Shown here: piece after piece, positions 1-64,000 of the stretch | Position numbering within the stretch: position 1 is the stretch's first letter | How the letters are laid out: each line of letters opens with the position of its first letter | Assembly (NCBI RefSeq): GCF_022919135.1 | Contig: NZ_CP095049.1 | Span: 6,023,001-6,087,000 of the forward strand | DNA: 64,000 nucleotides | Reading direction: 5' to 3' | DNA from: Hymenobacter cellulosivorans | GTDB lineage: Bacteria; Bacteroidota; Bacteroidia; Cytophagales; Hymenobacteraceae | Program-made: the position numbers and the translations under genes | Notes under the pieces: model-generated | Database searches by the model: none | What the model saw: the letters and a program-made list of their open reading frames with translations, nothing else | Told to the model about the DNA's origin: nothing

Positions 1-346
1 GTTTTTTAACCGCAGTGCCGTGTGCGTTAAAAGTGGGAATCCAGCTTGATTTCCCAGTGAAAGCCTAAAAAGAAGGTGTGCTCTAAGCGTGTAAATGGCC
101 TTTGGCAGACTCGTTGCCGGTTGCTAAACCTATTTAGCAGCTTGCTTTTAGCCGGCCGAAAAAGGTATATTTGACTACCCCGCCCCTATTGCTACCGACC
201 GTTTTTCTCTTTCGCGCAGCTTCACCTATTGCTCGCGCCGTCGCTAAGCACTCCCCCTTCAGTTTCTGAGTTTACTCCGCCGCCTGGCCTTAATGCTTGG
301 CCAGGTTCCGCACGTCTGTTCCCTTTCACTTCCAATCCCACCAATC
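1..346. other. Non-coding left edge
   Basis: No convincing coding frame is visible. The stretch holds a small palindrome, gctaaa-ccta-tttagc near 122-137, and the promoter-like element described separately. It is probably the 5' regulatory region of the GH16 gene. Confidence 0.5.
142..173 (+). promoter_or_regulatory. Candidate Bacteroidota-type promoter of the GH16 gene
   Basis: TATATTTG at 166-173 matches the TAnnTTTG -7 box of the Bacteroidota primary sigma factor. A TTG at 142-144 lies 21 nt upstream, in the expected -33 position. The implied 5' leader is about 165 nt long. Confidence 0.5.
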
Positions 347-1777
347 ATGAAAAAGACCTTTACTACGCTGTGGCGCGCCGCGGCTTTCCTGGCATTGTGC
401 CACGTTCCGGCTAAAGCCCAAACTTATCAGCAAGTCTGGGCCGATGAGTTCAATGGCAGCATCAGCTCCAGCTGGGTGTTTGAAACCGGCGGCGGCGGCT
501 GGGGCAACAACGAAAAGCAATATTACCAGCGGGCCAACGCCACCGTTGTCAATGGCGTGCTCCAGATTACGGCCAAGAAGGAAACCGTGGGTGGTATGCC
601 CTATACCTCTTCGCGCATGATTACCAAAGGCCTCAAGGAGTTTACCTACGGCAAGATGGAGGCCCGCATCAAGATGCCGATGGGCCAGGGCCTGTGGCCG
701 GCTTTCTGGATGCTGGGGGGCAACATCAACCAGGTTAGCTGGCCCGCCTGCGGCGAAATCGACATTATGGAGCACATTAATGCCGAAAACAAAATCTACG
801 GCACGCCGCACTGGGACAGCAACGGCCACGCCGAGTATGGCGGCAGCGTAGCCACTACGCCCGCTGACTTTCACGTGTACTCTGTGGAGTGGGACGCCAG
901 CTCCATCCGCTGGTTTTTGGATGGGGTGCAGTACCACGTCATGAGCATTCAGAACAACACCGGCAGCACCGAGGAGTTTCACCGGCCGTTCTTCCTACTC
1001 CTGAACCTAGCCGTAGCTGGCAACTGGCCCGGGCAGACCGTGGACGAAAGCAAGCTGCCGGCTACCATGTTTGTGGACTACGTGCGGGTGTACCAGAAAA
1101 CCAGCACGCCCCCGCCAACTACCTCATCCCTCACTATTCAGGCCGAAAACTACAGCGCCATGAGCGGCGTGCAGCTGGAAGGCTGCTCGGATACGGGTGG
1201 CGGGCAGGACGTGGGCTGGATTGACACCAACGACTGGATGGCCTACAACAGCATTAATTTCCCGACTTCGGGTACGTATACCATTGAGTACCGCGTGGCC
1301 AGCGGGGCCAGCGGCGGCCGGGTTTCGGCCGATTTGAACGCCGGCGCCATTCAGCTCGGCAGCGTGGCCATTCCGGCTACCGGCGGCTGGCAGAACTGGA
1401 CTACTGTTTCCCAGACCGTAAATGTCAATGCGGGCACTTACAACTTCGGCGTGTTTGCCCAAGCCGGGGGCTGGAATCTGAACTGGATCCGGATTACCAA
1501 GTCGGGTGCAGCCCGGACGGCGGCCCCGGCCACTGCTGCGACGCTGGCAGCCGAGCTCAATGTGTACCCCAACCCGGCTACCAAACAGCTGAATATCCAA
1601 TCGGAGCAGGATTTGAGTGGCAGCCAGTACCAGATTGTGGATGACCGGGGCAAAGTAGTAGCCAGTGGCGCCCTGAGCAATGGACGCCTAGACGTGGCCA
1701 GCCTCAAAAACGGGCTCTATACCCTGGTTATCGTCACTAAAGACCAGCAGAAGCTGACTCGCCGCTTCAGCAAATAA
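347..1777 (+). CDS. Secreted GH16 beta-1,3-glucanase (laminarinase-like) with CBM6 and T9SS sorting domain
   Basis: Predicted endo-acting beta-glucan hydrolase, 476 aa, exported through Sec and then T9SS. The start at 347 is chosen because it opens directly into a signal peptide (MKKTFTTLWRAAAFLAL, cleaved near AKAQ); an upstream in-frame ATG at 293 would bury it. The GH16 domain spans about residues 25-250 with the active-site motif GEIDIMEH, E137 as nucleophile and E142 as acid/base. A Pro/Thr linker leads to a CBM6-type module at about 263-385 and a C-terminal domain starting LNVYPNPA. It is the first of four secreted enzyme genes in tandem. The GH16 subfamily (laminarinase, lichenase or other) cannot be fixed by eye; laminarinase is the best guess because a GH128-like enzyme follows. 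Confidence 0.9.
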   Translation: MKKTFTTLWRAAAFLALCHVPAKAQTYQQVWADEFNGSISSSWVFETGGGGWGNNEKQYYQRANATVVNGVLQITAKKETVGGMPYTSSRMITKGLKEFTYGKMEARIKMPMGQGLWPAFWMLGGNINQVSWPACGEIDIMEHINAENKIYGTPHWDSNGHAEYGGSVATTPADFHVYSVEWDASSIRWFLDGVQYHVMSIQNNTGSTEEFHRPFFLLLNLAVAGNWPGQTVDESKLPATMFVDYVRVYQKTSTPPPTTSSLTIQAENYSAMSGVQLEGCSDTGGGQDVGWIDTNDWMAYNSINFPTSGTYTIEYRVASGASGGRVSADLNAGAIQLGSVAIPATGGWQNWTTVSQTVNVNAGTYNFGVFAQAGGWNLNWIRITKSGAARTAAPATAATLAAELNVYPNPATKQLNIQSEQDLSGSQYQIVDDRGKVVASGALSNGRLDVASLKNGLYTLVIVTKDQQKLTRRFSK

Positions 1778-1796
1778 CCTCTTCTAGTTAGCCTGT

Positions 1797-1824
1797 AGCA
1801 GGCTGCCCCGGCGGGCAGCCTGCT
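1797..1824 (+). terminator. Stem-loop after the GH16 gene
   Basis: A perfect 12-bp stem (agcaggctgccc / gggcagcctgct) closes a 4-nt loop 20 nt after the stop codon. There is no clear T-run, so it may be an mRNA-stabilising or weak terminator hairpin. Confidence 0.45.
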
Positions 1825-1894
1825 ATTCCGCTGCCTTTTGATTTCTGCACTCCCTCGTTTCTGCTCTTTCTATAATTCAACTTCTTTCCACATT

Positions 1895-4336
1895 ATGAAA
1901 AACAAGTATCTGTATGGCTTGGGTGCCCTGCTGCTCGGTGGTGGGCTCAGCAGCCCGGCCAACGCCCAAAACCAAGCGCGGCCATCTTACACGGTTGGGT
2001 CGAGCCAAGAACTGGTGCGGCAACTAGAAAGCCAGGTAGCCACGGCACAGAGCCGGCGGGCTGCCCCGACGGTAACCCTGCGCGTGTCGGGCAATCAGAC
2101 TTTGGTGGGCAAAGTAAACCACCGCGAAGCCCTGGACGCTAGTGGGGAGTATGTGGTGGGCGAAATTCAGAACGTGCCGGGCTCCTCTTTTTTGCTGCGC
2201 ATTGAAGGCAACGTGGTGCAGGGCAACATCATTCTGCGCCAAACCCGCCAAGCCTACCAGTACTCGGCCGACGAGCGGGGCACCGTGCGGGTGCAGCCCA
2301 TCGACATCGACAAGCTGCTCTGCGTGGATTATAACCAGCCCGTGGGCTACCGCAACCCGGCACCCCAAACCGATAACACGGCCAGCAAGGTTTCGGTCAT
2401 TTCCCTGCAAAGCTTCCCCGGCGCCCGGGGCTGCATCATGCTCGATTTCGACGGGCAGTACGTATCGGGCACGCCTTGGAACAACGGCAACCCGATTAAC
2501 GCGGCTCCGGCCGGCATGACCGACGCGGCCATTCAGGAGTTCTGGGAATTGGTCAGTGAGGATTTCCGGCCCTTCAACATGAACGTGACCACCGACGAGG
2601 CCGTGTTCAATTCCTACCCCAAAACCATGCGCATGCGCTGCATCGTGACGCCGACCAACACGGCAGCGCCGGGCGCAGGCGGCGTGGCGTATTTGACCTC
2701 ATTCAACTGGAACGACGATACGCCCTGCTGGGTGTTTATGACCTCGCCCAAGGCCGGCGGCGAAGCGGCTTCGCACGAAGTAGGCCACACGCTGGGCCTG
2801 AGCCACGACGGCCGCCTCAACCCCAAGGAAGAGTACTACGACGCCCGCACTTCGGCCGGCAACTGGGCCCCGATTATGGGCGCCGGCTACTACAAGCCCG
2901 TCACGCACTGGAGCCGCGGGGAATACGCCTCGGCCAGTCAGACCCAGGACGATTTGGCCATTATGGCCAGCGCCACTTACAACGTGGGCTACCGCAACGA
3001 CGACCACAGCAACAGCATCAGCGGGGCTACGGCGCTGGCCCGCAACGGTACCAGCGTGTCGGGCTCGGGTATTATCGAGCGGACCAGTGACCAGGATTAT
3101 TTCACCTTTACCTGCGGGACGGGCACTGTTAATCTGAACCTGAACACCGTGGGCCGTCACGGCGACCTGGACATCGTGGGCCGCCTATTTGACGGTAGCG
3201 GGGCCCAGATTGGCACTTTCGACACCCAGGGCAGCCTCAGCACTACGCTCAGCGCCAACCTGACTGCCGGCACGTATTACCTGCAGATTGACGGCACCAG
3301 CTACGGCAACCCCGTCACGGAGGGCTATTCCGACTACGGCTCCCTGGGTACGTTCAGCATTTCGGGCACCGCCCCCGCCGGCGGCACAGTGGCCGGCGTG
3401 GCCACTATGTATAAGGACTGCAACTACACCGGCACGGCGGTAAACTTGCCCGCTGGCGACTACAATCTGGCCGCCTTGCAAAGCCGCGGTATCTTGAACG
3501 ACGATATTTCCTCGCTCACGGTGAATAGCGGCTATCAGGTGGTGGTGTATGAAAATGACAACTTCGGCGGCGCGGCTCTGACCCTGACGGCCAGCAACAG
3601 CTGCCTGGTCAATAACCCGCTGGGCACCGGCAACTGGAATGACAAAGCAACTTCTCTGCGGGTGCAGCCGGCAGCTTCCTCATTCAGCGTGACGTTGCAG
3701 GCTGAGGCGGCCAGCGTAAACAACGGTATGACAGCAGAGGCCTGCACCGACGCAGGCGGCGGGCAGAACATGGGCTACGTGGACGCCGGTGATTACCTGG
3801 TTTGGAATGGCATCAACTTCCCCACTACGGGCCAGTACCTGATTGAGTACCGCGTAGCCAGCGGCGGCAGCGGTGGCACCATTTCTTCCGACCTCAACGC
3901 CGGCACCATCCAATTCGGCAATACCCCCATTCCCGGTACCGGCGGCTGGCAGAACTGGACCACTGTGTCGCGCACTGTGACCGTCAATGCGGGCACTTAC
4001 AACTTCGGCATCTATGCGCAGTCGGGTGGCTGGAACGTCAACTGGGTCCGTATCAGCCGCGTGGGTAGCGCACGGGCAGCCAACCAGGGCAGCGTGGCTC
4101 AGGCGGCAGCGGTGCTAGACCTCTACCCCAACCCGGTTACCGACCAGCTGCAGATTCACTCCGACCGGAGCTTGGCCTCCAGTGAGTATCAGATTCTGGA
4201 TGCCTGGGGCAAGGTAGTGGCCCAAGGCTCGGCCGCAACGGGACGGCTGAACGTTTCGGGTTTGCAGCCCGGCTCCTACACCCTGCGCCTGGTTATTGAT
4301 GGCCAGGTACAACCCGCCAAACGTTTCCTGAAATAA
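1895..4336 (+). CDS. Secreted metzincin-type metalloprotease with crystallin-like, CBM6 and T9SS domains
   Basis: Predicted zinc endopeptidase, 813 aa. The start at 1895 opens into a signal peptide (MKNKYLYGLGALLLGGG, cleaved near ANAQ). A propeptide-like region precedes the catalytic domain, which carries HEVGHTLGLSHD: H294, E295, H298 and H304 form the HExxHxxGxxH zinc site of metzincins. A region at about 390-500 (DQDYFTFTC, TAGTYYLQI) resembles a bacterial pre-peptidase C-terminal domain. Next comes a beta/gamma-crystallin or inhibitor I36-like fold with two repeats (MYKDCNYTGTAVNLPAGDYN; VVVYENDNFGGAALTL). A CBM6 module and a T9SS domain (LDLYPNPV) close the protein. A carbohydrate-binding module on a protease suggests anchoring to a wall and attack on wall-embedded protein. 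The exact MEROPS family is not assigned. Confidence 0.82.
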   Translation: MKNKYLYGLGALLLGGGLSSPANAQNQARPSYTVGSSQELVRQLESQVATAQSRRAAPTVTLRVSGNQTLVGKVNHREALDASGEYVVGEIQNVPGSSFLLRIEGNVVQGNIILRQTRQAYQYSADERGTVRVQPIDIDKLLCVDYNQPVGYRNPAPQTDNTASKVSVISLQSFPGARGCIMLDFDGQYVSGTPWNNGNPINAAPAGMTDAAIQEFWELVSEDFRPFNMNVTTDEAVFNSYPKTMRMRCIVTPTNTAAPGAGGVAYLTSFNWNDDTPCWVFMTSPKAGGEAASHEVGHTLGLSHDGRLNPKEEYYDARTSAGNWAPIMGAGYYKPVTHWSRGEYASASQTQDDLAIMASATYNVGYRNDDHSNSISGATALARNGTSVSGSGIIERTSDQDYFTFTCGTGTVNLNLNTVGRHGDLDIVGRLFDGSGAQIGTFDTQGSLSTTLSANLTAGTYYLQIDGTSYGNPVTEGYSDYGSLGTFSISGTAPAGGTVAGVATMYKDCNYTGTAVNLPAGDYNLAALQSRGILNDDISSLTVNSGYQVVVYENDNFGGAALTLTASNSCLVNNPLGTGNWNDKATSLRVQPAASSFSVTLQAEAASVNNGMTAEACTDAGGGQNMGYVDAGDYLVWNGINFPTTGQYLIEYRVASGGSGGTISSDLNAGTIQFGNTPIPGTGGWQNWTTVSRTVTVNAGTYNFGIYAQSGGWNVNWVRISRVGSARAANQGSVAQAAAVLDLYPNPVTDQLQIHSDRSLASSEYQILDAWGKVVAQGSAATGRLNVSGLQPGSYTLRLVIDGQVQPAKRFLK

Positions 4337-4340
4337 CCCC

Positions 4341-4378
4341 GGTGGCTGGGGCCTCTCTACCCGATGGCCCCAGCCACC
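4341..4378 (+). terminator. Terminator-like stem-loop after the metalloprotease
   Basis: A 13-bp perfect stem (ggtggctggggcc / ggccccagccacc) with a 12-nt loop, followed by ctttatt, lies 5 nt after the stop codon and 17 nt before the next gene. Confidence 0.55.
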
Positions 4379-4394
4379 CTTTATTCGTCTACTT

Positions 4395-5936
4395 ATGGTA
4401 CGGAACCACAGCATATCAGGCAAATTCATCCAGACTTGCGTCGGAGCACTGGTGCTTCTGCTGGCCTTGGGGGAAGTGGGGCAGGCTCAAACCAAAAGCC
4501 CGAAGCGGGGCCTGGCCTACGGCTACCACTCGGCCGCCGACATGCAGGCGCTGGCCCCAGGCATCAGTTGGTGGTACAATTGGTACTCCCGCCCCGACGC
4601 GGGGGCGGCCACCATCTACCCCGGCCTCAACGTGGACTACGTGCCCATGCAGTGGGGCCGCGACCTGGACGGCAGCGCCGTTACGGCCGACCGGCTGGCG
4701 ACCAATATTCCGGCGGGGGCCAAGTACCTGCTGGGCTTCAACGAGCCTAATTTCCGGTCTCAGGCCAACTTGACGCCAACTCAGGCAGCGGCGCTGTGGC
4801 CGGTTCTGCAGGAAGTGGCGCGGCGTAAAAACCTCAAGCTGGTGTCGCCGGCCGTGAATTATTGCGGCGACTGTGTAACGGAAAATGGCACCACCTACTA
4901 TTCGCCCACACAGTACCTGGACGCCTTTTTTGCCGCCTGCCCGACGTGTCAGGTCGATTACATTGCCGTGCATACCTACGTGTGCGAGGAACGCTGGCTG
5001 CGCGACAAGATTGCCGAGCTCAAAAAGTACAACAAGCCCATCTGGCTGACCGAGTTTGCCTGCGGCGACATGCCCGCCAGCCAGATTACGTTGGCCGTGC
5101 AGCAGAAATACCTCATGGACGCGGTGAACTACCTGGAAAAAGAGCCAGCTATTTTCCGCTATGCCTGGTTTTCGGGCCGCAACAATGAGATTCCCAACAT
5201 CAACCTGCTGGGGGCCTCGGGTCAACTGACGGCCCTGGGACAGGAGTACGTGAGCCTACCCGTGAACGGGGAGCCAGGCCGACTTATCCCGGTAGCCACA
5301 CGCGCCTCTTCCCAGGAAAGCAACGCCACCGGGGCGGCCAACGCTACCGACAACAACATCAACACGCGCTGGGCCAGTGCCTTTGCCGACCCGCAGTCCT
5401 TGCAGCTCGACTTCGGGAGCATTCAGACTTTTACCCGCGTACAGCTCAGCTGGGAGGCGGCTTTTGCCCGGGACTATCAGCTCCAGACCTCCTCCGATGG
5501 TGTCAACTGGACTACGATTCAAACAGTGGTCAACGGCGACGGGGGCGTGGACAACCTGACCGGGCTCAGCGGCCGGGGCCGCTATCTGCGTTTGCTGGGC
5601 ACCCGGCGCGCCACGACCTACGGCTACTCGCTCTATGAAATCGAGGTTTTTGGACCGGCCACCACTGCTTTACGAACCGCATCGGTATCCGCTTCCAATT
5701 CTGCCACGACTCTGGATCTCTACCCCAATCCCGCCGAAACCCAGCTGCACGTGGCGCTCAGCGGTGGAGCCCGCCTGCGCAGCCTAACCATTACCAATGC
5801 CCTAGGCCAAACCGTGCTTACCAGCGCAGGGCCGGCCGCCGAGCTGACTATTGCCTCCCTGCCCGCTGGCCTCTACGTCGTGCGGGCCACTACCACTGAT
5901 GCCCAACAGCTCACCCAGCGGCTGGTGAAGCGCTGA
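4395..5936 (+). CDS. Secreted GH128/Asl1-like glycoside hydrolase with discoidin (F5/8-C) and T9SS domains
   Basis: Predicted beta-1,3-glucan-active hydrolase of the Asl1-like / GH128 TIM-barrel group, 513 aa. A signal peptide (hydrophobic GALVLLLALG, cleavage near GQAQ) precedes a catalytic domain at about 36-290. GFNEPN places the acid/base at E117 and IWLTEFAC places the nucleophile at E220. Trp-rich stretches such as ISWWYNWYS are typical of the glucan-binding cleft. A discoidin/CBM32-like domain follows (about 300-425; QESNATGAANATDNNINTRW), then a T9SS domain (LDLYPNPA). It starts 58 nt after the metalloprotease, so co-transcription is possible despite the intervening hairpin. The family is assigned from the two catalytic motifs and the fold pattern only. 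Confidence 0.8.
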   Translation: MVRNHSISGKFIQTCVGALVLLLALGEVGQAQTKSPKRGLAYGYHSAADMQALAPGISWWYNWYSRPDAGAATIYPGLNVDYVPMQWGRDLDGSAVTADRLATNIPAGAKYLLGFNEPNFRSQANLTPTQAAALWPVLQEVARRKNLKLVSPAVNYCGDCVTENGTTYYSPTQYLDAFFAACPTCQVDYIAVHTYVCEERWLRDKIAELKKYNKPIWLTEFACGDMPASQITLAVQQKYLMDAVNYLEKEPAIFRYAWFSGRNNEIPNINLLGASGQLTALGQEYVSLPVNGEPGRLIPVATRASSQESNATGAANATDNNINTRWASAFADPQSLQLDFGSIQTFTRVQLSWEAAFARDYQLQTSSDGVNWTTIQTVVNGDGGVDNLTGLSGRGRYLRLLGTRRATTYGYSLYEIEVFGPATTALRTASVSASNSATTLDLYPNPAETQLHVALSGGARLRSLTITNALGQTVLTSAGPAAELTIASLPAGLYVVRATTTDAQQLTQRLVKR

Positions 5937-6018
5937 GGCACCCCAGCTTTTCTGCCCGCTACGCCACGGCTGAGCGCCTTACCTATCCGCACCATTTTTC
6001 CACTCCAAAACCAATGCT

Positions 6019-8022
6019 ATGAAAATTACCTTTTCCCTAAAGCAGGTCCTGTTGCTGCTCTTGCTGCTGCTGAGCTCCGCGTCGACCTTCGCTCAGTTTC
6101 GGGTAATCGGCTACGTGCCCTCCTGGGCCGGCGACGTGAACAGCGTGCAGTACAGCAAGCTGACCCACATCAACTACGCCTTCCTGCTGCCCACGGCCAC
6201 GGGTGGCCTGCAACCCATTGAAAACCCCAGCAAGCTGCAAAGCCTGGTTTCGTTGGCCCACGCCAACGGCGTAAAAGTGCTGATTTCGGTGGGTGGCTGG
6301 AATGATGGCAACGACAGTGGCTTCGAAAGTATCGGCGCCAATGCTGCGTACCGCAACACCTTCGTCACGAACCTGGTCAACTTCGCCAATCAGTACAACC
6401 TCGACGGGGTGGACATCGACTGGGAATACCCGGACGCCGGGGCTTCGGCCAACAACCATGCCCTGCTGATGCAGCAGCTTTCCACCGAAATGCACAGCCG
6501 GGGCAAGCTGCTCACGGCCGCCGTGGTGGGCACGGGTGGGGCCAGCATCCTCAACAGCGTGTTTACTTCCGTAGACTTTCTGAACCTGATGGCCTACGAC
6601 TTCAACAACTTCGACCACTCCACCTACGACTACGCGGTGCAGTCCATCAATTACTGGAAGGGCCGCGGCCTGCCCGCCAATAAAACCGTGCTGGGCGTGC
6701 CCTTCTACGGCCGGCCCACGTGGGAATCGTATGCCCAGCTGCTGGCCCGCGGCGCCAGCCCCAACGCCGACGTATTCGACGGCGTGGGCTACAACGGCAT
6801 CCCGACCATCAAAAGCAAAACCAACCTGGCCTTCGACCAGGGCAGCGGCATCATGATCTGGGAACTGTCGCAGGATGTAACCGGTGCCAACTCTTTGCTT
6901 ACGGCTATCAACCAGGTCGTCGTGCAGCGCAATGGCACGAACCCGCCTCCAGCCCAGGCCGTCCCGGGGCGAATTGAAGCCGAAAGCTCTTCGGCACAAT
7001 CGGGCACCCAAACCGAAACCACAACCGACACCGGCGGCGGACTGAACGTGGCCTGGTACGAAACCGGCGACTGGCTCGACTACTCCGTGAACGTGGCTGC
7101 GGCCGGCTCCTACACGGTAGGTTTCCGGGTGGCCTCGGCCTACGGTGGCGCTACGCTGCAGTTGCGTAACAGCGCCGGCGCCGTGCTGGGTAGCATCAAT
7201 GTGGGCAACACCGGCGGCTGGCAGAACTGGCAAACCATCAACGCCACCGTGACCCTGCCCGCCGGCCGCCAGACTCTGCGCCTGTACGCCTCGGCTTCCA
7301 CGGGCTGCAACGTGAACTGGCTAACCTTTGCCAGCACCACGCCGCCCCCAACGTCCTCGACCACCATTCAGGCCGAAGCCTTTACCAGCATGCAGGGCGT
7401 GCAGGTAGAAACCACTACCGACACCGGCGGCGGCCAGAACGTGGGCTACATCGATGCTACCGACTGGATGGCCTACGCCAACGTCAATTTCCCGACCTCG
7501 GGCACGTACACCATTGAGTACCGCGTAGCCAGCCCCAGTGGCAGCACGTTGTCATCGGACCTCAACGCTGGCTCCACCCAGCTCGGCAACGTGGCTATTC
7601 CGGCTACCGGCGGCTGGCAGAACTGGACCACCGTGTCGCAGACCGTAAATATCAACGCGGGCACCTACAGCTTTGGCGTGTACGCCCAAGCCGGAGGCTG
7701 GAACTTCAACTGGCTGCGCATCACCAAAGCTGGGGCTGCCCGGCCGGCCGGCACTGCCCTAACTACTTCCGTCAGCACCCTCGACCGGAACCTAGAAGTG
7801 TATCCCAACCCGGCCGGCCGCGCCCTGCATTTCCGTGCCGACGCCAGTCTGATCGGCAGTCAGTATCAAGTCTTTGACGTAACCGGGCGCACCGTGCTCA
7901 GCGGGCAGCTGTCAGCCGCCGACCTGGATGTTTCGACGCTGAAGGCTGGGGTGTACACGCTGCGTCTCTCTGCCGAAGGTCAGGGCAGCGTAACACGCCG
8001 CTTCGTCAAGGAAATGGAGTAA
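6019..8022 (+). CDS. Secreted GH18 chitinase with two CBM6 modules and T9SS domain
   Basis: Predicted chitinase of 667 aa. A Leu-rich signal peptide (ending STFAQ) leads into a GH18 barrel at about 27-305. The barrel has SxGG (ISVGGWN) and the catalytic DxxDxDxE (D129, D132, D134, E136) within LDGVDIDWEYPD. Two CBM6-like modules follow: the first (about 316-438) is divergent, the second (about 450-570) closely matches the CBM6 of the GH16 and protease genes, including the NFPTSGTYTIEYRVAS stretch. The T9SS domain begins LEVYPNPA. It ends the secreted-enzyme cluster and converges on leuB, with a bidirectional terminator between them. Confidence 0.92.
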   Translation: MKITFSLKQVLLLLLLLLSSASTFAQFRVIGYVPSWAGDVNSVQYSKLTHINYAFLLPTATGGLQPIENPSKLQSLVSLAHANGVKVLISVGGWNDGNDSGFESIGANAAYRNTFVTNLVNFANQYNLDGVDIDWEYPDAGASANNHALLMQQLSTEMHSRGKLLTAAVVGTGGASILNSVFTSVDFLNLMAYDFNNFDHSTYDYAVQSINYWKGRGLPANKTVLGVPFYGRPTWESYAQLLARGASPNADVFDGVGYNGIPTIKSKTNLAFDQGSGIMIWELSQDVTGANSLLTAINQVVVQRNGTNPPPAQAVPGRIEAESSSAQSGTQTETTTDTGGGLNVAWYETGDWLDYSVNVAAAGSYTVGFRVASAYGGATLQLRNSAGAVLGSINVGNTGGWQNWQTINATVTLPAGRQTLRLYASASTGCNVNWLTFASTTPPPTSSTTIQAEAFTSMQGVQVETTTDTGGGQNVGYIDATDWMAYANVNFPTSGTYTIEYRVASPSGSTLSSDLNAGSTQLGNVAIPATGGWQNWTTVSQTVNINAGTYSFGVYAQAGGWNFNWLRITKAGAARPAGTALTTSVSTLDRNLEVYPNPAGRALHFRADASLIGSQYQVFDVTGRTVLSGQLSAADLDVSTLKAGVYTLRLSAEGQGSVTRRFVKEME

Positions 8023-8120
8023 CTACGATGTCCTGCTTGATCTGGCGAGGTGCCCCGTCTCTGCTTGAGGCGCAGAATGCTCAACAGGACGGCGTGTTAT
8101 GATCTACTCAGAAAACACAA

Positions 8121-8151
8121 AAAGTCCGCTACCAGACTGGTAGCGGACTTT
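8121..8151. terminator. Bidirectional intrinsic terminator between chitinase and leuB
   Basis: A perfect 14-bp stem (aaagtccgctacca / tggtagcggacttt) closes a gac loop. Flanking runs of T (plus) and A (minus) would serve both converging transcripts. The leuB stop codon is 20 nt away on the minus strand. Confidence 0.9.
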
Positions 8152-8170
8152 TTTGCGTAAAAAACCAACC

Positions 8171-9292
8171 TTAAATAATCGTACTTAAGCCCAAGGCAAT
8201 ATTGTTCTTGTGGAGCTGGCAGTCCAGAATATCCAGGATGCCATAGGCCACAAAGCTGCCTACCTGCTCGGTGGTGTAAGGCGACTTGGCGTTGAGCTCC
8301 GGCGTCAATACGCCTTGCTCCAGGGCATTGTCCACGGCTTTCTTCACCGAATTGGCTTCTTCCTGCAACCCGAAGTGCTCCAGCAGCATGGCCGCCGACA
8401 GAATCGTAGCAATAGGATTGGCGATGCCCTTACCCTTGGCTTGCGGATACGAGCCGTGAATAGGCTCGAATAGCGCCGCTTCGTCGCCGACGGAGGCCGA
8501 GGGCAGCAAGCCCAACGAGCCGGCAATAACCGAGGCTTCGTCGCTGATGATGTCGCCGAACATATTCTCGGTCAGAATCACGTCGAACTGCTTCGGGCTC
8601 AGAATCATCTGCATGGCCGCGTTGTCCACGAACAGGTAGTCGACCAGCACCTTGGGATATTGCAAAGCCAGGTCCTGCACTACTTCGCGCCACAGTCGAG
8701 AGGTTTCCAGCACGTTGGCCTTGTCCACTAGGGTCAGCTTGCCGCGACGGGCCTCGGCGGCCTGGAAAGCGCGGTGGGCCACCCGCTCGATTTCGTAGCG
8801 GCTGTAGGTGCAGTTGTCGTAGGCCGAGCCATCCTCGCGGCGGCCTTTTTCGCCGAAGTAAATGCCCCCGGTCAGCTCGCGGAAGATGAGCATGTCGGCA
8901 CCCTGAATCCGGTCTTTCTTCAGCGGCGAGTGTTCCAACAGCCGGTCGTAAGCCGTTACGGGCCGGATGTTGGCGTACAGCCCCAGCGACTTGCGCAGGC
9001 GCAGCAGCCCTTGCTCGGGGCGCACCTTGGCGCTGGGGTTATTGTCATATTTCGGGTCACCGATGGCCCCAAGCAGCACGGCGTCGGCCGCGCGGCAGGC
9101 ATCGAGCGTAGCCTCCGGGAGCGGGTCACCGGTAGCGTCGATGGCACAGGCGCCCATGAGCTGATAGTCGAAGATGAACTCGTGGCCGAACTTGTCGGCC
9201 ACGGCCTTTAGGGCCCGCACCGCTTCCTGACACACTTCCGGCCCGATACCATCTCCCGATAGCACCACGATTCGTTTGCTTAAAATACCCAT
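8171..9292 (-). CDS. leuB: 3-isopropylmalate dehydrogenase
   Basis: Oxidative decarboxylation of (2R,3S)-3-isopropylmalate to 2-oxoisocaproate with NAD+, the third step of leucine biosynthesis, cytosolic dimer. The protein is 373 aa, normal for LeuB. It has the N-terminal GDGIGPEV motif, a substrate-binding Arg region (LRLRKSLGLYANIRP), the Tyr/Lys catalytic region (ERVAHRAF, VDKANVL) and the metal site DNAAMQ / FGDIISDEAS. The C-terminal NAD loop reads EPIHGSYPQAKGKGIANPIA. The start overlaps the end of leuD by 13 nt, indicating translational coupling in the leuA-C-D-B operon. It is the last gene before the bidirectional terminator. Confidence 0.97.
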   Translation of the reverse strand: MGILSKRIVVLSGDGIGPEVCQEAVRALKAVADKFGHEFIFDYQLMGACAIDATGDPLPEATLDACRAADAVLLGAIGDPKYDNNPSAKVRPEQGLLRLRKSLGLYANIRPVTAYDRLLEHSPLKKDRIQGADMLIFRELTGGIYFGEKGRREDGSAYDNCTYSRYEIERVAHRAFQAAEARRGKLTLVDKANVLETSRLWREVVQDLALQYPKVLVDYLFVDNAAMQMILSPKQFDVILTENMFGDIISDEASVIAGSLGLLPSASVGDEAALFEPIHGSYPQAKGKGIANPIATILSAAMLLEHFGLQEEANSVKKAVDNALEQGVLTPELNAKSPYTTEQVGSFVAYGILDILDCQLHKNNIALGLSTII

Positions 9293-9876
9293 TTGCGCAG
9301 CTGTTCGTAGGTTTTAATGGCGTCCCGCTGACTCACCAAGTAGTCGATATCGTCGTAGCCATTGATCAGGCACTCCTTCTTGTAAGCGTCGAGCTCAAAG
9401 CCGACACTAGTTTCCCAGACCGGAATGGACAGCGTCTGGCTGGGTAAATCCACTACTAGCTGCGTTTCGGGCTCTAGCTCTACCTGCCGGAACAAGCCTT
9501 GTAATACCTCTTCGGAAACCTGCAGGGGCAGCAAGCCTGTGTTTAGCGCGTTGCCGCGGAAGATGTCGGCGAAATAGCTCGAAATAACCACCCTGAAGCC
9601 CGCATCATACAAAGCCCAGGCGGCGTGCTCCCGACTAGAACCGCACCCGAAGTTCTTGCCCGCCAGCAGAATCTGACCCTGATAACGGGGGTTGTTGAGC
9701 ACGAAATCGGTCTTAGGCTGTCCGTCAGCCTGGTAACGCCAGTCGGCAAACAGGTTTTGGCCAAACCCCTCACGGGTCGTGGCCTTCAGGAAACGGGCCG
9801 GGATGATCTGGTCCGTATCGACGTTTTCGATGGGCAGCGGGACAACGCCCGAGCGAAGCGTTTGGAATTTTTCCAT
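9280..9876 (-). CDS. leuD: 3-isopropylmalate dehydratase small subunit
   Basis: Swivel-domain partner of LeuC; together they isomerise 2-isopropylmalate to 3-isopropylmalate. It is 198 aa with the family signatures NVDTDQIIPARFLK near the N terminus and LAGKNFGCGSSREHAAWAL in the middle. It overlaps leuB at its 3' end. The gap of 164 nt to leuC is larger than usual for this pair and shows only a small palindrome (gcgac / gtcgc, around 10012-10027). Confidence 0.97.
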   Translation of the reverse strand: MEKFQTLRSGVVPLPIENVDTDQIIPARFLKATTREGFGQNLFADWRYQADGQPKTDFVLNNPRYQGQILLAGKNFGCGSSREHAAWALYDAGFRVVISSYFADIFRGNALNTGLLPLQVSEEVLQGLFRQVELEPETQLVVDLPSQTLSIPVWETSVGFELDAYKKECLINGYDDIDYLVSQRDAIKTYEQLRKWVF

Positions 9877-10040
9877 GGGTGGTGGGACGTGCTGGAAGAA
9901 GGTTGTGAAGCCTGCGTCAAGTGAAAGGAGAAACCAGTTTCCGGTAGCTGGCTGGTCCGGCGGGCCCGAGGCTGGCTCCCTAGCCGATTCCTCCTCTCGC
10001 TTGCGTGCCTTGCGACGTTAGGGTCGCGGCAAAGTGGCAG

Positions 10041-11435
10041 TTAATTCAAATACTGGGTGATGTCGACGATGCGGCCTTCTACGGCCGTGATGGCGGCCAC
10101 GAGCGGGCTGGCCAGCAGGGTGCGGGCTCCCGGGCCCTGGCGGCCTTCGAAGTTGCGGTTAGAGGTCGAGACGCAGTAGGCGCCGGCCGGAATCTTGTCG
10201 TCGTTCATGGCCAGACAGGCCGAGCAGCCCGGTTCCCGCAGCTCAAAGCCGGCTTCGGCCAGCACCTGGTCGAGGCCTTCGGCAATGGCCTGCTTTTCAA
10301 CCAGCTTGGAGCCGGGCACGATGATGGCCTCCACGTGCCGGGCCTTGTGCTTGCCCTTCACGTAGGCTGCCACGGCCCTAAGGTCCTCGATGCGGGAGTT
10401 GGTGCAGCTACCGATAAAGACGTAATTGATTTCCTTGCCGAGCAACGATTCTCCCGGCGTGAAACCCATGTAAGCCAATGATTTGTCGAAACTGGCAGCT
10501 TCCCCATCGGTGCCGAGCACCGGAATCGAGCTGCTGAGCGCTATGCCCATACCGGGGTTGGTGCCGTAGGTTATCATCGGAGTAATGGCCTGCGCATCGA
10601 AGCTCAGCTCCGACTCAAACTCGGCACCTTCTTCCGAATACAGCGTCTGCCAGTACGCTACGGCCTGCTCCCACCGCTCACCCTGAGGGGCGTAGGGCCG
10701 GCCTTGGAGGTAGTCAAATGTGGTAGCATCGGGGGCAATGAGGCCGCCGCGGGCTCCCATTTCGATGCTCATGTTGCAGACCGTCATGCGGCCTTCCATG
10801 CTTAGGCTGCGAATGGCGCTGCCGGCGTACTCCACGAAGTAGCCGGTGGCCCCGCCCGTGCCGAGCTTCGAAATGATGTAGAGAATTATGTCCTTGGCCG
10901 TCACGCCGGGCCGCAGCTCGCCATCCACGGTGATGCGCATGCGCTTGGGCCGGCTGATAAGCAGGCACTGCGAGGCCATTACCTGCGCAACCTGGCTGGT
11001 GCCAATCCCGAAGGCAATGGCCCCGAAGGCGCCGTGGGTCGAGGTGTGGCTGTCGCCGCACACGATGGTCATGCCCGGCTGGGTCACGCCCAGCTCTGGT
11101 CCGATGACGTGCACAATGCCCTGGTACTGGTGGCCCAGCCCAAACAGCTCCACGCCGAACTTCGCGCAGTTTTCGGTGAGCTTATCCACCTGGGACCGGC
11201 TCAGCGGGTCCTGAATCGGCAGGTGCTGGTTGCGGGTCGGTACGTTGTGGTCGGCGGTGGCCAGAATCTGCTCCGGCCGGCTCAGCGGTAGGCCCCGTTC
11301 CTGCAGCTCATCGAAGGCCTGCGGGCTGGTGACTTCGTGAATCAGGTGCCGGTCGATGTAAAACACCTCCAGCCCGCCCGGAATGGTTTTCACCACGTGG
11401 GCATCCCAGATTTTATCGAATAAGGACTTGGCCAT
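10041..11435 (-). CDS. leuC: 3-isopropylmalate dehydratase large subunit
   Basis: Aconitase-family [4Fe-4S] subunit of isopropylmalate isomerase, 464 aa. Cluster-ligand cysteines are visible in [11 protein letters not shown] and [11 protein letters not shown]. The [20 protein letters not shown] segment and [17 protein letters not shown] are diagnostic of LeuC. It follows the small ORF by only 5 nt and precedes leuD. The operon order leuA-C-D-B is conventional. Confidence 0.97.
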
Positions 11436-11440
11436 GATGC

Positions 11441-11587
11441 TTACTTTGAAACCTTGGGAGGGGTGCTGTCGGCCGGGCGGCTGCTTAGGCGGGCCTGCTC
11501 GGCGGCGTAGGTTATCCAGTCGGGGCAGCGGGACGAACGAACTGCAGCGCGGGGCTCGACCTGGCTGTGTTGCAGGGGCATGTTCAT
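11441..11587 (-). CDS. Putative 48-residue small protein between leuA and leuC
   Basis: A short frame, ATG at 11587 and TAA at 11441-11443, fills the leuA-leuC gap. It begins 14 nt after the leuA stop codon and ends 5 nt before the leuC ATG. The product starts [16 protein letters not shown] and ends STPPKVSK; a middle segment reads [12 protein letters not shown]. An alternative ATG lies two codons in, at 11581. I recognise no family, signal peptide or membrane segment. The fit to the gap and operon-like spacing favour a real gene, but a chance frame in GC-rich DNA cannot be excluded by eye. Confidence 0.45.
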
Positions 11588-11601
11588 AAGCGGGAAGCGT
11601 G

Positions 11602-12768
11602 TTAGGAGGCGGCTACCAGGTTTTCCTGTTCCACCAGAATGTGCAAATCCGTATCGACTACTTCCTTCTGACGGTCGGCTAGCTGCAGGAAGGAGGCGTA
11701 GGCCTTGTTCAGGGCGTGCTTGTCGAAATCGTAGCCAATTTTTTGCAGGCGGTACGCCAGGGCGGCGCGCCCCGAACGAGCGGTTAGTACAATCGACGAA
11801 TCCGCCACGCCCACCTCGCGCGGATCAATGATTTCGTACGTCTCGCGGTGCTTGATAACGCCGTCCTGGTGTATCCCACTCGAATGCGAAAAGGCATTCG
11901 CTCCCACAATAGCTTTGTTAGGCTGCACCACCATGCACATCAGCTGTGATACCATGGCCGAGGTTTCGGCCAGCAGCTGCGTGGTGATGTTGGTACCCAA
12001 ATTGAGGTAAGGGTGCTGGCGCAGAATCATCACGACCTCCTCTAACGCCGTGTTGCCGGCCCGCTCCCCTACCCCATTTATGGTGCATTCAATCTGCCGG
12101 GCCCCGTTCATGACGCCGGCAATGGAGTTGGCCGTAGCCAATCCTAAATCGTTATGGCAATGCGTGGAAAGCGTCACGTTCTGCACGCCCCGCACATTTT
12201 CGTACAGGTATTTGATTTTAGCTCCGTACTCTTCGGGCAGGCAGTAGCCCGTTGTGTCCGGGATGTTGAGCACCGTGGCCCCGGCCCGAATGGCAGCCTC
12301 ACAGACGCGGGCCAGGTACTCGTTGTCGGTGCGGCCGGCATCTTCGGCGTAGAACTCCACGTCTTCTACGAAGGACTTAGCCAGCTTCACAGCGGCCACG
12401 GCCCGCTCAATGACCTGCTCGGGCGTGGAGTTGAGCTTAAACTTGATATGAGACTCAGAAGTACCGATACCGGTATGAATCCGCGGGTAGCGGGCGTGCC
12501 GCAACGATTCGGCGGCGACGCGGATATCGTTTTCCACAGCCCGGGAGAGGCCACAGACGGTAGCCTCCCGGGTTTGGGCCGCAATGGCAGCCACGGCGGC
12601 AAAGTCGCCCGGACTCGATACGGGGAAGCCCGCTTCAATCACGTCGACACCGAGTAGCTCCAGCTGCCGGGCAATGACGAGTTTTTCGTCTTGGTTGAGC
12701 TTGCAGCCGGGCACTTGTTCCCCGTCGCGCAGGGTCGTATCGAAGATCTGAATTTTCTGAGCAGCCAT
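11602..12768 (-). CDS. leuA: 2-isopropylmalate synthase, short form without regulatory domain
   Basis: First committed step of leucine synthesis: acetyl-CoA plus 2-oxoisovalerate gives 2-isopropylmalate. The N terminus has the catalytic [18 protein letters not shown] signature; [15 protein letters not shown] and [14 protein letters not shown] are the metal and substrate motifs, and the subdomain helix SSGIHQDGV is present. At 388 aa it stops after the linker subdomains, about 130 residues shorter than enzymes such as E. coli LeuA (523 aa), so the C-terminal leucine-binding domain is missing. The last residues ([13 protein letters not shown]) look like a natural end. The gene opens the leu block with its own upstream region and is separated from ilvA by a terminator. 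Confidence 0.95.
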
Positions 12769-13011
12769 ATTATCGGAGTACTTTCAGCGAATTGCTGCCC
12801 GCAAGTACACCGGTAAAACGTGGCCAGGAAAACAAACTCTCGGCACGCCTACTATTTCCAATAATGGCCTTTCAATTTACAAGTGTCTGTTTATCAGAAA
12901 TATATTATTTAGCCAACTACAACGGCCAACGGGAAAATTGCGGTGTTTAGGCCAACATAAAGCCCGGTGCATGAAGCCCTGGCGCAACTGTGCTACCACC
13001 TAACTGGAGAA
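12769..13011. other. leuA upstream region
   Basis: AT-richer non-coding stretch that should contain the leu promoter. On the minus strand TATATTTC, one base off the TAnnTTTG box, occurs near 12896-12903 with a TTG about 22 nt upstream of it. I found no leader peptide rich in leucine codons and no attenuator hairpin here, unlike at ilvE. Confidence 0.3.
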
Positions 13012-13054
13012 AAAAGAACGTCATGCTTCGCGGGGCTCAGCATGACGTTCTTTT
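13012..13054. terminator. Intrinsic terminator after ilvA
   Basis: A perfect 15-bp stem (aaaagaacgtcatgc / gcatgacgttctttt) with a 13-nt loop. On the minus strand the stem runs into a T-rich tail, about 60 nt past the ilvA stop codon. Its GTCATG / CATGAC core recurs in other intergenic palindromes of the window. Confidence 0.8.
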
Positions 13055-13112
13055 CCCAACATCCTCAACACGTCAGGCTCCTCGGAATGAGGTTCCACTA
13101 CTTGTATGGTCT

Positions 13113-14387
13113 CTATACCAACAAGCTCAAGAAGTCCTGCTTGCCGTTCAGGTATTCGTAGGCAAAGCCTTCCTCCCGCATCCGCTGCTGAATTCCTTCA
13201 ATTTCGTGGGGCTTCCGGACTTCAATGCCGACGAAAACAGGGCCTTTTTCCTTGTTGTTTTTCTTGATGTACTGGAAGTGAATGATGTCGTCGTCGGGGT
13301 GCAAAACATTGTTCACGAAGCGGCGCAGAGCCCCGGGCCGCTGGTTAAAGGTCACCATGAAGTAGTGCTTCAGGCCCTTATGACGCATGGCCCGCTCCTT
13401 GATATCCTCCATGCGGGTAATGTCGTTGTTGCTACCGCTAAGTACGCACACCACCGTTTTGCCCCGGATTTCGTCGGCAAACTGGCGCAAAGCCGAGATG
13501 CTGAGCGTGCCGGCCGGCTCCAGCACGATACCTTCCTCGTTGTACATGCGCAGCAGATCCTCGCACACCTGGCCTTCGGGAACCAACACCACGTCGTCGA
13601 GTAGCGCCCGGCACAGCTCGAAAGTCAGGGCGCCGGGGCACTTCACGGCCGCACCGTCCACGAAGCTTTCAATGTGCTCCAAGGCCTGCCGCCGGCCGGT
13701 TTGGATAGCCTGCTGCATGGAAGGCGCGCCCAGGGGCTGCACTCCTATCAGCTTAGTGTGCGGGCTAAGCTGCCGGAATACGCTGCCCACGCCCGAAGCC
13801 AAACCGCCGCCCCCGATGGGCATAAAAACGTAGTCGATGGGCTGGGGCGCGGCTTTGAGGATTTCCAAACCTACCGTCGCCTGGCCTTCAACAATGGCCA
13901 GGTCATCGAAGGGGTGCACAAAGGCGCTGCCTCGTTCGTCGCAGAACAGCTTGGCGGCTTGAAACGTGTCGTCGAAGGTGTTACCGGTCAGGACGACCTC
14001 AACCTGCTCTTTGCCGAACAGGCGCACTTTGCTCACCTTCTGGGCCGGCGTGTTGGCCGGCATGAAAATATAGCCCTTCAGCCCCAGCAGTTGGCAGGCG
14101 TAGGCCACGCCTTGGGCGTGGTTGCCGGCACTGGCGCACACTACTTCCGGCGTGTCCTGCTCCCGGGCCAGTTGGGAAATCTTGTTGTAGGCGCCCCTGA
14201 TTTTGTAGGAGCGCACCACCTGCAAGTCTTCCCGTTTCAGGTAAATCGACGCGCCATAAGCGGCCGAGAGGCCCAGGTTTTGCTGAAGCAGGGTTTCGTA
14301 AATCACGCCCTGCAGATTGCGGGCAGCCTGCTCCACGCTTTCGAGCAGTACTGTGGGGGCTGAAAGGGCTATAGTTTCGCTATGCAT
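13113..14387 (-). CDS. ilvA: Threonine deaminase (threonine ammonia-lyase)
   Basis: PLP enzyme converting threonine to 2-oxobutyrate, the entry to isoleucine synthesis. It is 424 aa. The PLP lysine is K62 in SYKIRGAYNK, and the phosphate-binding glycine loop is IGGGGLASG. After the catalytic domain (about 1-325) comes one ACT-like regulatory domain (HYFMVTFNQRPGALRRF to the C terminus), as in the about 420-residue B. subtilis type rather than the two-domain E. coli enzyme. Isoleucine feedback inhibition is therefore expected. Its start overlaps the end of ilvC by 8 nt, and it is the last gene of the ilv block. Confidence 0.95.
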   Translation of the reverse strand: MHSETIALSAPTVLLESVEQAARNLQGVIYETLLQQNLGLSAAYGASIYLKREDLQVVRSYKIRGAYNKISQLAREQDTPEVVCASAGNHAQGVAYACQLLGLKGYIFMPANTPAQKVSKVRLFGKEQVEVVLTGNTFDDTFQAAKLFCDERGSAFVHPFDDLAIVEGQATVGLEILKAAPQPIDYVFMPIGGGGLASGVGSVFRQLSPHTKLIGVQPLGAPSMQQAIQTGRRQALEHIESFVDGAAVKCPGALTFELCRALLDDVVLVPEGQVCEDLLRMYNEEGIVLEPAGTLSISALRQFADEIRGKTVVCVLSGSNNDITRMEDIKERAMRHKGLKHYFMVTFNQRPGALRRFVNNVLHPDDDIIHFQYIKKNNKEKGPVFVGIEVRKPHEIEGIQQRMREEGFAYEYLNGKQDFLSLLV

Positions 14388-15444
14388 CGGCTTCGGCAGT
14401 TTTCTTCAGGGAGCGGAGCTGGCGCACGGTTGCGCCGGTTTGCCACAGCTCCGATTCCCGAACTTCCTTGAGTTCGGCTTCCAGTTCTTTCCGATAGTTC
14501 GGCGTGGAGCCGCGCTGGATGGTACGCTCGGCTTCCTTGCCCGAGGCCACGCTGTCGTAGAGCTCATTGAGCACGGGCAGCGTAGCTTCCCGGAAGCGGC
14601 CTTTCCAGTCGAGGGCGCCACGCTGGGCCGTTACGGAGCAGTTGCTGAACATCCAGTCCATGCCGTTTTCGCCTACCAGCGGTACCAGGCTCTGGGTCAG
14701 CTCTTCTACGGTTTCATTGAAGGCCTCGGAAGGCGAGTGGCCGCGCTGGCGCAGCACTTGGTACTGAGCCTCGATGATACCAGCCAAAGCACCCATCAGC
14801 ACGCCCCGCTCCCCGGTCAGGTCGGAGTATACTTCGCGCTTAAAGTCGGTTTCGAACAGGTAGCCCGAGCCTACCCCGATGCCCAGGGCAATGGCCTTTT
14901 CCAGGGCCTCACCGGTAGCATCCTGAAACACGGCATACGACGAGTTCAGCCCGCCGCCCTGCAGATAGAGTCGGCGCAGGCTGGTGCCGCTGCCCTTGGG
15001 CGCCACCAGAATCACGTCCACGTCGGCGGGTGGAATGATGTTGGTTTGGTCGTTGAAGGTGATGCCGAAGCCGTGGGAGAAGTACAGCGTTTTGCCCGGC
15101 GTGAGGTGCTGCTTCAAGGTGGGCCACAGGGCAATCTGGCCGGCATCCGAGAGCAGGTTGGCAATAATGGTGCCCCGGGCAGCGGCTTCCTCAATGGAAA
15201 ACAGGGTTTCGCCCTCGACCCAGCCATCCTGCAGGGCTTTTTCCCAGGAGGGCGAATCCTGGCGCTGGCCGATGATGACGTTGAAGCCGTTGTCGCGCAG
15301 ATTCAGGGCCTGGCCCGGCCCCTGCACCCCGTACCCAATCACGGCAATGACTTCGTCCTTCAGGTAGGCCTGGGCCTTAAACAGCGGATACTCGTCGCGG
15401 GTAATTACAGTTTCTTCTACGCCGCCAAAGTTGATGGTTGCCAT
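14380..15444 (-). CDS. ilvC: Ketol-acid reductoisomerase
   Basis: NAD(P)H- and Mg-dependent isomerisation/reduction of acetolactate and acetohydroxybutyrate. The Rossmann domain begins IAVIGYGVQGPGQALNLRDNG; HGFGITF and VAPKGSGTSLRR are the cofactor and substrate elements. The all-helical domain has DLTGERGVLMGALAGIIEAQ, whose acidic residues bind Mg, and a NETVEELTQSLVPLVGENGM segment. Length is 354 aa, in the class I range. It overlaps ilvA by 8 nt but is 236 nt from ilvN, a spacer carrying a repeat. Confidence 0.95.
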   Translation of the reverse strand: MATINFGGVEETVITRDEYPLFKAQAYLKDEVIAVIGYGVQGPGQALNLRDNGFNVIIGQRQDSPSWEKALQDGWVEGETLFSIEEAAARGTIIANLLSDAGQIALWPTLKQHLTPGKTLYFSHGFGITFNDQTNIIPPADVDVILVAPKGSGTSLRRLYLQGGGLNSSYAVFQDATGEALEKAIALGIGVGSGYLFETDFKREVYSDLTGERGVLMGALAGIIEAQYQVLRQRGHSPSEAFNETVEELTQSLVPLVGENGMDWMFSNCSVTAQRGALDWKGRFREATLPVLNELYDSVASGKEAERTIQRGSTPNYRKELEAELKEVRESELWQTGATVRQLRSLKKTAEADA

Positions 15445-15568
15445 GATGGAAAGTGGTAAAGGGTGAATAGTGAGTGTTGAATGCTTTTTGGGTTTGGAAG
15501 CCGGTCTCCGCAGGCCGTCGTTCCGAGCTCCGCGAAGAATTCCGCGTGCTGACGTTGTTAGGAAACGA

Positions 15569-15605
15569 GCTGTCCTGCTGAGCAGAGTCGAAGCATCTCT
15601 ACCGC
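15569..15605. repeat. Intergenic repeat-like element between ilvN and ilvC
   Basis: The sequence around ctgagcagagtcgaagcatc (15578-15597) looks like a short dispersed intergenic repeat of the type common in GC-rich Bacteroidota chromosomes. It is not coding. Assignment rests on general familiarity; only a genome-wide search would show copy number. Confidence 0.35.
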
Positions 15606-15680
15606 TTCGTTGTGACAGCTTTTGATTAGCCCTGCACGCGAGATGCCGCCCGCTGGTCGACAGGACGCGCTGCTGTAGTA

Positions 15681-16271
15681 CTACATCGAGAAGACCTCGT
15701 CGCGGTTGTTGAGGAACTCGTTTTCCACGACTTCCGAGCCGGGCTCGGTGCGCTCAAACTCGCGCAGCTTGCGGTTGAACCCGTCGCTGTGTTTGATGAT
15801 GGCAATGCGGGCCGAGCGCACAAACTCGATGAGGCCGTAGGGCTGCAGCACCTTGATGAGGGTATCGGTTTCCTCGCGGTGGCCCGTGGTTTCAAACACC
15901 GTATAATCTTTGCGAATGACCACGGCCCGGGCCCCATGTTCCCGCAGCAGGCGCTCCACGGAGGCTTTTTCGGCAATGACGTCGGTGGGCACTTTGTAAA
16001 GCGCCATTTCCTGCCAGATCACCTCCTGATTGGTATTAAAGTAGACCTTGAGCACTTCCACCTGCTTTTCGATCTGCTTGGCAATCTTGCGCACCACGTC
16101 CTCGGTTTCGTGAATCACGATGTTGAAGCGGTGAATTCCCTCAATTTCGGAGGGCGAGGTATTCAGGCTTTCAATGTTGATTTTGCGGCGCGAGAAGATG
16201 ATGGCAATGCGGTTGAGCAAGCCAATCTGGTTCTCGGTGTAGGCCGTGATGTTGTATTCCTGCCGGGTCAT
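15681..16271 (-). CDS. ilvN: Acetolactate synthase regulatory (small) subunit
   Basis: Regulatory partner of IlvB that confers valine feedback inhibition. It is 196 aa. An ACT domain occupies about residues 4-80 (YNITAYTENQIGLLNRIAIIFSRR, then NIESLNTSPSE), followed by the C-terminal ALS-small-subunit domain (SVERLLREHGARAVVIRKDY). It lies downstream of ilvB with a spacer of about 100 nt that contains an inverted repeat. Confidence 0.93.
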   Translation of the reverse strand: MTRQEYNITAYTENQIGLLNRIAIIFSRRKINIESLNTSPSEIEGIHRFNIVIHETEDVVRKIAKQIEKQVEVLKVYFNTNQEVIWQEMALYKVPTDVIAEKASVERLLREHGARAVVIRKDYTVFETTGHREETDTLIKVLQPYGLIEFVRSARIAIIKHSDGFNRKLREFERTEPGSEVVENEFLNNRDEVFSM

Positions 16272-16374
16272 TGGGAAAGGGTGAGATGGTGAGGTGGTGA
16301 ACTAGTAAGTTTGATGTTCTGGTAGCACGTTTGGCACGGCAACTCACCATTTCACCATCTCACTAGTTCACCGC
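16272..16374. repeat. Inverted repeat in the ilvB-ilvN spacer
   Basis: The left part (ggtgagatggtgaggtgg then tgaactagt, about 16280-16305) and the right part (caccatttcaccatctcac then tagttcacc, about 16344-16371) are imperfect reverse complements able to form a long stem. A related stretch precedes ureG at 32721-32751. Confidence 0.5.
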
Positions 16375-18111
16375 TTAGCGCAGCCGGATTTCGCTCACAC
16401 TGCAGCCCTGGGGCACCATGGGGAAGATGTTATTTTCCCGGGTCACCATGACTTCGAGCAGGAAAGAGCCTGGATGCTGCAACATTTCCTGCAGGCTGCT
16501 TTTAAGTTCTCCGCGTTCCGACACCCGCTTGCCGGCAATGCTGTAGCCGCTGGCTACGGTCACGTAATCGGGGCTGGCGATGTTGACGAAGGAGTAGCGC
16601 CGCTCGTGAAACAGCTCCTGCCACTGGCGCACCATGCCCAGAAACTGGTTGTTGAGAATGATGATTTTCACCTCGACCCCGGTTTGCATGATAGTACCCA
16701 GCTCCTGAATCGTCATCTGGATGCCCCCGTCGCCGATAATGGCCACCACGGGCCGGTCGGGGCGGCCGAACTTGGCCCCAATGGCAGCCGGCAAGGCAAA
16801 GCCCATGGTACCCAGCCCGCCACTGGTAATGTTGCTGCGTGCGTGGTTAAACTTTGCGTAGCGGCAGGCGACCATCTGGTGCTGGCCCACGTCGGTTACC
16901 ACAATGGCCTCGCCATGGGTTAGCTCGTTGAGCTGCTGAATTACTTCGCCCATGGTCAGCTCATCCGAGGTCGGAAACAGTTCGTCCTGGATAACGGCAG
17001 CTACTTCCTCGGCCTGATACTGCTCGAAGCGCTGCCGCCACTCTGGGTGGGTTTTCGCCTCAATAAGCTCAGTCAGCATGGGCAGTGTTTCCTTACAGTC
17101 GCCCCACACCGGCACGGTAGCCGCCACGTTCTTGTCGATTTCGGTGGGGTCAATGTCGAGGTGAATCACCTGGGCCTGTTTGGCGTACTTATCGAGGCGG
17201 CCGGTTACCCGGTCGTCGAAGCGCATACCAATGGCAATAAGCACGTCGCACTCATTGGTCAGCACGTTGGGACCATAGTTGCCGTGCATGCCCAGCATAC
17301 CCACGTTCAGGGGGTGCTCGGTCGGTAAAGCGCCGGCGCCGAGGATGGTCCAGGCCGCCGGAATGCCGCTTTTCTCGACAAAGGCCCGAAACTCAGCTTC
17401 GGCCTTGCCCAGCGTTACGCCCTGCCCCCAGAGCACAAAAGGGCGCCGGGCCTGGTTGATCAGCTCGGCGGCTTGCGCTACATACTCGGGCCGCACGATA
17501 GGCGCGGGCCGGTAGCTGCGGATGTGGTTACAGGGTTTGTACTCAGCAAAATCGTGCTTCTGCAGCTGGGCATTCTTGGTAATGTCAATCAACACCGGAC
17601 CCGGCCGGCCGCTGCGGGCAATATAAAAGGCCTTGGCCAGCGCCTCAGGCAGCTGACTAGCTTCTGTTACCTGGAAATTCCACTTGGTAACCGGCGTAGT
17701 GATGTTGATGATGTCGGTTTCCTGGAAGGCATCGGTGCCGAGCAAATGAGCGAAAACCTGCCCCGTGATGCACACCAACGGAGTGCTGTCAATCTGGGCG
17801 TCGGCCAAGCCAGTCACCAGGTTGGTAGCGCCCGGGCCGCTGGTAGCAAACACCACCCCCACTTTGCCCGATGCTCGGGCGTAGCCCTGGGCCGCGTGAA
17901 TGCCGCCTTGCTCGTGGCGCACCAGCACGTGGTTGAGTTCCTGCTGGAAGTCGTACAGGGCATCGTAAATTGGGATAATGGCACCACCGGGGTAGCCGAA
18001 AACGGTGTCTACGCCTTCGGCCAGCAGGGCGCGCAGGGTCATTTCCGCCCCCGACATAGTTTGCAGTGCCGTTTCCGGGGCCAACTGGGTTGTTTTTTCC
18101 TGGGTCAACAT
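16375..18111 (-). CDS. ilvB: Acetolactate synthase catalytic (large) subunit
   Basis: TPP/FAD enzyme condensing pyruvate with pyruvate or 2-oxobutyrate, the first common step for valine and isoleucine. About 578 aa from the ATG at 18111. An upstream in-frame ATG at 18150 would overlap ilvD and add a basic, unconserved 13-residue tail, so I prefer 18111. N-terminal TPP Glu motif: VFGYPGGAIIPIYDAL, with the catalytic Glu in VRHEQGGIHAAQGYARASG. FAD-binding middle domain. C-terminal TPP/Mg motif: IIGDGGIQMTIQELGT ... ILNN. It is 20 nt from ilvD. Confidence 0.95.
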   Translation of the reverse strand: MLTQEKTTQLAPETALQTMSGAEMTLRALLAEGVDTVFGYPGGAIIPIYDALYDFQQELNHVLVRHEQGGIHAAQGYARASGKVGVVFATSGPGATNLVTGLADAQIDSTPLVCITGQVFAHLLGTDAFQETDIINITTPVTKWNFQVTEASQLPEALAKAFYIARSGRPGPVLIDITKNAQLQKHDFAEYKPCNHIRSYRPAPIVRPEYVAQAAELINQARRPFVLWGQGVTLGKAEAEFRAFVEKSGIPAAWTILGAGALPTEHPLNVGMLGMHGNYGPNVLTNECDVLIAIGMRFDDRVTGRLDKYAKQAQVIHLDIDPTEIDKNVAATVPVWGDCKETLPMLTELIEAKTHPEWRQRFEQYQAEEVAAVIQDELFPTSDELTMGEVIQQLNELTHGEAIVVTDVGQHQMVACRYAKFNHARSNITSGGLGTMGFALPAAIGAKFGRPDRPVVAIIGDGGIQMTIQELGTIMQTGVEVKIIILNNQFLGMVRQWQELFHERRYSFVNIASPDYVTVASGYSIAGKRVSERGELKSSLQEMLQHPGSFLLEVMVTRENNIFPMVPQGCSVSEIRLR

Positions 18112-18131
18112 AGGCTTGCGTTTGACTTGCC

Positions 18132-19799
18132 TCAAGAATCGGTGATGCACCCTTCACTGGCTGAGCCCACGGTGCGGATGTATTTGCGCAGCACGCCCCG
18201 GGGCGCATTCACGGCGGGCGGCGTCCACTGGGCTCGGCGGGCGGCCAGTTCGGCCTCGTCCACCAGCACGCTCATCGTGTTGTTGGCCGCGTCGAGAACC
18301 ACCTGGTCGCCGTTGCGGACCATGGCAATGGGCCCGCCGTCGTAGGCTTCGGGGCTCACATGACCGATAACGAAGCCGTGGGTACCGCCCGAAAAGCGCC
18401 CGTCGGTGACCAGCGCCACTTTGTCGCCGAGCCCGGCCCCGATGATGGCCGAGGTGGGCTTGAGCATTTCAGGCATGCCCGGCCCGCCCTTGGGCCCCAC
18501 GTAGCGGATGATAACCACTTGCCCAGGCTGCACCTGGTTCAGGCCTTCGTTCAGCTCTTCCTCGGAGTCGAACACGCTGGCCGGGCCTTCGAACCGGGTA
18601 CCTTCCTTGCCGGTAATCTTGGCCACCGCGCCTTCGGGGGCGAGGTTGCCGTAGAGAATCTGAATGTGACCGTCGGCTTTAATTGGGTTAGCAAACGGCC
18701 GCAGCAAGTCCTGCTCTTCACCCAGGGCAGCGGTATTCGCCAGGTTTTCGGCCAGGGTCTTGCCCGTCACAGTGGGTAAATTGCCAGTCAGCAACCCTTC
18801 GTTAAGCAACGTCTTCATCACCGCCGGCACCCCGCCCAGGGCCGACAAATCCTCCATCAGGTACTTGCCACTGGGCTTGAGGTCGGCCAGCATGGGCACT
18901 CGGTTGCTCACGTTCTGGAAGTCCTGGAGCGTGAGCTTGACCCCGGCCGCATCGGCAATGGCCATCAGGTGAATGACGGCGTTGGTAGAGCCACCCAGTA
19001 CCGTAATGAGCACCATGGCATTTTCGAAGGCTTCCCGCACCATAATGTCGCGGGGCTTGAGGTCCTTTTCCAGCAGATTCAGCAGGTATTCGCCGGTCCG
19101 CAGGCACTCTTCGCGTTTCTGGTCACTCACGGCCGGAGCTGAGGACGAAAACGGCACCGACATACCCAGTACTTCGGCCGCCGAGGCCATAGTATTGGCC
19201 GTGTACATGCCCCCACAGGCCCCGGGGCCCGGGCAGGCGTGGTTGATAATACCGCGGTAGTCTTCCTCGGAAATGTTGTTTTGCAGCTTTTTGCCGTAAG
19301 CCTCGAAGCACGAAACAATGTTGAGCTGCTGGCCTTTGAAAGAACCGCCTTTAATCGTGCCGCCGTACACCATCAGCCCGGGCCGGTTGAGGCGGGCCAG
19401 AGCCATCAGGGAGCCGGGCATGTTTTTATCGCAGCCCACCACGCAAGCCAGGGCATCGTAGTTGTGCGCCCCGGCCATGGCCTCGATGGAGTCGGCAATG
19501 ATTTCTCTGGAAACCAGGGAGTAGCGCATGCCTGGCGTGCCGTTGGTAATACCGTCCGACACCCCGATGGTATTAAACCGTAACCCTACCAAACCCGCCG
19601 CCAGCACCCCTTCCTTCACATGGTCGGCTAGGCCGTTGAGGTGCATGTTGCAGGTGTTGCCATCGAAGCCCGTAGAGCAAATACCCACGAAGGGCTTGCG
19701 CAAATCGGCTTCCGACAAGCCCGAGCCAATGAGCATGGCTTGGGAGGCCGGGAGGCTGTCGTCCTGGGTGTAAATGCGGCTGTAGGTATTAAGGGCCAT
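18132..19799 (-). CDS. ilvD: Dihydroxy-acid dehydratase
   Basis: Fe-S dehydratase giving 2-oxoisovalerate and 2-oxo-3-methylvalerate. It is 555 aa, normal for bacterial IlvD. The cluster cysteines are visible in [11 protein letters not shown] and [16 protein letters not shown], with the early NTCNMHL motif. The Mg and substrate region [19 protein letters not shown] lies near the C terminus. It is the second gene of the ilv block, 89 nt from ilvE. Confidence 0.96.
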
Positions 19800-19888
19800 G
19801 TGTTAAGTGGGCTTAGAGCTAAGAACTCAGAGCTTAGAAGTGGAAGTATTGGGGGATGCCGGAGCTACTCTGCCGTGGCTTAGACTGT

Positions 19889-20791
19889 CTAAGATCTAAG
19901 CTCTAACTTCTCAGCTCCAACCTCCTGCCCGGTTACCAGAGCCTGGTAGCGGCTAGCCAGCTGGGCCCCAATGGTTTCGGCGTACGGCTTGGCAAATACT
20001 ACCTCATCAACCGACGAGACGCCGATAACCTCGGCTGCGGTGCCCGTCATAAAGGCGCCTTCGGCCTCTTGCAGTGCGGCCGGCGTGAAGAACTGCTCGT
20101 GCACGGTAATACCGGCTTCACGGGCCAGGTCGATGATGGTATTGCGGGTGATGCCGCGCAGGATGCTGCCGGCCGGAGCCGTGTACAGTTCCCCGTTTTT
20201 CTCGAAAAAGAAGTTGGCGCCGGGCCCTTCGGCCACGTAGCCGTTCATGTCCAGCAGTAGGGCTTCGTCGTAGCCCCGGCTCTTGGCTTCGGAGCTGGCA
20301 ATGATGGAGTTAACGTAGTGGCCTGAGACCTTGGCCTCAATCGGCACGGCCTTGGGGTTGGGCCGCTCGTAGGGCGAAATGGTAAGGCGCAGGCTTTGGT
20401 CGCCGAGGTACTTGCCCCACTCCCAGACGGCCATCAGCAGGTTGCCGGTCGTGGCGTGCTTGAGGCTCATATTGGGTGTGGCGGCGTAGGCCAGCGGCCG
20501 GATGTAGGCGTCGGTCAGCCCGTTTTTTTCCAGCAACTGGTAGCTGATCTGGGTCAGTTCCTCCACTGAGTAGTTCAGCGGCAGCCCGATAGCCTGGCAG
20601 GAGTAGTGAAACCGCTCGTAATGCTCCCGGGCCTTGAAGATCTGGCAGCCTTGGGGCGTGTTGTAGGCCCGAATGCCTTCGAAAACGGCGTATCCGTAGT
20701 GCAAAGACTGCGCATAAGCGCCGCAAGTGGCCTCCGAGGCCGGCACGAATTCACCATCCAGGAAGGCGACGGTGTTACTGTTGAAATACAT
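19889..20791 (-). CDS. ilvE: Branched-chain amino acid aminotransferase
   Basis: PLP fold-type IV transaminase, 300 aa, catalysing the last step of valine, leucine and isoleucine synthesis with glutamate as donor. Visible features are the LDGEFVPASEA start, GYAVFEGIRAY, the PLP-lysine region IEAKVSGHYVNSI and NGYVAEGPGANFFF. It is the first structural gene of the ilv operon. Its ATG lies 45 nt downstream of the T-tract of the attenuator, so expression of the whole operon should depend on readthrough there. Confidence 0.95.
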   Translation of the reverse strand: MYFNSNTVAFLDGEFVPASEATCGAYAQSLHYGYAVFEGIRAYNTPQGCQIFKAREHYERFHYSCQAIGLPLNYSVEELTQISYQLLEKNGLTDAYIRPLAYAATPNMSLKHATTGNLLMAVWEWGKYLGDQSLRLTISPYERPNPKAVPIEAKVSGHYVNSIIASSEAKSRGYDEALLLDMNGYVAEGPGANFFFEKNGELYTAPAGSILRGITRNTIIDLAREAGITVHEQFFTPAALQEAEGAFMTGTAAEVIGVSSVDEVVFAKPYAETIGAQLASRYQALVTGQEVGAEKLELRS

Positions 20792-20835
20792 AAAACGGTG
20801 GCGTTAAGTGGAAGCGGTTAGAAGTAGCAGGCAGT

Positions 20836-20904
20836 AAAAAGCCTTCCTGAGCGCGGGGCTTAGAAAGGCTCGTTTGTGGCAAACAGCAGCAATTCCCTCA
20901 GCCC
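20836..20904 (-). promoter_or_regulatory. ilv transcription attenuator: terminator hairpin plus competing antiterminator
   Basis: On the minus strand, agcctttct (20870-20862) pairs with aggaaggct (20848-20840), nine pairs with one G-U, and is followed by a T-run at 20840-20836: an intrinsic terminator just before ilvE. The alternative strand gggctgaggga (20904-20894), which includes the leader-peptide stop codon, can pair with tttctaagccc (20866-20856), overlapping the 5' arm of the terminator. A ribosome finishing the leader would cover the first element and let the terminator form. A ribosome stalled on Val/Leu/Ile codons would free it for antitermination. The pairing was done by hand, without energy calculation. 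Confidence 0.75.
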
Positions 20905-20954
20905 AGCGGCGGCGGAATAATGACCTTTGTGACGAGCAGCACGGTGAAGAGCAT
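20898..20954 (-). CDS. ilv operon leader peptide (attenuation)
   Basis: An 18-codon frame, ATG at 20954 and TGA at 20898-20900, encodes MLFTVLLVTKVIIPPPLG. Nine of 18 residues are Leu, Val or Ile, with VLLV and VII clustered. The three prolines after the BCAA run may slow ribosomes further. It ends 28 nt before the terminator stem and about 107 nt before ilvE. This matches the logic of ribosome-mediated attenuation known for ilv and leu operons of enterobacteria. No good Shine-Dalgarno sequence is visible, as usual for this phylum. Confidence 0.78.
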   Translation of the reverse strand: MLFTVLLVTKVIIPPPLG

Positions 20955-21302
20955 AGCAAGAGGCTGGTTGGTGGTGAAGGTGATGCGTGCAATGCGTAGC
21001 CCAACAATCCACTTGGTTTCGTTTAAATTGGCGGTCGGCAATTCCTGGCCTGGGGCAATAACGGCGGGTCGTTTCCGGTTTGAGGAGCGTCCCGATTCCA
21101 GATCTTTCCAGTGGCGGTTAGCCAAAGTCGGAAGCGGTTGTAACTTGCCCGGAAGAAGGCGGCTAATGCCCAAAGCCGCAGGCAAGTAGCAATTCCGTTC
21201 TAGCCCACGGAAAACAATATTTAGGATAGTCACTATTTCCAATTACGCCATTATCAACCATAACCATCTACAATACAACCACTTACCAAACAAGCCATTA
21301 CA
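20955..21302. other. Divergent intergenic region (ilv leader / conserved hypothetical)
   Basis: Should contain the ilv promoter (minus) and that of the gene at 21303 (plus). I found no clear TAnnTTTG box on either strand. A longer minus-strand frame runs through it, but only its last 18 codons look meaningful as the leader peptide. Confidence 0.35.
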
Positions 21303-22847
21303 ATGCCTAACGAAAGCATTGACCCCGTTTTTCAGTTAATAAAGTCGCTGACCCGCTCGGAGAAGCGGCACTTCCGCCTGTTTACCAACCGCCAGGGCTC
21401 CAACGAGGGCCTGAAGTTTCTGCAGCTCTTCGATGCCCTCGACGGGCAGGCTGCCTACGACGAAGAACGGGTGCTGACCCAGGTACCGGCCATTAAAAAA
21501 GTGCAAGTAGCTAACCTCAAGGCCAACCTCTACAAACAGCTGCTGGCGAGTCTGCGCATGTATCATTCGGGGCAGAACCTCGACATTCAGCTCCACGAGC
21601 AGCTCGACTATGCCCGGGTGCTCTACAACCGCGGCCTGTACCAGCAGAGCCTTAAAATGCTGGAAAAAGTAAAGCAAACGGCCCAACAGGCCGAAATGCC
21701 CCATATTGCCCTGCTGGCCCTGGATTTTGAGAAGCTCATCGAGTCGCAGTATATCACGCGCAGCCTGCGCGGCCGGGCCGAGGTGCTCTCGGCCGAAGCC
21801 TCCGACACGGCCGGCCACGTAGCCCAGATGCACGAGCTGTCGAACGTAGCGCTGCGCATGTATGGGCTCTACCTCAAGATCGGGCACGTGCGCAACCAGG
21901 AAGACTACGACAACATCACGGCCTACTTCCACGAAGCCCTGCCAACCGTCGATCTGGCTCAGGCTGGCTTTTACGAACGGCTGTACTATTACCAGGCCCA
22001 CGTCTGGTACCATACCATCACCCAGAATTTCCCGGCCTGTTTCCGCTATGCCCAGAAATGGGTGGATTTGTTTGAACACACCCCCTCGATGAAAGAGCAG
22101 CAAACTATGCTCTACATCAAAGGCCTGCACAACCTGCTGATTTCACTATATAACTTGCTATACTTCAGCAAGTTCATCGAAGTACTAGAAACCCTGGAGG
22201 CCTTTGCCGCCGACCCGGACCGCCGCACCAACCCCAACACGGAGATGCTGCTGTTCCTCTACATTTATACCAACCGCATCAACGCCTACTTCCTGCAAGG
22301 GCGCTTCACAGCGGGCCTGACGCTTATTCCGGGCCTGCTCGACAACCTCGACCGGTTTCAGGTGCAGCTCGATTCGCACCGCCGCTTGGTATTCTACTAC
22401 AAGATTGCCAGTCTCTACTTCGGCAGCGGCAACAACGATAAGGCCATTGAGTACCTCACCAAAATCATCCAGTTCCGCGACGTCAGCCTGCGCGAGGACA
22501 TTCAGTGCTTTGCCCGGATTCTCAACCTGATTGCCCACTACGAGGCCGGCCGGGATGAAGCCCTGGAGTACCAGATTAAGTCGGTGTACCGCTTTTTGGG
22601 CAAGATGAACGACCAGCAGCAGATGCAGGTGGCTATTTTCCAGTTCCTGCGCAGCGTCGGCGACGTCGCCCCGGACGAGCTCAAGGATGCCTTTATTCAG
22701 CTTAAGGAACAGCTCATCCGCATTGCGGCCCAGCCCTTCGAGCGCCGCCCCTTCCTCTATCTGGACATCGTTTCCTGGCTGGAAAGCAAGATTGAAGGTG
22801 TTTCGGTTCAGGAAATCATGCAGCGTAAATTCCGGCACCTGAAGTAA
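21303..22847 (+). CDS. Conserved hypothetical protein, helical repeat (TPR-like)
   Basis: 514 aa, no signal peptide or membrane segment. The sequence is almost entirely amphipathic helices with spaced Tyr/Ala/Leu pairs (YARVLYNRGLYQQSLKMLEKV; KIASLYFGSGNNDKAIEYL), suggesting a TPR-like superhelix. The N-terminal part (FQLIKSLTRSEKRHFRLF) resembles a motif I associate with uncharacterised Bacteroidota proteins. Function unknown. It is transcribed away from the ilv operon and converges on the next small gene across a perfect palindrome. Confidence 0.75.
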   Translation: MPNESIDPVFQLIKSLTRSEKRHFRLFTNRQGSNEGLKFLQLFDALDGQAAYDEERVLTQVPAIKKVQVANLKANLYKQLLASLRMYHSGQNLDIQLHEQLDYARVLYNRGLYQQSLKMLEKVKQTAQQAEMPHIALLALDFEKLIESQYITRSLRGRAEVLSAEASDTAGHVAQMHELSNVALRMYGLYLKIGHVRNQEDYDNITAYFHEALPTVDLAQAGFYERLYYYQAHVWYHTITQNFPACFRYAQKWVDLFEHTPSMKEQQTMLYIKGLHNLLISLYNLLYFSKFIEVLETLEAFAADPDRRTNPNTEMLLFLYIYTNRINAYFLQGRFTAGLTLIPGLLDNLDRFQVQLDSHRRLVFYYKIASLYFGSGNNDKAIEYLTKIIQFRDVSLREDIQCFARILNLIAHYEAGRDEALEYQIKSVYRFLGKMNDQQQMQVAIFQFLRSVGDVAPDELKDAFIQLKEQLIRIAAQPFERRPFLYLDIVSWLESKIEGVSVQEIMQRKFRHLK

Positions 22848-22869
22848 AACAAGCGGAGCCTAAAACGAG

Positions 22870-22910
22870 CATGTCGGCCTTTCTGCGGACGAAGCAGAAA
22901 GGCCGACATG
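22870..22910. repeat. Perfect 17-bp palindrome between convergent genes
   Basis: catgtcggcctttctgc (22870-22886) and gcagaaaggccgacatg (22894-22910) are exact reverse complements around a 7-nt loop. It may act as a factor-assisted bidirectional terminator, though no T-run follows. Its CATG...CATGACG edges resemble other palindromes in the window. Confidence 0.7.
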
Positions 22911-22943
22911 ACGTCAGGAGGCGAGAGTAAACCGAGAAAAACG

Positions 22944-23438
22944 CTAGGCGCTGTGGTAAGCTGGTACTTTGCTTTCGGCCAGGCGCTGCTCCATCAGGGT
23001 TTTGCTGGCCAGTACGATGGTGGCGAAGCCCTGCGGCACTTCGGTGTAGCGCAGCGTTACCTGGGGGTCGGTCCAATTTTCACTTTTGGCCGCTACGCGC
23101 TGGCTGGGCCCGTACTCGGAGAGCAACAGGTTATGAATGCCTTTGCAGTTTGCATCACCCATCACGCGCAACTCTATCGAACAAAGCTTGTCCTTGTAAA
23201 AACCGTAGCTAATCCCGGTGACGGTGTAGCCCCCCACTTGCAGGTTTTCCCGCTTGCTGGTATAGTATACGGTTTGGGTACTGGCCTCTACCCGCTCGGG
23301 CACTAAGTGGCGAAACTTGCGGACGTCGGTGCCCAAAGCGGCCCGCCGTTGTTCCAGAACGTGCCCAGCCTTGCCCGACTGTGCTACTACGGGGCCAGCA
23401 AGGGCCAGCATGAGCGAGAATGCAGCCAGGTATTTCAT
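22944..23438 (-). CDS. Small secreted hypothetical protein
   Basis: 164 aa with a clear signal peptide (MKYLAAFSLMLALAGPVVAQ). The mature part is predicted beta-rich with two cysteines (KLCSIEL, DANCKGI) that could form a disulfide. I do not recognise a family. The segment ISYGFYKDKLCSIELRV resembles small periplasmic domains seen in Bacteroidota, but this is only an impression. No operon partner is evident. Confidence 0.65.
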   Translation of the reverse strand: MKYLAAFSLMLALAGPVVAQSGKAGHVLEQRRAALGTDVRKFRHLVPERVEASTQTVYYTSKRENLQVGGYTVTGISYGFYKDKLCSIELRVMGDANCKGIHNLLLSEYGPSQRVAAKSENWTDPQVTLRYTEVPQGFATIVLASKTLMEQRLAESKVPAYHSA

Positions 23439-23561
23439 GGGCTCGGGTTGATAAAAACAGCCCCTAAGATTACTGAAAAAGATTAATAAAAACTACTTTT
23501 TCTATTCTTAGTCCCTGCTACTCAACTCACAAGCCGGGGCCCTGGTTTCCGCCACCGACAT

Positions 23562-23594
23562 AAAAAAGCGCGCACCTATCAGGTCAGTGCGCGC
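23562..23594 (-). terminator. Minus-strand intrinsic terminator
   Basis: gcgcgcac (23568-23575) pairs with gtgcgcgc (23587-23594) around an 11-nt loop. On the minus strand the stem is followed by six T residues. It must end a minus-strand transcript coming from 23600-24000, which supports the small frame there. Confidence 0.75.
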
Positions 23595-23713
23595 CCAAAC
23601 CAGCCAGCCAACTCCATGGCCAACAGTTGCAAGGCTTTATTGCTGGGCAACGCACGCGGTTAATTACTGCTGCTAAGCCACTTGCCGTTCTTGCAAAAGA
23701 GCGAAGTAGTATA

Positions 23714-23944
23714 CTAGTCAGGAGCCAGGATGCACAGCGTAGCCGTGTCGGACTGCAGCATCTGTTTGGTAGTGAAGGCGCCGTCCTTTACCGGTTTGGC
23801 GTCCTGCCTAGCCTTTATTTCACGGAGCTGCTGCAGTTCCTGCCGGGTAGCTTGCTTCACGTCCGCGGCCTGACTTATGCTCAGCCATAGCGCCGGGAGT
23901 AGTCTGGGTCGGTCCGGGGTTAAATGCAGCGAAAGTAAATTCAA
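23714..23944 (-). CDS. Possible small secreted hypothetical protein or gene remnant
   Basis: A minus-strand frame of up to 76 codons, TTG start at 23944. The central part (RLLPALWLSISQAADVKQ) looks like a signal peptide ending at SQA, followed by a short helical, charged segment (QELQQLREIKARQDAKPVKD). A strong minus-strand terminator lies 120 nt downstream. No good ATG precedes the signal-like segment, so the 5' end may be broken or misassigned. Function unknown. Confidence 0.35.
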   Translation of the reverse strand: MNLLSLHLTPDRPRLLPALWLSISQAADVKQATRQELQQLREIKARQDAKPVKDGAFTTKQMLQSDTATLCILAPD

Positions 23945-24077
23945 TCAAATCCACTTAACAGGTGCAGTACGTTCTTCATCGGGCAGCAGAAACAGGTTAG
24001 CGAGAAGTTGTTTTGCAACTGAGCAATGCAACCGTAGATTGGACTTTGTTTCAAAGCTGACCTTTTTAGCCCAATAG

Positions 24078-24085
24078 TACTTTTG
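24078..24085 (+). promoter_or_regulatory. Possible -7 box upstream of the LytTR regulator
   Basis: TACTTTTG fits TAnnTTTG, 78 nt before the ATG at 24163. No well-spaced -33 TTTG is present (nearest TTTG 29 nt upstream), so support is partial. Confidence 0.35.
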
Positions 24086-24162
24086 GCTTTCTAAAGGTTA
24101 TTGCTTCTGCTGCCCACGGCAAAAATGCTGACCGCCTCTTGTTGTCCCCTATCCCGCTCCTC

Positions 24163-24894
24163 ATGCCTACTTCCCCTGCTCGTCTGCGCTGCCTGGTTGT
24201 CGACGATAACGAAATCAACCGTCTCACGCTCGAGCATTTCGTGGAAATGACGGATGCCCTGGACCTGGTAGCTTCCCTGCCCGACGCCGTGCAGGCTCTG
24301 AATATGCTGCGCAGCGGCACGCCCATCGACCTGCTGTTTCTGGACATTGAAATGCCTCACCTCAGTGGACTGGATTTGGTGCGGGCCCTGTCCGAGCCGC
24401 AGCCCCAGGTAATTCTGGTCACTACCCACGCCGATTTTGCCGTGGCCGCCTTCGAGCTGGCCGTGGCCGACTACCTGGTGAAGCCTGTCGACTACGCCCG
24501 CTTCAGTAAAGCCGTGGATCGGGTTCTGGCTTTGCGCGCGGCTGCCTCGCCTACTCTGCCCGCAGCTACCACCGTCACCGAAGGCTCCGAACTGTTTGTC
24601 AAGGTCAACAACAAGCTCGTGAAGCTCGATTTCAATGATGTACTATACATCGAGGCCATGTCGACCTATTCGGTGTTCGTGACGCCCAAGCACAAGCACA
24701 TTGTGTACATCACACTCAAAGCCCTGGAAGAACGGTTGCCGTTCAGCCATTTTGTGCGGGTACACCGCTCTTTCATCGTAAATACCAAGCGTATTGAGGC
24801 CGTGGAAGACAACCAGCTGCTGCTTGGGGAGCACGAAATTCCGGTGGGCAAATCTTACCAGGAAGAGTTTTTCCGCAAGCTGCGCAGCCTCTAG
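24163..24894 (+). CDS. LytTR-family DNA-binding response regulator
   Basis: 243 aa from the ATG at 24163, just before LRCLVVDDNEINRLTLEHF; an in-frame ATG at 24139 would add a short non-conserved tail. The receiver domain (about 8-125) keeps the acidic pair, phospho-acceptor D61 (FLDIEMPHLSGLDLV), the Thr/Ser switch (LVTTHADFA) and K107 (YLVKPVDYA). A LytTR DNA-binding domain (about 145-243) has the typical LFVKVNNKLVKLDFNDVLYIEA and FVRVHRSFIVN. It converges tail-to-tail with the hybrid kinase, 17 nt apart; a partnership is plausible but unproven. Confidence 0.92.
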   Translation: MPTSPARLRCLVVDDNEINRLTLEHFVEMTDALDLVASLPDAVQALNMLRSGTPIDLLFLDIEMPHLSGLDLVRALSEPQPQVILVTTHADFAVAAFELAVADYLVKPVDYARFSKAVDRVLALRAAASPTLPAATTVTEGSELFVKVNNKLVKLDFNDVLYIEAMSTYSVFVTPKHKHIVYITLKALEERLPFSHFVRVHRSFIVNTKRIEAVEDNQLLLGEHEIPVGKSYQEEFFRKLRSL

Positions 24895-24911
24895 CCCTTA
24901 CCCATTAGGGC

Positions 24912-27900
24912 TTAGGCCTCTTCGGAGCTAAGCTCGGAGGGCAGCTCCTGTACCACCCGGTCGAGGCGGGTAGTAAGGTGAGCAATGGCGGCCAGACGAG
25001 TTTCCGAGCTGCCGGGGTGGCGGGCCTGCTCCAGCTGTTTTACGGCTTCATCCACGCCTTCCACGCCCAGTTGCACCAAGTTGGGCTTGATGTGATGCAC
25101 CAGCTCGGCTACCCGGGTCCAGTTACTGTCGCCGGCCGCCAAACGCAGCTCCTGCACGGTTTCGGGAATGTTGCGCAGGAAGGAACGAATGATTTTGTCG
25201 ACAAAGGTCTGCTTACCGCGGGCCAGCTCGCGCAGGCTGGTCAGGTCGTAGCTGCGGGCAGTTTGGGCCGCCGAGGCTACTAGGTCGACCAGCTTCTGGT
25301 AGAGGGCATCTTCTTCGAAGGGCTTGGCCAGGCAGTCGTTCATGCCCGCGGCCAGGTACAGTTCGTTGTCGGCCCGGAAGGCATTGGCCGTCAGGGCCAG
25401 GATGGGTACCTGGGCCCGAACGGCATTGGGGTGCTGGCGGATGCGGGCCGTGGCTTCCAGGCCGTTCATGTTCGGCATCTGAATGTCCATCAGAATCACG
25501 TCGTAGGCGTTGGCGGCATGCATTTCTACGGCTACCAGGCCGTCGGGAGCCTCATCAACCTGCACCTGCCATTCTTCCAGCATGAGGCGGGCCACGTCGC
25601 GGTTGATTTCATTGTCTTCGGCCAGCAGAATGCGGCGGCCGGCCAGGGAACCGTTGTCCACTACGTCTTCCTTTTTGGCCCGGGGCGCTTCGGCCTTGGG
25701 CAGGGTGAGGGTAAAGGAGAAGGTACTACCACGCCCAACTTCACTTTCCACCTTAAGCAGGCCGCCCAGCTTCTCGACTAGCACCCGGCTGATGCTCAGG
25801 CCCAGCCCCGTACCGCCAAACCGGCGGGTGGTGTCGGCGTAGGCCTGGGTGAAGCCTTCGAAAATACGGTCAATCTTGTCGGGGGCAATACCGATACCAG
25901 TATCCGTGACGCGGAACTCGGTGGTCAGGTGGGTTTCGGTTTCGCCCACGTAGTAGCCGCCCACCGAGATAGTGCCCCGCTCGGTAAACTTCACGGCGTT
26001 GGACACGAGGTTTATCAGGATCTGATTGAGGCGGAAGGGGTCACCCACAACCCAGGAGTTGGGGCAGCTTTCGCGCAGTGGGGTACCTTTGAACTCTAGG
26101 CCTTTCTCGGTGGCCAGCAGCGCCAGAGGCTCCACGGCCTGCCCCATCGAGTCGCAGAGGTTGAAGGCAGTTTGCTCAAACTCCAGCTTGCCCGAGGTAA
26201 TCTTGGCCATGTCGAGCACGTCGTTGAGAATGCCCAGCAGGTGCTGGCCCGAGGAGCGAATCACCTTCAGTAGTTCCTGCTGCCGCTCGTTGAGGTTGGT
26301 TTTGGCCAGCTGCCCGGCCATGCCCAGCACTCCGTTGAGCGGGGTGCGAATCTCGTGGCTCATGTTGGCCAGGAAGTTTTCCCGGGCTTTAGCGGCCGCT
26401 TCAGCCGCTTCGGTGGCGGCTTTCAGGTCGGTAATGTCGGTGCTGACGCCCAGCACTTCCATGGCGCCATCGGGGCGGCGCAGGGGCCGCTTGATGGTCT
26501 GGAACCACAGCACCTCCCCGGAAGGCAGCGTGTAAGGATCTTCCTTCTTGATTTCCTCGCCGGTGGCCAGCACGTGGGCATCGGCGGCGGTGTACTCGCG
26601 CTCTTCCCGGGCCACAATACTGTTGGCGTCCTGGGCGGCTTTGGCGCGGTAGGGCCGGAACTCCTGGAGCTGGCGCATAGCGTGGTTGCGAAACACAAGG
26701 TTGCCGGCCGCGTCGCGCACGTAGATCAGGCTGGGAATGGTGTCAAGCACCTGCTGGGTAAACTTCTGCTCGTCGAGCAGCTGCTGCTGGGCTTTTACCC
26801 GGTCGGTGATGTCGAGGCCGTAGCCGAGCATGAACTGCAGGGCACCATCGGGGCCCGCAATGGCTTTGTAGTGGCGCTGGTGGCAGCGTACGCCGTCGGG
26901 GTGAGGCGTAATATCGTCCCAGATTACCAGTTGCTCATCCTGCTGGGCCTCTTCAAACATCCGGACGCGCTGCTCGGCCAGGGTTAGCGGATACTGGTAA
27001 CGCTGGCAAAACTCAGTGATGGTATGACCCAGCAGCCAGGTGCGCGCTTCCGCGTTGGGCACGGCGTAGGGGTTGGCGTAGAGGTAGCGCTGCTCAGCGT
27101 CGAGCATCACGACTTCCACCGGCAGCTCATCCAGAATCGTTTCGTAGAACTGGCGCTGGTTGGCCATTTGCAGCTCCACTTCGCGCTGCTCCGTGATTTC
27201 CTGCAGGTACAGGTTGGTGTACTCTTCGGCCGCAAAGGGCATAACTTTAACCCGGAACAGGCGCGGGCCGAAGGCTATTTCCAGGGTTTGGGGCGCATTG
27301 GTAGCCAGGGCCTGAGTTGCCGCGTCCAGCAAGGATTGCCAGACGAGGGCCAGGGAGTCGGCATCGAGACTGTCGCGCAGCCCACGCAGGGCCGCGTTGG
27401 CGAACAGCAATTCTCCATTTTTGCGGAAGCGCAGCACCGGGTTGGGGTTTTGTTCCGGAATGCGCGACATGGCCTGCAGCTCGGCGGCGGCCTGGTGCTG
27501 GCTGGTGATGTCGCGGTAACGCAGCAGCACGTTGGTCGAGCCTACTTCCAGGGCCTGCAGTGGCACTACGTCGCGGTCCAGAATCCGGCCGTTGGTCAGG
27601 TGTACCTGCTTGCCGTACGAAGGTTGCCCGCTCTGCACCACAGCCTCAAACTCGCGGACCAGCTGCTGGGACTGGTCACAGCACAAGCCAATGGCAGCGC
27701 TGAGCTCAGCCACCGGGCGCTGCAGCCACTGCCCGGCCGAGTCCGAAACGCCGAAAAACTCGCAGAAAGGCTTGTTCAGCAACAACACTTTTCCTTCCGC
27801 ATTCAACAGCACTACGCCTTCGGTGAGGTAATTGGCATAGTACGCCATACGCTCATCGGCTACTTTTTTAGCTTGATGGGCTAGCTGCAAGGCCTGCTCC

Positions 27901-27977
27901 AACTGCTCAATTCGGGCCTGAGCCTGGGCGAAATCAGCAAGGGAAGGAGTAGCAGCGGAAGAGGGCAATTCAGACAT
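24912..27977 (-). CDS. Hybrid sensor histidine kinase: multiple PAS, HisKA, HATPase, receiver, HPt
   Basis: About 1021 aa from the ATG at 27977 (MSELPSS); an ATG at 28001 would add eight hydrophobic residues. No transmembrane segment is evident, so it is probably cytosolic. A coiled coil (about 15-45) leads into about four PAS-like domains (45-535). HisKA follows with H541 in NMSHEIRTPLNG, then a HATPase with DTGIGIAPDKI and GGTGLGLSIS, and a receiver with D831 (VILMDIQMPNMNG) and its conserved KPF. The C-terminal HPt domain carries H961 (LVHHIKPNLVQLG). The full relay means output must pass to a separate regulator; the adjacent LytTR protein is a candidate. The signal is unknown. Confidence 0.92.
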   Translation of the reverse strand: MSELPSSAATPSLADFAQAQARIEQLEQALQLAHQAKKVADERMAYYANYLTEGVVLLNAEGKVLLLNKPFCEFFGVSDSAGQWLQRPVAELSAAIGLCCDQSQQLVREFEAVVQSGQPSYGKQVHLTNGRILDRDVVPLQALEVGSTNVLLRYRDITSQHQAAAELQAMSRIPEQNPNPVLRFRKNGELLFANAALRGLRDSLDADSLALVWQSLLDAATQALATNAPQTLEIAFGPRLFRVKVMPFAAEEYTNLYLQEITEQREVELQMANQRQFYETILDELPVEVVMLDAEQRYLYANPYAVPNAEARTWLLGHTITEFCQRYQYPLTLAEQRVRMFEEAQQDEQLVIWDDITPHPDGVRCHQRHYKAIAGPDGALQFMLGYGLDITDRVKAQQQLLDEQKFTQQVLDTIPSLIYVRDAAGNLVFRNHAMRQLQEFRPYRAKAAQDANSIVAREEREYTAADAHVLATGEEIKKEDPYTLPSGEVLWFQTIKRPLRRPDGAMEVLGVSTDITDLKAATEAAEAAAKARENFLANMSHEIRTPLNGVLGMAGQLAKTNLNERQQELLKVIRSSGQHLLGILNDVLDMAKITSGKLEFEQTAFNLCDSMGQAVEPLALLATEKGLEFKGTPLRESCPNSWVVGDPFRLNQILINLVSNAVKFTERGTISVGGYYVGETETHLTTEFRVTDTGIGIAPDKIDRIFEGFTQAYADTTRRFGGTGLGLSISRVLVEKLGGLLKVESEVGRGSTFSFTLTLPKAEAPRAKKEDVVDNGSLAGRRILLAEDNEINRDVARLMLEEWQVQVDEAPDGLVAVEMHAANAYDVILMDIQMPNMNGLEATARIRQHPNAVRAQVPILALTANAFRADNELYLAAGMNDCLAKPFEEDALYQKLVDLVASAAQTARSYDLTSLRELARGKQTFVDKIIRSFLRNIPETVQELRLAAGDSNWTRVAELVHHIKPNLVQLGVEGVDEAVKQLEQARHPGSSETRLAAIAHLTTRLDRVVQELPSELSSEEA

Positions 27978-28268
27978 ACTGGACACTACGATGACAAGCA
28001 ACTATGCAAGAAATAGAGAAGTCGGGAAGCACAGGAATTTTTTGGTCGAATGGGTTCTGTGACCATGTCAACGGCAGCCCCGACTGGTTAAACACATACC
28101 GCCTAACGAATAAATCCATGTCGACGCAGTGGGCCCTTTCCCGGGGGCAGCGGGTTGCTCAGGGCTGTAGCGAAGCAGGTATTTTCAGGAAAATATTCAG
28201 CCCACGCGCTGCCAAGCTCACTTAGGTTCTATATTGAGCGCTCAAGCCTTTGGTATGCGCCGCTGAGA

Positions 28269-28874
28269 ATGGAAGCTTTAGTGCCGATTATGTTTGCGTC
28301 GGTGGCCGGTTTGGGCCATGCCTTCGAGCCGGATCATCTGCTGGCCGTGGGCAACATGGTGTCGCGGCGGGAAACAACGGCTGAGGCCCTGCGCGACGGT
28401 ATCTACTGGGGCCTGGGCCACACCACGATGCTGGTGCTGGTAGGCTCCGTTATTCTGCTGAGCCGGGTGACGTTTCTGACCTCGGGCTACTTTGAAGCGG
28501 CCGTGGGCGTGCTGCTCATCGCCATGGGCGTAAGCCGACTAATAGGCTGGAACAAGCCGGTAAACGTACGCCCGGCCCGCTACCAGCACCGCCTAGCCTA
28601 CACCGTGGGGCTGCTGCACGGCCTGGCCGGTAGCGGGGCGCTGGTGCTACTGGTGATGAGCGAAATCCGCCGGCCCCTGCCGGGTATTCTGTATATGCTG
28701 GTGTTCGGGCTGGGCTCGATTCTGGGCATGTTCGTAGTAGCCGGCCTGTGCAGTATTCCCTTTACCCGGCGCATGCGCATCAACCGGGTGCTGAAGTTCG
28801 GCAGCATCCTGCTCTCGTCGGTGCTGTGCGTGGGCTACGGGGCTTGGATGGTCTTTCAGAATGTAGGTTGGTGA
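28269..28874 (+). CDS. UreH/NicO-like membrane protein, probable nickel permease
   Basis: 201 aa from the ATG at 28269. A longer in-frame start at 28155 gives a non-hydrophobic, poorly plausible N terminus. About six transmembrane segments are visible. The HAFEPDHLLAVGNM motif in the first helix matches the HxxxxDH signature of nickel/cobalt transporters, and GLGHTTMLVLVG and LLHGLAGSGALVLLV supply further conserved His/Gly motifs. Placed 88 nt upstream of ureAB, it most likely imports Ni2+ for urease. This type is sometimes annotated as urease accessory UreH; it is unrelated to the soluble UreD/UreH chaperone. Confidence 0.8.
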   Translation: MEALVPIMFASVAGLGHAFEPDHLLAVGNMVSRRETTAEALRDGIYWGLGHTTMLVLVGSVILLSRVTFLTSGYFEAAVGVLLIAMGVSRLIGWNKPVNVRPARYQHRLAYTVGLLHGLAGSGALVLLVMSEIRRPLPGILYMLVFGLGSILGMFVVAGLCSIPFTRRMRINRVLKFGSILLSSVLCVGYGAWMVFQNVGW

Positions 28875-28929
28875 TGGCTGCTTCAGCAAATCAACGCTCA
28901 GCACTGCTCTGCTAACCACCAAAACGGCC

Positions 28930-28959
28930 TGACAACTGACAACGAGCAACTAACAACCA
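28930..28959 (+). repeat. CAACTAACAAC-type intergenic motif before ureAB
   Basis: A tandem of caactgacaac / caactaacaac words directly precedes the ureAB ATG. The same words form one arm of the inverted repeat at 55956-56039 upstream of the ferredoxin gene, suggesting a dispersed element. Confidence 0.4.
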
Positions 28960-28962
28960 AGA

Positions 28963-29709
28963 ATGCACCTGACTCCCAAAGACCTCGACAAACTGGTGCT
29001 GCACCAAGCCGGCTTTGTGGCCCAGAAGCGCTACGCCCGCGGCCTGCTGCTAAATTATCCCGAAGCCCTGGCCCTACTAGCCACGCAGCTGCTGGAGTTT
29101 ATTCGCGACGGGGAGGCTGTCACTACGCTAATGAACAAGGGCAAGCTGCTACTCGGCTTGCAGGACGTGATGCCCGGCGTGGCCGAAATGATTCAGGAGG
29201 TGCAGGTAGAAGGCACCTTTCCCGATGGCACCAAGCTGGTGACGGTGCACCACCCCATCTGCCGCGAAACCGGCGACCCGGCCCTGGCCCTCTACGGCTC
29301 GGGCCTGACCCGCACGGCCGCCGTAACCCAGCCCGACAACCTGATCAACGACACGCCCGGCGAGTACCAGCTAACTGAAGGTGAGCTGATCCTGAACGAA
29401 AACCGCGAGACGGTGGAAATCGACGTTGTGAACCTGGGCGACCGGCCGGTGCAGGTGGGCTCCCACTACCCCTTCTTCGAAACCAACGCGGCCCTACAGT
29501 TCGACCGGGCCGCCGCCTACGGCTTCCGGCTCAACATTCCGGCCGGCACGGCGGTGCGCTTCGAGCCCGGGGAGCGGAAGCGCGTAACGCTAGTAGCCCT
29601 GGGCGGCGAGAGAATCGTGTATGGCGGCAATGGGTGGATTGATGGGCGGTTGGATGAGGATGGTAAGCGAAGTGCTGCTATAGAGAAGACGGCAGGGTTT
29701 CGGCCCTAA
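28963..29709 (+). CDS. ureA/ureB: Urease subunit gamma/beta fusion
   Basis: Structural urease subunit, 248 aa, in which gamma (about 1-100; [23 protein letters not shown], then [17 protein letters not shown]) is fused to beta (about 128-230; [20 protein letters not shown], then [14 protein letters not shown]). This is the two-subunit architecture best known from Helicobacter UreA. It pairs with UreC, although a small secreted protein gene sits between them. Confidence 0.93.
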
Positions 29710-29749
29710 CCTAGGGTCCAATTGCTCCCTATTTTTTAAGCGCAACCTC

Positions 29750-30163
29750 ATGCAGCACCTATCAGCTCTAATACTCATCATTTTCGCTTTGAGCGTCGGT
29801 GCTTGCCGAGCGCAGGCCCAATACGTGGGCCATTACACACTAAAAAGTCGCCCTAAGAGCTACACGCTCGTTGATGAAGAAAGTGGTACCCGATTCTTAC
29901 TGGACTCATCTAGAGTGTTTATCACCGCAATTGATAAAAACGGAAAGAAGCTCTGGCGTACCGATCCTTACACCGCTGCCAAAGTGGAAGCTTATCGAGT
30001 GAAAAGGCCAGAAATCGTGTACTTCTCGCTCAGCAAAGCGCAACACAATGAGAGCCCTGCATTTCGCAAAGGTGACGAAGTAACCAGCGTAGGCTACAAC
30101 AACACGGTATTCGGTCTTATCAGCAAGGAAACCGGCATCTTCTTCTATCTGGGCCAAGACTAA
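29750..30163 (+). CDS. Low-GC small secreted hypothetical protein inserted in the urease operon
   Basis: 137 aa. The N terminus is a signal peptide ([24 protein letters not shown]); the VGAC stretch could be a weak lipobox, so either a lipoprotein or a soluble periplasmic protein is possible. The mature part looks beta-rich ([44 protein letters not shown]). No family is recognised. Base composition is visibly lower in GC than ureAB and ureC, and there is no known urease role for an exported protein. It ends 10 nt before ureC, so it is probably co-transcribed. A recent insertion is the simplest explanation. Confidence 0.65.
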
Positions 30164-30173
30164 ATCAACCACC

Positions 30174-31889
30174 ATGTCATTACCCATCTCCCGCCGCGCC
30201 TACGCCGATATGTACGGCCCCACCACCGGCGACAAAGTCCGCCTGGGCGATACTGACCTGCTAATCCAGGTCGAACGAGACTACACCGTGTACGGGGAGG
30301 AATGCAAGTTCGGGGGCGGCAAGGTCTTGCGCGACGGGATGGGTCAGGCCGCCGGCATCAGCCAGGACGAGGCCCTGGATTTGGTCATTACCAACGCCCT
30401 GGTGCTCGACTACACCGGCATCTACAAGGCTGACATCGGCATCAAGAACGGGCGAATCAGCGGCATCGGCAAGGCCGGCAACCCCCACATTATGCCCGGC
30501 GTGACGCCCGGCATGACCGTGGGCGTGACCACCGAAGTCATTGCCGGAGAAGGCCAGATTCTCACCGCCGGCGGCATCGACTGCCACATTCACTTCATCA
30601 GCCCCCAGCAGATTCCTGAAGCCCTGGCCTCGGGCCTGACCACGATGATAGGCGGCGGCACGGGTCCGGCGGCTGGCACCACGGCCACCACCTGCACGCC
30701 CGGCGCCTTTTACCTGGAAACAATGCTCAAGGCCACCGAGGCCTACCCGCTCAACTTCGGCTTTCTGGGCAAGGGCAACACGTCCAAGCCCGAGGGGTTG
30801 CGGGAACAAGTCGAGGCCGGGGCGTTGGGCTTTAAGCTGCACGAAGACTGGGGCACCACGCCCGCGGCCATCGACCAGTGCCTGACCATCGCCGAGGAAT
30901 ACGACGTGCAGGTCTGCATTCATACCGACACGCTCAACGAAAGCGGCTTCGTGGAAACCTCCACGGCGGCGTTTAAGGGCCGCACCATTCACTCCTACCA
31001 CACTGAAGGCGCCGGCGGCGGCCACGCTCCCGACATCATCAAAATCTGCGGAGAGCCCAACGTTATTCCCTCCTCCACCAACCCCACGCGGCCCTTCACG
31101 GTCAATACCATCGACGAGCACCTGGACATGCTCATGGTGTGCCACCACCTCGATAAGAACATTCCCGAGGACGTGGCCTTCGCCGAAAGCCGCATCCGGC
31201 AGGAAACCATTGCTGCCGAGGACATCCTGCACGATATGGGCGCACTGAGCATTATTTCTTCCGACTCCCAGGCCATGGGTCGGGTCGGCGAAGTCATTAC
31301 CCGCACCTGGCAAACGGCCCACAAGATGAAGCAGCAGCGCGGCCTGCTGCCCGAAGACGCGGCTGGTACTGCCGACAACTTCCGGGCCCGGCGCTACGTG
31401 GCCAAGTACACCATCAATCCCGCCCGGGCCCACGGCATTGCCCACGAAGTTGGTTCCGTAGAACAGGGCAAGCTGGCTGATTTGGTGCTCTGGAAGCCGC
31501 AGTTTTTTGGGGCCCGGGCCGAAATGATTCTCAAGGGCGGCATCATCGTGCAAAGCCAGATGGGCGACGCCAACGCCTCCATTCCCACGCCCCAGCCCTC
31601 GTTTTCCCGGCCCATGTTTGGCTCCCTGGGCACGGCCATCGGCAAGGCGTCGATGGTGTTTGTGTCCCAGGCGTCGGTAGAAAAAGTGCAAAGCACCTAC
31701 GGCCTGCAAAAGCAAGTGGTGGCGGTGAAAAACTGCCGCAGCATTGGCAAGAAGGACATGGCCCTGAATGACTACCTGCCCAACATCGAAGTGGACCCTG
31801 AAACCTACCGCGTAACGGTGGACGGGGTGCACCTGACCTGCGAGCCAGCCACGAAATTGCCCCTGGCGCAGCTCTACAGCCTGTTTTAG
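30174..31889 (+). CDS. ureC: Urease alpha (catalytic) subunit
   Basis: Hydrolyses urea to ammonia and carbamate at a di-nickel centre. It is 571 aa, full length. Visible are the metal motif [11 protein letters not shown], the carbamylated lysine K221 in [12 protein letters not shown], the [12 protein letters not shown] ligand stretch and [16 protein letters not shown]. The mobile flap is [22 protein letters not shown]. All key residues appear intact. Upstream partners are UreAB; downstream come ureF and ureG after an inverted repeat. Confidence 0.97.
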
Positions 31890-31895
31890 AACGAT

Positions 31896-31988
31896 GTAGA
31901 GACGCATACTTGCGTCTCGTCGTTGAACGGCCGGCATTACTTTATAAGCAACCTCAGCAATGATTGAGACGGAAGTATGCGTCTCTAC
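31896..31988. repeat. Inverted repeat (GTAGAGACGC element) between ureC and ureF
   Basis: Two 23-nt arms, 31896-31918 and 31966-31988, are reverse complements at 22 of 23 positions and enclose 47 nt. Each arm also contains its own palindrome (gagacgc / gcgtctc). The element fills nearly the whole ureC-ureF spacer, like a miniature palindromic insertion. Confidence 0.8.
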
Positions 31989-31999
31989 GACCAACCCAA

Positions 32000-32668
32000 A
32001 TGCAATTTGCCCGCCTGCTTCACCTGGTCGACTCGTCCATTCCGACGGGGTCCTTTGCGTATTCCTACGGGCTCGAAAGTAGCATTACGTTCGGGCTGAT
32101 TCAGTCTCAGGGTGGGATGCGCAACTTTCTCTACTCCCATTTGCAGCAGATTGGCAGCCTGGAATTACCGTTTATGCAGGCCTGCTTTCAGTTAGGCTTG
32201 GGTCCCGAATTGCAGCCCGTAGCCCAGGAATATGAGGCCCTGATGCTGGTGCCGGCCCTGCACAAGGCCAGCGTGGTGCAGGGCCGCAACTGGCTTAAGC
32301 TGCTCATCTCCTTTTATCCCGACGCCGACCTGCCGGAAATCCAGGCGTGGTTTGCTGAGCAGCAAGTCCCGTTGCACTTCACGCTGGTATTTGCCCTGGG
32401 TTTGCAGCAAGTGGGTTTTGCCCTGGAGCAGGTCCAGACCATGTTTCTGCACATGCTCCTGCGCGACCAGCTCAGCGCCGCCATTCGTCTGGGCTTCCTC
32501 GGCCCGCTGGAAGGCCACCAGCTTCAGCACGATTTCTACGCCGTCTTCGAGCATATCCTGGCCGCTCAAGCCGGCAAAACTTACACCCAGGCTACCCGCT
32601 CCGCCTTCGTCCTCGACGCCGCCCAGGTTCTGCACGACGATATTTACTCCAAGCTGTTTCAAAATTAG
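32000..32668 (+). CDS. ureF: Urease accessory protein UreF
   Basis: Part of the UreD-UreF-UreG chaperone complex that activates UreC. 222 aa from the ATG at 32000, which begins MQFARLLHLVDSSIPTGSFAYSYGLES, the conserved UreF N terminus. A start at 31964 would lie inside the repeat arm. The all-helical pattern is typical of the family. It is separated from ureC by the palindromic element. Confidence 0.92.
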   Translation: MQFARLLHLVDSSIPTGSFAYSYGLESSITFGLIQSQGGMRNFLYSHLQQIGSLELPFMQACFQLGLGPELQPVAQEYEALMLVPALHKASVVQGRNWLKLLISFYPDADLPEIQAWFAEQQVPLHFTLVFALGLQQVGFALEQVQTMFLHMLLRDQLSAAIRLGFLGPLEGHQLQHDFYAVFEHILAAQAGKTYTQATRSAFVLDAAQVLHDDIYSKLFQN

Positions 32669-32720
32669 CTTCGCCTGCAAGCTTATCCATCAGCTCAGGA
32701 TGACAAAAGAAAAAGAACGA

Positions 32721-32751
32721 CAACTCACTATTTCACTAGTTCACCACCTCC
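32721..32751. repeat. Short intergenic repeat before ureG
   Basis: actcactatttcactagttc and neighbouring bases match the right arm of the inverted repeat in the ilvB-ilvN spacer (around 16344-16371). It lies just upstream of the ureG ATG. Confidence 0.4.
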
Positions 32752-32755
32752 CCCC

Positions 32756-33508
32756 ATGGCCTTTGTCGATAAGCTAGCCCTGCTGCTGCACGGGCACACC
32801 CACGAAGCCTACGAGTCGCCGGGCGACTTCGCGCAGCGCGAAACCCGCCGCCTGCCTTCCTACCGCAACTTTAGGCAGCGGGCCTTCACCGTGGGCATTG
32901 GCGGGCCGGTGGGCACCGGCAAAACGGCCCTGCTTAAAGCGCTGTGCGAACGAATGCGCCACGAGCAGGAACTGGGCGTCGTCACCAACGACATCTTTAC
33001 CCGCGAAGACGCCGATTTTCTTATCCGCCACAGTGCCCTGAGCGAAGACCGGATTGTGGGCGTCGAAACCGGGGGCTGCCCCCACGCGGCCATCCGGGAG
33101 GATATTTCCCTGAACATGGACGCCCTCGAAGGCCTTATGACCCGCTTCGAGAATAAGCTGGACTTCCTGTTTGTGGAAAGCGGCGGCGACAACCTGGCCG
33201 CCCACTTCAGCCGGGAACTGGTCGACTACTCGATTTACGTCATCGACGTGTCGGGCGGCGACAAAATTCCGCGCAAGGGCGGCCCCGGCATCACCCAGTC
33301 GGATTTACTGGTCATCAACAAAATCGACCTGAAAGACCTAGTGCGCGCCGACCTGGGCGTGATGGAGCGCGACTCGCTGAAAATGCGCGGCGAGGGTCCC
33401 TTTCTCTTTGCCCGCGCCATCGACGGGCACGGCCTGGACGAGATTATCAACCACATCAAGGAAGCCAAAGTCCGGGCCCTGGCCTCGGTGCGCGAAGACC
33501 GGCGGTAA
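32756..33508 (+). CDS. ureG: Urease accessory GTPase UreG with His-containing N-terminal extension
   Basis: SIMIBI-class GTPase that couples GTP hydrolysis to nickel delivery, 250 aa. P-loop [15 protein letters not shown], the nickel-binding CPH in [17 protein letters not shown] and the NKID guanine motif are all present. Compared with typical UreG (about 205 aa) there is an N-terminal extension of about 40 residues containing HGHTHE (H12, H14, H16). Short His-rich UreG extensions exist in some lineages and are thought to bind metal. Since ureE is not in the window, this extension may be relevant. Confidence 0.94.
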
Positions 33509-33550
33509 CTCCCCTGTGCCTGGAAACAATTGTTTTTGACCACAGAGGAA

Positions 33551-33713
33551 GTAGCGGAGCTTACAAACAAATGGTTTCATGCTCCGCTACTCCCCCGGAG
33601 CTTACAAACAAATGGTTTTGAGCTCCGGGGGAGTAGCGGAGCTTACAAATAAATATTTCTAAGCTCCGGGGCAGTAGCGGAGCATAGAAACACTTGTTTT
33701 CGCGCTCCGCTAC
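33551..33713. repeat. Exact 41-bp tandem array of four hairpin units between ureG and ureD
   Basis: cggagc occurs at 33555, 33596, 33637 and 33678, and its complement gctccg at 33581, 33622, 33663 and 33704, giving a strict 41-bp period. Each unit can fold into a stem (the first is gtagcggagc / gctccgctac, 10 bp) with a 20-nt AT-rich loop of the form ttacaaacaaatggttt. Adjacent units alternate between cgctac- and cccggg-type outer stems. The array lies between convergent ureG and ureD and may terminate both transcripts. Confidence 0.88.
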
Positions 33714-33787
33714 TATAGCAGGCCGGGAAAACAGCAGACGAGCAGATGTCTCACGGGGAGAAGCGAATACGTGTCGCTACGCCCAAG

Positions 33788-34633
33788 CTAATATTTGCGC
33801 AGCAACGGATTGTAACCCAGCATTTCGGCCGAAGCCAACTCCTGCAATAGCTGCTTACAGAGCGGCTGCAGGGCGGCGCGGCTGTGGGCAGCGGCACGCA
33901 GAATGTAGACGTCGTCCTTGGCCCTGGACACGGCCACCAAATAGTTTTGGCTACTGATCCGGAAGTGCGGGCCGGTGCTGCCGGGCATCTTTTGCTGCTC
34001 CAGCCGCGCGACGAGGCGCTGGAAAAGCGTGCTTTCCGGGTGGCCGACCAGGTAGAGCGAAAAAAAGGTCTGGTAGCCGGCGAAGTTGGCGGGCGAGGCG
34101 GCAATGTGGTGCTCGGGCTCGAAGGTGAGCCGGTCGAGCAGCACCAGCCTTGAGCCCCGGCTTACCCGCAGCTCGGAGTGCAGGCTGGTAAAGGCAAACT
34201 GCTCGCCCTGGTCCATGCGGCCCGAGTGAAACCAGTCGATGAGCAGCAGGGTGGCCGTGGGGTGCAGCTGCCAGTGCTGTACCTGCCGGTAGCGGCTCTC
34301 GGCCTGTAGCACCACCGGGTCGGGAAAGACGACGGCCAGGGCTTCGGCGGCCACAGTGCCGGCCACGTGCTGCTCGGCCACCGCCCCATTCGTGGATTTG
34401 AATATCTTGGTATTGGCCTGGGTGCTGACGAAGAGCCGGGCCCCGGCTTCCACCCCGATGCGCAGCCGGATAGCGTCGCCGGCGACCATGCCTCCGCCGT
34501 AGCTGCTGAGCACCACGTGGCAGGCCGGCGTCGGCGACTTCGGGTTCAGTAGCTTCAGGGGTTGCAGGTTGTGGCAGGTGATAAGCCGGCTCTGGCCCCG
34601 CACCTGCGCTACCTCCACGGTGCTCCAGTTCAT
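33788..34633 (-). CDS. ureD: Urease accessory protein UreD
   Basis: Scaffold chaperone that docks on apo-urease and recruits UreF-UreG. 281 aa. Family features are VVLSSYGGGMVAGDAIRLRIGV, STQANTKIFKS near residue 75 and TLLLIDWFHSGRMDQGEQFAF. It is encoded convergently to the other urease genes, on the other side of the tandem hairpin array, and has its own candidate promoter. Confidence 0.88.
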   Translation of the reverse strand: MNWSTVEVAQVRGQSRLITCHNLQPLKLLNPKSPTPACHVVLSSYGGGMVAGDAIRLRIGVEAGARLFVSTQANTKIFKSTNGAVAEQHVAGTVAAEALAVVFPDPVVLQAESRYRQVQHWQLHPTATLLLIDWFHSGRMDQGEQFAFTSLHSELRVSRGSRLVLLDRLTFEPEHHIAASPANFAGYQTFFSLYLVGHPESTLFQRLVARLEQQKMPGSTGPHFRISSQNYLVAVSRAKDDVYILRAAAHSRAALQPLCKQLLQELASAEMLGYNPLLRKY

Positions 34634-34716
34634 ACCTTCCTTGTTTTGCGCGAGGCCCGCTCCACCTGCGGACCGGTACTATCAACTACATTATTTCCTT
34701 GATGGCCCGACAGGCG

Positions 34717-34745
34717 CAAAGCTACATCTGCGAAGCGGTTCACAA
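34717..34745 (-). promoter_or_regulatory. Candidate ureD promoter
   Basis: On the minus strand TAGCTTTG (34724-34717) matches TAnnTTTG with a TTG 18 nt upstream (34745-34743). It lies about 84 nt before the ureD ATG. The rest of the 34634-34928 interval shows only a small palindrome (gggcttc / gaagccc near 34759-34787) and TATCTTTC near 34827 that could serve the plus-strand gene. Confidence 0.5.
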
Positions 34746-34928
34746 CGCTGGTTTTACAAGGGCTTCGGATAGAACCATTTGAAGCCCGTGCGGGGGCTGG
34801 TTTACTGGGTTGCCAAAGCAAGCCAGTATCTTTCGGCGGCGCTACCTGCCAGATCAGTGCCGACGCCTTATGGCCCTAACTAGGCCGTTACGCCCCTTGG
34901 GTATCCCCTCATCCTTTGCCTGCTGCTC

Positions 34929-35528
34929 ATGTATATCCCCGCAAACTTCCAGCTCACCGACCAGGCTGAAGCCGTAGCCTTTATGCAACGCTACAGCTTT
35001 GCCACCCTGGTCAGCGTCGACCAGCAGCGGCCCGTGGCTTCCCATCTGCCGTTCAGCGTCAGGGCCGATGACTCGGGTGTGCGCCTCACCTCCCACCTGG
35101 CCCGCGCCAATCCGCAGTGGAAATCCTGGGCCGGGCAAGACGTGCTGGTCATCTTCACCGAGCCGCACGCCTACATTTCGCCCACGCTCTACGAGAAGCG
35201 GGAAAGCGTGCCCACCTGGGATTATATTGCCGTGCACGCCTACGGACGGGTGCGTCTCCTCGACAGCGAAGCCGATACAGCCCGGGCTCTGGAGCAGCTT
35301 ATTGCCACCTATGAGCCGAGCTACCAGGCGCAGTGGGAGAGCCTGCCCGAAACCTTTAAAACGAGCATGATGCGCGGTATCGTGGCTTTCGAAGTGGAGG
35401 TAACGGCGCTGCAAGGCCAGCAGAAGCTAAGTCAGAACAAATCTGCGGCCGAGCGAACCGCTATTGCCGCGCACTTAGCCAACGGGCCTGATTCGGCGGC
35501 GCGGGAGCTGGCGCCTTATATCCAGTAG
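34929..35528 (+). CDS. FMN-binding PaiB-family protein
   Basis: 199 aa, soluble, split-barrel flavin-binding fold. The N terminus MYIPANFQLTDQAEAVAFMQRYSFATLVS and the segments ASHLPF, HLARANPQW and VPTWDYIAVHAYGRV are typical of the PaiB / FMN-binding negative transcriptional regulator family. B. subtilis PaiB affects sporulation and degradative enzyme genes, but most homologues are uncharacterised and may be oxidoreductases. No partner paiA is adjacent. It lies between the urease and purine blocks without an obvious functional link. Confidence 0.85.
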   Translation: MYIPANFQLTDQAEAVAFMQRYSFATLVSVDQQRPVASHLPFSVRADDSGVRLTSHLARANPQWKSWAGQDVLVIFTEPHAYISPTLYEKRESVPTWDYIAVHAYGRVRLLDSEADTARALEQLIATYEPSYQAQWESLPETFKTSMMRGIVAFEVEVTALQGQQKLSQNKSAAERTAIAAHLANGPDSAARELAPYIQ

Positions 35529-35605
35529 ACGGGATAAAGCAACGTGGGCTGACGTTGCCCGCTGCTTATTGCTCAACTTGCCCCGCTACTCCTTTCCGTT
35601 TCTTC

Positions 35606-36322
35606 ATGCGCCCAGCCGATACCCGCCACCGTGGCCCCCACCCCAACGATACCCGGCTCTTTGCGCCCGAATGGGTACCAGTGCTGCGAAAGGCCGTCGA
35701 CGAATTATCCTGGCTGCTGACCCGCGGCTACCCACCAGCCGCCACCCTGAAGCTGGTCGGCGACCGGTATGCGCTGACTGAGCGCCAACGCTGGGCCGTG
35801 GGCCGCGCCGCCTGTACCGAAGAGCAGTACGCCGGGCGCGCGGCCACGCACCTATCAGCCGCTGACCTAGGCGGCCGGCCCGTGTCCATCGACGGTTTCA
35901 ACCTGCTTATCACCCTCGAAACGGCCCTGAGCGGCGGCGTGGTACTGCGGGGCCGCGATAGTGCCTTGCGCGACTTATCCAGCATTCACGGCACGTATCG
36001 GGCGGTGCAGGAAACCGACCGGGCCATTCGGCTGGCCGCCGCAGCCCTGCTGCGTCTTTCGCCCGGCCCGGTGCGGTGGCTGCTCGACCAGCCCGTGTCC
36101 AACAGTGGCCGGCTGGCGGCGCGCCTGCGCGAGCTGGGACCGGAGCTGGGTCTCCCCTGGACGGCCGAAGTAGTGATGAACCCCGACCGAAACCTGGTCG
36201 AAACCACGGATATCGTGGTAACCTCCGACTCAGCCGTACTCGACCGTGCCGGGGTCTGGCTCAACCTAGCCGCTTTGGCGCTGGAAGCCGACCCGCCGCG
36301 CTGGCTGCTGGATTTGGGGTAA
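35606..36322 (+). CDS. DUF434 domain protein
   Basis: 238 aa from the ATG at 35606 (MRPADTRHRG); an in-frame ATG at 35555 would add a cysteine-rich, unlikely leader. Recognisable segments are VDELSWLLTRGYPPAATLKLVGDRY and the central SIDGFNLLITLETALSGG with RDLSSIHGTYR; the C-terminal half looks like a nucleotide-hydrolase-like alpha/beta unit (TDIVVTSDSAVLDR). Family known mainly from archaea and some bacteria, function unknown. Converges on puuD with a 25-nt gap. Confidence 0.7.
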   Translation: MRPADTRHRGPHPNDTRLFAPEWVPVLRKAVDELSWLLTRGYPPAATLKLVGDRYALTERQRWAVGRAACTEEQYAGRAATHLSAADLGGRPVSIDGFNLLITLETALSGGVVLRGRDSALRDLSSIHGTYRAVQETDRAIRLAAAALLRLSPGPVRWLLDQPVSNSGRLAARLRELGPELGLPWTAEVVMNPDRNLVETTDIVVTSDSAVLDRAGVWLNLAALALEADPPRWLLDLG

Positions 36323-36347
36323 GAAAAAGCTCTCCGCGGCCCAGGCC

Positions 36348-37760
36348 CTACTTATTCTGCGCGCCCTGCTCAATCCAGCACCGAATCAGGTCCCGCTCTT
36401 CCTGGGTCATATTGGTTTTGTTGTTCTGGGGCATCGTTTTGGTCACCACCACGCGCTGCATGATCTTGTCTTGCAGACGGATAATGTCTTCAGGCGTGTC
36501 ATATTTTACCCCATTGGGGGCCGATTTGAATACTTCGTCGGTGGGGTTGGAGGAGTGGCAGCGCACACAGCGGTTTTGCACAATGGCATTGACCTGGGCC
36601 ATGCTCACGTTGGGCGTGCAGGCGGCAGCACCGCCGCCTGCCGCTTCTCTCGGCGGGGCCGACACAAAGGCCACCGCCAACAGAAACACCACCGAGGCGG
36701 GCAGAATCCAGACGGTGGCCTGCTTCTTTTCGCGCAGGTTCAGCCAATGCTTGACACCCGCCACGCCCAGGGAAATGGCAGCCAGAATCAGCCAGGGCTG
36801 ACTGTGGCCGAAGGTGCTGGGGAAGTGGTTGCTGACCATCACAAACAGCACCGGCAAAGTGAAGTAGTTGTTGTGCAACGAGCGGGTCAGGGCGTTTTTA
36901 CCCAGCGTGGGGTCCAGGGGCTGACCCAGCGTGGCGGCCTTCACCATAGCCTTTTGGGCCGGAATGATGGTAAAGAACACGTTGCCGACCATGAGTGTGC
37001 CCAGCATAGCCCCGAAGTGAATGTAGGCCGCCCGGGCGCTGAACACCTGGCAGTAGAAAAAGGCAAACCCAACAATTACCAGAAAGCCGAGCAGGGCAAA
37101 CCACATTCCCTGCTTCACCAGCGGCGACTTGCAGAGCACGTCGTACATCAGCCAGGCCACAATAAAGGAACCCACGCCAATGGCCACGCCCGTGAGCGGA
37201 GCCACATCAAGTACCTGGGGGTCGATGAGCATGGAGCCGGCGTTGAAGTAGTACACCACAAACAGCAGGCTGAAGCCCGAAAGCCAGGTAAAATAGGCCT
37301 CGTACTTAAACCAGTGCAGGTCGCGGGGTATTTCCTTGGGGGCCAGCTTGTATTTTTCGAGGTAGTAGAAGCCTCCGCCGTGCACGGCCCATAGGTTGCC
37401 GGCCAGCTCCTCGCGCACGTTGTCAGTGCGGTTGAGGGCATTTTCCAGGAACACGAAGTAGAACGAGGCCCCAATCCAGGCAATGCCGAAGGTGATATGC
37501 ATTAGGCGCACCACAATGTTGAGCCATTCCATCAAATGGCCTTCCCAAGGGGAGCCTTTGATGAGAATGTAAAACACGGCCAGCACATAAATAACCGTCA
37601 GTAGAATAAGAAGATAGGAGAAGCCTTGCATAGTCAGGCCATTTTCCCCTAGCTTACCGCCCCTTTTGTCGACTTTGGCGAAGCGTTGCAGTGCGTACGT
37701 TGCTCCCAGCAGCAGCACGAGGCCCAGCAGGAAGGCAGAAACCAGTAAAACTTGAGTCAT
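36348..37760 (-). CDS. puuD: Membrane-bound urate hydroxylase with C-terminal cytochrome c (PuuD-like)
   Basis: Likely oxidises urate to 5-hydroxyisourate, passing electrons to the respiratory chain rather than to O2 directly. 470 aa with about eight transmembrane helices in the first 375 residues, including conserved His in VRLMHITFGIAWIGASFYF and the GNLWAVHGGGFYYLEKYK motif. The C-terminal domain (about 390-470) holds one heme-c site, CVRCHSS, with Met ligands likely from the following loop. It is divergent from the allantoin operon, supplying its first substrate. The assignment rests on the DUF989-type membrane domain plus cytochrome fusion and on context. Confidence 0.88.
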   Translation of the reverse strand: MTQVLLVSAFLLGLVLLLGATYALQRFAKVDKRGGKLGENGLTMQGFSYLLILLTVIYVLAVFYILIKGSPWEGHLMEWLNIVVRLMHITFGIAWIGASFYFVFLENALNRTDNVREELAGNLWAVHGGGFYYLEKYKLAPKEIPRDLHWFKYEAYFTWLSGFSLLFVVYYFNAGSMLIDPQVLDVAPLTGVAIGVGSFIVAWLMYDVLCKSPLVKQGMWFALLGFLVIVGFAFFYCQVFSARAAYIHFGAMLGTLMVGNVFFTIIPAQKAMVKAATLGQPLDPTLGKNALTRSLHNNYFTLPVLFVMVSNHFPSTFGHSQPWLILAAISLGVAGVKHWLNLREKKQATVWILPASVVFLLAVAFVSAPPREAAGGGAAACTPNVSMAQVNAIVQNRCVRCHSSNPTDEVFKSAPNGVKYDTPEDIIRLQDKIMQRVVVTKTMPQNNKTNMTQEERDLIRCWIEQGAQNK

Positions 37761-37981
37761 GCAGGTAGAAACCGGACCCCGGCGCGGGGTCCTTGGAAAG
37801 GGTGGGAGAAATAGGATTTTTCAGTCCAGAACGCCGCTTTCCGGCAAAGAATCCGCCGTAGCAGCCTGCTAGGCGGAGTTTTTGGTCGCAGGATTACCGA
37901 GTGAATACCCGTGCCGCGAGGGAAAAGTCGTGGAAAACTGGCTTGGAAAAGCCTTCAATTTAAAGAGAAAGTCTCTTCCGT

Positions 37982-39319
37982 ATGCCAGAGGTAGCCATAA
38001 AAAGCCAGCGCGTGGTAGTGCCCGCCGGCGAGCAGCCCGCCGTGGTGCTCATCGACAACGGCCGGATTGCCGAGATTCTGCCCATTGACGCCCCGGTGAG
38101 CTGCCCCGTGGTAGATGTAGGCAACCACGCCGTGCTGCCCGGCGTCATCGACCCGCACGTGCACATCAACGAGCCAGGCCGCACCGAGTGGGAAGGCTTC
38201 AACACGGCCACCCGCGCCGCACTGGCCGGTGGCCTGACCACGCTCGTGGACATGCCCCTGAACTCGGCCCCGGTCACGACGTCGGTAGCCAACTTTGAGC
38301 TTAAGCTGGCCGCTACCCAGGGCCAGCTGCACACCAACGTAGGCTTCTGGGGCGGTATCGTGCCTGGCAACGCGGCAGAAGTTACAGGCCTCATTGAGCG
38401 GGGCGTGCTGGGCTTCAAAGCCTTTCTGACCCATTCCGGCATCGATGATTTCCCCAACGCTACCGAGGATGACTTGCGGCAGGTAATGCCCGTTCTGGCC
38501 CGGCACGGCCTGCCTTTGCTGGTGCACTGCGAGCTGACCACCGACGACGCGGAGTGGAAGCAGCACGACCCTCGCTCCTACCAGAACTACCTGGCTTCGC
38601 GGCCCAAACACTGGGAAGACGACGCGGTAGCCCTGATGATTCGGCTCTGCGCGGAGTTTCGCTGCCCCGTGCATATCGTGCATCTGTCGTCGGCTAACTC
38701 TATCGGGCCCCTTGCCGCGGCCAAGGCCCAGGGGTTGCCGCTGACGGTGGAAACCGGGCAGCACTACCTCTTTTTCAACGCCGAGGACATTGCTGACGGG
38801 CAGACCCAGTTTAAGTGCGCCCCGCCGATTCGGGAAAAAGCCAACAACGACCTTCTCTGGCAGGCTTTGCAGCAGGGCATCATCGACTTTGTCGCCACCG
38901 ACCACTCCCCTGCCCCACCCGACCTCAAGCAAATTGCAACTGGTGACTTCACCACGGCCTGGGGCGGCATTGCCTCCTTGCAAGTAGCCTTGCCGGTGCT
39001 CTGGACGGCGGCCCAGCAGCGCGGCGCCTCACTCCGGGACCTAGCCACCTGGCTCAGCACCAATCCGGCTAAGCTTATTGGGCAAAGCCAGCGGAAAGGA
39101 CAAATTGCCAAAGGCTACGACGCGGATTTGCTGATTCTGGACCCCGAGCAGACGTTTGAAGTCACCGCCGAGCTGATTCAGCACAAGCACAAAGTGTCGC
39201 CTTACGTGGGACGGCAGCTGCGGGGCGTGGTGGAGCAGACGTGGCTGGCTGGGCAGCCGGTGTACCAGCGGCCAAACTTCCTGGCTTTAAACCAAGGCCA
39301 GTTGCTGACGGGCCGGTAA
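37982..39319 (+). CDS. allB: Allantoinase
   Basis: Opens the hydantoin ring of allantoin to allantoate. 445 aa amidohydrolase-fold protein. Metal motifs DPHVHINEPGRTEWEGF (HxH), GFKAFLTHSG with the carbamylated lysine, LVHCE, and the late ATDHSPAP Asp are all visible. It is first in the purine operon allB-allC-allE-uraD-uraH-lyase. No canonical TAnnTTTG promoter was found in the 220-nt divergent gap to puuD, which contains a ggacccc / ggggtcc palindrome at 37775-37793. Confidence 0.95.
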   Translation: MPEVAIKSQRVVVPAGEQPAVVLIDNGRIAEILPIDAPVSCPVVDVGNHAVLPGVIDPHVHINEPGRTEWEGFNTATRAALAGGLTTLVDMPLNSAPVTTSVANFELKLAATQGQLHTNVGFWGGIVPGNAAEVTGLIERGVLGFKAFLTHSGIDDFPNATEDDLRQVMPVLARHGLPLLVHCELTTDDAEWKQHDPRSYQNYLASRPKHWEDDAVALMIRLCAEFRCPVHIVHLSSANSIGPLAAAKAQGLPLTVETGQHYLFFNAEDIADGQTQFKCAPPIREKANNDLLWQALQQGIIDFVATDHSPAPPDLKQIATGDFTTAWGGIASLQVALPVLWTAAQQRGASLRDLATWLSTNPAKLIGQSQRKGQIAKGYDADLLILDPEQTFEVTAELIQHKHKVSPYVGRQLRGVVEQTWLAGQPVYQRPNFLALNQGQLLTGR

Positions 39320-39355
39320 AGCTGTAGCGCGAACTTTGTAGTTCGCGCTACAGCT
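39320..39355. repeat. Perfect 16-bp hairpin right after allB
   Basis: agctgtagcgcgaact and agttcgcgctacagct are exact reverse complements around a ttgt tetraloop, starting at the base after the allB stop codon. No T-run follows, so it is more likely a palindromic repeat or mRNA processing element than a terminator, as the operon continues. Confidence 0.75.
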
Positions 39356-39394
39356 GGCTCGACCTTCAATTACAACCCTTTAACCCACTACTGA

Positions 39395-40657
39395 GTGGAC
39401 GACAACTACACTTCCCGGGCCGAGAAAATCCTGCGCCGCATTGAGGCCTTGGCCGCCATCAGCGAAGACCCGCAGGGCGTGACGCGCACCTTTGGCACGC
39501 CGGCCTTTTTGCAGGGCAGCGCCTTGGTCAAGTCCTGGATGGACGCGGCCGGACTAGCCACTCGCGTCGACAGTATCGGCAACGTGCGGGGGCGACTGGT
39601 GAGCCGCAATGCCGGGGCCAAAACCTTCGTCATGGCCTCCCATATCGATACCGTGGTCAATGCCGGCAAGTACGACGGGCCGCTGGGCGTGCTCATGGGT
39701 CTGGATTTGCTGGAGCAACTGGTGCAGACCCAGACCGAGCTGCCGTTTCACGTCGAGCTGATTGCCTTCAGCGACGAGGAAGGCGTGCGGTACCACACAA
39801 CCTATCTGGGCAGCAAAGTCGTGGCCGGCTCTTTTGACCCGCAGCTGTTGACCACAACCGACGCCCACGGCATTTCCCTGGCCCAGGCCATCGAAACGAT
39901 GGGCGGCACGACCCAGCTGCTGCCGGCCGAAGCCATTCCGGCCGACCAATGGCTGGGCTACTTCGAAACCCACATTGAGCAGGGCCCGGTGCTCTGGGAA
40001 AACAAGATTCCGGTGGCCCTGGTGACGGCCATTGCCGGGCAGCAGCGCGTGGAGCTGACCTGGCAGGGCATGGCCGGGCACGCCGGCACCGTGCCCATGC
40101 ACATGCGCCAAGACGCCCTGGCCGGAGCCGCCGAATTCGTGCTGGCCGCCGAGCAGTTTGGCGTAGTGAATAAGCACGAGCTGGTAGCCACCGTGGGCAA
40201 GCTCGACGTACGCTACGCGGCCAGCAACGTCATTCCCGGCGAGGTGGTCTGCAGCCTGGATTTGCGCAGTGCCGACGCGGCCCGCCTGGCCTCGGCCTAT
40301 GCCGAGCTGGAGCAGAAAGCCCAAGCCATTGCCCAAAAACGCAGCCTGACGCTTAATTGGAACCTGATTCAGCACACGGCCCCGGTGAGCTGCGCGCCGG
40401 AAATGAATACCTTGCTCAGCCAGGCCATTGCCGATTCGGGCTACGAAACCGTGCAACTCGTCAGCGGCGCCGGGCACGACGCGGTACCGATTTCGGCCGT
40501 GTCGCCGGCTACCATGCTCTTTATCCGCTGCTTTAAGGGCATCAGCCACAACCCGCTGGAAAACGTGGAATTAGCTGACGTGGCCGCGGCCGTGCAGGTG
40601 TCCGAGCGGTTTTTGCAGCTGCTTTTCTCCCATTACCAAACCACCCTCTCCGAATAG
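39395..40657 (+). CDS. Allantoate amidohydrolase (M20-family)
   Basis: Predicted to release ammonia and CO2 from allantoate, giving ureidoglycine. 420 aa with a GTG start at 39395. Di-metal peptidase M20/carbamoylase motifs: SHIDTVVNAGKYDGPLGVL, FSDEEGVRYHTTYLGS and HIEQGPVL; the substrate Arg region is KLDVRYAASNVIPG. Ureidoglycine as product fits the ureidoglycine aminohydrolase encoded 5 nt downstream. N-carbamoyl-amino-acid hydrolases share this fold, but the operon favours allantoate. The symbol allC is plausible. Confidence 0.88.
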   Translation: MDDNYTSRAEKILRRIEALAAISEDPQGVTRTFGTPAFLQGSALVKSWMDAAGLATRVDSIGNVRGRLVSRNAGAKTFVMASHIDTVVNAGKYDGPLGVLMGLDLLEQLVQTQTELPFHVELIAFSDEEGVRYHTTYLGSKVVAGSFDPQLLTTTDAHGISLAQAIETMGGTTQLLPAEAIPADQWLGYFETHIEQGPVLWENKIPVALVTAIAGQQRVELTWQGMAGHAGTVPMHMRQDALAGAAEFVLAAEQFGVVNKHELVATVGKLDVRYAASNVIPGEVVCSLDLRSADAARLASAYAELEQKAQAIAQKRSLTLNWNLIQHTAPVSCAPEMNTLLSQAIADSGYETVQLVSGAGHDAVPISAVSPATMLFIRCFKGISHNPLENVELADVAAAVQVSERFLQLLFSHYQTTLSE

Positions 40658-40662
40658 AACCG

Positions 40663-41409
40663 ATGGAAATTTCCGCCCTGACCCGCTCCGTGGTCAAGCA
40701 CAACCACGCCATTATTGCCCCCGACGGCTACATCAACAGCAACGTACCCGGCTGGACTGGCTGCACGGTCAACGTCATCATCAATGAGCAGATGGGTGCC
40801 CGCCTGGCCCAGACGCTGATTACCCTGCGCGAAGGCGGGGAGCTGAAAGGCCAAACCCAGGCCGCCCAGATTTTCTTCTATGTAGTGGAAGGCCAGCTGC
40901 AAGCCACCGTCGACGGCCAGGAAAAGACGCTCACGAAGGGCGTGTACGTGTACGTGCCGGTGGAGAAGACCTACCTGTTTCAGCATCCTTCGGAAGGCAC
41001 CCAGGTGCTGACGTTCCACAAAGTGTACGAGCCGCTGCCGGGCTACGAAACACCCGGCGTGCTGTTTGGGGCCCGCGACCTTGCCAAAGCGCCCATCTAC
41101 ATGAACGACGAGGCCCTGCGGATTCAGGAGCTGCTGCCCAACGAGCTGGGCTTCGACATGGCCGTCAACATCTTCACCTACGACATGGGCGGCCACCTGC
41201 CCATGGTCGAAACCCACATCATGGAGCACGGGCTGCTGTATCTGGAAGGCCAGGCCATCTATGTGCTCGACCAGCAGTGGTACCCGGTCAAGAAAGGCGA
41301 CTCTATCTGGATGGCGCCCTACTGCCAGCAGTGGGCCACCACCATGGGCAAGGAACCTTCAGTATACATCTACTACAAGAACGTGAACCGCTTCCCGACG
41401 GTGCTGTAG
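40663..41409 (+). CDS. allE: (S)-ureidoglycine aminohydrolase (bicupin)
   Basis: Converts ureidoglycine to ureidoglycolate plus ammonia. 248 aa, two cupin domains, predicted Mn-dependent. The N-terminal part (LTRSVVKHNHAIIAPDGYINSNVPGW) and the C-terminal metal-site region MGGHLPMVETHIMEHGLLYLEGQ are typical of the YlbA/UGHY family. It starts 5 nt after the allantoate amidohydrolase, so is tightly coupled to it. Confidence 0.92.
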   Translation: MEISALTRSVVKHNHAIIAPDGYINSNVPGWTGCTVNVIINEQMGARLAQTLITLREGGELKGQTQAAQIFFYVVEGQLQATVDGQEKTLTKGVYVYVPVEKTYLFQHPSEGTQVLTFHKVYEPLPGYETPGVLFGARDLAKAPIYMNDEALRIQELLPNELGFDMAVNIFTYDMGGHLPMVETHIMEHGLLYLEGQAIYVLDQQWYPVKKGDSIWMAPYCQQWATTMGKEPSVYIYYKNVNRFPTVL

Positions 41410-41491
41410 TCATAGTTTCGGCTATTTTATACAGGTCGACAGGACGGTCTACTGACTTTGGCAAACCGGTTCTGCTATTGAGCTACACCCC

Positions 41492-41998
41492 ATGACTCTT
41501 TCCGAACTCAATTCCCTCCCCGCCCCAGCCCGCGCTGAGGCCCTGGCCAAGTGCTGCGGGGCCACGGCCTGGGTGCAGCAACTAAACGTCGCCTTTCCCA
41601 TAGTCGACTCCGACACGCTGTTTCAGCAGGCCCAGGATATCTGGCACCGCCTCTGCGAAGCCGACTGGCGCGAGGCTTTTACCCACCACCCCAAAATCGG
41701 GGATGTCAACTCGCTCAAGGAGAAATTTGCCAGCACCAGCCAGTGGGCCGAGGGCGAGCAGGGTGCTGTCAAGCAGGCTTCCCAGGAAACGCTGGAAGCT
41801 TTGGCGGCCGGCAACAACGCGTACGAGCAGAAGTTCGGTTACATCTTTATTGTGTGCGCCACGGGGAAGTCGGCTGAGGAAATGCTGGCTTTGCTGCAGG
41901 CTCGGCTGCCCAATTCGCCCGAGCAGGAAATCCGCGTGGCCATGGCCGAGCAGGACAAAATCACCCGCCTCCGCCTCAAAAAACTCTTAGCCGCATGA
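41492..41998 (+). CDS. uraD: OHCU decarboxylase
   Basis: Decarboxylates 2-oxo-4-hydroxy-4-carboxy-5-ureidoimidazoline to (S)-allantoin. 168 aa, helical. The family motifs HHPKIGD, a SQWAEGEQ segment and NAYEQKFGYIFIVCATGKS are present. Its stop overlaps the uraH start by 4 nt (ATGA), a translational coupling of consecutive pathway steps. Confidence 0.94.
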   Translation: MTLSELNSLPAPARAEALAKCCGATAWVQQLNVAFPIVDSDTLFQQAQDIWHRLCEADWREAFTHHPKIGDVNSLKEKFASTSQWAEGEQGAVKQASQETLEALAAGNNAYEQKFGYIFIVCATGKSAEEMLALLQARLPNSPEQEIRVAMAEQDKITRLRLKKLLAA

Positions 41999-42336
41999 GC
42001 CAGATTACCACCCACATCCTGGACACTACCCTGGGCCGCCCGGCGCAGGGCGTTACCATCGCCCTATCGGGCCTGCTGGAAACTGATACCTGGCAGGAGC
42101 TGGCCCGGGGCCGCACCAACCCCGATGGCCGCATCCCCGATTTGTTGCCCAAAGACCAGCAGTTGCCGCTAGGCACTTACAAAATGAAGTTTTTCACCCA
42201 GGAATACTTCGAGCAGCAGGGCACCACCATCTTCTACCCCTTCGTCGAAATCGTCTTCAACGTGCTGGCCGCCGAGCACTACCACATTCCACTGTTGCTC
42301 AATCCTTTTGGTTACAGCACCTACCGCGGCAGCTGA
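41995..42336 (+). CDS. uraH: 5-hydroxyisourate hydrolase (transthyretin-like)
   Basis: Hydrolyses 5-hydroxyisourate made by PuuD. 113 aa, normal length. Conserved His/Arg motifs of the family are visible: ITTHILDTTLGRPAQG, ARGRTNPDGRI and the C-terminal YRGS signature. It overlaps uraD at its start codon. Confidence 0.95.
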   Translation: MSQITTHILDTTLGRPAQGVTIALSGLLETDTWQELARGRTNPDGRIPDLLPKDQQLPLGTYKMKFFTQEYFEQQGTTIFYPFVEIVFNVLAAEHYHIPLLLNPFGYSTYRGS

Positions 42337-42357
42337 GCATCCCGGCAATATATTGTA

Positions 42358-42385
42358 GTCATGTCGAGCCTGAGCGAGACATGAC
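42358..42385. repeat. GTCATG-core palindrome between uraH and the lyase gene
   Basis: gtcatgtc (42358-42365) and gacatgac (42378-42385) flank a 12-nt loop. The same core appears at 13012-13054, 22870-22910 and 52663-52758. Confidence 0.5.
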
Positions 42386-42430
42386 GCTCTAAGCCTTTTC
42401 AAACCTGCAATTCCCGCCTTTTTCTCCCGT

Positions 42431-43864
42431 ATGAAACTCAGCTTACAAGACACCGACAAAACCCAGCTGCTCGACCAGCTGGGCGTGGCCAACCGTCACT
42501 TTCAGCAAACTTACCCCGGCGACAAACCCGACCGGCAGCCGGTGCACACTGTGTACGGTGGGGCCAACCTGTTTAAATCGGACACCTGCGTGCGCATGGG
42601 CGACATTGCCCTGAACAACCTGCGTACCTACGCACCCAACTTCGCCGAGCTGGCCCGCGTGCTCCAGCTCAAGGGCTATGAGCACCTGCCTACGCTTGAG
42701 AAAGACATTCAGGCTTTGACCCAGCGCCTTGATGCCATGAGCGAGCAGGAGCGCAAGCAGGAGCACGCCTGGCTTTCGTACTCGGTGTATAACAAGATTA
42801 TCAAGAAGCTGCAGCGCGAAGCCGTGGAAGACTTCCGGGTCGACTTCGAGGACGGCTTCGGCAACCGCCCCGACGCGGAAGAAGACGAAACCGCCGTGCG
42901 CGCCGCCCAGGAGGTGGCTAAGGGCATGCAAAACGGCACATTGTCGCCCTTCATCGGCATCCGCATTAAGCCCTTTACCGAGGATTTGAAGACCCGCGGC
43001 GTCCGTACGCTCGACATCTTCCTGACCACCCTGCTCGAAGCCACCGGCGGCCAGTTGCCCGACAACTTTGTGGTAATGCTGCCCAAGGTGACCATTCCGG
43101 AGCAGATGACCACGATGGTGCGCCTGTTTGAGCTGCTGGAAAAGGCCAACAACCTCGCGCCCGGCACCCTGAAGATGGAAACCATGGTGGAGGCCACCCA
43201 AATCATCATGGACGAGGAAGGCCGCAACCCCTTGATGCGCATCATCCGGGCCAGTGAGGGCCGCTGCATAGCGGCCCACTTCGGCACTTACGACTACACT
43301 GCCTCGGCCGGCATTACGGCCAAGTACCAGACCATGGCCCACCCCGTCTGCGACTTTGCCCACCACATGACCAAGGTGGCTTTGGGCGGCACCGGCATCT
43401 TCCTCTCCGACGGGGCTACCAACGTGATGCCCATCGGTCCCCACCGCGGCGACAACCTGAGCTTCGAGCAGCTCAAGGAAAACCGCGACTCGGTGCACAA
43501 CGCCTGGCGCCAGGGCTTCCACCATACCACCCACTCCCTCATCAATGGCCTCTACCAGGGCTGGGACCTGAACCCGGCCCAACTGCCGATGCGCTACGCG
43601 GCTACCTATAACTTCTTCCTGAGCTCCTACGACGACGCGGTGCACCGCCTGAAAACCTTCGTAGAGCGGGCCGCCATTTCCACCCTCACCGGCGACATCT
43701 TCGACGATGCTGCCACCGGCCAGGGCCTGCTCAACTTCTTCCTCAAAGCAATGAACTGCGGCGCCATCACGGAAGAAGAAGTGCTGGCTACGGGCCTGAC
43801 GCTGGAAGAAATCCATACCCGCTCCTTCTTCCGCATCCTGGAGGGCCGGCGGCAAAAAGAGTAA
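42431..43864 (+). CDS. CitE/HpcH- or malate-synthase-like lyase family protein (DUF6986-like)
   Basis: 477 aa, soluble, last gene of the purine operon. VDFEDGFGNRPDAEEDE and GIRIKPFTEDL fit a TIM-barrel C-C lyase of the HpcH/HpaI / CitE / malate synthase superfamily: an acidic metal site near 145-155 and a conserved Arg. FVVMLPKV and LKMETMVEATQIIMDE supply the Glu-containing strand, and SEGRCIAAHFGTYDYTAS resembles the loop of CitE-like enzymes. Relatives are sometimes labelled phosphoenolpyruvate kinase or aldolase without, to my knowledge, a proven reaction. From context it may handle glyoxylate or ureidoglycolate; that is inference. A terminator follows. Confidence 0.75.
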   Translation: MKLSLQDTDKTQLLDQLGVANRHFQQTYPGDKPDRQPVHTVYGGANLFKSDTCVRMGDIALNNLRTYAPNFAELARVLQLKGYEHLPTLEKDIQALTQRLDAMSEQERKQEHAWLSYSVYNKIIKKLQREAVEDFRVDFEDGFGNRPDAEEDETAVRAAQEVAKGMQNGTLSPFIGIRIKPFTEDLKTRGVRTLDIFLTTLLEATGGQLPDNFVVMLPKVTIPEQMTTMVRLFELLEKANNLAPGTLKMETMVEATQIIMDEEGRNPLMRIIRASEGRCIAAHFGTYDYTASAGITAKYQTMAHPVCDFAHHMTKVALGGTGIFLSDGATNVMPIGPHRGDNLSFEQLKENRDSVHNAWRQGFHHTTHSLINGLYQGWDLNPAQLPMRYAATYNFFLSSYDDAVHRLKTFVERAAISTLTGDIFDDAATGQGLLNFFLKAMNCGAITEEEVLATGLTLEEIHTRSFFRILEGRRQKE

Positions 43865-43890
43865 AGCGTCCGACTCATTTTGACACTCAC

Positions 43891-43926
43891 CCCGTCAGCC
43901 ATTTCCGAATGGTTGACGGGCTTTTT
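43891..43926 (+). terminator. Intrinsic terminator of the purine operon
   Basis: cccgtcagccatt pairs with aatggttgacggg (13 pairs with one G-U) around a short loop, followed by cttttttat. It lies 27 nt after the last stop codon. Confidence 0.88.
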
Positions 43927-43927
43927 T

Positions 43928-44486
43928 ATGGCTAATTACTGCATCCTCCTGGTTGATTCCGGCAAGTAGTTTATACTAAGTCTTACTTATTACAGAAAGC
44001 CTGCAACGAGCTTATAATTACTAATTAGAAAGATTTAAGGCCGCATTAAAAGGCTTTCATACTGGAATATAATAACAATTTTTCACCTTAAAATAGGTAG
44101 CCATAAAGACATATATTAAAATATATATTATTGTTATTCATGCCTTTAAACACGCTATTTAATTAAAATTAAAGGTTGGTTAAAGTTGTTTTTTGCCAGT
44201 ATTTATCAATTTTTTATAACAATTTTCTTTCACCGTTTTCTAATATCTTTTTAACAAGAATCTAATAACCTTATAATACTCCTTTAATTCTACCCCCGTA
44301 TTAAGGCTATACATTTGCAATACCAATTTTAACTTTCTGATTACGAAGTTCTTTTTGTTGACCCGCCAGATTAGAAACCTCTTTAATCCCGGGCCAATTG
44401 CATCGGGCTCTAGGTAGCCGGTTCTGCTTTCTGCCTTCCTGCTATTCCTTTCCATTTCGCGGCTTTCGGGCCGCGCCGGAATTCTC
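43928..44486. other. AT-rich intergenic island upstream of the SulP-carbonic anhydrase gene
   Basis: About 560 nt without a credible gene. From about 43930 to 44340 the DNA is very AT-rich (for example 44081-44180) in an otherwise GC-rich window, with local palindromes such as aatatatattatt. A minus-strand frame at 44240-44530 has low-complexity composition and is not convincing. It may be a regulatory or silenced region, or the scar of a lost element. Confidence 0.6.
44283..44317 (+). promoter_or_regulatory. Candidate promoter of the SulP-carbonic anhydrase gene
   Basis: TACATTTG at 44310-44317 matches the TAnnTTTG box. A TTTA at 44283-44286 sits 23 nt upstream as an imperfect -33 element. 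The leader to the ATG would be about 165 nt. Confidence 0.4.
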
Positions 44487-46865
44487 ATGTCTTTTACTGC
44501 GCCTATGTCAAGTGTATCTGCTAGTCCCAAAACCTGGGATTTTTCCTACTTCAAGAGCGACCTGCAAGGTGGCTTGGTCTCGTTTCTGGTAGCTGTGCCC
44601 TTGTGCCTGGGTATTGCCCTGGCCTCGGGCGCCCCGCTGTTTTCGGGCATCATTGCCGGTATTGTCGGGGGCTTGGTAGTGGGTGCCCTGAGCCGCTCGG
44701 CCGTTAGTATTTCCGGCCCCGAAGCCGGCCTGATTCTGGTCGTGGTGAGCAGTTTGGAAGCACTGGGTTCGTTTCGGGCTCTGCAGCTAGCCTTGTGCGT
44801 AGCGGGCGGCTTGCAGCTACTGATGGGCGTGCTGCGGGCCGGCATCATCAGCAACTTTTTTCCGTCGTCGGTTATCAAGGGCATGCTGGCTGCCATCGGC
44901 ATCATCCTGATTCTGAAGCAGCTACCCCACATCCTGGGCTACGATGCCGACGCGGTAGAATCCCTGGCCTTGTTTTCCTGGAACGGCGGCAACCTGGAAG
45001 GTCTGCTGGAGCACGCCGTGCGCGAGTTCAACGCCACGGCTCTGGTTATCGCCCTGGTGAGTTTGTGCATTCTCATTGCCTGGGAACAGCCGCTCTTTAA
45101 GAATAACAAGGTGCTGTCGGCGGTGCCAGCGGCGCTGGTGGTCATCATTGTCGGTATTACGCTCAATACCCTGGCTGGTCTACTCAACCCGGCCTATATG
45201 CTGGGCGGCACCCACTTGGTGCAGTTGCCGGTGCCCAAGAATGCGGCGGAGTTTGTCGACCTGTTTACCCTGCCCGACTTCTCGCAGATTACTAATCTCA
45301 AAATCTACTCCGCCGCCTTTTCCATTGCCCTGGTAGCCAGCCTGGAGGCCTTGCTGGCCGTGGAAGCTACCGACGAGCTGGACCCACTCAAGCGCAAAAC
45401 GCCCACCAACCACGAACTCAAGGCCCAGGGCGTCGGCAATTTCATCAGTGGTCTGATTGGTGGCCTGCCGCTTACGTCGGTGATTGTGCGCAGCTCGGTG
45501 AGCATCAACGCCGGGGGCCGCACTAAAATAGCCGCTCTGGTGCACGGCAGCCTGCTGGTAATAAGCGTGGTGCTGTTTCCGGGCCTGCTGAACCTAATTC
45601 CCTGGGCCGCGCTGGCCGCTATTCTGCTCGTGACGGGCTACAAGCTGGGCCGCATCAGCATCTTCAAACAGCATTTCCAGGCCGGCCTCACCGAGTTTCT
45701 GCCCTTCATCGTGACCATCGTAGCCATTCTGCTAACCGATTTGCTTATCGGTATCGGCATTGGCGCAGCGGTGGGTCTGTTCTTCGTGCTGCGTGAAACC
45801 TACAAGAATGCCCATTTCTTCCAGAGCTACACCGTGCAGGGCGAAGAACACCTGCGCATCAGCCTGGGCGAGCATGTCTCGTTCCTGAACAAGGCCAGCA
45901 TCATGACCGTGCTCAAGGATATTCCGGTGAACACCACCGTAGAAATTGACGGCACCAACTCGGCTTACATCGACCGGGACGTGCTCAGCGCCATTGAGAA
46001 CTTCCGCGAAACGGCCCGGCAGCGCAATATTCAGCTCATTTTCCTGCGCAAAGGCGAGGATTACGCCCAAAACATAGCCGCCCAGCCCCACGTGAGCAGT
46101 AAGGAAGCCGACTTCGAGGCTTACTACAAGCTCTTCGACAACAACCGCAACTGGGTAGCCGAAAAGCTGCGCCGCAACCCCCACTACTTCGAGGCCGCGG
46201 CCCAGCAGACGCCCAAATTCCTGTTCATCGGCTGCTCCGACAACCACGTATCGGTGAGCGAGATGACCGGCACCGCGCCCGGGGAGGTTTTCGTGCACCG
46301 CAACGTGGCCAACCTGGTGGTCAGCACCGATTTGAACCTGGCCTCGGTGCTCGACTACGCCGTCAACGAGCTGCAGATTCAGCACATCATCGTGTGCGGG
46401 CACTACGGCTGCCGGGGCGTGAAAACGGCCATGCAGAACGAGGACGCAGGCGCGGTGCACAGCTGGCTGAGCGCCGTGCGCGAGGTAATGCACAAGCACA
46501 ACCACGAGCTGGGCGAGCTGGAAACCGAGGATGAGCGTTACCGCCGCCTGGTTGAGCTCAACGTCATCGAACAGGTGTATAACCTACAGCAAAGCTCGAC
46601 CGTACAGAATGCCGCGGCGCCACTGCACTTGCACGGCTGGGTGTACGACATCCACGGCGGCGTTATCCGCGACCTGGAAGTGGACGTGCGCCGCGACTTT
46701 GCCGAATACGACACCATTTTCCGCTACCAGGTAGCTCCCGAAGGACTGCGCCGGTTGTCTGGCAGCCTGACCCAGGCCCCTTCCATCTACTCGGTCAGCA
46801 CCGGCACGGGTCCCATCATTGCCATTCCGCCTTTCGACGGCGATGCTGCCCTGGGCGTGCCATAG
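44487..46865 (+). CDS. SulP-family anion transporter fused to beta-carbonic anhydrase
   Basis: 792 aa fusion. Residues about 20-430 form a SulP-type membrane domain of 10-14 helices (FKSDLQGGLVSFLVAVPLCLGIALASG opening motif). A STAS-like cytosolic region follows (about 445-530). From about 560 a beta-carbonic anhydrase domain keeps zinc ligands C583, D585 (GCSDNHVSV), H639 and C642 (CGHYGCRGV), plus HRNVANLVVSTDLNLASVLDYAV. The Arg normally pairing with the Asp (CSDSR) is replaced by H587, so activity is uncertain. Such fusions are inferred bicarbonate transporters. Its position after urea and purine catabolism would suit disposal or recapture of bicarbonate. Confidence 0.9.
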   Translation: MSFTAPMSSVSASPKTWDFSYFKSDLQGGLVSFLVAVPLCLGIALASGAPLFSGIIAGIVGGLVVGALSRSAVSISGPEAGLILVVVSSLEALGSFRALQLALCVAGGLQLLMGVLRAGIISNFFPSSVIKGMLAAIGIILILKQLPHILGYDADAVESLALFSWNGGNLEGLLEHAVREFNATALVIALVSLCILIAWEQPLFKNNKVLSAVPAALVVIIVGITLNTLAGLLNPAYMLGGTHLVQLPVPKNAAEFVDLFTLPDFSQITNLKIYSAAFSIALVASLEALLAVEATDELDPLKRKTPTNHELKAQGVGNFISGLIGGLPLTSVIVRSSVSINAGGRTKIAALVHGSLLVISVVLFPGLLNLIPWAALAAILLVTGYKLGRISIFKQHFQAGLTEFLPFIVTIVAILLTDLLIGIGIGAAVGLFFVLRETYKNAHFFQSYTVQGEEHLRISLGEHVSFLNKASIMTVLKDIPVNTTVEIDGTNSAYIDRDVLSAIENFRETARQRNIQLIFLRKGEDYAQNIAAQPHVSSKEADFEAYYKLFDNNRNWVAEKLRRNPHYFEAAAQQTPKFLFIGCSDNHVSVSEMTGTAPGEVFVHRNVANLVVSTDLNLASVLDYAVNELQIQHIIVCGHYGCRGVKTAMQNEDAGAVHSWLSAVREVMHKHNHELGELETEDERYRRLVELNVIEQVYNLQQSSTVQNAAAPLHLHGWVYDIHGGVIRDLEVDVRRDFAEYDTIFRYQVAPEGLRRLSGSLTQAPSIYSVSTGTGPIIAIPPFDGDAALGVP

Positions 46866-46986
46866 CCCCGTTTTTTGCCCCACCCGCCTTCCCATCCCAC
46901 CCGAAGTACCTTTTCCTAACCCAGTCATAGCTTCCGGCTGCCACCCGCGGCGGCCGGAAGCCTTGCCGAACCCTACTTGCGCGCGG

Positions 46987-47670
46987 ATGAATATTTTACT
47001 GGTAGAAGACGACCTGATGGCTGCTGCTTTGCTGAAGCGCAACCTGGAAGAACATGACCTGAACGTAGCAGTGGCGCTTAATGCGCCCTCCGCCCGCCAG
47101 ATGCTGGCCTCGGCTACCTACACTGCGGTGCTGCTCAAGGCCGACCTGCCCGATTCCAGTGGCTTCGAGCTGTGCCGCTTTATCCGGCAGCACTACGACA
47201 AGCTTTCGGTGCTCATGCTTACAGCCAATACGTCTACCGACTACAAGCTGCAGGGCTTTGAGGCGGGCACCGATGATTACCTGGTTCAGCCCTTCGAATT
47301 CGGGGAACTACTGGCCCGGCTGCGGGCCCTGCACCGGCGCTACCCCGCGGCAGCCCCGGCCGAAAATGTGCTGAAAGTAGCCGACCTGGAGCTCTACGGC
47401 CGCAGCCGCATCGTGAAGCGCGGCGACAAGCGCATCGACCTGACGGGCCGGGAGCTGGCGTTGCTGGAATACTTCATGCACAACCAGGGCCGGGCCGTCA
47501 CCCGCCAGGAAATCGTGCAAAAAGTCTGGGATTTGGCCTTCGATACCGGCACCAACGTGGTGGACGTGTACGTGAACTACCTGCGCAAAAAAGTTGACAA
47601 GAACTTCAGTCCCAAGCTGATTCATACGCTCAATGGCATCGGCTACATTCTCGAAGACCGCGCCGCCTGA
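46987..47670 (+). CDS. OmpR/PhoB-type response regulator with degenerate receiver
   Basis: 227 aa from the ATG at 46987 (MNILLVEDDLMAAALLKRN); a longer frame from 46819 lacks conservation. The receiver keeps the acidic pair and Thr79 (LMLTANTS), but the phospho-acceptor position reads LLKADLPDSSG, with K51 in place of Asp, and the conserved Lys of KPF is Q101 (YLVQPFEFGEL). The winged-helix DNA-binding domain (about 128-225; DLTGRELALLEYFMHNQGRAVTRQEI) looks intact. No kinase gene is adjacent. It is probably phosphorylation-independent, an orphan or atypical regulator. The neighbours SulP-CA and gltB are possible targets. Confidence 0.85.
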   Translation: MNILLVEDDLMAAALLKRNLEEHDLNVAVALNAPSARQMLASATYTAVLLKADLPDSSGFELCRFIRQHYDKLSVLMLTANTSTDYKLQGFEAGTDDYLVQPFEFGELLARLRALHRRYPAAAPAENVLKVADLELYGRSRIVKRGDKRIDLTGRELALLEYFMHNQGRAVTRQEIVQKVWDLAFDTGTNVVDVYVNYLRKKVDKNFSPKLIHTLNGIGYILEDRAA

Positions 47671-47716
47671 CCTTGCATTTATAGAGTCGATAGTTAGTGA
47701 ACTGTACCGTGGGTTC

Positions 47717-47831
47717 CAGCCCGTAGCCTACGTCGTTGCCCACCCCGGGGCTGCAAACCCGGCGTCCGCAACGCGTGGGCTACGGGCTGCTGCTTTGGCG
47801 GGCTTGCAGACTGGCACTCGGCAAGCCCGCC
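47717..47831. repeat. Two consecutive stem-loops in the 443-nt gap before gltB
   Basis: cagcccgtagcctacg (47717-47732) pairs with cgtgggctacgggctg (47774-47789) with one G-U. ggcgggcttgc (47797-47807) pairs exactly with gcaagcccgcc (47821-47831). The rest of 47671-48113 shows no gene. A TATTTTG near 47980 is one base short of a -7 box. The first stem may terminate the regulator gene. Confidence 0.6.
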
Positions 47832-48113
47832 TTGGCCATGGGGCTATTTAGCAGGTAGAAATGGCCGCCATTGAGCCCGAATACCCGCCTCTACCAACTG
47901 GCAGCGGGCATCGGCTATTGTAAGAGAAGAGTATAGCAAAACCCGCTTTTTGCATCGTTACCGGGCTATTTTGAGGACCTAAACTACGCGTAAAGCCGGG
48001 TTGGAAATCGTAGCGGAGGCCAAGTCTGACGTGCCCGCCTCGCGGAGGGGAATATCTTGCCATTTCGGCCTACTTCTATTCGGCCGACGGACTCCCCACG
48101 ACACCGATTTACG

Positions 48114-51100
48114 ATGAATCCCGAAAATAGCGCGCAGGGTCTGTATCGTCCCGAGTTTGAGCACGATGCCTGTGGCACCGGCTTTATTACCTATCTGAAC
48201 GGTCAGAAGTCGCACCAGATTATTGCCGACGCGCTGACCATGCTCGAAAACATGGAGCACCGCGGTGCCTGTGGCTGCGACTCCGACTCCGGCGACGGGG
48301 CCGGTATTCTGCTGCAGGTGCCCCACTGGTTTTTCCTGGAAGAATGTACCGCCCTGAGCATCCGCTTGCCCGAGCCGGGTAGCTACGGTGTGGGGATGGT
48401 GTTTCTGCCCAAAAAGCACTCGACAAAGGATGCCTGCCGCCAGCTGATGCACGAGGCGGCCGCCAAGCTGGGCATGCCCGTGCTGGGCTTCCGGCCGGTA
48501 CCCGTCAATCCGGCTGGTATTGGCCCCACGGCCTTGGCCGCCGAGCCCGATATGGAGCAGGTCTTCATTGGCCGGCCCGAAGGCGTTTCAAATCCAGAGG
48601 ACTTTGAGCGGAAGCTGTACGTGCTGCGCCGCTACATCAGCAAGCTGGTGCTGGAAGCCAACCTCAAGGCCGGCGGCGACTTTTACTTCGCCTCCCTCTC
48701 CTGCAAAACCATTGTTTACAAAGGCCAGCTCACCACCTATCAGGTGCGGGGCTACTTCCCCGACTTGTCCGATGAGCGGGTTACGTCGGCCTTTGGCATG
48801 GTGCACTCGCGCTTCTCCACCAACACCTTTCCCTCGTGGAAGCTGGCCCAGCCGTTTCGGCTCTTGGCGCATAATGGCGAAATCAACACCCTACGGGGCA
48901 ATCTGAACTGGTTTTACGCCGGCATGCGCAGCTACGTGTCACCTTACTTCTCCGCGGAGGAAATGGACATGCTGCTGCCCGTTATCGACGAAGGCCAGTC
49001 GGATTCGGCCTGCCTCGACAACATTGTAGAAATCCTGCTGCACTCGGGCCGCTCCTTGCCCCACGTGATGATGATGCTGGTGCCCGAGGCCTGGGATGGC
49101 AACACCCAGATGGACCCGTGGAAAAAGGCTTTCTACGAGTTTCACGCCACGTTTATGGCCCCCTGGGACGGCCCGGCCGCGCTTATTTTCACCGACGGCC
49201 AACAAATCGGGGCCATGCTGGACCGCAACGGCCTGCGCCCTCTGCGCTACGTCGTGACGGACGATGGCCGCGTGATGGTAGCTTCCGAAGCCGGGGTGCT
49301 AGGTATTCCCGAGTCGACGGTGATTCAAAAGGGTCGTTTGCAGCCGGGCAAAATGCTGCTAATTGACACCGTGGCCGGCCAGATTATCACCGACCAGGGC
49401 ATTAAGGCCCAGGCCGCGGCCCAGCAGCCCTACGGCCAGTGGCTGAATGACTACCAGATTCGGCTGGAAGAACTGCCCGAACCCCGCCAGGTCTTTACCG
49501 ACCTAGCCGCCGACTCGGTCTTCAAGTACCACCAGGTGTTTGGCTATACCCGGGAGGATATCGACACGATTATTACGCCCATGGCCCTGGAAGGCAAGGA
49601 GCCTATCGGCTCGATGGGCGTGGACGTGCCCCTGGCCGTGCTGTCGGACCAGCCCCAGCACCTGAGCAGCTACTTCAAACAGTTCTTTGCTCAGGTCACT
49701 AACCCGCCGATTGACCCGATACGGGAGCGGCTGGTGATGAGCCTGGCCACCTTCATCGGCAACAACGGCAACATCCTCGACGAAGACAAGATGCACTGCC
49801 ACTGCGTAGCCCTGCGTCAGCCCATTTTGACCAACCACGAGCTGGAAAAGCTGCGCAGCATCGACACCGGCTTGTTTAACGCCAAGACGCTGCTGTCTTA
49901 CTTCAAGGCCGATGGCAAGCCCGGCTCGTTGCAGGACGGCCTCGCACGCCTGTGCCGCTACGCCGAAGACGCGGTGAAGGACGGCTTCGAAGTACTGATT
50001 CTCTCCGACCGGGGCCTGGATTCCAAACACGCCCCGATTCCGTCGTTACTGGCTGTGTCGGCGGTGCACCACCACCTGATCCGCAAGGGGTACCGGGGCT
50101 CGGTGGGCCTGGTAGTAGAAGCCGGCGACGTGTGGGAAGTGCATCACTTTGCCTGTCTGCTGTCTTTTGGGGCCACGGCTATCAACCCCTATCTGGCTCT
50201 GGCTACTATCCAGACCATGCAGCAGGGAGGCGACTTCAACACCAGCCAGGACCATCCGCAGCTGGTCAAAAACTACGTGAAGGCTGTGTGCGACGGGCTG
50301 CTGAAGATCTTCTCCAAGATGGGCATCAGCACCCTACAGTCTTACCACGGGGCCCAGGTGTTCGAAATTCTGGGACTGAACCAGCACGTGGTGGATAACT
50401 ATTTCACCGGGGCCGTCACCCGCATCGGCGGGCTGGGCCTCGACGAAATTGCCCGCGAAACCCTCTACAAGCACTTTCAGGGCTTTAAGAGTAGTACGCC
50501 CGAGGAGCAGCAGCTCTTGCCCGACGGCGGCGTGTACCAGTGGCGCCGCCGCGGCGAGGCCCACATGTTTAACCCCGAAACGGTACACCTGCTGCAGCTG
50601 GCCACCCGCACCGGCAACTACGAAACCTACCGCCGCTACGCCAAGCTGGTGAACGAGCAGCCCGAGCGGATGTTCACCCTGCGCGGCCTGCTGGATTTTG
50701 CCCGCCACCGGCCGGCCATTTCCATCGACGAAGTAGAACCGGCCGAGAGCATCATGAAGCGGTTTGCCACCGGCGCCATGTCGTTCGGCTCGATTTCGCA
50801 TGAGGCCCACAGCACCCTGGCCATTGCCATGAACCGCATCGGGGGCAAGAGCAACACCGGGGAAGGCGGCGAGGACCCGATGCGCTACGAGCACCTGCCC
50901 AACGGCGACTCCATGCGCTCGGCCATCAAGCAGATTGCCTCGGCCCGCTTCGGCGTCACGGCCCACTACCTGACCAACGCCGACGAGCTCCAAATCAAGA
51001 TGGCCCAGGGCGCCAAGCCAGGCGAAGGCGGGCAGCTACCAGGCCATAAGGTGGACAGCTGGATTGCCAAGGTGCGCCACGCCACGCCCGGCGTGGGGTT

Positions 51101-52637
51101 GATTTCGCCCCCGCCCCACCACGACATTTACTCCATTGAGGACCTGGCTCAGCTCATTTTTGACCTGAAAAACGCCAACCGCGCTGCCCGCATCAACGTG
51201 AAGCTGGTCAGCAAGGCCGGCGTGGGCACCATAGCGGCGGGTGTGGCCAAGGCCCATGCCGACGTGATTCTCATTGCCGGCTACGATGGCGGCACCGGCG
51301 CTTCGCCCATCAGTTCTATCAAGCATGCCGGGTTGCCCTGGGAGCTGGGTTTGGCCGAGGCTCACCAGACGCTTTTGCGCAACCAGCTCCGCAGCCGCGT
51401 GGTGCTGCAGGCCGACGGGCAACTCAAAACCGGCCGCGACCTGGCCGTGGCCGCCCTGCTGGGCGCCGAGGAATGGGGTGTGGCCACGGCGGCCCTGGTG
51501 GCGGGGGGCTGCGTGATGATGCGCAAATGCCACCTCAACACCTGCCCCGTGGGCGTAGCTACCCAGGACCCCGAGCTACGCAAGCTCTTCAGCGGGCAGC
51601 CCGAGCATATCGTGAATCTGTTCCGCTTTTTGGCCGAGGAGCTGCGTGAAATCATGGCCGAGCTGGGCTTCCGCACGATTCACGAAATGGTGGGCCGCGC
51701 GCAGTTTCTGAAAGTGCGCGAGGGAATTACCCACTGGAAAGCCCGCCACCTCGACCTGTCCGGAGTGTTGCAGCCAGCGGCTAATCCGTCTGGTGGCACG
51801 CTCTACCACAGCGAAAACCAGGACCACGGCCTCGACAACATCCTCGACTGGCAGCTGCTGGCCCATGCCGAACCGGCCCTGAATGAGCGGATTCCGGTGT
51901 TTGCCGAGTTTCCGGTGCGCAATACCGACCGGACCATTGGCACGCTGCTCTCCAACGAAATTGCCAAGCGCTACCACGCCGCCGGCCTGCCCGAGAACAC
52001 CATCAACTACCGTTTCCAGGGCTCGGCCGGGCAAAGCTTCGGGGCTTTCAGCGTGAAAGGCTTGTCGTTTGCTTTGCAAGGCGAAGCCAACGACTACGTG
52101 GGCAAAGGCCTTTCGGGGGCTCAGCTGGCTATTTTTCCGGCTAGTGACGGCAAGTTTGTACCAGAGCACAACATTATTATCGGCAACGTGGCCCTGTACG
52201 GCGCTACTTCCGGGGAGCTGTTTGTGCGCGGGCAGGCCGGGGAGCGGTTTGCGGTGCGCAATTCCGGGGCCACGGCCGTCGTGGAGGGCGTCGGGGACCA
52301 TGGCTGCGAGTACATGACCGGCGGCCGGGCCCTGATTCTGGGTCGTACGGGCCGCAACTTCGCCGCCGGCATGAGCGGGGGCATTGCCTGGGTCTACGAC
52401 CCCGACGGCACCTTTCCCGACAACTGCAACCAGGAAATGGTGGAGCTCGACCCGCTCGACGCCGACGACGAAGCCCAGATTCAGAGCCTATTGCGCAAGC
52501 ACCAGCAGCTCACGGGCAGCCAGCTGGCGGCCTACCTGCTGGGCAACTGGCCCGAGGAAGCCGGGCGCTTTGTGAAAGTTTTTCCTTCCGAATACAAGAA
52601 AGTACTGCAACAGGCCCGCTACGCTACGGCCGGCTAG
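48114..52637 (+). CDS. gltB: Glutamate synthase large subunit
   Basis: GOGAT alpha chain: glutamine plus 2-oxoglutarate gives two glutamate. About 1507 aa from the ATG at 48114; an earlier in-frame ATG at 48057 lies in unconserved sequence. The N-terminal nucleophile Cys is C20 after a short propeptide (EHDACGTGF), starting the type II amidotransferase domain. The FMN domain has TGEGGEDPMRYEHLPNGDSMRSAIKQIASARFGVT, and the 3Fe-4S cysteines are in RKCHLNTCPVGV. The C-terminal beta-helix has the Gly-rich repeats. It feeds on ammonia recovered by the urease and purine enzymes via glutamine. gltD follows after a spacer with an inverted repeat. Confidence 0.97.
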   Translation: MNPENSAQGLYRPEFEHDACGTGFITYLNGQKSHQIIADALTMLENMEHRGACGCDSDSGDGAGILLQVPHWFFLEECTALSIRLPEPGSYGVGMVFLPKKHSTKDACRQLMHEAAAKLGMPVLGFRPVPVNPAGIGPTALAAEPDMEQVFIGRPEGVSNPEDFERKLYVLRRYISKLVLEANLKAGGDFYFASLSCKTIVYKGQLTTYQVRGYFPDLSDERVTSAFGMVHSRFSTNTFPSWKLAQPFRLLAHNGEINTLRGNLNWFYAGMRSYVSPYFSAEEMDMLLPVIDEGQSDSACLDNIVEILLHSGRSLPHVMMMLVPEAWDGNTQMDPWKKAFYEFHATFMAPWDGPAALIFTDGQQIGAMLDRNGLRPLRYVVTDDGRVMVASEAGVLGIPESTVIQKGRLQPGKMLLIDTVAGQIITDQGIKAQAAAQQPYGQWLNDYQIRLEELPEPRQVFTDLAADSVFKYHQVFGYTREDIDTIITPMALEGKEPIGSMGVDVPLAVLSDQPQHLSSYFKQFFAQVTNPPIDPIRERLVMSLATFIGNNGNILDEDKMHCHCVALRQPILTNHELEKLRSIDTGLFNAKTLLSYFKADGKPGSLQDGLARLCRYAEDAVKDGFEVLILSDRGLDSKHAPIPSLLAVSAVHHHLIRKGYRGSVGLVVEAGDVWEVHHFACLLSFGATAINPYLALATIQTMQQGGDFNTSQDHPQLVKNYVKAVCDGLLKIFSKMGISTLQSYHGAQVFEILGLNQHVVDNYFTGAVTRIGGLGLDEIARETLYKHFQGFKSSTPEEQQLLPDGGVYQWRRRGEAHMFNPETVHLLQLATRTGNYETYRRYAKLVNEQPERMFTLRGLLDFARHRPAISIDEVEPAESIMKRFATGAMSFGSISHEAHSTLAIAMNRIGGKSNTGEGGEDPMRYEHLPNGDSMRSAIKQIASARFGVTAHYLTNADELQIKMAQGAKPGEGGQLPGHKVDSWIAKVRHATPGVGLISPPPHHDIYSIEDLAQLIFDLKNANRAARINVKLVSKAGVGTIAAGVAKAHADVILIAGYDGGTGASPISSIKHAGLPWELGLAEAHQTLLRNQLRSRVVLQADGQLKTGRDLAVAALLGAEEWGVATAALVAGGCVMMRKCHLNTCPVGVATQDPELRKLFSGQPEHIVNLFRFLAEELREIMAELGFRTIHEMVGRAQFLKVREGITHWKARHLDLSGVLQPAANPSGGTLYHSENQDHGLDNILDWQLLAHAEPALNERIPVFAEFPVRNTDRTIGTLLSNEIAKRYHAAGLPENTINYRFQGSAGQSFGAFSVKGLSFALQGEANDYVGKGLSGAQLAIFPASDGKFVPEHNIIIGNVALYGATSGELFVRGQAGERFAVRNSGATAVVEGVGDHGCEYMTGGRALILGRTGRNFAAGMSGGIAWVYDPDGTFPDNCNQEMVELDPLDADDEAQIQSLLRKHQQLTGSQLAAYLLGNWPEEAGRFVKVFPSEYKKVLQQARYATAG

Positions 52638-52662
52638 CCTTACGCATTCAATAGTAACGAAC

Positions 52663-52758
52663 GTCATGTGGAGGGCAGCGGAAACCTCTTTCGGGCGAAA
52701 CTGAAGTTCTGGGCGCTGCAACGGCCAGAAAAGGAATGTTTCCCTGCCCTCACATGAC
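52663..52758. repeat. Imperfect inverted repeat between gltB and gltD
   Basis: A left arm at 52663-52685 (gtcatgtggagggcagcgg...) and a right arm at 52738-52758 (gtttccctgccctcacatgac) are near reverse complements, enclosing about 52 nt. The outer GTCATG / CATGAC core matches the palindromes elsewhere in the window. Confidence 0.6.
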
Positions 52759-52774
52759 TACCAACGAATAGATT

Positions 52775-54244
52775 ATGGGTCACGTCACCGGTTTCAAGGA
52801 ATTCAGCCGCCAGTTGCCGTCTAAGGCCGCACCGCAGGAGCGCGTGCAGCACAACAACGAGTTTGTGGGCATGTACTCCGAGCCCCAGCTCCAGGAGCAA
52901 GCCGCCCGCTGCATGGACTGCGGCATTCCGTTCTGCCACGCGGGCTGCCCGCTGGGCAACATCATTCCCGAGTTCAACGATGCGGTGCACCAGCAGGACT
53001 GGCACGAGGCTTACCAGATTTTGTCCTCGACTAACAATTTCCCCGAATTTACCGGCCGCATCTGTCCCGCGCCCTGCGAGTCGGCCTGCGTGCTGAGCAT
53101 CCACTCGGCGCCGGTGGCCATTGAGGAAATCGAGAAGCACATTATCGAAATTGCCTTCAGCAAAGGTTATGTGCAGCCCACAGCCCCGGTACTCAAGTCA
53201 GGCAAAACGGTGGCCGTGGTAGGCTCGGGTCCGGCCGGACTGGCCGCGGCGGCTCAATTGGCCAAGGCCGGGCACACCGTCACCGTGTTTGAGCGCGACG
53301 ACCGGCCTGGTGGTTTGCTGCGCTACGGCATTCCCGATTTCAAGCTCGATAAGTGGGTAATTGACCGCCGGATTCAACTGCTGGAAGATGACGGCGTGGT
53401 GTTCCGCTGCAACACTGAAATCGGTAAAGACCTCCGGGCCGAGGAGCTGACCCGGACTTTCGACGCGGTGGTGCTGGCCGGCGGGGCCACCGTCCCGCGC
53501 GACCTAGCCATTCCGGGCCGGGAGCTGCCGGGCATTCACTTCGCCATGGACTACCTCACCCAGCACAACCGCCGCGTGAGCAACCTGGAGGTGACCGGCG
53601 AGGCCATCTGGGCCGAGGGCCACGACGTAGTAGTCATCGGCAGCGGCGACACGGGCTCCGACTGCGTGGGCACGGCCAACCGGCAGCGGGCCCGCTCCAT
53701 CACCCAGTTTGCCCTCATGCACCAGCCTGGTACCGAGCGGCCCGCCCACACGCCCTGGCCCCAGGAACCAGCTATTTTCCGGACCAGTACCTCCCACGAA
53801 GAAGGCTGCCAGCGCTACTGGGGCGTCAATACCAAGGCGTTTCTGAGCGACGAAAACGGCCGGCTCCGGGCCTTGCTGGTCACTGATATCACCTGGGAAA
53901 CCGACGTGCTGGGCCGCCGCCTGCACTTCACCGAAATTGAGAACTCAGCCCGCGAAATACCCTGCACCATGGTCATGCTGGCCCTGGGCTTTGCCGCCCC
54001 GCAGTACGAAGGCCTGCTCCAGCAGCTCGGCGTAGCCCTGGATGACCGGGGCAACGTGCAAGCCGCCGAAGGTGACTTTTCTACCAGCCGGCCCAAAGTC
54101 TTCGTGGCCGGCGACATGCGCCGGGGCCAGTCCTTGGTGGTCTGGGCTATATCCGAAGGCCGGGAAGTAGCCCGCCGGGTGGATTCCCTGCTAACCGGCA
54201 AAACGACTTTGCCGAGCAAGGACGCGGTGGGAATGTTTGCCTAA
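52775..54244 (+). CDS. gltD: Glutamate synthase small subunit
   Basis: NAD(P)H-dependent FAD/Fe-S flavoprotein that feeds electrons to GltB. 489 aa. N-terminal cysteine clusters CMDCGIPFCHAGCPLGN and ICPAPCESACV bind [4Fe-4S]; the FAD motif is VAVVGSGPAGLAAAAQL and the NADPH motif DVVVIGSGDTGSDC. The full-length C terminus includes VFVAGDMRRGQSLVVWAISEGR. It ends at a clear terminator. Confidence 0.96.
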   Translation: MGHVTGFKEFSRQLPSKAAPQERVQHNNEFVGMYSEPQLQEQAARCMDCGIPFCHAGCPLGNIIPEFNDAVHQQDWHEAYQILSSTNNFPEFTGRICPAPCESACVLSIHSAPVAIEEIEKHIIEIAFSKGYVQPTAPVLKSGKTVAVVGSGPAGLAAAAQLAKAGHTVTVFERDDRPGGLLRYGIPDFKLDKWVIDRRIQLLEDDGVVFRCNTEIGKDLRAEELTRTFDAVVLAGGATVPRDLAIPGRELPGIHFAMDYLTQHNRRVSNLEVTGEAIWAEGHDVVVIGSGDTGSDCVGTANRQRARSITQFALMHQPGTERPAHTPWPQEPAIFRTSTSHEEGCQRYWGVNTKAFLSDENGRLRALLVTDITWETDVLGRRLHFTEIENSAREIPCTMVMLALGFAAPQYEGLLQQLGVALDDRGNVQAAEGDFSTSRPKVFVAGDMRRGQSLVVWAISEGREVARRVDSLLTGKTTLPSKDAVGMFA

Positions 54245-54268
54245 ACGCCGCGTTGGTCCCTATTATAT

Positions 54269-54318
54269 AGCGCTTTGGTAACATTCCGCGTGGCATGTTC
54301 ACCAAAGCGCTTTTCTTT
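54269..54318 (+). terminator. Intrinsic terminator after gltD
   Basis: agcgctttggt (54269-54279) pairs with accaaagcgct (54301-54311), extended by aacat / atgtt inside, and is followed by tttcttt. It overlaps the 5' region of the following small gene. Confidence 0.85.
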
Positions 54319-54323
54319 GTGGC

Positions 54324-54740
54324 ATGTCATTGCCATCTTCCGTTTCGTCGATTTACTTCCGCAACGCGCTTTGTACCATTTCCTACGACAGCCAGGGCTA
54401 CGTGCTGCTGGTGTGGGCCGATGTTGTTTGCCAGGAACAGGAGCTGCACGCCATTTATGAGCACACGCTCCAGGCCCTACGCCACCACCGTACCGGCAAG
54501 CTGCTCACCGACCACCGCCAGCGCCAGCCCCTGCCGCTCTCGGCCCAGCAGTGGATAGCCCAGCACTGGATTCCGAAGGCCATGCAGGAGGTGGGCTACA
54601 GCCACTGCGCCATTCTGGAAAACCAGACGCCGCTGGGCCGGTTGGCGGCCCGGGCCGTAGGCGACGCGGTTACCCTGCCGTTGGATTTCCGCTATTTCAG
54701 TACGCTGGAAGAGGCAAGTGCCTGGCTGAGCAAAGCGTAG
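54324..54740 (+). CDS. Hypothetical protein, possible STAS-like fold
   Basis: 138 aa from the ATG at 54324. No signal peptide. A beta-alpha pattern (YDSQGYVLLVWADVVCQEQELHAIYEHTLQALRHH, then GKLLTDHRQRQPLP) recalls small STAS/SpoIIAA-like proteins of Bacteroidota that lack known ligands. The end (PLDFRYFSTLEEASAWLSK) is typical of these. No firm family assignment. It starts just after the gltD terminator, so it probably has separate expression or depends on readthrough. Confidence 0.6.
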   Translation: MSLPSSVSSIYFRNALCTISYDSQGYVLLVWADVVCQEQELHAIYEHTLQALRHHRTGKLLTDHRQRQPLPLSAQQWIAQHWIPKAMQEVGYSHCAILENQTPLGRLAARAVGDAVTLPLDFRYFSTLEEASAWLSKA

Positions 54741-54770
54741 GGCAGGCTACCAAAACGCTCCGCTTGTTTG

Positions 54771-54778
54771 TATCTTTG
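54771..54778 (+). promoter_or_regulatory. Candidate -7 box upstream of the ferredoxin-NADP reductase
   Basis: TATCTTTG followed by cgcc, a form common in this phylum, lies 157 nt before the ATG. The leader in between has a small ccacaa / ttgtgg palindrome near 54812-54824. No good -33 element is spaced upstream. Confidence 0.45.
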
Positions 54779-54934
54779 CGCCCCGTCAGGCTTTTACCCA
54801 ACCGAATAAAGTCGCCACAAGTTGTGGTGTTTTGCGTGGTTTTACTGCGCCAAATCGACGTTTCAGCCAACGTTTCTGGGGGCTTAGTTGTTAAGCTTCT
54901 GGCCGTGCCGGCTGCTCATCTTATTGCTTAGTTC

Positions 54935-55951
54935 ATGACCAATTCCATTTCTACCGATATCTGCATTATCGGGGCGGGCCCAGTGGGCTTATTTGCGGTA
55001 TTCGAAGCGGGCTTGCTGAAGCTGCGCTGCCACGTGGTGGATGCCCTGCCCCAGGTGGGTGGGCAGCTCTCCGAAATCTATCCCAAGAAGCCGATTTACG
55101 ACATTCCCGGCTTCCCCGACATCCTGGCCGGTGACCTGGTTCAGAACCTGATGCGCCAGATTGAGCCCTTCCACCCCACCTTCACGTTGGGTGAGCGGGT
55201 AGAGCGCCTGGCCAAGCTCGAAGACGGCTCGTTCCAGCTTTTCACCACCGACGGCACCGAAATCTTCTGCAAAGCCATTGCCATTGCCGGTGGCCTGGGC
55301 TCATTTGAGCCCCGCAAGCCCGCCGTCGAAAGCCTGGAAAGCTACGAAGGCGGCCGCGGCGTGTACTACATGGTGCGCGACCCGGAAACCTTCCGCGACA
55401 AACGCATTGTCATTGCCGGCGGCGGCGACTCAGCCCTGGACTGGACTATTTTCCTAGCCGACGTGGCCAAGGAGGTGACCCTGGTGCACCGCGGCACCAC
55501 TTTCCGCGGCGCCGCTGACTCGGCCGAGAAAGTGCAGAATCTGCACGAAGCCGGCCGGGCCCGTCTGGTACTCTCGTCCAACGTGACGCACGTACACGGA
55601 CAGGACAGCCTGGAAGCTGTGACCATCACCGCCAACGACGGTACGGCCGAAACCCTGCACGTCGATGCCTTCATCCCGCTGTTCGGCCTTACGCCCAAGC
55701 TCGGCCCGATTGGCGAGTGGGGCCTGGAGCTCGAAGACGACGCGGTGAAGGTCAACACCCTGGACTACTCCACTTCGGTGCCCGGCATTTTTGCCATCGG
55801 TGACATCAACACCTACCCCGGCAAGCTCAAGCTTATCCTGTGCGGCTTCCACGAAGCGGCCCTCATGGCCCAGGGGGCCTACAAATATATGTTCCCCGAT
55901 AAGCGCTACGTGCTCAAATACACCACCGTAAACGGAGTACCCACGCTGTAA
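54935..55951 (+). CDS. Ferredoxin-NADP reductase (thioredoxin-reductase-like type)
   Basis: 338 aa, soluble flavoprotein. The FAD-binding CIIGAGPVGLFAVFEAG opens the protein; the NADP-binding Rossmann motif is IVIAGGGDSALDW. The CxxC redox pair of thioredoxin reductase is absent, and the signature LPQVGGQLSEIYPKKPIYDIPGFP is that of TrxR-like FNRs of Bacillus, Bacteroidota and Chlorobi. The partner is very likely the [2Fe-2S] ferredoxin encoded 100 nt downstream. Confidence 0.9.
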   Translation: MTNSISTDICIIGAGPVGLFAVFEAGLLKLRCHVVDALPQVGGQLSEIYPKKPIYDIPGFPDILAGDLVQNLMRQIEPFHPTFTLGERVERLAKLEDGSFQLFTTDGTEIFCKAIAIAGGLGSFEPRKPAVESLESYEGGRGVYYMVRDPETFRDKRIVIAGGGDSALDWTIFLADVAKEVTLVHRGTTFRGAADSAEKVQNLHEAGRARLVLSSNVTHVHGQDSLEAVTITANDGTAETLHVDAFIPLFGLTPKLGPIGEWGLELEDDAVKVNTLDYSTSVPGIFAIGDINTYPGKLKLILCGFHEAALMAQGAYKYMFPDKRYVLKYTTVNGVPTL

Positions 55952-55955
55952 CTGC

Positions 55956-56039
55956 TAGTTGTTAGTTGCTGATTGTCAGCTGTTGGGCACTGCTTTTACT
56001 GCCTTGTCCAGCAACTAACAACCAGCAACTGACAACTAA
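55956..56039. repeat. Inverted repeat between the FNR and ferredoxin genes
   Basis: A left arm at 55956-55985 (tagttgttagttgctg...) and a right arm at 56010-56039 (...caactgacaacta) are imperfect reverse complements over about 30 nt, enclosing about 24 nt. The right-arm words recur before ureAB (28930-28959). Confidence 0.55.
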
Positions 56040-56051
56040 TACCCAACCAAG

Positions 56052-56378
56052 ATGACCGACGAAGTACGCGTATATGTAGAAGAAGCGCCCAGCCAGCGGC
56101 GCGAAGTAGTGGCCCCCACCGACATGGCCCTGAGCCTGATGGAAGTGCTCAAGGCCAGCGGCTACGACATTCAGGCTACCTGCGGCGGTATGGCCTTATG
56201 TGGCACCTGCCACGTGGAAGTGCTGGCCGGCCCCGCCCTTGATGAGCCCAGTGACGACGAGCTGGCCATGCTCGAAAGCCTGCCCGTGATGACCCAAGGC
56301 AGCCGCCTCTCCTGCCAGATTCGTATTACCAACCGTCTCGACGGCCTCGTGGTGCGTCTGATGCCGCAGGGCACTTAG
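56052..56378 (+). CDS. [2Fe-2S] ferredoxin, adrenodoxin type
   Basis: 108 aa electron carrier. Four cluster cysteines at C44, C50, C53 and C88 (QATCGGMALCGTC ... LSCQI) give the CX5CX2C spacing of adrenodoxin/Isc-type ferredoxins, not the CX4CX2C of plant-type. Acidic residues around DEPSDDELAML fit partner docking. Reduced presumably by the upstream FNR; possible acceptors are unknown. It ends at a bidirectional terminator. Confidence 0.93.
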   Translation: MTDEVRVYVEEAPSQRREVVAPTDMALSLMEVLKASGYDIQATCGGMALCGTCHVEVLAGPALDEPSDDELAMLESLPVMTQGSRLSCQIRITNRLDGLVVRLMPQGT

Positions 56379-56400
56379 GCCCCGCAGATGTTGATACCAA

Positions 56401-56435
56401 CAAAAAAGGAGAACCAGTTTGGTTCTCCTTTTTTG
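56401..56435. terminator. Bidirectional intrinsic terminator
   Basis: caaaaaaggagaacca and tggttctccttttttg are exact complements (16 bp) around a gtt loop, with T-runs in both orientations. It separates the ferredoxin gene (+) from the basic secreted protein (-). Confidence 0.93.
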
Positions 56436-56458
56436 TTGCCTACAGGGGCGAAATAGGC

Positions 56459-56968
56459 TTAGCGCCGACGCTTCTTTGAGCTGCTACTCTTCTTGCTGGA
56501 GCTTTTCTTTTTTGTAGAGCTCTTTTTCTTGGTGGAGCTGCTCTTCTTTTTCGAGGAAGAATGCCGGCGCGACGAGGACCTGGATGAGTGGTGGGAGGAG
56601 CGACGCCGGTGCGTGGTGTGAGGCCGGGCAGTGGGCTTCGCGGCCGGGGCGGCAGCTTCTTCAGGCTTGGCTTCTTCCGGGCCGATAAAGTTGCGGGCCG
56701 TCATTTCCTCAGCAGTAGCGGCCTGCTGGCTGGCGGCTTCTTCCTGGGCCGCTGCTTTGAGGGCGGCGGCCTGCTTGCGTCGCACCGGCATCAGAAAGTC
56801 CCGCTCGGCGCGCTCCTGGGCCGAAAGCTTTTCCTCACCGGGCAGCGTGGCCGTTACGGGCAGTACTGCCTGGCCCTTATGGTCGGTCGAAAGCGTTTTT
56901 TTTCCTCCTTGTGCAAAAGCCGGCGCGCTGAAAAACAGCAGGCCCGCCACAACATATAGTATCCGCAT
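56459..56968 (-). CDS. Secreted Lys/Ser/Arg-rich protein with histone-like tail
   Basis: 169 aa from the ATG at 56968, immediately before a signal peptide (MRILYVVAGLLFFSAPAFAQ); a start at 57028 would not. The mature half (about 20-105) is Ala/Glu/Gln-rich and helical with an ERDFLMPVRRKQAAALKAAA stretch. The tail (about 110-169) is nearly only Ser, Lys, Arg and His in short repeats (SSSKKK, STKKK). Such tails bind DNA or acidic polymers; in an exported protein it may bind cell-surface polyanions or extracellular DNA. No family recognised. Own promoter at 56998-57029. Confidence 0.7.
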   Translation of the reverse strand: MRILYVVAGLLFFSAPAFAQGGKKTLSTDHKGQAVLPVTATLPGEEKLSAQERAERDFLMPVRRKQAAALKAAAQEEAASQQAATAEEMTARNFIGPEEAKPEEAAAPAAKPTARPHTTHRRRSSHHSSRSSSRRHSSSKKKSSSTKKKSSTKKKSSSKKSSSSKKRRR

Positions 56969-56997
56969 TGCTATTAGGTCAAAGGGCTTGGAAATGG

Positions 56998-57029
56998 CAA
57001 AATTACTATTGGCATTTTTTACTACCAAA
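56998..57029 (-). promoter_or_regulatory. Bacteroidota-type promoter of the basic secreted protein
   Basis: On the minus strand TTTG (57029-57026), a 20-nt spacer and TAATTTTG (57005-56998) match the TTTG-N19/21-TAnnTTTG consensus fully. The -7 box is 29 nt from the ATG at 56968, which supports that start. Confidence 0.72.
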
Positions 57030-57099
57030 CGTCAGCTTCTTTTGCACTCAGCCAAAGGCCTATTCAAAGACTTGAGGCAGCATTTCATCCCAAAAAATC

Positions 57100-60000
57100 C
57101 TATTTCTTCAACTTATACTCAAGTGACTCCACCCGCACCCGGGTACCGGCTGAGTGGGCCGCAAACTCCGGGGCGTAGAGGCATTGCAGCTGGCTCAGGC
57201 CACCCGAAAAATTGCCGCTTTGGGCGGCCCGCAGCCGGTATTCGAATGTGTGGGTGCCCTTGGGAAAATAGCTGATGAAAAAGTTGGTGGCAGCATCCCG
57301 CGGACTCTCGTAGTAGCCCAGCCCGCCCTGGTAGCGGTAGCCCGAAGTCTGGCCAATAAGCTCCAGGCCTGCCGCCCGCTGATCCTTCAAGTGCACGTAT
57401 TCCAGGTTCCGGTCGGCGCGCAGCACCAAGCGCACCACCAGCACGTCGCCTACCTGCAAGGGCGTGGCGGCCGTGAGCGGCTCCAGCACCGGGCCGCCGG
57501 CAGTGCGCTGCTCCCGGTAGAGCTGGCGCTCCAGTTGCAGGCCAGTAGTGGCGGCCGCTACTTGGTCAATTTGCTCGAAATACTGCCAGTACAATGCCCC
57601 CCAAGCCACGCCTGCATCAGTTTTGCGCACCGTGACTTTGCCTTGCTCGGGCCGGATACTGGCCGCATCGAAGGTAGTTTTGAAGTAGCCGGTGCCGGCT
57701 TGCTGCGTTTTGGGCGCCGGTGCTGCCACACCGCCCAGCGTGATTTGCAGGGGTTGGGCGGGCTGCAGCCAATCGGAGCCGCGCAGCAGCAGGGCGTAGC
57801 AGGCATCGGCGGTGGCGCGGGTGCTGGCCCAGTTCTGGGTCTGCTTTTGCTTGAGCAGCCAGAGCTTCATTTCGTCCACAGCCCGCTGGTTGTTCTGTAC
57901 TTCGTCGAAAGCCTCGATGAGCGTGGCCTGGGTTTCGGTGGGGGCCTCGCGCCAGTAGTAGCCGCCGCGCACTTCCTTCCAGTACATGCCCAGCTCCTCG
58001 GAATGCAGGGCATTTTGCGTCAGGGCCGTCATGATATCTTTCACGGCGGCGGGCTGGGTTTTGCCGCGGTGCAACGCCAGAGCAGTCTGGGCTTGCAGGT
58101 AGCGGGTCTGGCTGGTCCAGAACGAGGCAGCCTGCTGCTGGTAGTAAGCGTGGGCAGGCTGGTCGGCTTTGGCTACGGCCGGGCTAGGCCAGAAACTGCG
58201 GGCGTACAGGGCCTGAATCTGCAGGTCGTGGAGGTGATTTTGCTTCAGGTCTACGCCTTTCTGGCGCCGTAGCTCGGTATAATCCTTCTGCAGCTGTCCG
58301 TCGAGGTAGTTTAGGGCTTGGCTCAGAATCCGGGCCGCTTGCGCGTCTTGCGTGACCGGGAAGGCGCCCAGGCGCTGTAGTTTGCCAAAGCCGGCCACGA
58401 TGAGCTGGGTGATATAGCGGTCATCAGGCATTCGCTCAAACCAGGGAAAGGCCCCGGTTGGGCTTTGCATTTTGGCCAGCTTGGTCAGGGCCCGGCTGGT
58501 TTCGGCTTTGAGGCGGGTTTCGTCGAACAACTCGGCGAGGCGGCGCATCCGCTCCGTTTCCGACTGCGCGTCGCGCACCCAGGGCGTTTCCTGCAGCAGC
58601 AAGGCTTTCAGCTCCTGGTTCTGCTCCAGCTTACTGGCCAGGGCGGCGGAGTTGCCATTCAGCGCAGCCCGCTTCCACTCATCCAGCATAGGCCGAATGC
58701 GGGGGTTACTCTGTAGAATATTTGCTGCCAGCAGGTTGGCGTACAGGCGACTAAAGACCTGCTCGGAGCATTCGTAGGGATACTCCGTCAGGTACGGCAA
58801 AGCCTGCACGGCGTACCAAGCCGGGTTATGGGTCATTTCCAGCGTCAGGGAGTAGTTGCGGCGGGTGGCCGAGGTGGTGCTGGTCAGCTTCTTGAGCTCA
58901 AACTCGCGCGTGGCCGGGCCTACAATGGGCAAGGGCAGGCTTTCGGTGATGAGCAGACGGTTGGGCAGCACCGGCAGGGTGTTTTCCTCCCCGTCGGAGA
59001 AAGTAGGCTGGTCGTTTGTAGCTTTTGAGTGGGCCTTTTTGGTCCGCTTGGGCTTCTTGCCGGTGGTTGGCTGCTTGTGGTCGGCTTGTCCTTGCGCTAC
59101 CACGCGGTAGGTCAGGGCCTCCAGCGGCAGCTGACCTTCGGCGGTTTTGGGAATAGTCAGGTCCCAGCTCACGGCCGCGCTCTGGTTGGCACTAACCGAG
59201 AAAGGCACCTGGGCGGCGCTTTTCAGCACCACGTTTTCCACCGGCTGTTGGGTGCGGGCATCGAAGAGAAAGAGTTGGGCCGTGCCGCTCAGCGGCTGGT
59301 CGGTGAGGTTGCTGAGCTTGGCCGACAGCCGCAGCTGGTCGCCTTCCCGGAAAAAGCGCGGGGCGTTGGGCGTCACCTGCAGCTGCTTTTGGGTTACGAG
59401 TTCCCGCTGGAGCAGGCCGCTGTGCAGCTGCTGATCGTGGGCCAGGGCCAGCAGTTGCCAGCGCGTCACGGCTTCGGGCATCTGAAATTCCAGCACGGTT
59501 TCGCCTTGGGCATTGGTGCGCAGGTCGGGCAGCCAGAAGGCTGTTTCGCGGAAATCCTTACGGGCCTGCACGGCCGAGAGGTCAGGCTGAGGCGTAGCAG
59601 CGCCAGCGGGCGGCGGAGAGGCTGGCGCGGGGGCACTGTTACCGGCCATGGCCTGGGAGTCGGCCATCCCCATTTCCTCATCTCTCTTAACTACCGGTGC
59701 CCTAAACTTCATGGAGCGAACCATAGCCGGCGCAGCCGTATTGCCTCGTACTGTCTGGGTGGAAATCACCTTATCCTCTAACTCTTCCTGATCAGCCAGT
59801 TCGCTGACGCCACTTTCCGGCTCGTACAGGTAGCCCCACCAGTTGATACCCGGGTACCGTCGTCCGGCCCCGGCATCATAATTCGGATTGTCGCTAAGCA
59901 GAGAAGTAGACTCCAGCGTGCCGAAATGTCCATTCCAAGCCAGGCTGGCCGGATAATACGGGCGCGGAAAATCCAGCGGGGGAAAAGAATGGGGCTGGAA

Positions 60001-63000
60001 GACATCCAACGATTTGTCGTAGAGCGTGGCCAGCAGCTCAGCCGCGGCGGGCTTACCGTCGGTTTGGTGAATAGTTACGCGCCAGGTTTCTTTCTGACCC
60101 GGCTGTAATTTGTCGCGGAATGTGGCCACGCTCAGCACCAGAGGTGCGGGCGGCGTAGCTACTTGCACGTGAGCCGTATACAGATAGAGACGATTGTCGC
60201 GCACCTGGGTAATATGCACGTAGAGCTGTTCGCCCTCCAGGGCGGTGGCCACCGGAACCTCCACGACGCGCTGCTCATTGGCGGCCAGGGTCAGCCACTC
60301 GCGGCGCAGGGTTTCGCCCTGGACTTCAGCTTCCAGCAACACGCGCGCTCCGGCCTCGGAGCTGCCCACCAGAAAGCGGGCCGTTTGGCCCGGTGCCACA
60401 CTGTCCTGCAGGGCCACAAACCAGTTGGGCGTCGGCAGCGGCAGCGTGGCGGTGGTGGCCGAATACAGCGTGAAATAGTGCTCGGCTTTCACCGGCTCCT
60501 TACTCGTGCTGGCCGTGGCTTCGAGTACGTAGCGGCCGGGCTGCTGGGTAGCCAGCGCGGCGGGCAGCTCAGCCAGCAGGGGGCTTTTCCCGGTGTCAAA
60601 TTCCTGGGTGAGCACCAGGGTACGAACCCAGGTACTGTCATTGTCTTCCAGCTCGTAGGCATCGAGCGGAAACTGGCGTTTAAACTCCTCCCGGCTCAAC
60701 ACTTCCCGCTCCGGCCGTTCCCAGGCGCGCGGGCGGAAGGCGCTGGCGGGTGGCCTAAGACGGTAGAGGCGCAGTTGCCCACGAGCTGGCAACGGAGTAC
60801 CGGCCGCGTTGGTGCTGAACAAATGCAGGGCTGGCTGCTTTTCGCGGTTTATCAGTCCCGGCATGTCCAGACGCAGGCTCAGGGCCTCGGCCCCGATGCT
60901 CACGCTCTGCTCACCGGTGCGGGTTTCGCCGGCGGCATCGGTTACGTCAGCCGTCACTTCGAAGAGGTAGCCAGGCTGCCAGGGGCCACGCTTACCGGCG
61001 GGCAAAGCCTCACCTTTGGCCACAAACTGCACCGTAAAGCCGCCCGCCGAATCGGTTTGGGTCGTACCGTTCAGGATTTCAACCTGCCCCGGTCCGCGGG
61101 GAATTCCGAAGCCACGGCCAAACATTGGCCAAAGGGTGCGGCGCACCACGCGGTAGCTCACCTGCGCCCCATCGACGGCCTGCCCGGCATAGGCGGTGGC
61201 TTTGCCGCGCACTACCACCGGCTGCCCCAGCACGGGCGTGCCCGCCACAGGTTCAAACGTGACTTGGAACGAGGGGCGCTTGTAGTCTTCCACGGCAAAG
61301 CTGGTACTGCCAAAGTCGGTTTGCAGACTCATTACCCCATTGAGCAAGCCGGTGGGCAACACCATCGAGCCGTGGAAGGAGCCAAAGTCGGAGCTGGTAA
61401 AAGAGAGCGTCTGCACCGTTTGCCCATTCACATCCTGGAGGCGCACCGTCACGGGCAGCTTCGTCAGCAAGCGGGACTTGTCGGCCCGGGTTTCGGTAGC
61501 AATGCCTTTGAAATACAGGGTCTGGCCGGGACGGTAGATGGCGCGGTCGGTGTACAAAAAAGCCTGGCGCTGGACCGTTTCCCCGCGCTGGCGGCTGGTG
61601 CGCGGACTAAAGCTGCTCTCCTCCCCTATCAGCAGCGAGTCGGGGCCTTTGGTGAGCAGCAGAGCCCGCAGCGTCGTGTATTCGCCGATACTCGGCGCGG
61701 GCTTGATCTGCGTCAGTCCTTCCGCGGTGGTGGTCTGGGCCGGGCCGCGCCGCTGCTTGTGGGTACGGGCTTTCTGGTCGTAGTACTGGAAGAAGGGCAC
61801 TACCGTCACGGCGCTTTGTGGCTGGCCATTTTGCCGGTGCAGGACCAGTACTTCGGGGCCTGCCACCTCTGCGCCGCCCCGGCGCACCTGGCTTAGCAAG
61901 CTGGCCGTAAGCTCAGCGTAGGCGGTAATAGTGCCGGCCTGCTCCTTGGTGGCATTTTCGGCTTTGGTACTAATGACCACTACGTACTGGCCAACTGGCA
62001 GTGCTGGTCCGGCGTGCTGTAGCGAGTGGCGGCGGTAATCCTGGGGACCAGCCACGTCCAGGGTCCAGGCGGCCGCCGGCTTGGCGGCCAAGGCCCGGGC
62101 GTAGGTTTTGCGGAAGTCATTTTCCTCCCCATTGTTGTCAGAAAAGCGCACCCGCACGGCCTGGGCCGTGCTGACCCGGTAGGCCTTGGCGTACAGGCGC
62201 GACACATTCCGCACGTTGAGCCGCAACAGCCAAGGCTGGCCGGGCAGCACCACTTCTTCGGCAGTGAAGCTCAGGTCGACGGCTTCCAGGCGCTGCCGCA
62301 GCGCCGCCGCCCGCCGCCCGCCCACCGACTTGGGAAAGCGCTGCTCGGCCAACCGGGCCAGCTCATGGGCTTTGGCCGGATCGGTTTCTTCCAGGGTTTG
62401 GGCCTGCTCGGCCAAGAACTCGGCGGAAATGGGCAGCTGTTGCAGCGCTTCGGCCTCCCGGGCCAAGGCTGCACGGTACAGGTCATCTTTGGCGGCCATC
62501 GGAGTGTGCTGGTACACGAAGCGCAGCCGCTTGAGCGTCACATCGGCCAGGGCCGCGGGGTTGGCAGCCTCGGTCAGGCGGAAAGCAGTAAGCTGCTGCA
62601 ATGCCCGCAAGGCGTGGAACTGCCCGTTGAGGGAGTCGGCCGGTGGGGCGCTGAGCGGCAGCCGGGCAAAGTCGGCGGCGGGCCCGAACAAGGCCGGGTT
62701 CTGGAGCTCAAACTGGGCGGCGGGAGTGGTAATGTAGTACTCGTCGTTGCCCAACCCTTCAACGGCGCGGTGGGCCAGCAAATCGTAGAGCGTGGGCCGC
62801 AGCTCTCGGCTTTCGGCATCACCGCCCCGCACGGCGTACCCCAAAGCCGCCAGTTGCAGTTTCTGCTGGCGCGTGGGCTCGTCGGTGAGCGAGGCGCGGT
62901 AGTGCTGCACCACGGCGCTGCCCAGGCGGGCGGCATCCCAGGTCTGGATATCAGCGGCGCTGGCGTCGGCAGCATTGGGGGTCGTAGCCGTGCGGTTGTA

Positions 63001-63398
63001 GAGCTGGTAGCGGTGCTCCTGGTAATACTGGGCGTAGAGCTGAGCCAGCAGGCTGTGCAGAATGGGCCGGGCCGGAAACTTGGCCGTTTTCAAATCAGCT
63101 TCTACCAAGCTAATGGCTTTTACATCGGCATTTTCCTCTTTGGCCTCCAGCAGGCGTAGCTTATAGAGCAGGGCCCGCAGGTACTCGGGGTATCCTGGCG
63201 CTGCCGGGCAGCGCGGTAGAGCTCATCCACGAGCTTGGCGGCCGAAGCCGTCTGGTCTTTTTTCAGCAGCTGGTCTACCTGCTGCCACTTTTTGGCGTCG
63301 GGGCCGCCGCTGCCGGGCGGCAGAGAGCGGGAAGAACCGGTGGAAAACAACATTAGCAGGGCCAGGAGGCTTAACAGGAATGGACGACGCATAGACAT
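57100..63398 (-). CDS. Alpha-2-macroglobulin family protein, apparent frameshift near 63190
   Basis: Giant secreted or periplasmic protease-trap-like protein, about 2100 aa if repaired. The 5' part begins at an ATG at 63398 or 63392 with a signal peptide (MRRPFLLSLLALLMLFSTG) and runs in one frame to a stop at 63120. The rest (downstream-frame ATG at 63108, end 57100) is in another frame. The join is between DELYRAARQRQD and PEYLRALLYKLRLLEAKEE, near 63190, as if one base were missing. Domains: macroglobulin MG1/MG2 (FLYTDRAIYRPGQTLYFKG), bait-like region, A2M domain, and a thioester-like CSEQ in YPYECSEQVFSR (codon at 58768-58770). Whether the frameshift is real or a sequence error cannot be told here. 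Confidence 0.85.
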
Positions 63399-63517
63399 AG
63401 GACAAGGAGGGGCAAGTTGGCAAAGTTTTGATGCCTGCTTGAGCTTTATTCCACACGCCCGCGCCCAGAAAATATTGCCAGCCTCTGGCAAACCCACCAA
63501 AAACTACCGGGGTTGGC

Positions 63518-63547
63518 TTGGCTTACGGCGGCGCTGTAGTATCTTTC
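63518..63547 (+). promoter_or_regulatory. Possible promoter of the right-edge gene
   Basis: TATCTTTC (63540-63547), one base off TAnnTTTG, with a TTG 19 nt upstream (63518-63520), lies about 40 nt before the TTG start at 63586. Confidence 0.35.
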
Positions 63548-63585
63548 TTATCTACTTAGCCGCCCGGGTTGCAGGGTTTTAGCCG

Positions 63586-64000
63586 TTGAAGAATTCCCCT
63601 ATTTACGTCGAAACCCGCATCGACTGTCCCATGGACGAACTCTGGGCCCACACCCAGCAGCCGGAGCTACACCAGCAGTGGGATTTGCGCTTCAGCGAAA
63701 TTCAGTACCTGCCCCGGGCCACCGAAACCGAGCCCCAACAGTTTCTCTACGCCACCCGCATCGGTTTCGGACTGGGCGTGGCCGGCAAGGGCGAGAGTGT
63801 GGGCACCAAGGAGAAAAACGGTGAACGGACCTCGGTGCTCAAGTTTTGGTCCGACGAGTGGCTGTCCTTGATTCAGACCGGGGCGGGCTACTGGAAATAC
63901 ATTCCGACGCCCACCGGCCTGCGCTTTCTGACCGGTTACGACTACCAGACCCGCTTCGGCCTGCCCGGCGCCGTAGTCGACCGGCTGGCGTTTCGGCCCC
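63586..64000 (+). CDS. SRPBCC-like hypothetical protein, truncated by the window edge
   Basis: An open frame runs to the window end (138 codons visible). The probable start is TTG at 63586 (KNSPIYVETRIDCPMDELWAHTQ), since residues before the ATG at 63631 fit the fold; the ATG is the alternative. The beginning (IYVETRIDCPMDELWAHTQQPELHQQWDLRFSEI) resembles the first strand and helices of START/SRPBCC proteins, which bind hydrophobic ligands. Divergent from the A2M gene. Function unknown. Confidence 0.7.
   Translation, partial: MKNSPIYVETRIDCPMDELWAHTQQPELHQQWDLRFSEIQYLPRATETEPQQFLYATRIGFGLGVAGKGESVGTKEKNGERTSVLKFWSDEWLSLIQTGAGYWKYIPTPTGLRFLTGYDYQTRFGLPGAVVDRLAFRP

What the first reader, a model, noticed from the sequence alone, without database searches (positions are those of the whole stretch)
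20836..20954. Ribosome-mediated attenuator with an 18-residue Val/Leu/Ile leader peptide upstream of ilvE
Seen: on the minus strand an 18-codon frame (MLFTVLLVTKVIIPPPLG; 9 of 18 residues branched-chain) ends 28 nt before a terminator hairpin (9 bp plus T-run), and ilvE starts 45 nt further on. The stretch 20904-20894, including the leader stop codon, can pair with 20866-20856, which overlaps the terminator 5' arm. Established: this is the logic of the enterobacterial ilv and leu attenuators, where stalling at rare-charged codons favours antitermination. Inference: the whole ilvE-D-B-N-C-A operon is controlled this way here. The PPP motif after the BCAA run could add a translation-speed input (EF-P dependence).
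Basis: partly seen in the sequence, partly recalled or inferred. Interest (0 to 1): 0.85.

Follow-up and report, generated by a model that had tools for sequence, protein, structure and literature searches.

The report
Branched-chain amino acid leader-peptide attenuator
Just before the genes that make isoleucine, valine and leucine, this Hymenobacter carries a tiny valine/isoleucine-rich reading frame and a terminator that together very probably act as a starvation-sensitive switch; the mechanism is a classic one, but many relatives in the Bacteroidota carry the same element, some of them twice in a row.

Summary
On the minus strand an 18-codon frame (20954-20898; 9 of 18 residues I/L/V) lies 27 nt before a 9-bp terminator (20870-20840, T-run to 20836), 44 nt upstream of ilvE, first gene of a ten-gene ilv-leu cluster. 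Alone it is not striking (fold z +1.25). Comparison makes it convincing. An automatic rule found such a unit upstream of ilvE or ilvD in 109 of 147 loci (0 of 147 shuffled, 14 of 147 reverse-strand regions). The terminator covaries, and the stop-codon region pairs with the terminator 5' arm better than shuffled in 114 of 138 units. A model hit occurs in 64 of 78 Hymenobacter genomes with IlvC and 0 of 42 without. Predicted folding switches between codons 12 and 13, where the Val/Ile run ends. Ribosome-mediated attenuation by branched-chain amino acids is therefore supported; the EF-P/PPP idea is not (PPP in 4 of 59 genus units). Beyond the finding, 30 of 147 loci carry two units in series; the window has one. 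No Rfam family matched. The kind is known (E. coli ilv/leu), and leader-peptide attenuation was already suspected in a flavobacterium. Expression could not be tested.

The parts
20898..20954 (-). leader peptide frame MLFTVLLVTKVIIPPPLG, stop TGA
   Evidence: conserved in relatives
20916..20924 (-). conserved regulatory codons Val11-Ile12-Ile13 (GTC ATT ATT)
   Evidence: alignment A2; I/L/V frequency peaks at codons -13 to -7 from the stop
20887..20908 (-). antiterminator 5' strand, overlaps the leader stop codon; core GGGCT 20904-20900
   Evidence: own duplex -17.6 kcal/mol, p 0.07 for this sequence
20853..20870 (-). antiterminator 3' strand, equal to terminator 5' arm plus part of the loop; core AGCCC 20860-20856
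20836..20870 (-). intrinsic terminator: 9-bp stem, 13-nt loop, T-run 20840-20836
   Evidence: covariation
19889..20791 (-). ilvE, branched-chain aminotransferase
   Evidence: TIGR01122 above cut-off
18132..19799 (-). ilvD, dihydroxy-acid dehydratase
   Evidence: TIGR00110
16375..18150 (-). ilvB, acetolactate synthase large subunit
   Evidence: TIGR00118
15681..16271 (-). ilvN, acetolactate synthase small subunit
   Evidence: TIGR00119
14380..15444 (-). ilvC, ketol-acid reductoisomerase
   Evidence: TIGR00465
13113..14387 (-). ilvA, threonine ammonia-lyase
   Evidence: TIGR02079
11602..12768 (-). leuA, 2-isopropylmalate synthase (same transcript: inference)
   Evidence: NF002086; no second attenuator unit found in the ilvA-leuA gap
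10041..11435 (-). leuC, 3-isopropylmalate dehydratase large subunit
   Evidence: TIGR00170
9280..9876 (-). leuD, 3-isopropylmalate dehydratase small subunit
   Evidence: TIGR00171
8171..9292 (-). leuB, 3-isopropylmalate dehydrogenase
   Evidence: TIGR00169

Best explanation
A ribosome-mediated transcription attenuator. RNA polymerase transcribes the leader while a ribosome translates the 18-codon peptide. With enough charged Val/Ile (and Leu) tRNA the ribosome reaches the stop codon and covers the antiterminator strand that overlaps it (20908-20887); the terminator 20870-20840 then forms and transcription stops before ilvE. If the ribosome waits at the Val/Ile codons (up to about codon 12), that strand is free, pairs with the terminator's 5' arm and loop, and the polymerase reads through into ilvE-D-B-N-C-A and probably leuA-C-D-B. 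Shown by computation: the frame, both alternative helices, their conservation, and the predicted switch point. Inferred: coupling of translation to transcription, translation of the leader, the identity of the sensed tRNAs, readthrough, and the extent of the operon.
For: (1) Unit finder on 147 upstream regions: 109 positive; 0 of 147 Markov-shuffled, 14 of 147 reverse-complement regions; six other amino-acid triples 0 to 6 of 147. (2) Terminator: 99.1% of cells paired in 51 genus sequences, 34 double-change cells against 5.5 shuffled. (3) Antiterminator: stop region x terminator 5' arm+loop better than dinucleotide shuffles (p<=0.05) in 48 of 59 Hymenobacter units and 66 of 79 others; own partner beats most swapped partners (mean rank 0.236 and 0.127, 0.5 expected). 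(4) Predicted terminator probability in the window is 0.98-0.99 with the A site at codons 13-19, and 0.49, 0.31, 0.03 at codons 12, 11, 10; across Hymenobacter units the MFE keeps the terminator in 93-100% from codon -6 to the stop and 17-41% at codons -13 to -7, where I/L/V codons are densest. (5) Model R1 hit in 64 of 78 IlvC-positive and 0 of 42 IlvC-negative Hymenobacter genomes at E<1e-15 (cross-table by eye). (6) The unit sits before ilvD where ilvE is absent (17 of 22 Hymenobacter loci). (7) Synonymous changes keep the peptide (GTG ATT ATA GTG ATT ATT in L082 against GTC ATT ATT).
Against: No expression data. For this one sequence the fold is not special (z +1.25) and its own antiterminator is p=0.07. 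In the window the predicted terminator probability rises again (0.44-0.88) for a ribosome at codons 2-9, so early Leu/Val codons would switch poorly. Outside Hymenobacter the equilibrium fold keeps the terminator in 85-94% of units with the ribosome at codons -16 to -7, so switching there must be kinetic. Close relative L004 shows no equilibrium switch. No promoter match of the Bacteroidota type or sigma-70 type was seen upstream of the leader in the window. 10 of 54 ilvE-led Hymenobacter loci have no recognisable leader.
Confidence: 0.88

Rival explanations
1. A fixed (unregulated or otherwise regulated) terminator upstream of ilvE; the peptide is incidental or only a spacer.
For: The terminator is kept where the leader is unrecognisable (L012, L024, L028). 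Equilibrium folds outside the genus favour the terminator wherever the ribosome is.
Against: A BCAA-rich frame close before the terminator (median gap 26 nt) in 109 of 147 loci against 0 of 147 shuffles; complementarity to the terminator 5' arm beyond shuffles in 114 of 138 units.
Confidence: 0.06
2. The leader acts through nascent-peptide arrest or slow polyproline translation (PPP, EF-P input) rather than tRNA charging.
For: PPP follows the Val/Ile run in the window and three close relatives (L005, L007, L008).
Against: PPP in 4 of 59 Hymenobacter and 1 of 79 other units; the stretch after the run is replaced by LPLP, QLP, CLA, TLA and others, and the same nucleotides border or belong to the antiterminator strand.
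Confidence: 0.03
3. Translational rather than transcriptional control: leader translation exposes or hides the start of the next gene.
For: Leader and ilvE share one short 5' region; not excluded by sequence.
Against: The hairpin ends in a T-run. In L093, L098, L101 and L107 the unit lies 883-896 nt upstream of ilvD; in L098 a 230-codon methyltransferase-like frame lies between (the other three not checked).
Confidence: 0.03

Closest known systems
Enterobacterial ilvL/ilvGMEDA and leuL/leuABCD attenuators (recalled)
   Same: Short leader peptide rich in the operon's own products, intrinsic terminator, alternative antiterminator, stop codon near the masked strand.
   Different: Compact (27 nt from stop to terminator; the antiterminator strand itself spans the stop codon); a separate 1:2 protector hairpin was not established; no Shine-Dalgarno sequence seen by eye before the ATG; no sequence homology tested or claimed.
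Actinobacterial ilvBNC leader-peptide attenuator (C. glutamicum; PMC11857589, PMC10272879: search listings with abstract starts only)
   Same: BCAA leader peptide upstream of an ilv operon with terminator.
   Different: Different phylum and gene order; no Rfam family reached threshold at ilvE in this window or in ten relative loci.
Leader-peptide attenuators suspected in Flavobacterium psychrophilum (PMC9723704; passages and section 19 read)
   Same: Bacteroidota; [quoted passage not shown]
   Different: The main text names pheA and hisG among conserved 5' elements and does not contain 'ilv'; its supplementary table could not be read here.
Tandem attenuators of Salmonella mgtCBR (PMC3641672; abstract and outline read)
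   Same: Two leader-ORF attenuators in series on one transcript, as in 30 loci here (not in the window).
   Different: There the two sense different signals (ATP, proline); here both are BCAA-rich.

Membership tests
Classical ribosome-mediated amino-acid attenuator (ilv/leu type) | Short ORF rich in codons for the operon's product | tested here: met
   9 of 18 I/L/V in the window; mean 47% over 138 units
Classical ribosome-mediated amino-acid attenuator (ilv/leu type) | Intrinsic terminator between leader and first structural gene | tested here: met
   Stem and T-run, covariation; termination itself not measured
Classical ribosome-mediated amino-acid attenuator (ilv/leu type) | Antiterminator exclusive with the terminator and masked by a ribosome at the stop codon | tested here: met
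   By computation only; the 5' strand spans the end of the stop codon in 89 of 138 units
Classical ribosome-mediated amino-acid attenuator (ilv/leu type) | 1:2 protector (pause) hairpin giving termination without translation | tested here: inconclusive
   With the A site at codon 2 the terminator has probability 0.88 in the window, 0.51-0.96 in L004, L005, L007, L008, but 0.00-0.14 in L009, L010, L017, L019, L082, L108 (11 units examined)
Classical ribosome-mediated amino-acid attenuator (ilv/leu type) | Transcription starts upstream of the leader | tested here: inconclusive
   No promoter match in the window; Bacteroidota-type match upstream of the first leader in 22 of 108 loci against 1.3 expected
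Classical ribosome-mediated amino-acid attenuator (ilv/leu type) | Readthrough rises on starvation for the cognate amino acid and needs leader translation | not testable with these tools
   needs experiment
T-box or other catalogued leader RNA (Rfam 15) | Match above the family's gathering score | tested here: not met
   No match near ilvE in the window nor in ten relative loci

The most novel reading that the evidence does not exclude
The window's unit is one member of an uncatalogued family of BCAA attenuators spread through the class of Hymenobacter (Bacteroidia, recalled) and found once outside it, in which the antiterminator strand usually spans the leader stop codon; and in about a dozen genus-level groups two complete BCAA units stand in series on one leader (30 of 147 loci), so the polymerase must pass two same-signal checkpoints. 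That would give lower basal expression and a steeper response than one unit, and would be the first tandem same-signal leader-peptide attenuators known to me. ilvE-led Hymenobacter, as here, show a single unit; four ilvD-led Hymenobacter loci have two.
Probability: 0.65. Interest if true: 0.65.

Novelty: new member of a known kind. Interest (0 to 1): 0.5.

Why it matters
If true, branched-chain amino acid synthesis in many Bacteroidota is controlled by ribosome-mediated attenuation, which needs tight coupling of translation to transcription in a phylum that mostly initiates translation without Shine-Dalgarno sequences (recalled). That coupling becomes directly testable with one reporter. The serial units offer a natural experiment on how two similar checkpoints shape a response. 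For annotation, 138 candidate leader-peptide units are proposed from the loci examined here.

Tried and rejected
Single-sequence folding and the simple terminator scan gave no support by themselves. EF-P/PPP input rejected for lack of conservation. My first unit finder had a loop error and found 29 of 147; corrected. Four chance-looking units (first units of L121, L136 and L141, and the one of L052) were dropped. The automatic finder missed leaders seen by eye (L014, L016, L032, L071, L075, L084), so its counts are lower bounds for those groups.

Scan upstream of ilvD elsewhere in the class: 28 loci. My first scan did not turn loci that lie on the minus strand and so looked at the wrong side of most of them; one search repeats it with orientation. 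Result: 12 of 28 have a unit. Seven lie about 1.1-1.4 kb upstream, before a close-by ilvE (L244, L248, L250, L253, L257, L266, L269; L250 has two in series and is not among the 30). Three lie 152-162 nt before ilvD with no ilvE near (L243, L251, L255). Two look like chance (L259, L270). 16 of 28 have none, among them 5 of the 12 with ilvE near. So the element is common but not general for ilv operons. Five loci with distant IlvE (L190-L194) gave none.

Weaker covariance-model hits elsewhere in this genome (23.7 bits and below) look like ordinary terminators; one was read (L238) and shows no BCAA leader. Papers: ten searches with words such as leader peptide, attenuation, Bacteroidetes, Bacteroidota, Cytophaga, Flavobacter, ilv, ilvE, tandem attenuators; in the listings and passages seen, none described a BCAA attenuator in Bacteroidota. 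Searches listed only 15 of 3,011 and 20 of 68 papers; subscription journals are mostly missing and supplements could not be read.

Full report
The feature. On the minus strand, ATG 20954-20952 opens an 18-codon frame, MLFTVLLVTKVIIPPPLG, that ends at TGA 20900-20898. After 27 nt comes AGCCTTTCT (20870-20862), a 13-nt loop, AGGAAGGCT (20848-20840) and Ts to 20836; ilvE begins at 20791. Downstream on the same strand lie ilvD, ilvB, ilvN, ilvC, ilvA, leuA, leuC, leuD and leuB, named by NCBIfam.

Taken alone it is weak. The region folds no better than shuffled sequence (z +1.25), the simple scan does not list the hairpin, and Rfam has nothing at this place. The reading therefore stands or falls with relatives.

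Relatives in the genus. The window lies in a 6.10-Mb single-contig genome of the genus Hymenobacter, judged from named close relatives. Of 120 genomes of the genus searched, 54 have a close IlvE (67% identity or more) and 78 have IlvC. Upstream of ilvE, 44 of the 54 show, by eye, a short frame with a V-I core, usually 18-19 codons, ending mostly 23-33 nt before a conserved terminator; 10 do not. Of 22 readable operons that begin with ilvD instead, 17 carry such a unit upstream of ilvD, in four of them 883-896 nt upstream; in the one of these that was checked a methyltransferase-like frame lies between (L098). In most of the ilvD-led group the terminator has changed on both sides (AGCCTTTCT/AGGAAGGCT to AACCTTCCT/AGGAAGGTT). 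In 51 aligned units the terminator is 99.1% paired with 34 double-change cells against 5.5 in shuffles. A covariance model of the element has one strong hit in this genome, at ilvE (80.7 bits; then 26.9 bits on the opposite strand of the same place, then 23.7). In the genus, hits at E<1e-15 occur in 64 of 78 genomes with IlvC and 0 of 42 without (compared by eye). The model was built from many of these loci, so the 64 is partly circular; the 0 of 42 is not. One genome without IlvC keeps a weaker match (43.9 bits), a decayed copy with no ilv gene seen in the next 3 kb (L232).

Relatives beyond the genus. In 392 genomes drawn from the phylum, 31 have a close IlvE (E<1e-120): 4 in this genus, 26 others in the same class and one, G185, of another class. 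More of the same family came and named records. Upstream regions of 147 loci were examined with one automatic rule: an ATG frame of 12 or more codons with at least 6 I/L/V in some 14-residue stretch, ending 9-46 nt before a scored terminator. It fired in 109 of 147: 38 of 54 ilvE-led and 17 of 22 ilvD-led Hymenobacter loci, and 54 of 71 others (0 of the 5 with distant IlvE; one of the 54, L052, looks like chance). Controls: 0 of 147 Markov-shuffled regions, 14 of 147 reverse-complement regions (several of them relatives of each other), and 0 to 6 of 147 for six other amino-acid triples. A separate scan upstream of ilvD in 28 other loci of the class found units in 12, of which two look like chance.

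The switch. In 138 units (59 Hymenobacter, 79 others, after dropping four chance-looking ones) the stretch around the leader stop codon was paired with the terminator's 5' arm plus loop. It paired better than dinucleotide shuffles at p<=0.05 in 48 of 59 and 66 of 79, and better than most swapped partners (mean rank 0.236 and 0.127 where 0.5 is expected). The terminators differ widely between lineages while the pairing is kept, for example GTTGAGAAAGGCTTA with AAGGTCTTTCTCAAA in L065. The window's own value is p=0.07. Inside the genus the core GGGCU:AGCCC is paired in 96.5% of cells with three compensatory cells; the longer pairing has no excess covariation. I then folded only the RNA that a ribosome leaves free, assuming that it covers 13 nt from the first base of the A-site codon (recalled footprint). 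For the window this gives a terminator probability of 0.98-0.99 with codon 13 or later in the A site, and 0.49, 0.31, 0.03 for codons 12, 11, 10; it is higher again (0.44-0.88) at codons 2-9. Of the ten other units examined, L004 shows no switch and L008 and L009 switch two or three codons earlier. Across Hymenobacter units the terminator is kept in 93-100% from codon -6 to the stop and in 17-41% from -13 to -7; I/L/V frequency over all units is 70-82% at -13 to -7 and 35% or less from -5. Outside the genus the equilibrium fold keeps the terminator in 85-94% at codons -16 to -7, so switching there would have to be kinetic; this counts against a purely thermodynamic account.

Tandem units. In 30 of the 147 loci two units stand in series (32 by the rule, less two chance-looking), the second ATG a median of 32 nt (7-178) after the first terminator; in 21 of 30 both units have an antiterminator at p<=0.05. 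They occur in Marixanthomonas spongiae (L050), Fluviicola, Flammeovirgaceae and Cyclobacteriaceae MAGs (L047, L053, L055), another MAG (L060), 13 of 15 loci of one other genus in the family of Hymenobacter, four ilvD-led Hymenobacter loci and eight loci of four further unnamed families. In L050 and L121 the two units are near copies; elsewhere they are much less alike. A Bacteroidota-type promoter match lies upstream of the first leader in 22 of 108 loci against 1.3 expected, in 16 of the 22 at 17-36 nt before the ATG. The window itself has one unit only.

Limits. The counts treat related genomes as separate; families were not weighted. The promoter of the window's leader was not found. No expression data exist here.

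Place among known systems. It works like the ilv and leu attenuators of enterobacteria (recalled) and meets the sequence-level criteria tested, except that the protector hairpin and the promoter remain unsettled. Leader-peptide attenuation in amino-acid operons was reported as strongly suggested in Flavobacterium psychrophilum (PMC9723704, section 19 read), and short ORFs reminiscent of leader peptides in Bacteroides thetaiotaomicron (PMC7366714, passages read). PMC4833913 (passages read) treats leader genes in Bacteroidetes statistically, with no ilv case in the main text. Tandem attenuators are known in Salmonella mgtCBR, for two different signals (PMC3641672, abstract and outline read). I found no description of this BCAA family or of tandem BCAA units in the ten paper searches listed under Tried and rejected.

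Noticed in passing
L240 (own genome, upstream of trpE, G000:C1 near 3456900): A frame MTFHVTQQAWWWPLRNSGRENLCVR with three Trp in a row is followed by a strong hairpin with T-run before trpE: a probable trp attenuator in the same genome.
   Followed up: partly
L239 (own genome, upstream of hisG, G000:C1 near 4248400): A frame ending AAHHHLHGHHSS (6 His in the last 10 residues) lies upstream of hisG; no clear T-run terminator follows.
   Followed up: partly
30 of 147 loci, e.g. L050, L121, L132, L133, L159, L177, L110: Two complete BCAA leader+terminator units in series upstream of ilvE or ilvD; L250 is a further case.
   Followed up: yes
L232 (G010:C1:1538484-1538566): A genome without an IlvC match keeps a decayed copy of the attenuator with no ilv gene seen behind it.
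   Followed up: partly
120 Hymenobacter genomes: 42 of 120 have no IlvC match, suggesting that about a third of the genus cannot make branched-chain amino acids.
   Followed up: no
L028/L117 (G032): A genome keeps ilvE and the terminator but has no IlvC match and no recognisable leader.
   Followed up: no
G060 and G061 (L089, L090): The attenuator unit is present although the IlvE match carries internal stops or is split in both genomes.
   Followed up: no
L098 5367-6059 (-): A 230-codon methyltransferase-like frame lies between the attenuator and ilvD; similar spacing in L093, L101 and L107.
   Followed up: partly
window 30326-30621 (-): Rfam 5_ureB_sRNA match, 137 bits, lies antisense inside a 571-codon frame 30174-31889 (+) that looks like urease alpha subunit (recalled); probably conserved coding sequence rather than an antisense RNA.
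   Followed up: partly
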